From Phaeobacter sp. B1627 (lineage in GTDB: Bacteria > Pseudomonadota > Alphaproteobacteria > Rhodobacterales > Rhodobacteraceae), in NCBI RefSeq assembly GCF_006265095.1, contig NZ_VCNK01000042.1:1-32747 (forward strand): 32,747 nt of DNA, given 5' to 3'. Made by a program: the position numbers and the translations under genes. The notes below the pieces were generated by a model that made no database searches, was not told the origin of the DNA, and saw nothing but the letters and a program-made list of their open reading frames with translations. How positions within the stretch are numbered: the first letter of the stretch is position 1; each line of letters opens with the position of its first letter. Positions 1-32,747 of this stretch are shown one piece after another.

Positions 1-23
1 CTCTACCCCTGAGCTACGCCCGC
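1..23 (-). tRNA. tRNA-Gly, 5' part only (cut by window edge)
   Basis: These 23 bases are identical to the 5' end (acceptor strand and most of the D arm) of the complete tRNA-Gly(GCC) at 2171-2242, on the same strand. The rest, including the anticodon, lies outside the window, so the Gly identity is inferred from the match. About a dozen bases of the leader are also shared with the second copy, and the promoter spacing is identical, so this is probably a functional second gene and not only a fragment. Confidence 0.8.
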
Positions 24-42
24 TTCCTGTTCGGTGAGAGGT

Positions 43-71
43 GATTTAGGCAATCACATCCCAAAGCGCAA
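43..71 (-). promoter_or_regulatory. Promoter of the first tRNA-Gly
   Basis: Read on the minus strand there is a -35 box TTGCGC (66-71), a 17-bp spacer and a -10 box TAAATC (43-48). The -10 box ends 19 bases before the mature tRNA 5' end. The complete tRNA-Gly copy has the same TTGCGC box, the same 17-bp spacer, a related -10 (TAGAAC) and the same 19-base distance, while the spacer sequences differ. Conservation of boxes and distances in otherwise different DNA supports the call. Confidence 0.65.
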
Positions 72-96
72 GAGGAAAAACACGGGGCTCAGGGCC

Positions 97-993
97 TCAG
101 GAGGCGGGGACCGGATGGCCCGCTGCGGCGGCAAGGCGGTGGTGTTCGGGATCTGTCAGCCGGGTCGAGATGAATTCCGATGCGGCGCAGGGCGGCAGCC
201 CGAGGGCGCGGATCAGTTGCGCATCGCGGCGGCCCTCAAGGATCAGACAGGCCTCGCGCCCCAGAATGTCACGGGTGCCGCTGCCGCCGTCAGACCGGAT
301 CCGGCGCATGAAGTCCTTTTGAGCCGCGACCGCCTCGACGACATCGCGGGGGATGGGCCGGGCCTGAACCTCGCGGAACAGGGTCGCCATGCGGGCGTTG
401 CCGCTTTCGCCAGACACGATCTGTGCCACCACGGGTGCGGGCAGGCTGCGCCAGAAATTGGCCGGGTAGGGGTGATCCTGCAGCAGCCAGAGGATATGCG
501 AGAACCCCTCTGCCGAAATGCTGCGCTTTGCGTCCTTGTTCTGGCCGCGGGTCAGATAGGCGGGCCGCGCCACGATCAGCCCGAGGTAGCATCGGGCGCG
601 GGGTTCGTCAGCCGCCACCAGAAGGCAGGGCTGGTCGACGGCCTCGGTCGGGATCATCCAGTTGCTGCCCATCGTGTGCTTGATGTCCACGTCCTGCCCG
701 AGGATCTCTGTATCCAGCCGCCCTTTGCGCAATCCGAGAAGGGCGCGCAGCTCGATTTCGACCCGGGTGCCGATATAGGTCTTCTCGGTCTTTTCCAGGT
801 CCTCATAGGCGCGCCGCCCGGTCTTGGCCGTCAGGATCACCGCATCGATGCAGTCGCGCAGCATTGCAGGAAAACACCGTTCCAGCTCCAGCACGCCGCC
901 TGCGCGGGTCACGACCTCCTCGGCCAGCGCGTGCAGCCGGGAGTAGTCGGGATGGCCGGGAGCCATCTGTGTCTGCGGCAGCTTCTGTTTCAT
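97..993 (-). CDS. NaeI-like type II restriction endonuclease
   Basis: 298 residues, similar in length to NaeI (about 317). NaeI cuts GCCGGC and needs a second copy of the site as an effector (type IIE). Recalling the NaeI sequence from memory, the match runs along most of the protein: LEKTEKT, GTRVEIELR, the catalytic block and a C-terminal stretch ending LGLPP. The metal-binding residues line up as Glu79, Asp94, Asp103 and Lys105 (NaeI Glu70, Asp86, Asp95, Lys97), with a Q-D-V-D-I-K motif at 100-105. The position of NaeI Leu43, famous because changing it to Lys gives topoisomerase activity, appears to be Val52, and the ligase-like YDG next to it is not conserved. The gene lies 81 bp downstream of a C5-methyltransferase on the same strand, as expected for an R-M pair. 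Recognition of GCCGGC is an inference. The ribosome-binding site is weak. Confidence 0.85.
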   Translation of the reverse strand: MKQKLPQTQMAPGHPDYSRLHALAEEVVTRAGGVLELERCFPAMLRDCIDAVILTAKTGRRAYEDLEKTEKTYIGTRVEIELRALLGLRKGRLDTEILGQDVDIKHTMGSNWMIPTEAVDQPCLLVAADEPRARCYLGLIVARPAYLTRGQNKDAKRSISAEGFSHILWLLQDHPYPANFWRSLPAPVVAQIVSGESGNARMATLFREVQARPIPRDVVEAVAAQKDFMRRIRSDGGSGTRDILGREACLILEGRRDAQLIRALGLPPCAASEFISTRLTDPEHHRLAAAAGHPVPAS

Positions 994-1074
994 GGCGCTG
1001 GATAGGGCAGCGCAGACCGCAGCAGGGCAGGCTGCGCGGCGGGCAGGGGGTCAGGCGGGGGCTCGGGCAGAGGG

Positions 1075-2034
1075 TCAGGCCGAGACGACATGCAGGTTCG
1101 GCTTGGCAATCGCGGCGCGGATCTGGCGCGCGACCGCCTCGGCCACGGGCGGAGGAAAGGCGTTGCCGACCTGCCGGTAGGCATTGGTCTTGGCACCGGT
1201 AAAGTGCCATGAGTCGGGAAACCCCTGCAGTCGCGCCACCATCCGCACCGTCAGGCGCGGCATGTCGTTATGAAACGGATCGGGTGCCTCATTGGCGATG
1301 GTGCGCCCCTCGACCCCCAGAGCAGCCCAGGCGCGCCGGGCCCGAGTCGGCCCCAGATCCGGGCCGCCGTGTTTCTTGGACCCGCCGACAATGGTCGGGG
1401 CGATCTCGTCGGCCTTGCTCGCCCAGTCCTCGGCACCGCGCCAGCCGCGCTCCTGCATCAGATCCAGCAGCGTTTCGCCAACGGTGGCGGGATTCCTCGG
1501 CCGGGGTTCGGGCCAGTCGAACTGATCTGCGAATTCACGCCGCAGGGCCACGATCGCCACGCGGGGGCGCAATTGCGGCACCCCGTAGTCAGAGGCGTTG
1601 AGCAGCCGCCAGTCGGTTTCATAGCCCAGTTTCGACAATTGATGTTTCAGCTTTTCGCGGTAGTCGTGAAAGACCGCATCCAGAAAGCCGCGCACGTTCT
1701 CGATCATCACGGCGCGGGGGCGGGTGGCGTCGACGATCTCGATGGCGTCGTCAAAGAGGTTGCGTTCGTCCTTTTCGCCGAGCTGCTTGCCGGCCACGGA
1801 AAACGGCGGGCAGGGCAGGCCACCGGCCAGGAGGTCGATGCCGCGATACTCCGCAGCCCGGGCTTTGAAGTCACGCACATCCTCTTCCAGCACATTCCAC
1901 GCAGGCCGGTTGTGGCGCAGGGTCGCGCAGCAGTGCTTGTCGATTTCCACCAGCGCCGTGTGGTCAAATCCGGCCTTCTCCAGCCCGAGGGCCTGACCGC
2001 CCGCACCTGCGCATAGTTCCACCGATGTCAGCAT
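1075..2034 (-). CDS. C5-cytosine DNA methyltransferase (partner of the NaeI-like nuclease)
   Basis: A 319-residue methyltransferase that moves a methyl group from S-adenosylmethionine to C5 of cytosine in DNA. The class motifs appear in order: motif I ELCAGAGGQALGL (6-18), motif IV GGLPCPPFS with catalytic Cys75 (Pro-Pro follows Cys where many members have Gln), motif VI ENVRGF (112-117), motif VIII QLRPR (154-158), then a target-recognition region, LQGFPDSW and motif X RQVGNAFPPPVAEA. I chose the ATG at 2034 because motif I begins five residues later. An in-frame extension to 2142 adds 36 residues unlike the family. The gene lies upstream of the endonuclease on the same strand, so the protective enzyme would be made first. 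Its probable job is to protect host GCCGGC sites, by inference from the partner. Confidence 0.88.
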   Translation of the reverse strand: MLTSVELCAGAGGQALGLEKAGFDHTALVEIDKHCCATLRHNRPAWNVLEEDVRDFKARAAEYRGIDLLAGGLPCPPFSVAGKQLGEKDERNLFDDAIEIVDATRPRAVMIENVRGFLDAVFHDYREKLKHQLSKLGYETDWRLLNASDYGVPQLRPRVAIVALRREFADQFDWPEPRPRNPATVGETLLDLMQERGWRGAEDWASKADEIAPTIVGGSKKHGGPDLGPTRARRAWAALGVEGRTIANEAPDPFHNDMPRLTVRMVARLQGFPDSWHFTGAKTNAYRQVGNAFPPPVAEAVARQIRAAIAKPNLHVVSA

Positions 2035-2170
2035 CTGTTCCGCCCGCCTGCAAAAGGAGTTCTTGGTCTGTTCACACCGTGTGATAGCCCGTCTCAGCCC
2101 GGGAGCGCAAGCCTGTCGTGCCGTTCCGAGCTGTCTTTGCATCTGTGTGATCTTGGGGAGGACCGACTGG

Positions 2171-2242
2171 AGCGGGCGAGGCGATTCGAACGCCCGACCC
2201 TAACCTTGGCAAGGTTATGCTCTACCCCTGAGCTACGCCCGC
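2171..2242 (-). tRNA. tRNA-Gly (anticodon GCC)
   Basis: The 72 bases fold as a standard cloverleaf: acceptor stem GCGGGCG/CGCCCGC, D stem GCTC/GAGC, anticodon stem TAACC/GGTTA enclosing loop TTGCCAA (anticodon GCC), a five-base variable loop, and T stem GGGCG/CGCCT (one G-U pair) with loop TTCGAAT. The discriminator base is T and CCA is not encoded. A second copy begins at the left window edge, and the restriction-modification pair lies between the two. Confidence 0.97.
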
Positions 2243-2261
2243 ATCCTGTTCGGTGAGGTGG

Positions 2262-2290
2262 GTTCTAGGCGGCGCGGCAGGGGGGCGCAA
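2262..2290 (-). promoter_or_regulatory. Promoter of the complete tRNA-Gly
   Basis: On the minus strand there is a -35 box TTGCGC (2285-2290), a 17-bp spacer and a -10 box TAGAAC (2262-2267), ending 19 bases before the tRNA. It matches the layout of the promoter in front of the partial tRNA-Gly copy. Confidence 0.65.
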
Positions 2291-2422
2291 GCGGAAAATG
2301 GTCGGGGTCTCGCAAATTTTGCCCGTGGTCGCGACGGAACGGTCGGGCGCGGCCGTATTATCGGGGAACAGTCGGGACGCTGGGCCGGGATCGGGGCTGA
2401 CCCGTGGCATCCGGCACTGCCC

Positions 2423-2455
2423 GCAGGCCGAAAGCAGGCCAGAAGCAGGTCGGCA
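2423..2455. repeat. Degenerate tandem repeat, 3 x 11 bp
   Basis: Three adjacent 11-base units start with GCAGG (GCAGGCCGAAA, GCAGGCCAGAA, GCAGGTCGGCA). They end about 20 bases before the start codon of the YHYH gene, in its leader. This is one of a series of short unrelated tandem repeats in the window. Confidence 0.6.
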
Positions 2456-2475
2456 ACAAGAGGGAGGGATCAGGA

Positions 2476-3405
2476 ATGACCGCAAAGGATATCATACGTC
2501 TGTCGGCACTGGTGGCGGCGATGGCTGCTGGGGTGGCGGCGCGGACGGATGCGCAGGGCGCCCCGCATATGCGGGTACATACCGCGACCGAGGCGCAGGA
2601 GACGACCCTGTTGCCCGCGACCCGTGTCCCCAGCGGTGGCCAGGTTCAGACCTCGACCACCGGCGACCGTGTGCGGATGACGGCCAACGGCATCCCGGAC
2701 CATGCCGTGGGCAAATTTCCGAACCGGGACAATCCCCACCGGATTTCGGCGCAGTCCTACCGGTTCGAGACCGGCCCGGCCGAGATCCGCCGCACGGCGC
2801 AGGCCCTGCGGCGGGGCGGCATCATGGGGGTGGCCGTCAACGGGGTGCCGTTTGATCCGGGGGCGGCGGAGTTCTGGATGGGGCGGCCGGATCTCGGCTG
2901 GCAATACGAGGCGCTGGGCGGCGCGGTGAAATTGGGTCTGGATGCGAACCACGCCCATGTGCAACCCTCAGGGGCCTATCACTATCACGGGTTGCCAACC
3001 GGGCTGATGAAGCAATTGGGGTGGTCGGCGCAGGCGGAATCGCCTTTGATCGGCTATGCGGCGGATGGCTTTCCGATTTATGCGTTGACGGCGGTCCGGG
3101 AGGGGCGCGTGGTCGAGATGACATCCTCCTGGCGGCTGAAGCCGGGGCAGCGACCGGGGGGCGCATATCCGTCCGGGATGCATGATGGCGCATTCGTTCA
3201 GGACTACACCTATGTGGCCGGTGCGGGGAGCCTGGATGCCTGCAACGGGGCGCGGGTGGTGACCCAGGATTATCCGCAAGGCACCTATGCCTATTTCCTG
3301 ACGCGGGACTTTCCGGTGGTGCCGCGCTGCTTGGTGGGGGATGCGGGGAGCAGTTTCACCAAGCCCCGTCTGCCCGGCCGAACTCCGGGTGCGGCGCGTC
3401 CCTGA
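2476..3405 (+). CDS. Secreted YHYH-domain protein
   Basis: 309 residues. The N terminus (MTAKDIIRLSALVAAMAAGVAARTDAQG) looks like a signal peptide, so the product is probably periplasmic or secreted. The rest matches the YHYH domain family: motifs NGIPDHAVGKFPN (71-83), VAVNGVPFDP, then the signature GAYHYHG with YHYH at 168-171, followed by PLIGYAADGFPIYA and YPSGMHDGAF. Two Cys in the C-terminal third (DACNG and VPRCLVG) could form a disulfide. The family is common in marine bacteria, and the histidine-rich motif suggests metal binding, but to my knowledge no reaction is established. The ATG at 2476 follows a good ribosome-binding site (GGGAGGGA). The gene stands alone, convergent with pyc. 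Confidence 0.85.
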   Translation: MTAKDIIRLSALVAAMAAGVAARTDAQGAPHMRVHTATEAQETTLLPATRVPSGGQVQTSTTGDRVRMTANGIPDHAVGKFPNRDNPHRISAQSYRFETGPAEIRRTAQALRRGGIMGVAVNGVPFDPGAAEFWMGRPDLGWQYEALGGAVKLGLDANHAHVQPSGAYHYHGLPTGLMKQLGWSAQAESPLIGYAADGFPIYALTAVREGRVVEMTSSWRLKPGQRPGGAYPSGMHDGAFVQDYTYVAGAGSLDACNGARVVTQDYPQGTYAYFLTRDFPVVPRCLVGDAGSSFTKPRLPGRTPGAARP

Positions 3406-3449
3406 CGCACGGCGCCCCGGGCCGGACCTGCGCGCCGTGACGGGGGAGC

Positions 3450-3485
3450 GGTTGGGCTTGCGGCTGGGCTTGCGGTCTGGCCTGC
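3450..3485. repeat. Degenerate tandem repeat, 3 x 12 bp
   Basis: Three 12-base units (GGTTGGGCTTGC, GGCTGGGCTTGC, GGTCTGGCCTGC) lie 45 bases after the YHYH stop codon. The 3406-3728 gap between the convergent YHYH and pyc genes holds this repeat, the palindrome at 3521-3552 and the stem-loop at 3703-3722. I see no gene in it. Confidence 0.65.
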
Positions 3486-3520
3486 GGTTGCACAGGGGCT
3501 GCAGGAAGGTCAGTGAGGCT

Positions 3521-3552
3521 GACCTATTGTTTCGCGTGCGAAACAATAGGTC
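3521..3552. terminator. Perfect 32-bp palindrome, possible bidirectional terminator or protein-binding site
   Basis: Two 15-base arms (left arm GACCTATTGTTTCGC) are exact reverse complements separated only by GT. The structure lies between the 3' ends of convergent genes, where a bidirectional terminator would fit. However, no T-run follows on either strand. An alternative hairpin (GGTCAG 3508-3513 with CTGACC 3519-3524) overlaps the left arm, so the two folds would compete. The core GTTTCGCGTGCGAAAC resembles a protein-binding palindrome as much as a terminator. Confidence 0.45.
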
Positions 3553-3702
3553 AAAAGGGGTGAACCAACTTGTGGGGGGGGGCCAGCGCGGACGCCACAT
3601 TAACCGGCCACAGATCGGCCAAAAGTCGGCCGGCAGGCGAGCAGAGACCCGTTTGAGACCGACCGGACCTTTGGGGTGGGGGCGGAGAGATGTTTTGACG
3701 GA

Positions 3703-3722
3703 GGCCCGAAACGGATCGGGCC
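3703..3722 (-). terminator. Stem-loop just after pyc
   Basis: GGCCCGA (3703-3709) and TCGGGCC (3716-3722) form a 7-bp stem with a six-base loop, starting six bases past the pyc stop codon on the minus strand. No U-run follows, so it may protect the 3' end or assist termination instead of being a classical intrinsic terminator. Confidence 0.4.
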
Positions 3723-3728
3723 GCCGGG

Positions 3729-6700
3729 TTATTCCAGCTCGACCAGAAGATCCTTTGCGTCGATCTGACCGCCCGGCTGTACATGCACGGCCTTGACCAC
3801 CGCGTCGCGTTCGGCATGAAGACCGGTTTCCATTTTCATCGCCTCGATGGTCAGCAACAGATCGCCCTCTTTCACCTGTTGTCCCGGCTGCACCCCGATC
3901 GAGGCCACAACACCGGGCATCGGCGCGCCGACGTGGCTGGTGTTGCCGGCCTCGGCCTTGGGGCGCTGAGCGGTGGTGGATTTCACCAGACGGTTCGGCA
4001 CGCGGATGACGCGGGGCTGGCCGTTCAGCTCGAAGAACACTTTGACCTCGCCGTTCTCGTCGGTCTCGCCGATGGCCTGCAGCCGGATTTCCAGCGTCTT
4101 GCCGGGGCCGATTTCCGCGGTGATCTCGTCACCCGGTTCCATCCCGTAGAAGAAGGTCTGCGTCGGCAGGCTGCGCACCGGGCCATATTGGCGATGGCGG
4201 CCCATGTAGTCGAGGAAGACCTTGGGATACATCAGATACCCGTTCAGATCCTCGTCATCGACGGTGAACCCTTCAAGCTCTTTGGACAGCTCGCGGCGGG
4301 TGAGTTCGAGATCGACCGGCTTCAGGTGGGCGCCGGGGCGGTCGGTGTTGGGGGCCTCGCCCTTCAGGATCTTGGCGACAATGTTCTCGGGGAAGCCACC
4401 GGGAGGCTGGCCGAGGTTGCCGCGCATCATGTCCACCACCGAGTCGGGGAAGGAGAGATCGGTGTCCGGGTCCTCGACCTGCGCGCGGGTGAGGCCCTGG
4501 CTGACCATCATCAGCGCCATGTCACCGACCACCTTGGAGGAGGGGGTGACCTTGACGATATCGCCGAACATCTGGTTCACATCGGCATAGGTCTGGGCGA
4601 CCTGATGCCAGCGATCCTCCAGCCCGAGGCTGCGCGCCTGCGCCTTGAGGTTGGTGAACTGGCCGCCGGGCATCTCGTGCAGATAGACCTCGGAGGCGGG
4701 GGCCTGCAGGCCGCTTTCAAAGGCCGCGTATTGCGCCCGCACGCTTTCCCAATATTCCGAGATCTGGCGGATATTGCCGATGTCGAGGCCGGTGTCGCGG
4801 TCGGTGTTCTTCAGCGCCTCCACGATGGAGCCGAGGCAGGGCTGGGAGGTGCCGCCGGAGAAGGCATCCATCGCCGCATCGACCGCATCGACGCCTGCGT
4901 CCGCCGCCGCGAGGATGGTGGCGCCCGCAATGCCCGAAGTGTCATGGGTGTGGAAGTGGATCGGCAGGCCGACTTCTTCTTTCAGCGCCTTGATCAGGAG
5001 CTTGGCAGAGCTGGGTTTCAACAGCCCCGCCATGTCCTTGAGGCCCAGCACATGGGCCCCTGCGGCCTCCAGTTCCTTGGCCATGCCGACATAGTATTTG
5101 ATGTCGTATTTGGCGCGGGCGGGGTCGAGGATATCGCCGGTGTAGCAGATGGAGCCTTCGCAGATCTTGCCGGATTCCACCACCGCATCCATGGCGACGC
5201 GCATGTTTTCGACCCAGTTGAGGCTGTCGAAGACGCGGAAGACATCAATGCCCTTGGCGGCTTCTTTCACGAAGAACTGCACGACGTTGTCGGGATAGTT
5301 GGTATAGCCGACGCCGTTGGAGGCCCGCAGAAGCATCTGCGTCATCAGGTTCGGCATCGCCTCGCGGAGGTCACGCAGGCGCTGCCAGGGGCATTCCTGC
5401 AGGAAGCGGTAGGCCACATCGAAGGTGGCGCCGCCCCAGCATTCCACCGAGAACAGCTGGCTGAGGTTCTGCGCATAGGCCGGCGCCACCTTGATCATGT
5501 CAATCGAGCGCATCCGCGTGGCCAGCAGGGACTGGTGGCCATCGCGCATGGTGGTATCGGTCAGCAGCAGCTGGCGCTGCGCTTTCATCCAGTCGGCGAC
5601 GGCCTGCGGGCCCTTTTGTTCCAGCAGGTTGCGGGCGCCATAGGGCAGGTTGCCCTTGTCGACCCGGGGCGCGCGCGGCGGTTTCAGATCCGGGTTCGGC
5701 GCGGCGCGGCCTTCGGTCTCCGGGTGACCGTTCACGGAAATATCCGCGATATAGGTCAGCACCTTGGTGCCGCGATCCCGGCGCTTGGCGAATTGGAACA
5801 GCTCCGGCGTCTCGTCGATGAATTTGGTGGTGTATTCATTGTTGAGGAAGGTCGGATGCTTCAGCAGGTTCTCGACAAAGGCGATATTGGTGCTGACACC
5901 GCGCACCCGGAATTCGCGCAGGGCACGGTCCATGCGGGCAATCGCCTTTTCGGGGGTCTGGGCCTTGGCGGTGACCTTGGTCAGCAGGCTGTCATAGTAC
6001 CGCGTGATCACGCCGCCCGCATAGGCGGTGCCGCCGTCCAGACGGATGCCCATGCCGGTGGCCGAGCGATAGGCGGTGATGCGGCCATAGTCGGGAATGA
6101 AGTTGTTCAGCGGATCTTCGGTGGTGACCCGGGTCTGCAGCGCATGACCGTTCAGGACAATCTCCGACTGGGAGGCCTTGCCGGTGGCCTCAGCCAGGGT
6201 CTTGCCCTCGGCGATCAGGATCTGAGCCTGCACGATGTCGATGCCGGTGACTTCTTCGGTGACAGTATGTTCCACCTGCACCCGGGGGTTGACCTCGATG
6301 AAGTAGAATTTGCCGGTCTCCATATCCATCAGGAATTCGACGGTGCCTGCGCATTCATAGTTCACATGCTGGCAGATCTTGCGGCCGAGGTCGCAGATCT
6401 CGGTGCGCTGGGCCTCGGTTAGATAGGGGGCGGGTGCGCGTTCGACCACCTTCTGGTTGCGGCGCTGCACGGAGCAGTCGCGTTCGAACAGGTGATAGAT
6501 CTCGCCGTGTTTGTCGCCGAGGATCTGGACCTCGACATGGCGGGCGCGGATGATCATCTTTTCCAGATAGCCCTCGCCATTGCCAAAGGCGGCTTCGGCC
6601 TCGCGGCGGCCTTCCAGCACTTTTTCTTCCAGCTCGTCCTCGGAGTGGATCGGGCGCATGCCGCGCCCGCCGCCGCCCCAGCTGGCCTTCAGCATCAGGG

Positions 6701-7169
6701 GGTAGCCGACCTCTGCCGCTTCCTTGCGGATGGCGTCCATATCGGTGCCCAGCACTTCGGTCGCCGGGATCACCGGCACGCCGGCCTCCATCGCGACGCG
6801 GCGGGCCGAGGCCTTGTCCCCAAGCGCGCGCATGGTTTCCGCCTTGGGTCCGATGAAGGTGATACCGTTGCGGGCGCAGGCGTCCACGAAATCGGGGTTC
6901 TCGGACAAAAGCCCATAGCCCGGATGGATCGCATCCGCACCGCATTCCTTGGCGACGCGGATGATTTCGTCGATCGAGAGGTAGGCCGCGACCGGGCCGA
7001 GCCCCTCGCCGATACGATAGGCTTCGTCCGCCTTGAAGCGGTGAAGGCCCAGTTTGTCCTCCTCCGCATAGACGGCAACGGTGCGTTTGCCCATTTCGTT
7101 GGCGGCGCGCATCACACGGATGGCGATTTCGCCACGGTTGGCAATTAGGATCTTGTTGAACTCTGTCAT
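3729..7169 (-). CDS. pyc: Pyruvate carboxylase
   Basis: 1146 residues, full length for the single-chain enzyme. It uses ATP and bicarbonate to carboxylate pyruvate to oxaloacetate, refilling the TCA cycle. Domains in order: biotin carboxylase (about 1-460, starting FNKILIANRGEIAIRVMRAA, with the glycine-rich ATP loop KASWGGGGRGMR and EVNPRVQVEHTVTEE), carboxyltransferase (about 530-810, with LLTDTTMRDGHQSLLATRMR and the metal-binding HFHTHDTSG), the conserved carboxylase domain, and a C-terminal biotinyl domain with EAMKMET. The biotin-accepting lysine is Lys1112. The start at 7169 is preceded by GGGGGA. The gene is transcribed alone. No frameshift or missing motif was seen. Confidence 0.98.
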   Translation of the reverse strand: MTEFNKILIANRGEIAIRVMRAANEMGKRTVAVYAEEDKLGLHRFKADEAYRIGEGLGPVAAYLSIDEIIRVAKECGADAIHPGYGLLSENPDFVDACARNGITFIGPKAETMRALGDKASARRVAMEAGVPVIPATEVLGTDMDAIRKEAAEVGYPLMLKASWGGGGRGMRPIHSEDELEEKVLEGRREAEAAFGNGEGYLEKMIIRARHVEVQILGDKHGEIYHLFERDCSVQRRNQKVVERAPAPYLTEAQRTEICDLGRKICQHVNYECAGTVEFLMDMETGKFYFIEVNPRVQVEHTVTEEVTGIDIVQAQILIAEGKTLAEATGKASQSEIVLNGHALQTRVTTEDPLNNFIPDYGRITAYRSATGMGIRLDGGTAYAGGVITRYYDSLLTKVTAKAQTPEKAIARMDRALREFRVRGVSTNIAFVENLLKHPTFLNNEYTTKFIDETPELFQFAKRRDRGTKVLTYIADISVNGHPETEGRAAPNPDLKPPRAPRVDKGNLPYGARNLLEQKGPQAVADWMKAQRQLLLTDTTMRDGHQSLLATRMRSIDMIKVAPAYAQNLSQLFSVECWGGATFDVAYRFLQECPWQRLRDLREAMPNLMTQMLLRASNGVGYTNYPDNVVQFFVKEAAKGIDVFRVFDSLNWVENMRVAMDAVVESGKICEGSICYTGDILDPARAKYDIKYYVGMAKELEAAGAHVLGLKDMAGLLKPSSAKLLIKALKEEVGLPIHFHTHDTSGIAGATILAAADAGVDAVDAAMDAFSGGTSQPCLGSIVEALKNTDRDTGLDIGNIRQISEYWESVRAQYAAFESGLQAPASEVYLHEMPGGQFTNLKAQARSLGLEDRWHQVAQTYADVNQMFGDIVKVTPSSKVVGDMALMMVSQGLTRAQVEDPDTDLSFPDSVVDMMRGNLGQPPGGFPENIVAKILKGEAPNTDRPGAHLKPVDLELTRRELSKELEGFTVDDEDLNGYLMYPKVFLDYMGRHRQYGPVRSLPTQTFFYGMEPGDEITAEIGPGKTLEIRLQAIGETDENGEVKVFFELNGQPRVIRVPNRLVKSTTAQRPKAEAGNTSHVGAPMPGVVASIGVQPGQQVKEGDLLLTIEAMKMETGLHAERDAVVKAVHVQPGGQIDAKDLLVELE

Positions 7170-7610
7170 CTGTCCCCCGAGGTCTTGATGGGTTGGGCGG
7201 TGCTGGCGGCTGTGTGAAGGCAGGCCGGCCGGGCTTTGGGAATTTTGCGGTATGCTCGCGCTCAGTTACGCCCTTGTTTCCTGAATTCCGGCGGATGGGA
7301 ATGCCGAAATGAGAAGCTTGTGCCCCGCACGCCGGGTTTCGCCGCCGAAAAGCTCCGCAATGGAGGGTGGTCTGGCGATGTTGTACCGAGCCTGACGGAC
7401 AGACGCACGTACTTTTTTGCACTGCAGCATTCTGGCGGATAGACCGGCGTGTTAACCACTCTTTCGGGTAGGGCTTCTATTCGAAGGCATTTCAGGTAAA
7501 TTTTAATCAATGGCATTTTAATCAATGTCGTCGGATCTGTGAGAAACGATCCCCGAGACCCCAGGAAAAGCAAGGTCATACGCCCACGGTTAGTCAAGGA
7601 ATTCCCAAAG
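7170..7610. other. Intergenic region between divergent pyc and BLUF genes
   Basis: This 441-base stretch must hold the promoters of both genes, though I could not pick convincing -35/-10 pairs. I see no credible gene. The part near the BLUF gene is unusually AT-rich for this window and contains a nearly exact 15-bp direct repeat (see 7500-7529). Confidence 0.6.
7500..7529. repeat. 15-bp direct repeat upstream of the BLUF gene
   Basis: The units ATTTTAATCAATGGC and ATTTTAATCAATGTC are adjacent and differ at one base. They lie about 80 bases before the BLUF start codon, in AT-rich DNA, so they could be tandem binding sites for a regulator. They could also be another member of the window's short-repeat population. 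Confidence 0.6.
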
Positions 7611-8045
7611 ATGCACCGTTTTGTCTATGTCAGCACCGCCACAGGCCCGTTGTCCGCGCATCAGATTGCGGATATCGCGGGCGCGTGCCACCGCAACAAC
7701 CGCCGCGCCGGTCTGACCGGGATCCTGGTGGTCCATCAGGGCAAGTTTTTCCATATTCTCGAAGGCGATGAGACGGCGATCCGCCGCCGGGCGCAAAAGA
7801 TTCAGGACGATCCGCGCCACAGCACGTTCGAAGTTATCGAAGCCCGGGAAATCCAGAGGCGCGCCTTTGTTGACTGGACCTTTGTGCATGAGATGCCGGA
7901 GCGCCTGCCTTTGCTCGGTACTGAAAACGTCGCCACGCTGCGCGATCTGATGCCGATCAACAGCCCGCTGCGGGGCCGTGACCTGAGCGTGCGGCATATG
8001 GTGCGCGATTTCCTTGCCAGCTTTAAACAGTTGGTCGCGGCGTGA
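7611..8045 (+). CDS. BLUF-domain protein with Gln-to-His substitution at the photoactive site
   Basis: 144 residues: a BLUF (flavin-binding blue-light sensor) domain over about 1-95 plus a short C-terminal helical extension and no output domain. Compared with Slr1694/PixD from memory, conserved positions are Tyr6 (RFVYVS), Asn30 (HRNNRRAGLTGILV) and Trp89 (RAFVDW). The glutamine next to the flavin (PixD Gln50, in FLQVLEG) is replaced by His48 in KFFHILEG, and the Met after the Trp is Phe91. That glutamine is needed for the normal BLUF photocycle, so this protein may be light-insensitive, altered, or sensing something else. The ATG at 7611 starts exactly where BLUF domains start; an in-frame extension to 7539 is unlike the family. 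The gene has no operon partner. Confidence 0.85.
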   Translation: MHRFVYVSTATGPLSAHQIADIAGACHRNNRRAGLTGILVVHQGKFFHILEGDETAIRRRAQKIQDDPRHSTFEVIEAREIQRRAFVDWTFVHEMPERLPLLGTENVATLRDLMPINSPLRGRDLSVRHMVRDFLASFKQLVAA

Positions 8046-8061
8046 GGGCCATCTGAAGACC

Positions 8062-8097
8062 CGGCCTGAGCGACCTGAGTGACCTGGGCGACCTGAG
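8062..8097. repeat. Degenerate tandem repeat, 4 x 9 bp
   Basis: Four adjacent 9-base units (CGGCCTGAG, CGACCTGAG, TGACCTGGG, CGACCTGAG) begin 17 bases after the BLUF stop codon. Confidence 0.7.
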
Positions 8098-8150
8098 GGG
8101 CAGCGGCAGGAAGGGCATTGCGACGGGGATCGCTCTGGCTGTTGCGGCCC

Positions 8151-8192
8151 GATTTACACAGGCAGATTTACACAGGCAGATTTACACGGGCA
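8151..8192. repeat. Tandem repeat, 3 x 14 bp
   Basis: Three adjacent units of GATTTACACAGGCA (the last with one change, ACGGG) lie 50 bases before the GNAT start. They are AT-richer than the surroundings and overlap the likely promoter/leader of that gene. Confidence 0.8.
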
Positions 8193-8241
8193 GTCTCATA
8201 CGGTTTGAATGGCGCGGAAATTCATCCTGGAGATCGGCTTC

Positions 8242-8799
8242 ATGAGGTTGCTCAAGCCAAGTGTTGACCACATTCCGGCGTATCTCTCAGCCCTGAAAAG
8301 AGGCTGGTCGCCGGACAATCTGCGTCCCGATGCGGCACAGGACCAAATCGCGCGCATCGAAAGCGACGCGGATTCATTTGTGGCGGGTCTGGATGATCCC
8401 ACCGCCAGCGCCGGTCCCATTACGCTGCCCGATGGTACAAAAGTCCCGCGTCTGCCAAGCCTGCGCCGGTGGATCTGGGACAATGAATTCTGCGGCCACA
8501 TCAGCTTGCGCTGGAGGCCGGGAACGGAGGAGCTGCCGCCGACATGTTCGGGTCACATCGGATATGCTGTCGTGCCGTGGCGAAGCGGGGAGGGACTGGC
8601 GTCCGCGGCGCTGCGTGCACTTCTTCCCGAGGCAACAACCGCAGGCTTGTCCTATGTCACCATTACCACAAGTCCCGACAATCCTGCATCAATGCGGGTG
8701 ATCGAAAAGGCCGGTGGCGCGCTGCAAAGATCCTATACTGCCGACAGGGCGCTTGGGGGGCGTGAGACGCTGGAGTTCAGAATTTCGCTGGGGTCGTGA
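8242..8799 (+). CDS. GNAT-family N-acetyltransferase
   Basis: 185 residues. The family transfers an acetyl group from acetyl-CoA to an amine. The fold is visible in the second half: a beta-strand with CGHISLRW, then IGYAVVPWRSGEGLASAALRALLPEA, where the R-S-G-E-G-L-A segment fits the acetyl-CoA pyrophosphate loop (Q/R-x-x-G-x-G/A). NPASMRVIEKAGG follows, the usual C-terminal helix of RimJ-like acetyltransferases. The substrate cannot be told from sequence. I chose the ATG at 8242 because GGAG lies nine bases before it; an in-frame ATG at 8209 would add eleven residues and lacks a site. The gene stands alone and is preceded and followed by tandem repeats. Confidence 0.82.
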   Translation: MRLLKPSVDHIPAYLSALKRGWSPDNLRPDAAQDQIARIESDADSFVAGLDDPTASAGPITLPDGTKVPRLPSLRRWIWDNEFCGHISLRWRPGTEELPPTCSGHIGYAVVPWRSGEGLASAALRALLPEATTAGLSYVTITTSPDNPASMRVIEKAGGALQRSYTADRALGGRETLEFRISLGS

Positions 8800-8862
8800 A
8801 TGACGTTTATGGCAGCCGACAGGCCACCCGGGATCCGCGGCCCGATCGCCGGATGAAATGGG

Positions 8863-8958
8863 TTGGCTCACAGGGGCTGGCTCAAAGAGGGTGGCTCACA
8901 GGGGGGGCCAAAGAGGCTGGCTCAAAGGGGCCGACTCACTGAGGCCGACTCACTGGGG
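8863..8958. repeat. Degenerate tandem repeat, 7 units of 14 bp
   Basis: Seven consecutive units match roughly YTGGCTCANAGRGG (for example CTGGCTCAAAGAGG at 8877-8890 and CCGACTCACTGGGG at 8945-8958). One unit is 12 bases. The array lies between the convergent GNAT and hydroxy-acid dehydrogenase genes. The unit length is not a multiple of three and no reading frame is kept. The last two units form a subtype (CCGACTCACTGRGG), which suggests local duplication. Confidence 0.8.
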
Positions 8959-9013
8959 CTCGTCGTCCAATCTGACGCCGGATGGCGTCTGGTCGCGCGC
9001 GCAAGGGGTGGCT

Positions 9014-10189
9014 TCACTCCAGCCTGATCTGTTTCACCCCGCGCAGCTCCGCCAGGGTGGCGACGCCGAGCTGGCCCATGTTGGCCTGCAGGTCCTTGGT
9101 CAGGATCTCGGTGAGATGCGCGGGACCGCGAGGGCCGAGGGCCGCCAGCGCATAGTGGTACGCCCGGCCCAACATCACATAATCGGCCCCAAGCGCCAGC
9201 GCGCGCAGGATGTCGAGACCCCCTTCGATGCCGCTGTCAAATATCAACGGCAGCGGCGTGGCGGCACGCAGCTCCGGCAGGGCCTCGATCGTGGCGGGGG
9301 CGGCGTCGAATTGCCGGCCTGCGTGGTTGGAGATCCAGATCGCATCGACCCCGGCGGCCTGCAGGCGGGGCGCATCGCGCGCGTCCAGCACGCCCTTCAC
9401 CACCAGCGGTCCGTCCCAGTGATCGCGCAGCCACTGCAGGTAGCTCCAGTCGGGGGCGGTGCGCAGCAAATAGCCGATATGGGCGGTCGAGGACCGTGCC
9501 GCCGCAGGGTTTTCGGTGTCGCCGCCGCCGGTATAGGCGTCCAGCGTGCGCATGTGCGGCATGCCGCCGTCGCGCCAGTGCTGGCGCGCCATGCCGACCG
9601 CCCATGCCGGGCGCTGCAGAACCTGTGACAGCAGGCGCGGGGTCAGGCGGGGGGGCTGCGTCAGGCCCGACCGTACCTGCCGTTCGCGGCGCGAGGCCAC
9701 CGGGACATCCACGGTCAGCACCAGTACCCGGAAGCCGGCCGCGCGGGCCCGGGCGAGCATGTCCTTGCGGATGGTTTCGTCCTTTGGCGGGTACATCTGG
9801 AACCAGCCCTGCGCGCCCAGATGGGGGGCGAGATCCTCGGGGCTTTGGCTGGCGACGGTGGACAGGCCGTAGGGGATGCCTGCGGCGCGGGCGTGGCGCG
9901 CGAGGTGGCCTTCGGCATCCGGCCAGATCAGCCCCGACATGCCCACGGGGGCTATGCCAAAGGGCAGGGGGAGGCGCTCTGCGAACAGGGAACAGCCGAG
10001 ATCCACCTGCTTTGGGCCGCCGAGGATGGCGGGCATCAGCCCGATCCGGTCAAGCGCCAGACGGTTGCGCGCCTGGGTGGCTTCCTGGCCGGTGGCGCTG
10101 TCGAGGAAGTCCCAGACAAACCGCGGCAGGCGGCGGCGCGCCCGGGCGCGCAGGTCATGAAGTCCGGGGTAGTGCTGATCCAAAGTCAT
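9014..10189 (-). CDS. FMN-dependent alpha-hydroxy-acid dehydrogenase/oxidase
   Basis: 391 residues of the lactate/glycolate/mandelate oxidase family, which use FMN to oxidise 2-hydroxy acids to 2-keto acids. Motifs in order: FVWDFLDSATG near the N terminus, PFGIAPVGMSGLIWPDAE, GIPYGLSTVASQSPEDLA, GWFQMYPPKD, VLTVDVPVASRRERQVRSG, VVKGVLDARDA, and the catalytic SNHAGRQFDAAP (normally SNHGGRQ; the base His is kept, Gly is Ala). FDSGIEGGLDILRALALGADYVMLGRAY then gives the phosphate site. The ATG at 10189 starts the family-like N terminus; an in-frame extension to 10315 looks spurious. I cannot tell L-lactate from another 2-hydroxy acid. The gene is divergent from uvrD across about 220 bases. Confidence 0.9.
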   Translation of the reverse strand: MTLDQHYPGLHDLRARARRRLPRFVWDFLDSATGQEATQARNRLALDRIGLMPAILGGPKQVDLGCSLFAERLPLPFGIAPVGMSGLIWPDAEGHLARHARAAGIPYGLSTVASQSPEDLAPHLGAQGWFQMYPPKDETIRKDMLARARAAGFRVLVLTVDVPVASRRERQVRSGLTQPPRLTPRLLSQVLQRPAWAVGMARQHWRDGGMPHMRTLDAYTGGGDTENPAAARSSTAHIGYLLRTAPDWSYLQWLRDHWDGPLVVKGVLDARDAPRLQAAGVDAIWISNHAGRQFDAAPATIEALPELRAATPLPLIFDSGIEGGLDILRALALGADYVMLGRAYHYALAALGPRGPAHLTEILTKDLQANMGQLGVATLAELRGVKQIRLE

Positions 10190-10408
10190 GTCGCAGGTTA
10201 CGCCCCGGCCGATGCGATTCGGCAAGTCGGCAATGCCGGTGGACGTCACTGCAGGGCCCGGGGAGGGCGGGGGAGCGCCAGAGGAGGGCATTGCGAGGCC
10301 CGCAGGGCGCGGCAAATCGGGCCAGCCGGAAAATATCGGTTGAAATTATCAGAACAGGTCGTGAACAAACGCTTTCCCTCCGGGGCTGATATCTCTAGAT
10401 TGATCCGC

Positions 10409-12781
10409 ATGAGCAGTTTCGACGAAATGGACGCCTTTGAGGGCGCATCGCTGTCCGCCCGCGCCATGGCCGCGCGGCCCATGCCATATCTTGACGGGCT
10501 CAATGATGCCCAGCGGGAGGCGGTGGAGACCCTGGAGGGCCCGGTTCTGATGCTGGCGGGCGCGGGCACCGGCAAGACCAAGGCGCTGACCACCCGTATT
10601 GTTCACCTGTTGTCCACCGGCCGGGCCCGCACCAATGAAATCCTGGCGGTGACCTTTACCAACAAGGCGGCGCGCGAGATGAAGGAACGGGTGGGCCGGA
10701 TGCTCGGTCAGCCCGCCGAGGGCATGCCCTGGCTGGGCACGTTCCACTCCATCTGTGTGAAGCTGCTGCGCCGTCATGCGGAGTTGGTCGGGCTGAAATC
10801 GAATTTCACGATCCTTGATACCGATGACCAGATCCGCCTGTTGAAGCAGCTGATCCAGGCGGCGGGGATTGATGACAAACGCTGGCCTGCACGGATGCTG
10901 GCCAATATCATCGACGACTGGAAGAACCGGGCCCTGACCCCGGCCAAGGTGCCCGCCGGTGATGCCAGCGCCTATAACTATCGCGGCACCGAATTCTACG
11001 CCCAGTATCAGACCCGGCTCAAGGAGCTGAACGCCGTCGATTTTGGCGATCTGCTGTTGCATGTGGTGGAGATTTTCCAGAACAACCCGGACCTTCTGGC
11101 GCAGTATCATCGCTGGTTCCGCTTCATTCTGGTGGACGAATATCAAGATACCAACGTGGCCCAGTATCTGTGGCTGCGGCTTTTGGCCTCTGGACACAAG
11201 AACATCTGCTGCGTCGGTGATGACGATCAGTCGATCTACGGCTGGCGCGGCGCCGAGGTGGGCAATATCCTGCGGTTTGAAAAGGATTTTTCCGGCGCCA
11301 AGGTGATCCGGCTGGAGCAGAACTATCGCTCCACGGCGCATATTCTGGCGGCGGCGTCGGGGGTGATCCGGGGCAATGAGGGCCGTCTGGGCAAGGAGCT
11401 GTGGACCGAGGCGGAGGGCGGCGAAAAGGTCCGTCTGATCGGCCATTGGGACGGCGAGGAAGAGGCCCGCTGGATCGGTGAGGAGATCGAGGCGACACAG
11501 CGCGGCACCCGCGGCCAACGGCCGATCGGCCTCAATGGGATGGCGATTCTGGTACGGGCGTCGCATCAGATGCGCGCCTTCGAGGACCGGTTTCTGACCA
11601 TCGGGCTGCCCTATCGTGTCATCGGCGGGCCGCGGTTCTATGAACGGCTGGAGATCCGCGATGCCATGGCCTATTTCCGCCAGGTGATCAGCCCTGACGA
11701 TGATCTGGCCTTTGAGCGGATCGTCAACACGCCGAAACGCGGGCTGGGCGACAAGGCGCAGCAGACCATCCAGACCGTGGCGCGTGCCAATGGCGTCTCG
11801 CTGGTCGAGGGGGCGCGGCTCGCGGTGGATGAGGGGCTGATCAAGGGCAAGGGGGGCACGGCCCTGCGCCGGCTGGTCGATGATCTGGGGCGCTGGGGGC
11901 GGATGCTTGGCGCAGGTGATCTGTCTCATATGGAGCTGGCCGAGATCATTCTGGACGAGTCCGGCTACACGACCATGTGGCAGAATGACAAGAATCCCGA
12001 TTCGCCCGGGCGTCTGGAAAACCTCAAGGAACTGGTCAAGGCACTGGAAAACTTCGAGAACCTGCAGGGGTTTCTCGAACATGTCAGCCTGGTGATGGAC
12101 AATGACAAACAGGATGCGGACCAGAAGGTATCGATCATGACCCTTCATGCGGCCAAGGGGCTGGAGTTTCCGGCAGTCTTTCTGCCCGGTTGGGAGGATG
12201 GCCTGTTCCCGTCGCAGCGCTCGATGGATGAAAGCGGCCTCAAGGGCCTCGAGGAAGAGCGTCGGCTGGCCTATGTGGGGATCACCCGCGCCGAGGAAGT
12301 CTGCACGATTTCATTCGCAGGCAACCGGCGGGTCTTCGGGCAGTGGCAATCGCAGCTGCCATCGCGGTTTGTGGATGAGTTGCCGCAGGAACATGTGGAG
12401 GTGCTGACCCCACCGGGTCTCTACGGCGGCGGCTACGGGGCTGCGGCTCCGGGCGGTGTCGGATTTGATGACACGCCGGTCCGCTCCACCATCGAAGAGC
12501 GGATGACGCAGGCGGATGGCTATAATTCCCCGGGCTGGAAGCGCATGCAGGCGCGGGCCGGCGAGCGCAACCTGAGCAAGCCGAGGGAGAGCCGGGCCCC
12601 GGTGATCGACCTCACCGCGACCTCTGCCTTCACCGTCGGGGAACGCGTGTTCCACCAGAAGTTCGGGTATGGGGTCATCCTCGGCACCGAAGGCGACAAG
12701 CTGGAAGTGGAATTTGATAAGGCGGGCGTGAAAAAAGTCGTCGCCCGCTTCGTATCCGCAAGCGATGACGTCCCTTTCTAA
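10409..12781 (+). CDS. uvrD: ATP-dependent DNA helicase UvrD/PcrA
   Basis: 790 residues, a superfamily 1A 3'-5' helicase of nucleotide-excision and mismatch repair. Visible motifs: Q motif LNDAQREAV (31-39), Walker A AGAGTGKT (50-57), Ia VTFTNKAAREMKERV, II VDEYQDTN, III GDDDQSIYGWRGA, IV LEQNYRS, V MTLHAAKGLEFPAVFLPGWEDGLFP and VI EERRLAYVGITRAEE. The C terminus (HQKFGYGVILGTEGDKLEVEF) is the Tudor-like domain that binds RNA polymerase in PcrA/UvrD, implying transcription-coupled repair. The start at 10409 is the first ATG giving a family-like N terminus; 10427 is an alternative and neither has a strong ribosome-binding site. No motif is missing. Confidence 0.96.
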   Translation: MSSFDEMDAFEGASLSARAMAARPMPYLDGLNDAQREAVETLEGPVLMLAGAGTGKTKALTTRIVHLLSTGRARTNEILAVTFTNKAAREMKERVGRMLGQPAEGMPWLGTFHSICVKLLRRHAELVGLKSNFTILDTDDQIRLLKQLIQAAGIDDKRWPARMLANIIDDWKNRALTPAKVPAGDASAYNYRGTEFYAQYQTRLKELNAVDFGDLLLHVVEIFQNNPDLLAQYHRWFRFILVDEYQDTNVAQYLWLRLLASGHKNICCVGDDDQSIYGWRGAEVGNILRFEKDFSGAKVIRLEQNYRSTAHILAAASGVIRGNEGRLGKELWTEAEGGEKVRLIGHWDGEEEARWIGEEIEATQRGTRGQRPIGLNGMAILVRASHQMRAFEDRFLTIGLPYRVIGGPRFYERLEIRDAMAYFRQVISPDDDLAFERIVNTPKRGLGDKAQQTIQTVARANGVSLVEGARLAVDEGLIKGKGGTALRRLVDDLGRWGRMLGAGDLSHMELAEIILDESGYTTMWQNDKNPDSPGRLENLKELVKALENFENLQGFLEHVSLVMDNDKQDADQKVSIMTLHAAKGLEFPAVFLPGWEDGLFPSQRSMDESGLKGLEEERRLAYVGITRAEEVCTISFAGNRRVFGQWQSQLPSRFVDELPQEHVEVLTPPGLYGGGYGAAAPGGVGFDDTPVRSTIEERMTQADGYNSPGWKRMQARAGERNLSKPRESRAPVIDLTATSAFTVGERVFHQKFGYGVILGTEGDKLEVEFDKAGVKKVVARFVSASDDVPF

Positions 12782-12805
12782 GCGGATCATGACAGTCTGA
12801 GGCGG

Positions 12806-12826
12806 TCGGATCGCATCGCGATCCGA
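12806..12826. terminator. Stem-loop after uvrD
   Basis: A 9-bp perfect stem (TCGGATCGC with GCGATCCGA) and a three-base loop start 24 bases after the uvrD stop. No T-run follows. It lies immediately before a larger hairpin, and the pair may act together to stop transcription between uvrD and the convergent ccsR unit. Confidence 0.4.
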
Positions 12827-12830
12827 TCCG

Positions 12831-12873
12831 GGCGGTGGGGCCGCAGGGGCATAGCCCCTGCGGCCCCACCGCC
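12831..12873. terminator. 20-bp perfect GC-rich inverted repeat with 3-base loop
   Basis: Positions 12831-12850 and 12854-12873 are exact reverse complements around ATA. The stem is very GC-rich (GGCGGTGGGG at its base, CAGGGGC next to the loop). It sits between convergent transcripts (uvrD and ccsR). Without a T-run it may instead be a repeated extragenic palindrome or a Rho-assisted stop. Confidence 0.5.
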
Positions 12874-12878
12874 ACCCT

Positions 12879-12930
12879 CCGAATCCACATCCCGAATCCA
12901 CATCCCGAACCGACATCCCGAATCCACCCC
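12879..12930. repeat. Tandem repeat, 4 x 13 bp
   Basis: Four adjacent units of CCGAATCCACATC, the third with two changes and the last ending CCCC. They follow the large inverted repeat. The 12782-13091 stretch holds only the two hairpins and this repeat; I see no gene there. Confidence 0.8.
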
Positions 12931-13091
12931 CTGACATGAAAATCAGTCGGCAATCCTGCGCCGGTCTCTGTGCGCTGACCTCAATACCCGCCTGCGCGGT
13001 GACGCGGCGCAGGCGGGAACCGCAGCTGCATGTCCAGACCGGACTGCAGACCTGGTTTGCCGACACTTCTGATGAAAAGGGGGGGGGTAAA

Positions 13092-13139
13092 ACAGAAAAC
13101 GGCGGCACCCAGGGAGGAGGAGGGGTGCCACCGTTCTGT
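13092..13139 (-). ncRNA. ccsR: CcsR-type small RNA hairpin, fourth (distal) copy
   Basis: The stem GGCACCC/GGGTGCC (13104-13110 with 13123-13129) extends outward through CGG/CCG and ACAGAA/TTCTGT with a small bulge. On the minus strand the loop reads CTCCTCCTCCCT and contains CCTCCTCCC. This is the last of four such hairpins downstream of a DUF1127 gene. It is followed on the minus strand by a stretch rich in T and C (TTTTACCCCCCCCTTTTC), which may be where the transcript ends. Confidence 0.8.
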
Positions 13140-13146
13140 CAAACAC

Positions 13147-13171
13147 CGGATTAAAGGGAGGAGGAAATCCG
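13147..13171 (-). ncRNA. ccsR: CcsR-type small RNA hairpin, third copy
   Basis: A 6-bp stem CGGATT/AATCCG encloses a 13-base loop that on the minus strand contains CCTCCTCCC. It has the shortest stem of the four. A second small GC hairpin (CCGGC with GCCGG around 13184-13198) separates it from the second copy and could mark a processing boundary. Confidence 0.75.
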
Positions 13172-13206
13172 ATGTATCTGTGCCCGGCTCGGGGCCGGTA
13201 TTAAGT

Positions 13207-13240
13207 GCGGTGGCATCAGGGAGGAGGAAGATGCCACCGC
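13207..13240 (-). ncRNA. ccsR: CcsR-type small RNA hairpin, second copy
   Basis: An 11-bp perfect stem GCGGTGGCATC/GATGCCACCGC has a 12-base loop with CCTCCTCCC on the minus strand. The stem sequence is unrelated to those of the other copies while the loop is the same. That pattern means the exposed loop is the functional part. Confidence 0.82.
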
Positions 13241-13246
13241 GTAGGA

Positions 13247-13278
13247 CAGGTCCTTAAGGGAGGAGGAGAAAGGACCTG
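13247..13278 (-). ncRNA. ccsR: CcsR-type small RNA hairpin, first copy (next to DUF1127)
   Basis: A 9-bp perfect stem CAGGTCCTT/AAGGACCTG has a 14-base loop with CCTCCTCCC on the minus strand. It starts 12 bases after the DUF1127 stop codon, so it is probably cut from the same transcript. In Rhodobacter sphaeroides, CcsR1-4 are co-transcribed with ccaF1 from an RpoH-type promoter and act in the oxidative-stress response (known from that species; inferred here). The pyrimidine loop is complementary to Shine-Dalgarno-like GGGAGGAGG. Confidence 0.82.
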
Positions 13279-13290
13279 ATCTCGGTTAAC

Positions 13291-13509
13291 TCAGTTTGCG
13301 CCGTAGGCGGCCTCAAGGGCGACGCGCTTCAGCATGGAGCGGTTCAGCCCCAGGTCTGCAAGATCACGGGACGAAAGCTCGTTCAGCTCGTTCAGTGTCT
13401 CGCGATATACACGGTATTGAGCGAATTTCTCACGGGCCACCTGAAGCATATGCGCGACGCCGCCAGCTGCAAAAGTCTTTTGTGCGTTGATCGAATTCAG
13501 GGTTGCCAT
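13291..13509 (-). CDS. ccaF1: Small DUF1127 protein (CcaF1-like)
   Basis: 72 residues. The C-terminal half has the DUF1127 signature: YRETLNELNELSSRDLADLGLNRSMLKRVALEAAYG, an arginine-containing helical motif seen in many small alphaproteobacterial proteins. In Rhodobacter sphaeroides the homologue encoded ahead of ccsR1-4 is CcaF1, an RNA-binding protein that affects maturation of those RNAs. The same order (protein gene, then four CCUCCUCCC hairpins on the same strand) is present here, which supports orthology. The start at 13509 is the only one that gives the family length. The 5' leader is about 70 bases. Confidence 0.93.
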   Translation of the reverse strand: MATLNSINAQKTFAAGGVAHMLQVAREKFAQYRVYRETLNELNELSSRDLADLGLNRSMLKRVALEAAYGAN

Positions 13510-13581
13510 CGTTACGTCTCACTCGTGTCTGTTCGTCGGGGCCAGACGCCCGTCAGTGTGTTGTCGTCTCTGTTGATCCTT

Positions 13582-13609
13582 AAGATAAACGAATGCTGCA
13601 AACGCACAA
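13582..13609 (-). promoter_or_regulatory. Candidate promoter of ccaF1-ccsR
   Basis: On the minus strand TTGTGC (13604-13609), 16 bases, then TATCTT (13582-13587). The TTG-led -35 and pyrimidine-ending -10 are compatible with the RpoH-type promoter that drives this unit in Rhodobacter sphaeroides. The assignment to a particular sigma factor is inference. Confidence 0.4.
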
Positions 13610-13762
13610 TCCGGGAAATGGTCATTTCTGCTATGCAGCAAGTGCATGGGTATAACCGATTATTTTCCGATAACGCCCAAAATGAATGCGCGAATATTTC
13701 TGAATGGTGTATCTGTGAGCAATATTTGACCGAACTCGCCGTTACCGCTGCCATTTTGGCAC

Positions 13763-13790
13763 TTGGGGGATGCCGGGGGACCTCTTATAT
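13763..13790 (+). promoter_or_regulatory. Candidate promoter of mrp
   Basis: TTGGGG (13763-13768), a 16-bp spacer and TTATAT (13785-13790) lie about 40 bases ahead of the mrp start codon. The 13510-13832 gap between divergent ccaF1 and mrp is AT-rich and otherwise shows no gene. Confidence 0.35.
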
Positions 13791-13832
13791 CCGATGAGAC
13801 CGCTTTTTGAGTGGGGAAAGGGGACTTCGCAG

Positions 13833-14903
13833 ATGAGCGTGACCACAAAAGAGATTCGATCCGCGCTGGAACGTCTGGCCTTGCCCGACGGCGGCACCCT
13901 GGTATCGCGGGACATGATCCGCGCCCTGACCGTGGAGGACGGGGCGGTTCGCTTCGTGATCGAAGCGCCTTCGCCGCAGATTGCGGGCCAGATGGAGCCC
14001 CTGCGCCGCGCGGCAGAGGCCACTGTCGCCGCCCTGCCGGGGGTAGAGACCGTCTCCGTGGTTCTCACCGCACATGGGCCTGCGCCCAAGGCGCCCGCGC
14101 CGAGCCTGAAGGTGGGCGGTCATCCCAAACCGCAGGTCGGCCCTCTGAAACCCTCTGGCGTCAACCGCATTCTGGCCATCGCCTCGGGCAAGGGGGGCGT
14201 GGGCAAATCCACAGTCAGCGCCAATCTTGCCGTGGCGCTGGCCCGGCAGGGGCGCAAGGTCGGGTTGTTGGATGCAGATATATACGGGCCCAGCCAGCCG
14301 CGCATGATGGGCGTATCCGGTCGCCCCGCGAGCCCGGATGGCACCATCATTGAGCCATTGCACGCCCATGGGGTCACGATCATGTCAATCGGCTTCATGG
14401 TGGAGGAAGGCAAGGCAGTGGTCTGGCGCGGGCCGATGTTGATGGGCGCGCTGCAGCAGATGCTGGGCCAGGTGAACTGGGGCGAGCTGGATGTGCTGAT
14501 CGTCGATCTGCCACCGGGCACCGGCGACGTTCAGCTGACGCTCTGCACCAAGGCGGAGCTGAGCGGCGCCATTGTGGTCAGCACACCGCAGGATGTGGCG
14601 CTGATCGACGCCCGCAAGGCGCTCGACATGTTCAACACGCTGAAGACGCCGGTGCTTGGGCTGATTGAGAACATGTCGTTCTTCACCTGTCCCGATTGCG
14701 GCAGCAGCCATCATATCTTTGGCCATGGCGGCGTCGCCGACGAGGCGCGCGATCTCGGGCTGCCTCTGCTCGGCGCCTTGCCGATTGACCTTGATACGCG
14801 TTTGGCAGGCGACAACGGGACGCCGATTGCCGCAGGCGAGGGCGCCATGGCAGACGCCTATGCGAAGATCGCCGCAGGGCTGGTCGAGGGGGGCATGGCC
14901 TGA
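13833..14903 (+). CDS. mrp: Mrp/ApbC-family iron-sulfur cluster carrier ATPase
   Basis: 356 residues, usual for the family. The protein carries Fe-S clusters to client enzymes in the cytoplasm, using ATP. An N-terminal MIP18-like domain (1-85) precedes the P-loop ATPase domain: IASGKGGVGKST (deviant Walker A, 117-127), LLDADIYGPSQPRM, VLIVDLPPGTGDVQLT, and near the C terminus ENMSFFTCPDCGSSHHIFG, whose Cys-x-x-Cys would hold the bridging cluster in the dimer. The start at 13833 follows GGGAAAGGGG and puts MSVTTKEIRSAL at the family's usual N terminus. The gene is monocistronic as far as seen. Confidence 0.95.
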   Translation: MSVTTKEIRSALERLALPDGGTLVSRDMIRALTVEDGAVRFVIEAPSPQIAGQMEPLRRAAEATVAALPGVETVSVVLTAHGPAPKAPAPSLKVGGHPKPQVGPLKPSGVNRILAIASGKGGVGKSTVSANLAVALARQGRKVGLLDADIYGPSQPRMMGVSGRPASPDGTIIEPLHAHGVTIMSIGFMVEEGKAVVWRGPMLMGALQQMLGQVNWGELDVLIVDLPPGTGDVQLTLCTKAELSGAIVVSTPQDVALIDARKALDMFNTLKTPVLGLIENMSFFTCPDCGSSHHIFGHGGVADEARDLGLPLLGALPIDLDTRLAGDNGTPIAAGEGAMADAYAKIAAGLVEGGMA

Positions 14904-15139
14904 CGGCGGCCGGGGCTTTGGGGCAGGGCGCAGTATCCCGCGTCTGGGTGCGGCGTCGCAGGGCCTGCAGATGCGGATATCGCCACGTGCCCGCAGCAGA
15001 CGCCGGTGGAGGCCCCTTTGGAGCGTGCCCGGCGATCTCGCTGTTGCTGACCGAGCGGATCTGAAACCTTTGCGCCCCGGGGGGGGGTGTGAAAAATGGG
15101 GCCCGGTGATATTGCGCGGCTTCTCTTTGGGCCGACAGT

Positions 15140-15168
15140 TTGGCAAGGTTCTGACATCACCACAAATC
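15140..15168 (+). promoter_or_regulatory. Candidate promoter of the acetylpolyamine amidohydrolase
   Basis: TTGGCA (15140-15145), a 17-bp spacer and CAAATC (15163-15168) lie about 20 bases before the start codon. The -10 is weak but related to the TAAATC of the tRNA promoter. Nothing else recognisable lies in 14904-15187. Confidence 0.3.
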
Positions 15169-15187
15169 CCAAAGGATCATCACTCGC

Positions 15188-16219
15188 ATGCGCGTTGTTT
15201 ACAGCGAAGATCACCGGCTTCATTTCCCACAGGCTGAATTGTCGGGCGGGCAGTTCGTCACCCCGTTCGAGCGTCCGTCCCGGGTTGAATATGTGCTGAA
15301 CCGGCTGAAGGAGCGGCAGCTGACCGATATCATCGCGCCGGATGCGGTGGACATGGAGCCGGTGCGGGCGCTGCTTGACCCCGGTTATCTGAGCTTTCTT
15401 GAAACCGCGTGGGACGAATGGAAGAAAGAAGGCATGGCGGGCGAGATCATCGCGGCCAACGTGCCTGCGCGGGGGATGCATCTGGACCGCATCCCCACCA
15501 ATATCGACGGCAAGGTCGGCTATTACTGCCATGCATCGGAAACGGCGATAACCCGGGGCACATGGGCCGCCGCCCTGTCATCCGTGGCCAGTGCCCAGAC
15601 CGCGCAGCGGCTGGTGGCCGCTGGCGCCGACAGCGCCTTTGCCCTCTGTCGCCCCCCCGGTCACCATGCGACGGCGGACCAATATGGCGGCTACTGCTTT
15701 ATCAATAACGCGGCGGTGGCGGCGCAGATGTTTCGCACCTCCGGTGCCGATAGGGTCGCGATACTGGATATCGATTTCCACCATGGAAACGGTACTCAGT
15801 CGCTGTTTTATGACCGATCCGATGTGATGTTCGCATCGCTCCATGGCGCCCCGCAGGAGGCCTATCCCTATTATCTCGGCTACGCGGACGAGACCGGGCG
15901 GGGGGCTGGCGAAGGGACCAATCTGAACTACCCGATGCCATTCGGCACGGATTACGCCACCTGGTCGGCTGCATTGGATGACGCGATTGCCAGGATCAGG
16001 GCATGGGGGGCTGAGGCCCTGGTCCTGTCCCTCGGCGTTGATGCCTACAAGGACGACCCGATCAGCTTTTTCCGCCTCGACAGCGATGATTTCACGGATG
16101 CGGGGCGCCGGATCGGGGCCATGAAGCTTCCGACGGTGATCTGTATGGAGGGGGGCTATGCGATCGAGGCTGTGGGCATCAATACGGTCAACGTATTGGA
16201 GGGCTTCAAGGGCGCATAA
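15188..16219 (+). CDS. Histone-deacetylase-family acetylpolyamine amidohydrolase
   Basis: 343 residues, against 341 for the acetylpolyamine amidohydrolase of Mycoplana ramosa. It removes acetyl groups from acetylated putrescine, cadaverine or spermidine using zinc. The active-site residues (numbering of the family member from memory) are all present, shifted by one: RPPGHHA with His159/His160, DIDFHHGNG with zinc ligands Asp196 and His198, GVDAYKDDP with Asp285, and EGGY with Tyr324. The N-terminal insert typical of the dimeric polyamine enzymes is also present (MHLDRIPTNIDGKVGYYCHASETAI). The gene ends 65 bases from a convergent Pot-type transporter operon, which supports a polyamine role. 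AAGGA precedes the ATG. Confidence 0.92.
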   Translation: MRVVYSEDHRLHFPQAELSGGQFVTPFERPSRVEYVLNRLKERQLTDIIAPDAVDMEPVRALLDPGYLSFLETAWDEWKKEGMAGEIIAANVPARGMHLDRIPTNIDGKVGYYCHASETAITRGTWAAALSSVASAQTAQRLVAAGADSAFALCRPPGHHATADQYGGYCFINNAAVAAQMFRTSGADRVAILDIDFHHGNGTQSLFYDRSDVMFASLHGAPQEAYPYYLGYADETGRGAGEGTNLNYPMPFGTDYATWSAALDDAIARIRAWGAEALVLSLGVDAYKDDPISFFRLDSDDFTDAGRRIGAMKLPTVICMEGGYAIEAVGINTVNVLEGFKGA

Positions 16220-16249
16220 AGCGGCGTTGGCCTATGGCAAAGGGGCGGC

Positions 16250-16280
16250 GAGGGGCCGCACAGCAGCCCCTCTCTTTTTC
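16250..16280 (+). terminator. Intrinsic terminator of the amidohydrolase gene
   Basis: GAGGGGC (16250-16256) pairs with GCCCCTC (16266-16272) across a nine-base loop, followed by TCTTTTTC. It is a classical hairpin plus T-run on the plus strand, 31 bases after the stop codon. Confidence 0.8.
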
Positions 16281-16284
16281 TGCG

Positions 16285-17310
16285 TTACTTGAGAAGCTCT
16301 GTCCAGATCGCGGTATAGAGATCGGTGGCGGACTGAGGGCAGGTGGGGATGAACTGACCGGCGGCTGCGAACTCTGCCGGGGCCACGATTTCGGGCGCGG
16401 TCTTCATGTCTTCGGGCATGAAGGCCTCGGAGCCTGCGACGCCGTTGGCATAGCGGGCAAACTCGGAGATCATCGCGGCGTTTTCCGGCTCAAGGATGAA
16501 GTTGATGAATTGATAGGCTTCGTCAACGTTCTTGGCATCCGACAGCAAGGCGACGGAATCCATGAACAACGGATAGCCTTCCTTGGGGTAGCCGTAGACC
16601 ACGTCGGGGTTGTTGATCCGGGCGCGCATGGTGGACCCGTTCCAGTTGACGGAGGCCGCATAGTCACCGGAGGACAGTTTGTCGGTGGTGCCATAGTCCA
16701 TCGACAACCATTTCGGTTTCGCCGCCATCAGCTTGTCCCGCACCTGCTTGAGCACGGTGAGGTCTTCGGTACAGGCCTCGCCGCCGAGGTTGAAGATCGC
16801 CATGTTCAGCACATCCGTCATCTCGGGAACAACGTTGATCTTGCCCTCCAGCTCTGCGGGCGGATCCATGAACAGCTCTGAGGTATTCACATCGCCGCCG
16901 TAAACGGAGGTGTTGACCGCAATGCCGACCGAGCCCCATTGCCACGGCACGGTATGGGTGCGGCCCGGATCCCAAGGCACGTCTTTCCACTCGGCTGCAA
17001 TATTGCCGATATTGGGAATTTTGCTGTGGTCCAGCTCGGCGATCAGCCCTTTGCGGACGTAAACCGGGATATAGTTGGCAGAGGGGACAACCAGATCATA
17101 GCCGGACCCACCCGCTTCGACCTTGGTCAGGGCCGTGGTGTTGCTGTCGTAGTCGGTGATCGTCACCGTGATGCCGGTCTCTTCCGTGAATTTTTCGATC
17201 ATTTCCGGGCTGGTGTAATTGCCCCAGTTGAAAAGGTTCAGTTGCCCCTCGGCCAGGGCGCCGCATGCGCTGCCCAGAAGAGCTGTTGTTGCGATCAGAA
17301 GGGTCTTCAT
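16285..17310 (-). CDS. potF: Spermidine/putrescine ABC transporter, periplasmic binding protein
   Basis: 341 residues. Signal peptide MKTLLIATTALLGSACGALA, then mature EGQLNLFNWGNYTSPEMIEKFTEETGITVTITDYDSNTTALTKVEAG, the characteristic start of PotD/PotF-type receptors. KEGYPLFMDSVALLSDAKNVDEAYQFINFILEPE is the typical C-terminal lobe segment. It captures polyamines in the periplasm and feeds the permeases encoded just upstream. The ATG at 17310 follows GGAG; a GTG at 17322 is the longest frame but lies ahead of the signal peptide. It is the last gene of the potG-potH-potI-potF order. Putrescine versus spermidine (or acetylated forms) cannot be decided by eye. Confidence 0.92.
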   Translation of the reverse strand: MKTLLIATTALLGSACGALAEGQLNLFNWGNYTSPEMIEKFTEETGITVTITDYDSNTTALTKVEAGGSGYDLVVPSANYIPVYVRKGLIAELDHSKIPNIGNIAAEWKDVPWDPGRTHTVPWQWGSVGIAVNTSVYGGDVNTSELFMDPPAELEGKINVVPEMTDVLNMAIFNLGGEACTEDLTVLKQVRDKLMAAKPKWLSMDYGTTDKLSSGDYAASVNWNGSTMRARINNPDVVYGYPKEGYPLFMDSVALLSDAKNVDEAYQFINFILEPENAAMISEFARYANGVAGSEAFMPEDMKTAPEIVAPAEFAAAGQFIPTCPQSATDLYTAIWTELLK

Positions 17311-17338
17311 GTGGGTCTCCACTGTTGATGAAATCGGG

Positions 17339-18145
17339 TTAGTCCCGCTTTTTGGTTACAAATACGAACAGGGTGAGGATCAGCACCGTCACCACCAGCA
17401 GGGCGGTCGAAATGGCATTGACCTCGGGCGTCAATGCCCTGCGCAACTGGCCAAGCATGTAGGTTGGCAGCGTATCCTGTCCGGCAGATTTTACAAACTC
17501 GGTGATGATGACGTTATCGAGCGAGATGATGAAGGCCAGCATCGCGCCGGCGATCACCCCCGGAAACAGAAGCGGCAGGGTCACATAGCGAAAACTCTGC
17601 CAGGCGGAAGCATAGAGATCGGCGGCGGCGGTCTCCATGCTGGTGTCCATGCCCTCCAGCCGAGCCTTGATCGGCAGATAGGCAAACGGAATGCAAAACG
17701 CCGAATGGGCGAGGATCAGATAGCCCAGACCGGTATATCCGGTGGCGATCTTGACCGAGGAAAAGAAGATCAGCAGCGCCACGGCGGTGACAATCTCGGG
17801 CACCATCAGGGGCTGGTTGATGATGATGTAGATCACCGTCTGGCCGCGGAATTTTCCCCGTCTGGTGGTGCCGAGCGCCGCCATCGTGGCCAGTGTTGTC
17901 GAGATGACGGAGGCCCAGAGCGCAATGATCAAGGACCGCGCCGTGGCCGCCTGGACGGCCTCATTCTGGGCGGCGACCGCGTACCAGTCCAGCGAAAACC
18001 CACCCCATTGGTTCACGGAATTCCCGCCATTGAAGGAATAGACGACCAGCGTCACAATCGGGGCATAGAGCAGAATGAAGGCAAGGACGGCGATCAGCGT
18101 AAAGCCGGGTAGGGTCGTCACATCAAAGGCGCGAGGCTTAGCCAT
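17339..18145 (-). CDS. potI: Polyamine ABC transporter permease (PotI/PotC type)
   Basis: 268 residues with about six hydrophobic segments, starting after GFTLIAVLAFILLYAPIVTLVVYSF. The EAA-loop that contacts the ATPase is visible: ETAAADLYASAWQSFRYVTLPLLFPGVIAGAMLAFIISLDNVIITEFV. The start overlaps the end of the preceding permease gene by eight bases, so the two are translationally coupled. With the partner permease it forms the inner-membrane channel. Confidence 0.93.
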   Translation of the reverse strand: MAKPRAFDVTTLPGFTLIAVLAFILLYAPIVTLVVYSFNGGNSVNQWGGFSLDWYAVAAQNEAVQAATARSLIIALWASVISTTLATMAALGTTRRGKFRGQTVIYIIINQPLMVPEIVTAVALLIFFSSVKIATGYTGLGYLILAHSAFCIPFAYLPIKARLEGMDTSMETAAADLYASAWQSFRYVTLPLLFPGVIAGAMLAFIISLDNVIITEFVKSAGQDTLPTYMLGQLRRALTPEVNAISTALLVVTVLILTLFVFVTKKRD

Positions 18146-19040
18146 TGGGGTCCTCCCGGGACGACACTTTGGTGTAGATCACCAGCGACACCAGAACGAT
18201 GGCGAGCAACAAGGTGGAAAGCGCGGCCCCGAGAGGCCAGTTCTGCCCCTGACCGAACTGCAGTTCGATGAAATTGCCGATCATCATGTTCTTGCCGCCG
18301 CCCAGAACCCGTGGGGTGACATAGGCTCCGAGGCTGGGAATGAAGACCAGAATGCTGCCTGCGATGATCCCCGGTTTGATGATGGGGAGGATGACCCCCC
18401 GCAACACCTGCCAGCGCGAGGCATAGAGATCATATCCCGCCTCGATCAGCCGGAAATCGAACCTGTCGACAGCGGCATAGAGCGGCAGCACCATCAGCGG
18501 CAGGTAGACATAGGTCATCCCGATCAACACCGCCGTGTCGGTGTACAGGATCTGTATCGGTTCTGATATCAGCCCGGCATGCATCAGGAAGGTGTTGAGG
18601 ATGCCCTGGTTGCGGATCACTTCCATGATCGCGAAGGTGCGGATCAGGAGGTTCGTCCAGAACGGGATGGTGATCAGGAACAGCCAGAATGCCCGCGATC
18701 TGGCCGGCCGCGTCGCGATGAACCAGGCGGTGGGCAAGCCGAAGGCAAATGTGATCGCCGTGGTCATGATCGACAGTTTCACGGACCGCCAAAAGATCGT
18801 CAGGTTCGCGTCGGCCAGGCTGATTGTCTGGTCAAAGATGTCTTTCTCGAACAGGACGCGAAACCAGCCTTCGCCGGAGAGGACCCAGCGCACACCGGAA
18901 TAATCGCCCTTTTCCAGGAGGGAATAGATCGCCACGATAATCAGCGGCCCGCTGGCGGCCACCGCCAACAGAAGCAGCGCCGGGGTGGAGAGGAGCCATC
19001 CATCCAGCCCCTTGCTGCGAGGTCCCCGTGTACTACTCAT
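18138..19040 (-). CDS. potH: Polyamine ABC transporter permease (PotH/PotB type)
   Basis: 300 residues. The first membrane span is LLSTPALLLLAVAASGPLIIVAIYSLL. Later come LFLITIPFWTNLLIRTFAIMEVIRNQGILN and the EAA-loop EAGYDLYASRWQVLRGVILPIIKPGIIAGSILVFIPSLGAYVTPRVLGG, all typical of PotB/PotH. It is encoded between the ATPase and the second permease on the same strand. The 35 bases separating it from potG contain a tandem repeat. Confidence 0.94.
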   Translation of the reverse strand: MSSTRGPRSKGLDGWLLSTPALLLLAVAASGPLIIVAIYSLLEKGDYSGVRWVLSGEGWFRVLFEKDIFDQTISLADANLTIFWRSVKLSIMTTAITFAFGLPTAWFIATRPARSRAFWLFLITIPFWTNLLIRTFAIMEVIRNQGILNTFLMHAGLISEPIQILYTDTAVLIGMTYVYLPLMVLPLYAAVDRFDFRLIEAGYDLYASRWQVLRGVILPIIKPGIIAGSILVFIPSLGAYVTPRVLGGGKNMMIGNFIELQFGQGQNWPLGAALSTLLLAIVLVSLVIYTKVSSREDPNG

Positions 19041-19041
19041 C

Positions 19042-19075
19042 GGTTTTTCTCATGGGTTTGACTCATGGGGTTTTC

Positions 19076-19080
<5 letters not shown>
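19042..19080. repeat. Tandem repeat, 3 x 13 bp, in the potG-potH junction
   Basis: Three adjacent 13-base units (GGTTTTTCTCATG, GGTTTGACTCATG, GGGTTTTCTCATG) fill nearly the whole space between potG and potH. The third unit overlaps the potG stop codon. Copy-number change here would alter the distance between two co-transcribed genes. Confidence 0.75.
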
Positions 19081-20131
<1,051 letters not shown>

Positions 20132-20275
20132 TTTCCGACTCCTGAATGTCGACGGTGCGCTGCGGCAAGAAACTTTGCAAGGTAATCTATCGCCGCCCGC
20201 GCCCTGCCGGGGCAGGAGGGAGCAGAGCGGGGCATGAGGGGACCGGACACAGGCTGGCGTTGTGATGTTTGCATG

Positions 20276-21925
20276 TCACAGGGGTTCTGCAACCGCGTCG
20301 CCCCAGGCGGTCATCACCTCGCAGGCGCCAAAGCGCTGGGCGCCCGAGTTGGGCCCAGTGTCTGGCCCCGTTTCGAGCCCAGTGTTTGGCCCCGTGTCTG
20401 GCCCAGTGTTTGGCCCAGTGTTTGGCACAGTTTCGAGCACGGCGGCGGGGCAGGCAAAGGGATAGGGCAACAGGGACCGATGGGTCACGGTCACCGGGTT
20501 GATTGCACTGAGCGCTGCGAGGACGGCCGGGTCCAGCCGGTCATCGGCCACGATGCCGCTGCCGCCGGATATATCGATCCGGGGCTGGTCAAAGGCCTGT
20601 TCAATGTCCATGCCGAAATCTGTGAGACAGGACGCGATCTGGGCCACGGCGCCGACGATCTTGCGCCCGCCCGAGGCCCCAAGCGCGAACCGGCTGCCTC
20701 CTGTCTGGCCCAGCACCGGACAGACATTCATCAGGCAGGGCTTTCCTGGGGCAAGGGAATTGGCTCGCCCCGGTTCCGGATCAAACCACATGATCCCGTT
20801 GTTCATCAGAAAGCCGGTGGACGGAGACACCACCCGGGCGCCGAAAATCGACAGCAGCGTCTGGGTATGCGCAACCATGTTGCCGTCCCGGTCGACCACT
20901 GAGAAATGCGTGGTGCAGCCGGGCGCTTCGGGAGACTCGCCATCATGGCCCATGGTCGCAAGCCGGTCGCGGTAGGCCGTGGACATGGCGCGGGCAAAGG
21001 CCGGATAGAGCGCATCTGTCGTCGGCAGGTCCTCTGTTGCCAAGAGCCGCATCGCGTGGGCGAAGGTCGGTCCCGCCGTCAGTTCAGGCGCGACGTGAAA
21101 CACCGCGTCGCGATATGGAACGGTCAGAGGCGGTTGAAACCGCGCCCGGTTGGCGGCCAGATCATCAGAGGTCAGGTAGCCGCCTTTGTCGCGGATATCT
21201 CTGGCCATGGCCGCGCCCAGATCACCGCCATGCAATGCCTCTGCCCCTTCGCGCGCGATGATATCGAGGCTGTCGGCCATGCGGGACTGGTCAAGCCTGT
21301 CCTCGCTCAGGGTGGTCCATGAAAACGGACGTGGCCATTGGCCTTCCGTCAGGAACAGTGCTGCGGCATCCGGGTCGGCCGCGAGTTCGCGGGTGGCGCT
21401 GGCGATGATGAGGGCGGCGTACCAGTCGATCGCCATGCCGCGTTTCGCATGATCAATGGCGGGGGCCAGGACCTCTGCCCAGGGCAGGCGCCCCCAGCGT
21501 TTGTGAGGTGCTTCCAGCCCGTCGACCATGGCCGGGACCGCAATCGCTCTTGCGCCTTGTACGTTTGTATCCCCCACGACCCGGCGCCACGGAAAGAGAT
21601 CTCCGGCGATGCCCTCTGCGGCGAGCGGGAAGTCCTCGGTCCGCAAACCGGCCGGGGAGCGCATCCCGAAATTCAGCGCATGTGCCTCGCCTGTATCGGC
21701 GCGCCAGTGCAGGGCCGCACCGCCGCCGGCCGGGCCGGACATCCAGGGTTCCAGCACCGCGCAGACAAAACCGCAGGCAACAGCCGCATCAACCGCGTCA
21801 CCTCCCGCTCTCAGCACCTCCGCGCCGGCTTCGGCGGCCTGACGGTGCTGTGCGGCGACGACACCCCGGTCGGTTTTCACCACATGTTTGCGGATTTCCA
21901 TGTTTCGCGACAATGCGTCCGACAT
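20276..21925 (-). CDS. Gamma-glutamyltransferase-family Ntn hydrolase with repeat-expanded C-terminal region
   Basis: 549 residues. The family cuts itself before a Thr that then attacks gamma-glutamyl bonds. The N-terminal block DRGVVAAQHRQAAEAGAEVLRAGGDAVDAAVACGFVCAVLEPWMSGPAGGG and the self-cleavage region CTTHFSVVDRDGNMVAHTQTL (nucleophile one of the two Thr) are clear. The usual S-S-M-x-P segment is replaced by KPCLMNVCPVL, and the oxyanion motif is GASGGRK, so it is a divergent, YwrD-like member. No signal peptide is seen, unlike periplasmic Ggt, so it probably acts in the cytoplasm after import. Residues about 499-526 are a Thr-Gly-Pro repeat encoded by a 12-bp tandem array. The start at 21925 is one base after the stop of the M20 gene; it is the last gene of the operon. 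Confidence 0.88.
   Translation of the reverse strand: MSDALSRNMEIRKHVVKTDRGVVAAQHRQAAEAGAEVLRAGGDAVDAAVACGFVCAVLEPWMSGPAGGGAALHWRADTGEAHALNFGMRSPAGLRTEDFPLAAEGIAGDLFPWRRVVGDTNVQGARAIAVPAMVDGLEAPHKRWGRLPWAEVLAPAIDHAKRGMAIDWYAALIIASATRELAADPDAAALFLTEGQWPRPFSWTTLSEDRLDQSRMADSLDIIAREGAEALHGGDLGAAMARDIRDKGGYLTSDDLAANRARFQPPLTVPYRDAVFHVAPELTAGPTFAHAMRLLATEDLPTTDALYPAFARAMSTAYRDRLATMGHDGESPEAPGCTTHFSVVDRDGNMVAHTQTLLSIFGARVVSPSTGFLMNNGIMWFDPEPGRANSLAPGKPCLMNVCPVLGQTGGSRFALGASGGRKIVGAVAQIASCLTDFGMDIEQAFDQPRIDISGGSGIVADDRLDPAVLAALSAINPVTVTHRSLLPYPFACPAAVLETVPNTGPNTGPDTGPNTGLETGPDTGPNSGAQRFGACEVMTAWGDAVAEPL
20348..20431. repeat. In-frame tandem repeat, 7 x 12 bp, inside the gamma-glutamyltransferase-family gene
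   Basis: Seven 12-base units (plus-strand type GTTTGGCCCAGT, GTCTGGCCCAGT, TTCGAGCCCAGT) encode N/D/E-T-G-P tetrapeptides on the minus strand. Because the unit is a multiple of three, the frame is kept whatever the copy number. The array lies about 25 residues before the C terminus. Confidence 0.85.
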
Positions 21926-21926
21926 T

Positions 21927-23066
21927 TCAGGCCCCCAGGCGACAGTAGAGGCCGGCGGCAAGTCTGGCCCGTTCGACGAGGCTGTCGATTTCTATGTGTT
22001 CCCCAAGCGTGTGGAGCCCCTTGCCGCGCACGCCGATGGAGTCGAGCGTCGGCAGGCCGAGAAAACCGGTAAAATTCCCGTCTGAGCCGCCACCAGCGGA
22101 GGCGCCAGTCATCTCGAAACCGATCTCCCTGCTGATCTGCTGCGCCAGGTCCAGCATGGCCATGGTGCCGGGTTGACCGGGGTCCCAGACCGGGCGGGTC
22201 ACGCCGCGGCGCACCTCCATCACCACATCGCCCTTGTCCGAGTTGAGAGCGAGCATTTCCGCGACGCCCTCGTCCAGCAACTCCTGTGTTTTCGCCATCG
22301 ACAGCACCTCTGCGGTGCAGACCGAGGAGACGCAGTTGACCCATTGTCCGCCGTTGAAAACGCCGACCGAAAAGGTGCAGTCGTCCGTTGTCAGACCCTC
22401 GATGGTTTCAACCGATTTCGCCATTTCGGCAATGGCGGAGCGCCCGTCCTTGAGCGCCCAGCCCGCGTGGCTTGGTTTGCCCCGGGTTTCGAGGTTGAAA
22501 CGGGCGATCGCATAGCGCCCGATCACTGCGCCACCATCCGGGCGGGCGGGCTCGGGCACGAGGATATACTTGTGCCGCTTGGCTTCCTCTTCGATCAGGG
22601 TGCGGGTCGAGGGGGTTCCGATCTCTTCGTCGGGGGTGAACAGGACGGTCACCGGCAATGGCGTCTCGATGCCTGCAGCCAGCAATTTGCGCAGGGCGTC
22701 GAGGAAGACGTAGTTGCCCCCCTTCATGTCCTGCAGACCCGGACCATAGCAGATGCCGCCGTCGCGCCGGAACGGCAGTTTCGCGAGGGTGCCGACCGGA
22801 TGGACGGTATCCATGTGCCCAAGCAGCAGAATGCCGCCCTCACCGGCCTTCGGATGTGGCATCGTGGCGCGGACGCTGTCGCCCAGGCCCATCCTGCCGG
22901 GGATGCGCTCGACCCGGGCGCCGAGGGCGGCCAGATCGTGCTGGACGACATCCATCATGCGGTTGACCGCGGCGGCGTCGAAGGTGGGGCTTTCGGTTTC
23001 GATCCAGGGCCGCAGCCCGTCAAGCATCTCGTCAACGTCAAATGGCAGGTCGAGCGGGTTGGTCAT
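21927..23066 (-). CDS. M20A-family metallopeptidase (glutamate carboxypeptidase-like)
   Basis: 379 residues. The two-zinc site of M20 peptidases is complete: GHMDTVHP (His84, Asp86), GLQDMKGG (bridging Asp113), DEEIGT (catalytic Glu147, ligand Glu148), EPA (Glu172) and LHTLGEH (His352). The overall pattern is that of carboxypeptidase G2, which removes C-terminal glutamate from folate-like or peptide substrates; that specificity is an inference. There is no signal peptide, so it is cytoplasmic. It lies between the M20D gene (about 100 bases upstream) and the gamma-glutamyltransferase-family gene, with a one-base gap to the latter. ATG at 23066. Confidence 0.9.
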   Translation of the reverse strand: MTNPLDLPFDVDEMLDGLRPWIETESPTFDAAAVNRMMDVVQHDLAALGARVERIPGRMGLGDSVRATMPHPKAGEGGILLLGHMDTVHPVGTLAKLPFRRDGGICYGPGLQDMKGGNYVFLDALRKLLAAGIETPLPVTVLFTPDEEIGTPSTRTLIEEEAKRHKYILVPEPARPDGGAVIGRYAIARFNLETRGKPSHAGWALKDGRSAIAEMAKSVETIEGLTTDDCTFSVGVFNGGQWVNCVSSVCTAEVLSMAKTQELLDEGVAEMLALNSDKGDVVMEVRRGVTRPVWDPGQPGTMAMLDLAQQISREIGFEMTGASAGGGSDGNFTGFLGLPTLDSIGVRGKGLHTLGEHIEIDSLVERARLAAGLYCRLGA

Positions 23067-23104
23067 GGGCTGGCTCCTGTCCCGGTCGCCGGGCGGCGCG
23101 CGCG

Positions 23105-23152
23105 GGAAAACGGGTGGAAACGGGTGGATCGGCAGGGCGAAAGGGCGAAAGG
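23105..23152. repeat. Short tandem repeats between the two M20 genes
   Basis: Two small arrays are adjacent: GGAAAACGGGT/GGAAACGGGT, and GGGCGAAA repeated twice followed by GGGG. They occupy most of the 96-base space between the M20D and M20A genes. Confidence 0.55.
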
Positions 23153-23162
23153 GGCGACAGGA

Positions 23163-24335
23163 TCAGGCGGCGCCCCTGGGCAGGCGGGTCTCGACGATGC
23201 GGGCATAGATCGAGGCACCGACCGGCAGGATTGCGTCGTCCAGCACGAAGGCGGGGTTGTGCAGCGGCACGTTCCCGGCATGGCCCACACGGCAATAGGC
23301 ACCGGGCACCACCTTGAGCATATCGGCGAAATCTTCGGAACCTGTGGCCTGCGCGGTGGACAGCGCCGCCATGTCGGTGCCGACGATATCGGCGGCGGCG
23401 GCGGCATAGGCCGCGCTCAGGTCGGGATCGTTCATCAGCACATCAAACACATTGCGCAGGTCGACGGAAATCTCGACCCCATAGGCCTGCGCCATTCCGG
23501 CGCAGAGGTCGCGCATACGCTGATCGGCCATCTCGGAGACCTCATCATGGAAATACCGGATGGTGCCCGAGATGGTCGCCGTGTCCGGCACCACATTATA
23601 GGCGGAGCCTGCGTTGAATTTCGTGACCGACAGCACCATCGGCTTTGTTGGCGGCGTGTTGCGGCTGACGATGCTTTGCAGCTGTTGCACCAATGCGGTG
23701 CCGATGACGATGGGGTCGCGTGACTGATGGGGCATCGCGGCGTGGCTGCCGGTGCCCTTGACGGTGATGTCGAAAAACGACGCCCCCGCCATTGCCGGAC
23801 CGGGGGTGACGGACACCACACCGGGGTCGGAATTCGGATCATTGTGCATGCCGTAGATTTCGTCACAGGGGAATTGGTCAAACAGCCCGTCGGCGATCAT
23901 GCGCCGGGCACCGCCAAGCCCCTCTTCGGCGGGCTGGAAGATCAGGACCACCGTGCCGTCGAAATCACGGGTTTGCGCCAGGTAGCGCGCAGCGCCCAGC
24001 AGCATGGTGGTGTGCCCGTCATGGCCACAGGCGTGCATCCGTCCGGGATTGGTGGAGGCGAAAGCCACGCCGGAGGCCTCTTCAATCGGCAGCGCATCCA
24101 TATCGGCGCGCAACCCGATGCGGCGGTTGCCGCCGCCGGTGCCCTTGATGAGCCCGACCACACCGGTGCCGCCGAGGCCCTCGTGGATCTCATCGACGCC
24201 GTAGGCCCGGAGCCGTTCAGCCACGAGACCGGCGGTGCGGACCTCTTCGAACCCCAACTCGGGATGGGCGTGCAGGTCGTGACGGATTTCGGTCAATTCG
24301 GCCGCGAAGGCCTCGATCGCGGGGATGACGCTCAT
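23163..24335 (-). CDS. M20D-family amidohydrolase (hippurate hydrolase/AbgA-like)
   Basis: 390 residues. It hydrolyses the amide bond of N-acyl amino acids or similar conjugates. The typical elements are all present: IRHDLHAHPELGFEE (18-31), GLRADMDALPIEE (74-86), MHACGHDGHTTMLLGAA (His101, Cys103, His105) and QPAEEGLGGARRMI (Glu137/Glu138). Cys103 is the metal-ligand Cys of this subfamily. No signal peptide, so cytoplasmic. Its ATG overlaps the stop of the transporter ATPase gene by four bases (ATGA), so translation is coupled with import. The true acyl substrate is unknown. Confidence 0.93.
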   Translation of the reverse strand: MSVIPAIEAFAAELTEIRHDLHAHPELGFEEVRTAGLVAERLRAYGVDEIHEGLGGTGVVGLIKGTGGGNRRIGLRADMDALPIEEASGVAFASTNPGRMHACGHDGHTTMLLGAARYLAQTRDFDGTVVLIFQPAEEGLGGARRMIADGLFDQFPCDEIYGMHNDPNSDPGVVSVTPGPAMAGASFFDITVKGTGSHAAMPHQSRDPIVIGTALVQQLQSIVSRNTPPTKPMVLSVTKFNAGSAYNVVPDTATISGTIRYFHDEVSEMADQRMRDLCAGMAQAYGVEISVDLRNVFDVLMNDPDLSAAYAAAAADIVGTDMAALSTAQATGSEDFADMLKVVPGAYCRVGHAGNVPLHNPAFVLDDAILPVGASIYARIVETRLPRGAA

Positions 24336-26020
24336 AGGGTGGCTCCTGTGAATGTGGGGGGAGTTGCGAGGGCGCGGAAGTTGGCAAAATCCCAGTGCCG
24401 ACCGGGGGCGGCCTCGATCAGGGTACGGGTGTAGTCATGGGAGGGGCGGGACAGCACATCGCCGGCCGGTCCTTGCTCGACCACCAGCCCCTTCTGCATG
24501 ACAAGAACATCGTCGCAGATCTGGGCCGCGACGCGCAGATCATGGGTTATGAAGAGCATGGCGACCCCGAATTTCTGCTGAATGTCATGCAGCAGATCCA
24601 GAACCTGCGCCTGGACGCTCACATCCAGGGCAGAGACCGCCTCATCGGCGACCAGCAGGTCGGGTTTCATTGCCACAGCGCGGGCGATGGCGATGCGTTG
24701 ACGCTGGCCGCCGGAAAACTGATGCGGATAGCGCTGCAGCGCGTCCCGCGGCAGGTCTACCAGCTCCATCAGCTCGGCGGCTTTTTCCATCGCCTCTGCC
24801 TTTGGGGTGCCGAAATTGACAGGCCCCTCGCAGAGGCTGCGCGCGATGGTCCAACGTTGATTGAGGGAGCGGTAGGGGTCCTGAAACACGATCTGGAAAT
24901 GTTTACGATGAGGTTGCAGCCGGCGTCGGCTCAGCTGCGCGATTTCGGTTCCGGCAACGGTCACCCTGCCTTCGGTCGGGTCGATCAGGCGCATGATGCA
25001 GCGGGCAACGGTGGACTTGCCGGAGCCGGATTCTCCGACGATTCCCAAGGTGCGGCCCGGCGCTATGGTGAAATTCACATCCTGCGCCGCCCGGACGGCT
25101 TTGGAGTTGCGAAAGCTGCCGCCGCCGCCATAGGTCATGTGCAGATCGCGGACGTCGATGACCGGAGCGGTCGGCGCGGCTGCCGCCCGGGCGCTGCGCG
25201 GGGCGAGATTGGGCACGGCCTTCAGGAGCTTTCTGGTGTATTCTTCCTGCGGGTTTGTCAGCAAATCCCGGATCGGGGCGCGTTCGACAATGCGCCCTTT
25301 CTGCATGACGCTGACCGTGTCCGCGATTTCGGCCACGACGCCCATGTCATGGGTGATGAACAGAACGGCGGTCCCCTGACGCTCCTGCATCTCGGCGATC
25401 AGCTTCAGGATCTGCAATTGCGTGGTCACATCCAGCGCCGTTGTCGGCTCGTCGGCGATCAGCAGGTCCGGGTCAAGGATCAGCGCCATGGCGATCATGA
25501 TCCGCTGGCGCTGGCCGCCTGACAATTGGTGCGGGAAGGCGGAATAGATCCGCTCCACATCCGGCAGATGCACCTGCTCCATCATGGCGATGGTCCGGGA
25601 GCGGGCCTCGGCGCGGGACAGATCGGTGTGCATGTTCAGCACCTCCTCGATCTGTGCGCCGACGCGCAGGACCGGGTTCAGCGCCGTCATCGGTTCCTGA
25701 AAGATCATCGCAATCCGGCGCGCGCGCAACGCGCGCATCTGTGCGGGGCTGGCCGTGGTGATTTCGAAATCGTCGAGCGAAATCAGCCCGCTCTGGATTT
25801 CCAGCGCCCCCTTGGGAAGCAGCCCCATCGCCGCGAGGGAGGTCACGGATTTGCCGGAGCCCGACTCGCCCACAAGGCAATGGGTTTCCCCGGCTCTGAT
25901 ATCGAGATCGATACCGTCGAGCACCGGCGCGGCGTCCGGGCGGCCGCTCAGCCCCACTTTCAGGTTGCGGACCGTCAGCACACTCTGGGCCTCGGTGAAG
26001 TCTCTGGACTTGAGCTCCAT
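24332..26020 (-). CDS. Fused double ATPase of a peptide/nickel-type ABC importer (DppD-DppF fusion)
   Basis: 562 residues with two complete ATPase domains in one chain. First half: [38 protein letters not shown] and FITHDMG. Second half (from about 295): [44 protein letters not shown] (DEA in place of the usual DEP) and FITHDLR. Separate DppD and DppF proteins usually form a heterodimer; here one polypeptide would do both. It drives import through the two permeases encoded just upstream. Only four bases separate its start from the permease stop. Confidence 0.94.
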
Positions 26021-26024
26021 GTGC

Positions 26025-26912
26025 TCAGCCCTCCCGTTTTTTCATGCGCGGGTCGAGCAGATCGCGCGCCGTGTCGCCAAGCAGATTGATGGCAAGGATA
26101 CAGAGCGAGAGCATCAGCCCCGGCCAGAAGATCAGTCCCGGCTTGATCTGGAAATAGGTCCGCCCCTCGGCCATGATATTGCCCCAGGTCGGGATTTCGG
26201 TGGAGACGCCAGCGCCAAGAAAGCTCAGGATGGCTTCGATCAGGATCGCGGAGGCGCAGATATAGGTCCCCTGCACGATCAGCGGCGCAAAGGTGTTGGG
26301 CATCAGGTGCTGGATCAGGATCTTCGGCATCGACGAGCCGAGGGCGATGGCCGCCTCCACATAGGGTTCTTCCCGCGCAGACAGCACCACGGAGCGTACC
26401 AGACGCACGACACGGGGAACCTCCGGTACTGTGATCGCGATGATGACAGAGGTGAGGCTGGGGCCGTTCAGCGCGACCAGCGCGATCGCCAGCAGGATCG
26501 CGGGGATTGCCATCAGGCTATCCATGATCCGCATGATCACGCCGTCGGCGGCCCGGAAGAACCCCGCGACCAGACCGATCATCAACCCGACGGCGACGCT
26601 GACCACGGCTGCGCCGACGCCGATCAGCAAAGAGACCCGCCCGCCCGTCATCACCCGGCTGAAGGTGTCGCGCCCATAGGGATCCGTGCCCAGCCAATGC
26701 GTCTCGGACGGCGGTTTGAGACGGGCCTTGGCGTCCATCGAAAGCGGGTCGTAGGGCACATAGAGCGGTGCAAGGACTGCGGCCAGAACGATGATGGCCA
26801 GGATCGTCGCCGCGATCAACGGGCCGATGCCCATGCGCGATCCTGCCGGCAATGAGAACAGGCGAGTGAGCGCATGGAAGGCGCTGTGGCGGGCTGTGGG
26901 GATCTCTGTCAT
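26025..26912 (-). CDS. Peptide-type ABC transporter permease (DppC-like)
   Basis: 295 residues. The N-terminal LIAATILAIIVLAAVLAPLYVPYDP, the segment KPPSETHWLGTDPYGRDTFSRVMTGGRVSLLIGVGAAVVSVAVGLMIGLVAGFF and the C-terminal LSFLGAGVSTEIPTWGNIMAEGR are diagnostic of DppC/OppC proteins. About six membrane spans. The stop of the upstream DppB-like gene lies one base before this start, so the two are co-translated. Confidence 0.95.
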   Translation of the reverse strand: MTEIPTARHSAFHALTRLFSLPAGSRMGIGPLIAATILAIIVLAAVLAPLYVPYDPLSMDAKARLKPPSETHWLGTDPYGRDTFSRVMTGGRVSLLIGVGAAVVSVAVGLMIGLVAGFFRAADGVIMRIMDSLMAIPAILLAIALVALNGPSLTSVIIAITVPEVPRVVRLVRSVVLSAREEPYVEAAIALGSSMPKILIQHLMPNTFAPLIVQGTYICASAILIEAILSFLGAGVSTEIPTWGNIMAEGRTYFQIKPGLIFWPGLMLSLCILAINLLGDTARDLLDPRMKKREG

Positions 26913-26913
26913 T

Positions 26914-27855
26914 TCAGTACCGAATTCTTGGGTCGAAGAAAGAGTAGGAGACGTCGACCAGCAGGTTCACGAAGACGTAGATGCCGGCCGTCAACAGGAT
27001 CATTGCCTGGATCACCGGGTAGTCCCGCGCGAGGATCGCGTCGACCGTCAGGCGGCCGATGCCGGGGATGTTGAACACGCTCTCGGTGACGACGACGCCC
27101 GAAATCAGCAGCGCAAACCCGGTGCCGATGATCGTCAGGATCGGCACCGCCGCGTTGCGCAATGCATGGCGAAACAGAACCACGTTTTCGCGCACGCCCT
27201 TGGCGCGGGCGGTGCGGATGTAATCCTCGCCCAGAACCTCCAGCATGGAGGCGCGGGTCATCCGGGCGATCAGCGCGATGTAGATGGTGGCCAGAGTGAG
27301 CGAGGGCAGGATGGCCCGGCTGAAGAAGGCGCCGAATCCGTCGGAGGGGTCCTTGTAGCCCTGCACGGGGACCCAGCGCAGTTCGATGGCAAAGATCTGG
27401 ATCAGGATGTAGCCGATGACAAAGACCGGCACGGAAAAGCCGAGGACCGAAAAGGACATCACAAGAAAATCGACCCAGGTCCGGTGGCGCCAGGCGGCGA
27501 TGACGCCCATCGGGACGGCCAACAGGACCGAGATCGTGATCGTCATCAGGGCGATGTTGATGGTGGGACCGAGCCGGTCGGCCAGCATGCCCGCAACGGA
27601 GGTGTTCGACAGCAGGGAGGTTCCGAGATCGCCGCGCAGCAGCTGCCCCATCCAGGTCATGAACTGGGTCAGCAGCGGGTCGTTCAACCCAAGCCGGTCG
27701 CGGATCCGCTCAAGCTGCTCGGGCGTTGCCGCATCCCCGGCCAGGATCGCCGCCGGGTCGCCGGGTGTCAGGCGCAGCAGCAGGAAGACGAATATCGCCA
27801 CGATGACCATGACCGGGATCGTGGCCAGCACGCGCTTCAGAATATAGAGGAACAT
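26914..27855 (-). CDS. Peptide-type ABC transporter permease (DppB-like)
   Basis: 313 residues. MFLYILKRVLATIPVMVIVAIFVFLLLRLTPGDPAAILAGDAATPEQLERIRDRLGLNDPLLTQF is the classic DppB/OppB N terminus. ARMTRASMLEVLGEDYIRTARAKGV is the cytoplasmic loop that meets the ATPase, and VFNIPGIGRLTVDAILARDYPVIQ is the conserved C-terminal block. It forms the inner-membrane channel with the DppC-like partner. A strong stem-loop lies about 50 bases upstream, between it and the binding-protein gene. Confidence 0.95.
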   Translation of the reverse strand: MFLYILKRVLATIPVMVIVAIFVFLLLRLTPGDPAAILAGDAATPEQLERIRDRLGLNDPLLTQFMTWMGQLLRGDLGTSLLSNTSVAGMLADRLGPTINIALMTITISVLLAVPMGVIAAWRHRTWVDFLVMSFSVLGFSVPVFVIGYILIQIFAIELRWVPVQGYKDPSDGFGAFFSRAILPSLTLATIYIALIARMTRASMLEVLGEDYIRTARAKGVRENVVLFRHALRNAAVPILTIIGTGFALLISGVVVTESVFNIPGIGRLTVDAILARDYPVIQAMILLTAGIYVFVNLLVDVSYSFFDPRIRY

Positions 27856-27870
27856 GCTCCGGAGGCTCCT

Positions 27871-27908
27871 TGGGGGCTTGTGGGGGCTTGGGGCAGGGCA
27901 GGGCAGGG
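27871..27908. repeat. Short tandem repeats upstream of the DppB-like gene
   Basis: TGGGGGCTTG is repeated twice (27871-27890), then GGGCA three times. They lie between the hairpin at 27909-27933 and the DppB-like start, in an operon-internal gap. Confidence 0.6.
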
Positions 27909-27933
27909 GGAGGACGCGACAGGCGCGTCCTCC
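27909..27933 (-). terminator. Intraoperonic stem-loop after the binding-protein gene
   Basis: A 10-bp perfect stem GGAGGACGCG/CGCGTCCTCC with a five-base loop starts 23 bases after the stop codon of the periplasmic binding protein. No T-run follows on the minus strand. Such structures after transporter receptor genes usually protect the upstream mRNA or partly stop transcription, so that receptor exceeds permease; that role is inferred here. Confidence 0.6.
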
Positions 27934-27955
27934 GGGGTGAGGTCAGGATGTGATC

Positions 27956-29566
27956 TCAGTCAGACTCTTTGGTGACGTTCCAGAACACCGGAACCGGCGA
28001 GGGGATCATGTTCTGGATCGTGTTGCGACGGGCCTGTGGAATGATGTATTCGCCCATCATGATGTAGTTCACGTTGTCCATCACATGTTCCTGGATCTTC
28101 ACCGCGACCGCTTTTTGCGCCGTTGCGTCGGCTGCGGATACGAAATCGGCGCGCAGTTGTTCGATCTCGGGGTCGGTGGGCCAGCCAAACCAGGCATCGT
28201 CGCCGCGTCCGTTGACCATCACGTTGATCAGCGGGTCAGATACTTCGGGCACCATCCAGTTGGTGAAGAACATGTTCCAGCCGCCCTCGGCCACCGGGCT
28301 TTGCTGGGCGCGGCGCTGAACGACCGACTGCCAGTCCATGGACTGCATATCGACCTCAAACCCGGCCTCGCGCAGGGCCTGTGCCGCCACCACCGGTTGG
28401 TTGATCAGGCTGACCACATCTGTCGGCGCCATCAGCACGATTGGCGTGCCGTCGTAGCCTGCTTCTTCCAGCAGCGCTTTGGCCTTCTCGATATTCGCGC
28501 CACCGGTCAGGATCTCAGAGCCCGCCTCGTCGCCGAGCGGGGTGGAGCAGCCGAAAATCGCACCGCAGACGTTGTAGTATTCCGGGTCGCCCTGCATCGT
28601 TGCCAGCATGGATTCCTGATCCAGCGCCGCCATTGCGGCCTGACGTACCAGCTTGTTGTCAAACGGAGGGTGCAGGTGGTTCGGGCGCCCGATGGTGACA
28701 TAGCCCAGCTCGTCGCGCTTTTCGACGGTGACATCCGGGTTGCTGGCGATGATCGGCATCAGGTCGATCTGCACCTGTTCCAGATAGTCGATTTCACCAG
28801 CCGACAGGGCATTCAGCGCGGTGAGCGAGTCGGGCATCGTGGTCCAGACCACCTTGTCGACATTCACGACTTTGCCGCCGGCCATCCAGGAGGCGGGTTC
28901 CTCGCGCGGGAGGTAGTCGTCGAACTTCTCGTAGGTGACGTTGACGCCGGGCTCATACTCTTCTTCGTTGAACACAAAGGGGCCGGAGCCGATGTATTCC
29001 GTGATCGTTTCGTCCGAGGAGGTTGCCGCAACCCGGGCCGGCATGATGAAGGGGGGAACCGCGGATTGTTTTGAGATTACGTCGAGCAACGGTGCGAAGG
29101 GTTTGCTCAGGGTCCAGACGATCGTCTTGTCGTCGGGCGCTTCCAGGCTCTCGGTGATGTCAAAAATCAGCTGGCCGCCGGAGTCCTTTTTGCCCCAGCG
29201 GCTGAGCGATGCCACCACGTCGGCACCGGTGACCGGCGCGCCGTCATGAAACACCAGCCCGTCCCGCAGGGTGAAGGTGTAGACCAAGGCGTCGTCGGAT
29301 ATGTCCCAGCTCGCCATTTGCGGCTGCGGGGCAAAATTCTCGTCGACGGCTGTCAGGACATCATAGATCATATAGCCATGATCGCGCGTGATATGCGCGG
29401 TGGTGATGACCGGGTCCAGCACACGCAGGCCAGAATGCATCACCGCCGTGATGGTCGTTTCGCTGCCCTGCGCGGATAGGGCAGCAGGCGCCAGCAGCGC
29501 GGTGCCAGTCAGCAAGGTCGCCGCGAGGCCGCGGGAGGTGTTCAGTGCGGATCTTATAGTCAGCAT
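27956..29566 (-). CDS. Periplasmic substrate-binding protein of the peptide-type ABC importer (DppA/OppA-like)
   Basis: 536 residues of the family 5 extracellular binding proteins. Signal peptide LAATLLTGTALLAPAALSAQ (about residues 14-33). The mature protein has family marks: SGLRVLDPVITTAHITRDHGYMIYDVL, FTLRDGLVFHDGAPVTGADVVASLSRW, IGSGPFVFNEEEYEPG, NALSAGEIDYLEQV and NKLVRQAAMAALDQESML. It binds the imported compound, which sequence alone does not reveal; the neighbouring hydrolases suggest a peptide or acyl-amino-acid conjugate. ATG at 29566 with GGGAAAA upstream. It follows the M81 peptidase gene by 78 bases. Confidence 0.94.
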   Translation of the reverse strand: MLTIRSALNTSRGLAATLLTGTALLAPAALSAQGSETTITAVMHSGLRVLDPVITTAHITRDHGYMIYDVLTAVDENFAPQPQMASWDISDDALVYTFTLRDGLVFHDGAPVTGADVVASLSRWGKKDSGGQLIFDITESLEAPDDKTIVWTLSKPFAPLLDVISKQSAVPPFIMPARVAATSSDETITEYIGSGPFVFNEEEYEPGVNVTYEKFDDYLPREEPASWMAGGKVVNVDKVVWTTMPDSLTALNALSAGEIDYLEQVQIDLMPIIASNPDVTVEKRDELGYVTIGRPNHLHPPFDNKLVRQAAMAALDQESMLATMQGDPEYYNVCGAIFGCSTPLGDEAGSEILTGGANIEKAKALLEEAGYDGTPIVLMAPTDVVSLINQPVVAAQALREAGFEVDMQSMDWQSVVQRRAQQSPVAEGGWNMFFTNWMVPEVSDPLINVMVNGRGDDAWFGWPTDPEIEQLRADFVSAADATAQKAVAVKIQEHVMDNVNYIMMGEYIIPQARRNTIQNMIPSPVPVFWNVTKESD

Positions 29567-29644
29567 ATCGTTTTCCCATGTTGGTTGTCAGTTTGGTTTT
29601 ATTGGACCACGGCGGAGGCAGCGCCGCAGTCAGGACGCGCTGTA

Positions 29645-31153
29645 TCAGCGCGCGGGGGGAGCGAAGGCAGGCCCGTTCGGAGAGAGCCGCAACCCTTGGC
29701 GCAGACGCGTGAACGGCAGGTCCGCAGGGTTGAACGGCATCGGACCCGGCGCGCAGGCCACAAGGATCGCGCGCGCGATTGGGGAGAAATCGGCCCGGAA
29801 ATGGGTTGAACTCTTCACAACGAGCAGCCGCTGCTCTTCGGGGCTGATCCCGACAAAGCGGAACATTTCGCGGTCGGCCATCTGTGCAATGGCGCTGGTC
29901 ACCACCACGCGCACGCCGCCAATCTTCAGGCAGGCAGACGGCCCCAGAGCCAGCCGCGTGCCGCCGTAGTATGGGCCGGTCGCGTGAAGCTGCCCATCCG
30001 ACAGCGTCTCGATCAGGGCGTCGGTCTCGACCGGCGCATCGTCAGGCAGGCCGGGGTGTCCGCCAATGCGGAAGGGCGCGGTGATGCCCTGACCCAGCTC
30101 ATGCGCGCGGGCTGCCGCCGCAGGGTCAACGATCAGACCGATAGCCGCCCCCTCGACGTCGGCCGCAATCAGCGCCCGCAACAATCCGGTGGTGGCGGAA
30201 ACGCCGCCCGCTCCGGGGTTGTCCTGCGTATCGGCGATGATTACCGGACCCGAGCCGGGACCGGCCAGGAGGCGCTCGGCCTCCGTCACCGAGGCGTCGG
30301 GCGTATAGGTCACCGCGTCAAAATCGTCGCACGCAGCCTCGTAGGCGGCTGCGATATGGTCGGCGGCGCGGTCTGCCGCTGCCTGCGTGTCGCCATAGGC
30401 GATGGCCGTCGGGCCGCAGTCGGGGATATCCGCCGCCGGAAAGCCCATGAAGAGTGACGTCGACAGGGCCCCTTCGGCCTCAAGCTCTGCGAGCTGGTCA
30501 TAAAGACGATTGGCCGGGGCAATATCGGTGGACTGAAAGGAGATCGGCACCAGGTAGGACATGCGCCGAAAGGCTTTGGCAGGGCGGCGTCGCGTTCGCA
30601 TCAGCCCGTCCAAGAGGCCCGCAGCCCGCAGCCCGGTGGCCGCCATATCCACATGCGGATAGGTGCGAAACCCCGCGAGCACGTCGACCGTATTCACGAA
30701 GTCCTCGGAAATATTGCCATGCAGATCGAGGGCGGCCGCGATGGGGACGTCCGGCCCGACCACCTCCCGGACCCTGCGTGCGATCTCGCCTTCGCCGTCG
30801 TCCAGATGTTCGGCCACCATCGCGCCGTGCAGATCGAGGAAAACACCGTCCAGTGGCCCGGCGGCGCTGATCCCATCGACAATCTCACCGGCGATCTGCT
30901 CGAACGCGTCCCGGGTCACATGTGCCGACGGGATTGCACCGGCCCAGATGATCGGCACCACCTCCCAGCCAAATGTCGCTGCCGCGCGATAGGCGCCGGA
31001 GAGGCCAAGGTTCACATCGGCAAAGGCCGCAGCCATGGCCTTCCCTCGCGTCACCGGAACGTATCCTCCGCCAGCCACAAACGCCGCCATATCCGCCGGA
31101 GCAGGGGAGAAGGTGTTGGTTTCGTGAAGAAAACCGGAAAATGCAACTCTCAA
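29645..31153 (-). CDS. M81-family metallopeptidase (MlrC/microcystinase C-like), TTG start
   Basis: 502 residues. MRVAFSGFLHETNTFSP (HETNTFSP at 10-17), IIWAGAIPSAHVTRDAFE, FLDLHGAMVAE (106-115), AALDLHGNISEDFV (140-153) and YPHVDM (165-170) are the hallmarks of the MlrC family. The His and Asp residues probably bind zinc. MlrC in sphingomonads cleaves the linear tetrapeptide from microcystin; many relatives of unknown substrate exist and no MlrA or MlrB is seen here, so microcystin is not implied. The reading frame opens with TTG at 31153; GAGGAA lies eight bases upstream and the family N terminus follows at once, so TTG is the likely start. It is the first gene of the operon, opposite the IclR regulator. 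Confidence 0.92.
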   Translation of the reverse strand: MRVAFSGFLHETNTFSPAPADMAAFVAGGGYVPVTRGKAMAAAFADVNLGLSGAYRAAATFGWEVVPIIWAGAIPSAHVTRDAFEQIAGEIVDGISAAGPLDGVFLDLHGAMVAEHLDDGEGEIARRVREVVGPDVPIAAALDLHGNISEDFVNTVDVLAGFRTYPHVDMAATGLRAAGLLDGLMRTRRRPAKAFRRMSYLVPISFQSTDIAPANRLYDQLAELEAEGALSTSLFMGFPAADIPDCGPTAIAYGDTQAAADRAADHIAAAYEAACDDFDAVTYTPDASVTEAERLLAGPGSGPVIIADTQDNPGAGGVSATTGLLRALIAADVEGAAIGLIVDPAAAARAHELGQGITAPFRIGGHPGLPDDAPVETDALIETLSDGQLHATGPYYGGTRLALGPSACLKIGGVRVVVTSAIAQMADREMFRFVGISPEEQRLLVVKSSTHFRADFSPIARAILVACAPGPMPFNPADLPFTRLRQGLRLSPNGPAFAPPAR

Positions 31154-31174
31154 AGCGGCGGTTCCTCAAGTGCG

Positions 31175-31241
31175 GTATCCCGGTCTGATACGGGGGGCTG
31201 ATACAGGTATGGGGTGATTTGTGTATTGCACAGTGATACAG
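31175..31241. promoter_or_regulatory. Candidate operator region between the M81 gene and the IclR regulator
   Basis: TGATACRG occurs three times in one orientation (31186, 31199, 31234). GTATC and GATAC form an inverted repeat (31175-31179 with 31187-31191). IclR proteins usually bind palindromic sites in the space between their own gene and a divergent target, which is the setting here. Confidence 0.4.
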
Positions 31242-31248
31242 TTATAGT
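31219..31248 (+). promoter_or_regulatory. Candidate promoter of the IclR gene
   Basis: TTGTGT (31219-31224), an 18-bp spacer and TATAGT (31243-31248). It overlaps the third TGATACAG element, so a bound regulator could block it (autorepression). A TTGCA/TGCAA inverted repeat (about 31226-31257) also spans it. Confidence 0.45.
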
Positions 31249-31299
31249 GTTATGCAAGCGTAGTGACCCAGTTTTCGATTCGTCAACCCGGAGCGCTTC

Positions 31300-32109
31300 A
31301 TGACCAGCATTCTTCGTGCCGATCCGCCGGGAGAGGTGAATCTTCAGGCAGAGGATGATCGGCTTTTCATCCGCGCGGTCGGTCGCGCGATGCAGGTGCT
31401 CAGTGCCTTTCATCAGGCCGACGGCCCTCTGAGCCTGTCCGAGGTTGCCAGTCGGGCGGGCGTGGACCGGTCGGCGGCGCAGCGGTTGATCCACACATTG
31501 CTGATTCTCGGCTACATCCGCCGCAGCGGGGATGATCGCGGGTATCTGCCGGGGGTGAGGTTGCTGGATCACACGCTGGACGTGTTGCGTCTCGATCCGG
31601 TTATCCAGAAAGCGACACCTGTCCTTCTTGAACTCCGGAAAACAGTCCGGGAACGTGTTGATTTCAGCCTATTTGATCAGACGCGCCTGATCTACGCGCT
31701 GCGCATGCAGAGCAAACGGGAAACCTTCTACGCGACCCTGGTCGGCCATAGTGTTCCTGTTTATTGCACCGCCGGAGGGCGCGCGGTCCTGTCCGCCATG
31801 ACCGACACCGAGGCGCGCGAGGTGGTGGAGCGCACCGCCCTCAAGGCATATACGGCCCGAACCGAGACAGACCCGGATAAGATCATGGCGTTGGTCAACC
31901 AGGCCCGCACCGATGGCTATGCCGTGATCCTCGATGAATTCGTGCTGGGAGAGGTTGCGATCGGGGTGGCGGTTACGCGCCGCGACGGCCGTCCCCTCGG
32001 CGCGATCCATGTTGCCGGGTCCTTGTCCGAGTGGACGCCGGAAGATTTCGTTGCGCATGCGGCGCCGCTGGTCTCGGAAGCCGCCCGGGCGATCATCGGC
32101 AGCCTCTGA
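31300..32109 (+). CDS. IclR-family transcriptional regulator
   Basis: 269 residues. An N-terminal winged helix-turn-helix (about 24-85: IRAVGRAMQVLSAFHQADGPLSLSEVASRAGVDRSAAQRLIHTLLILGYIRR) precedes the C-terminal effector-binding domain (about 95-265, with CTAGGRAVLSAM and the end block GYAVILDEFVLGEVAIGVAVTRRDGRPLGAIHVAG). It is divergent from the M81-transporter-hydrolase operon, so it very probably controls that operon in response to a pathway compound. GGAG lies six to seven bases before the ATG. Whether it represses or activates cannot be told. Confidence 0.93.
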   Translation: MTSILRADPPGEVNLQAEDDRLFIRAVGRAMQVLSAFHQADGPLSLSEVASRAGVDRSAAQRLIHTLLILGYIRRSGDDRGYLPGVRLLDHTLDVLRLDPVIQKATPVLLELRKTVRERVDFSLFDQTRLIYALRMQSKRETFYATLVGHSVPVYCTAGGRAVLSAMTDTEAREVVERTALKAYTARTETDPDKIMALVNQARTDGYAVILDEFVLGEVAIGVAVTRRDGRPLGAIHVAGSLSEWTPEDFVAHAAPLVSEAARAIIGSL

Positions 32110-32182
32110 TCCGCATGCTGCAGAGCGCGCGGAAGGACTCGCGGAGCCGCACCGCGCCGCCGAGCCATCCACAGCGCGCACC

Positions 32183-32447
32183 TCAGTCGGGTAGGCTCAA
32201 TTCCTCGGCGGCGCAGGTGAAACGGATTGCGTCGCAGGTGGTTGACGTCGATCTTGATCTCGCCGTGCGTGGCAAAACTCGCTTCGATTACGGCCTGAGG
32301 ATCGGAGATCTCATAGGGACCGCGCCCGTCGAAGGTCTCGATACGCCCGGCCGGGGTCAGATGGATCCAATCCGGCACCTCCCCCGCCGCCGTCAGTGGC
32401 AGAAGGTCCCGAGCGGCCATCATGGCGATATGGGGGGCTGTGCTCAT
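32183..32447 (-). pseudogene. 5' remnant of a Mu-like phage protease/scaffold (gpI-type) gene
   Basis: From ATG 32447 the product MSTAPHIAMMAARDLLPLTA, then VPDWIHLTPAGRIETFDGRGPYEISDPQAVIEASF and THGEIKIDVNH, resembles the N terminus of Mu gpI-type proteases (pattern W-I-x-L-x-P-A-G then D-G-R-G-P-Y). After DVNH (about residue 70) the frame stops resembling the family. A frame shifted by one base carries better codon use and ends at a stop at 32183 (last residues AAEELSLPD). The protease is normally several hundred residues, so this is truncated. No other phage head gene follows towards the IclR gene. Family assignment is from memory of the motif; the exact boundary of the remnant is uncertain. 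Confidence 0.5.
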
Positions 32448-32469
32448 GACGTTGAATTTGCCAGAGCCG

Positions 32470-32504
32470 GAAACACAAAAACGCCCCCAAGGGGTTGGGG
32501 GCGT
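32470..32504 (-). terminator. Strong intrinsic terminator, minus strand
   Basis: ACGCCCCCAA (32481-32490) pairs with TTGGGGGCGT (32495-32504) across GGGG, a 10-bp stem with a four-base loop. On the minus strand it is followed by TTTTGTGTTT. It would stop a transcript entering from beyond the right edge, and sits just upstream of the phage remnant's start codon. Confidence 0.8.
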
Positions 32505-32747
32505 CTTGGTTGTTTGACGTCTCTGTGACTGTGGCGGGAATTCCCCAACCGGTCAATCCTGCCGTCCGGATCTGGCCACGCGTCCCCTGCCGCCAAGGGG
32601 ACGTTTCACCTGCCCCCTTCCACATGAGTGATCAGATCCGCTCCGCGCCAATCAATTTGGGCGGCAACACCACGATTTGAATATATCTCGGACTTCTTGA
32701 AACTCAGGGCATGCCTACCCAAGTTTAGGCTCAGGACCCATTGATTT
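32505..32747. other. Right-edge stretch with a possible insertion-sequence end
   Basis: I see no credible gene in these 243 bases. The last 20 (32728-32747, GGCTCAGGACCCATTGATTT) resemble, from memory, the terminal inverted repeat of IS5-type elements common in Rhodobacterales. The element body would lie outside the window, so this cannot be confirmed here. Confidence 0.25.

Follow-up and report, generated by a model that had tools for sequence, protein, structure and literature searches.

A ccaF1-ccsR operon of Phaeobacter sp. B1627 with two predicted CcsR-type RNAs and probable activation by an LsrB/VtlR-like LysR regulator through two boxes

In Rhodobacter sphaeroides, the small DUF1127 gene ccaF1 precedes, on the same strand, a tandem array of two-hairpin RNAs with CCUCCUCCC in their loops, CcsR1-4 (RS0680a and homologs; Rfam RF02791), and a 3′ terminator hairpin. 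RS0680a has two stem-loops, with the motif in each (PMC3927594). The ccaF1-CcsR precursor is processed by RNase E together with CcaF1, which is described as an RNA-binding protein (PMC10253847). Small DUF1127 proteins bind PhoR, and CcaF1 complements (PMC12501420). Rhizobia possess NfeR1 (ar14; RF02344), a three-hairpin sRNA of 115 nt transcribed from its own promoter, which also displays CCUCCUCCC loops and silences ntrB through base pairing; its gene in Sinorhizobium meliloti is preceded at −72 to −60 by an LsrB box, TGCA-N6-GCAT (PMC10746234). The LsrB/VtlR regulon of Agrobacterium, Sinorhizobium and Brucella includes abcR sRNAs and small DUF1127 proteins.

Here we describe a locus within a window of 32,747 nucleotides, the whole stretch of DNA that was analyzed, from Phaeobacter sp. 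B1627 (contig NZ_VCNK01000042.1). The locus is an operon of the ccaF1-ccsR (CIN1/cuckoo) kind, a type already described of which the window provides a further example. We consider it probable that it yields two CcsR-type RNAs and is activated by an LsrB/VtlR-like LysR regulator acting at two boxes.

The DUF1127 gene and its hairpin array

An initial annotation had described a DUF1127 gene with four same-loop hairpins downstream on one strand, and this was confirmed by motif sites, folds and the domain search. The 72-aa product of 13291-13509 matched PF06568 (E 2.2e-12, 46.9 bits), and the four CCTCCTCCC sites of the window all lie on the minus strand, at 13258-13266, 13219-13227, 13156-13164 and 13112-13120, so that gene and CCUCCUCCC-loop hairpins share one transcript direction. 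The features downstream of the promoter are listed here in transcript order.

13291..13509, minus strand: DUF1127 gene (ccaF1-like), 72 aa, first gene of the operon (ORF and PF06568)
13202..13290, minus strand: predicted first CcsR-type sRNA, hairpins 1 and 2 (Rfam CcsR1, RF02791, model positions 1-83 of 83, 40.7 bits, E 6.4e-7)
13247..13278, minus strand: hairpin 1, the weaker of pair 1, 9-bp stem, CCUCCUCCC in the loop (motif and fold)
13207..13240, minus strand: hairpin 2, the strong one of pair 1, 11-bp stem (fold; pairing kept across relatives despite letter changes)
13184..13198, minus strand: small motif-free linker hairpin between the pairs (fold z −1.0, not significant alone)
13094..13178, minus strand: predicted second CcsR-type sRNA, hairpins 3 and 4 (Rfam CcsR1, RF02791, model positions 1-83 of 83, 30.7 bits, E 5.7e-4)
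13143..13175, minus strand: hairpin 3, the weaker of pair 2, 10-bp stem with G-U (fold)
13096..13137, minus strand: hairpin 4, the strong one of pair 2, apparent intrinsic terminator (fold and T-rich stretch after it)
13086..13102, minus strand: T-rich tail at and past the end of hairpin 4 (sequence)

Two plus-strand genes, one for a UvrD-type helicase and one for a NUBPL/ParA-type ATPase, are the neighbors of the operon. Directly past the helicase gene we noted a very strong inverted repeat, GGCGGTGGGGCCGCAGGGG-CATAG-CCCCTGCGGCCCCACCGCC (12831-12873), as well as short direct repeats, each about 13 nt long (CGAATCCACATCC and variants), at 12880-12928. A run of nine G on the plus strand (13079-13087) directly follows the terminator tail of the operon.

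A chance origin of the motif was rejected by three sets of controls. Shuffled windows contained 0.56 CCTCCTCCC sites on average, and 1 of 100 shuffles reached four. The 4.35-Mb genome has 36 sites, of which 30 were retrieved with their loci for a stem check; stems of at least 8 bp occurred at 2 of the 26 retrieved sites outside the locus (L023 and L025), and the four sites of the locus all have at least 9 bp. Across 60 loci, i.e., the window and 59 relatives, motifs were counted up to 1.1 kb from where the DUF1127 match starts. Of 234 such motif sites, 203 have a stem of 6 bp or longer, versus 9.4% of 4,680 flank-shuffled controls. The number of exact motifs per locus ranged from 0 to 11, with none at 8 of the 60. 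Large tandem expansions, of 10 to 14 motifs, were observed at L068, L080, L213 and L239, where the similarity of the repeated units suggests duplication of the unit.

In transcript order, the contiguous stems of the four hairpins measure 9, 11, 10 and 15 bp with G-U pairs allowed. Folded alone, they reached −13.1, −22.6, −5.7 and −28.4 kcal/mol (z −4.3, −7.8, −1.5 and −5.7). Hairpin 3, trimmed to 30 nt, keeps a weak 6-bp stem, and 14 of 200 shuffles folded equally well, making it not significant alone. Among relatives, the stems vary in letters yet stay paired: at every one of nine positions, 31 distinct second-hairpin stems use four or more kinds of pair, and swapping arms among them lowered pairing to 53%, compared with 100% for their own arms, a value set by construction through the choice of stems of at least 9 bp.

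Hairpin 4 looks like a terminator because a T-rich stretch follows it; a terminator scan of the window with a loop limit of 8 called one unrelated site, hairpin 4 not being among its calls. The linker hairpin reads CCGGC...GCCGG, with similar sequences in close relatives (linkers of 12 loci compared), and could mark a processing site.

The number of RNAs

The Rfam CcsR1 model covers 83 nt and two hairpins, and it fits the locus twice at full length. Both scores lie below the gathering score of 65.3, and the locus is accordingly not filed under RF02791. At the gathering score, Rfam returned tRNA alone for the whole window, the CcsR1 matches having come from a relaxed search of five loci. At E ≤ 0.001, CcsR1 matched in 163 of 198 Rhodobacteraceae genomes, whereas 9 of the 198 passed the gathering score. 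Genomes with a match have between 1 and 10 of them, that of the window having 2. One of 14 control genomes (Thermus) gave a match, below the gathering score.

The spacing of the motifs in the window, 39, 63 and 44 nt, alternates as in relatives, whose motif distances are mostly 37-47 and 60-82 nt (one of 22 and eight above 100 among the 60 loci). When motifs were paired by distance in these loci, the second hairpin was the more stable one in 92 of 97 pairs. The graded hairpin stability proposed earlier is plausible in this form. Given the two CcsR1 fits and the weak-strong pairs spaced as in relatives, the window appears to hold a small, two-unit version of the array.

The initial annotation had counted four RNAs. 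Separate single-hairpin RNAs would agree with the presence of four complete motif-bearing hairpins, three of which fold significantly alone. We regard this as improbable, because two matches to the two-hairpin CcsR1 model span the locus, relatives show alternating spacing and stem strength, and RS0680a is described with two stem-loops. The four hairpins are better read as two pairs, and the locus most likely yields two CcsR-type RNAs, each made of a weak and a strong hairpin. Two is therefore the number of RNAs to expect before any RNA sequencing. The assignment to the ccaF1-ccsR/cuckoo kind of operon stands, whereas its description as a complete unit equal to CcsR1-4 does not: the R. sphaeroides operon has four sRNAs, and the window most likely two, with two CcsR1 matches and four motifs.

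The promoter region and a candidate regulator

The region upstream of the gene contains the following candidate elements, with positions relative to a start near 13575 that is estimated from the putative −10.

13633..13646, minus strand: distal box, exact TGCA-N6-GCAT, about −71 to −58 with TATCTT taken as the −10; equals the S. meliloti nfeR1 LsrB box
13623..13637, minus strand: stretch TGCATAGCAGAAATG, 11 of 15 positions as in the reported VtlR motif, 4 mismatches
13604..13609, minus strand: putative −35, TTGTGC, kept in relatives
13593..13606, minus strand: proximal box, TGCG-N6-GCAT, with a single mismatch; lies 40 bp from the distal box, at about −31
13582..13587, minus strand: putative −10, TATCTT, same or close forms in relatives

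Upstream of the gene, relatives share a conserved block of about 70 bp (22 loci aligned, with the row of L055 misaligned through a start codon set too far upstream). The most conserved promoter element is the tandem LysR-type box, which the initial annotation does not mention. Of two strict promoter patterns read from the block, at least one is present in 44 of 60 loci and neither in 16. In the 350 bp preceding the DUF1127 match, 48 of the 60 loci have an exact TGCA-N6-GCAT and 12 lack it; this corresponds to 72 sites in 21,000 bp of upstream sequence versus 5 in 244,002 bp of flank, the flanks used as control for box and 15-mer counts being those of the same loci. Two or more exact boxes were found at 23 loci, 40 bp (19 loci) or 39 bp (4 loci) apart, one locus having an extra overlapping site. 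An extended form of the box was present in 47 of 60 ccaF1 regions and nowhere in 244.6 kb, a contrast that is not independent, the pattern having been read off the same loci.

We also searched with a slightly relaxed tandem pattern that accepts TGCR in place of TGCA and any base at the final position of the second box. It was found in 75 of 100 Rhodobacteraceae genomes, once in that of the window, at the window itself; read backward, it gave 6 hits in 4 genomes. Thirty loci were fetched for context, 28 of them placed by script. Each of the 22 promoter-type tandem sites, that of the window included, is followed by a DUF1127 gene (19 sites), the motif (20 sites) or both; seven other tandem-box sites have neither.

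The VtlR motif was compared as the 15-mer quoted in PMC12595884. Within 2 mismatches, it was found in 19 of 60 upstream regions (two on the other strand) versus 0 of 624 control tiles, and within 3 mismatches, on either strand, in 34 of 60 versus 9 of 624. The stretch in the window has 4 mismatches, a level reached by 71 of 624 tiles and not telling alone. A published LsrB/VtlR form, GCAT-N3-TG-N3-T (PMC7486931, PMC8844928), is missed in the window by one base, the sequence reading GCAT-AGC-AG-AAA-T, with AG for TG. Because of this mismatch, we treat membership of the operon in the LsrB/VtlR regulon as predicted and do not file it there; for the window, the case rests on conservation in relatives. 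The distance of the distal box resembles that in nfeR1, −71 to −58 by our own −10 assignment compared with the published −72 to −60.

A box pattern derived from the window gave four sites in the genome within one mismatch (the backward-read control, 57 hits versus 4, was poor owing to base composition, and the count was not used). One of these sites, G000:C92:82218, has a LysR gene on one side and an sRNA on the other. At this place (G000:C92:82130-83184; L150) we observed an LsrB/VtlR-like LysR gene, a SorX/SorY (AbcR-like) sRNA directly downstream and the box between them. The sRNA scored 50.5 bits with Rfam SorX, above the gathering score of 46.6, and 56 bits with SorY, below that of 111. 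We call it SorX-like only, because SorX of R. sphaeroides derives from the ompR-1 3′ UTR (PMC8625941).

Of 30 alphaproteobacterial trxB loci, 14 have a trxB-adjacent LysR to which the protein encoded there is 35-49% identical, and one further match was at 25% (loci were available for 30 of 53 matching genomes). In a reverse search with one alphaproteobacterial trxB-adjacent LysR, the gene scored 289 bits and the next LysR of the genome 121. Orthologs at E ≤ 1e-60 were found in 58 of 61 Rhodobacteraceae genomes. NCBIfam returned 56 families for the protein; among the best 25 of the 56, none was over its cut-off and none was named LsrB or VtlR. The use of trxB as a signpost to lsrB was abandoned for this genome, in which no LysR gene adjoins trxB and the lsrB-like gene, on a different contig, was reached through the box.

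In the 30 Rhodobacteraceae loci fetched, CCUCCC with a T-run follows the lsrB-like gene in 29. The exact box occurs in the lsrB-sRNA region of 19 (absent from 11), versus 1 site in 75 kb of flank, and the VtlR 15-mer within 3 mismatches in 6 of 30 regions versus 0 of 300 tiles. The extended box, again a pattern from the same loci and not independent, was present in 18 of 30 versus 0 in 75.9 kb. This lsrB-sRNA order resembles the vtlR-abcR order of Agrobacterium. The system thus shares with the LsrB/VtlR regulon a LysR gene with an adjacent AbcR/SorX-like sRNA and a similar box ahead of a DUF1127 gene; it differs in that the window joins CCUCCUCCC RNAs and a DUF1127 gene in one operon and that lsrB is not beside trxB. 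From these comparisons of sequence, we infer control of ccaF1-ccsR by the LsrB-like protein.

The five other DUF1127 genes of the genome showed no convincing box. An exact TGCA-N6-GCAT is present in three of the five 3-kb loci, not at the conserved place, and the 550 bp before the five domains match the VtlR 15-mer with 4 or 5 mismatches. One of these loci (G000:C64:47386-47637; L034, L152, L278) holds a second DUF1127 gene, followed by a single CCUCCUCCC hairpin with an 8-bp stem and by a hairpin resembling a terminator; it adjoins rplO and, by reading of the translation, comes after rpmD. We rejected it as a conserved system, since rplO lay nearby in 1 of 18 other fetched loci, which lacks the exact motif, and the rpmD pattern matched nowhere.

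Loop targets, rival readings and significance

The initial annotation was right in calling the loops anti-Shine-Dalgarno-like. It had further proposed that they titrate many mRNAs, which is unsupported for perfect 9-mers before ATG. A genome search for GGGAGGAGG-N2-12-ATG gave 8 sites versus 3 in backward controls; 2 of the 8 lie inside the locus itself, and two of the six others precede open frames of just 3 and 6 codons. These small numbers give no support to mass titration by perfect 9-nt pairing. NfeR1 has CCUCCUCCC loops too, and Rfam ar14 (RF02344) scored 39.4 bits at the locus, below its gathering score of 58.8; unlike NfeR1 with its own promoter, the RNAs of the window would be part of the DUF1127 transcript.

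The lack of clear enrichment of perfect ribosome-binding-site complements would also suit an array acting in cis, as a 3′-UTR platform for the DUF1127 protein or for stability or termination, with no targets in trans. The terminator-like last hairpin and the reported RNA binding of CcaF1 and its action on CcsR maturation (PMC10253847) point the same way. We nevertheless find this very improbable: the loop sequence is constant while the stems vary, which a purely structural role would not need, and NfeR1, with the same loops, was reported to silence ntrB by base pairing (PMC10746234). A different objection concerns the promoter. The operon might be a plain RpoHI/RpoHII stress operon as in R. 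sphaeroides, for which PMC10253847 states such a promoter, with the boxes binding another factor or idle under stress. The −35 element of RpoHI/HII promoters has TTG as its conserved triplet (PMC3441632), and both TTG and the TAT of the −10 fit the described RpoH elements (PMC10673084). The stress-type promoter of the initial annotation is to this extent compatible with the sequence, although the core, TTGTGC-N16-TATCTT, would suit RpoH as well as sigma70. A sigma70 scan of the window found no promoter.

Of five top-scoring CcsR1 loci, four read CCATGTT (L213-L216) and one TCATGTT (L217) at the presumed −10, which counts toward the RpoH reading; the window clade has TATCTT. Box-like sequences lie upstream in both groups. 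In the set of 30 loci to which L213-L217 belong, a text pattern for DUF1127 recognized the gene in 10, of which 9 have an exact box; this count excludes the remaining 20 loci. The presumed −10 thus varies between clades while the boxes stay, and a change of sigma factor at the core is possible. Moreover, the best-conserved portion of the promoter includes boxes that lie upstream of the core and agree with published LsrB/VtlR sites. Control by RpoH with no part for the boxes is for these reasons unlikely. RpoH and LsrB may both act, since RpoH control is published for R. sphaeroides and TTG and TAT are present.

Under the reading we prefer, LysR activation of an operon with two RNAs, an LsrB-type regulator at the tandem boxes (about −71 and −31) would recruit polymerase to TTGTGC-N16-TATCTT. 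The activator is most likely the LsrB/VtlR-like LysR of the genome, perhaps with an RpoH- or sigma70-type core. The resulting single minus-strand transcript would encode the 72-aa DUF1127 protein and, in its 3′ part, the two CcsR-type RNAs, with the last hairpin terminating it. Release of the two RNAs would then fall to RNase E and the DUF1127 protein, as described for R. sphaeroides, and the loops of these RNAs, acting like those of NfeR1, would lower translation by base pairing with purine-rich ribosome-binding sites. A further role of the DUF1127 protein may be to act on proteins, as the PhoR-binding members of its family do.

In the literature searched, we found no link between ccaF1-CcsR and LsrB, although the primary CcsR, CcaF1 and cuckoo papers lie outside this coverage and may mention it. 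CcsR was never found alongside NfeR1, the combination of LysR, DUF1127 and Rhodobacteraceae gave nothing, and SorX appeared with neither LsrB nor VtlR among the matches listed. If the promoter reading is true, the CcsR RNAs gain an activator unnamed for them in that literature, and the CcsR, NfeR1 and AbcR/SorX sRNA families are tied to one regulator. It would also count against LsrB being confined to Rhizobiales; LsrB has been called unique to that order, from selected species (PMC11975290), and the present data speak against this.

We lean toward a broader view, that an LsrB/VtlR LysR driving anti-Shine-Dalgarno sRNAs (of the AbcR/SorX and CCUCCUCCC types) and DUF1127 proteins forms a single ancient alphaproteobacterial circuit that would predate the split between rhizobia and Rhodobacteraceae, with two of its outputs fused in ccaF1-ccsR of the latter. 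If so, what is known as an RpoH stress operon would also be a LysR-activated redox or nutrient operon.
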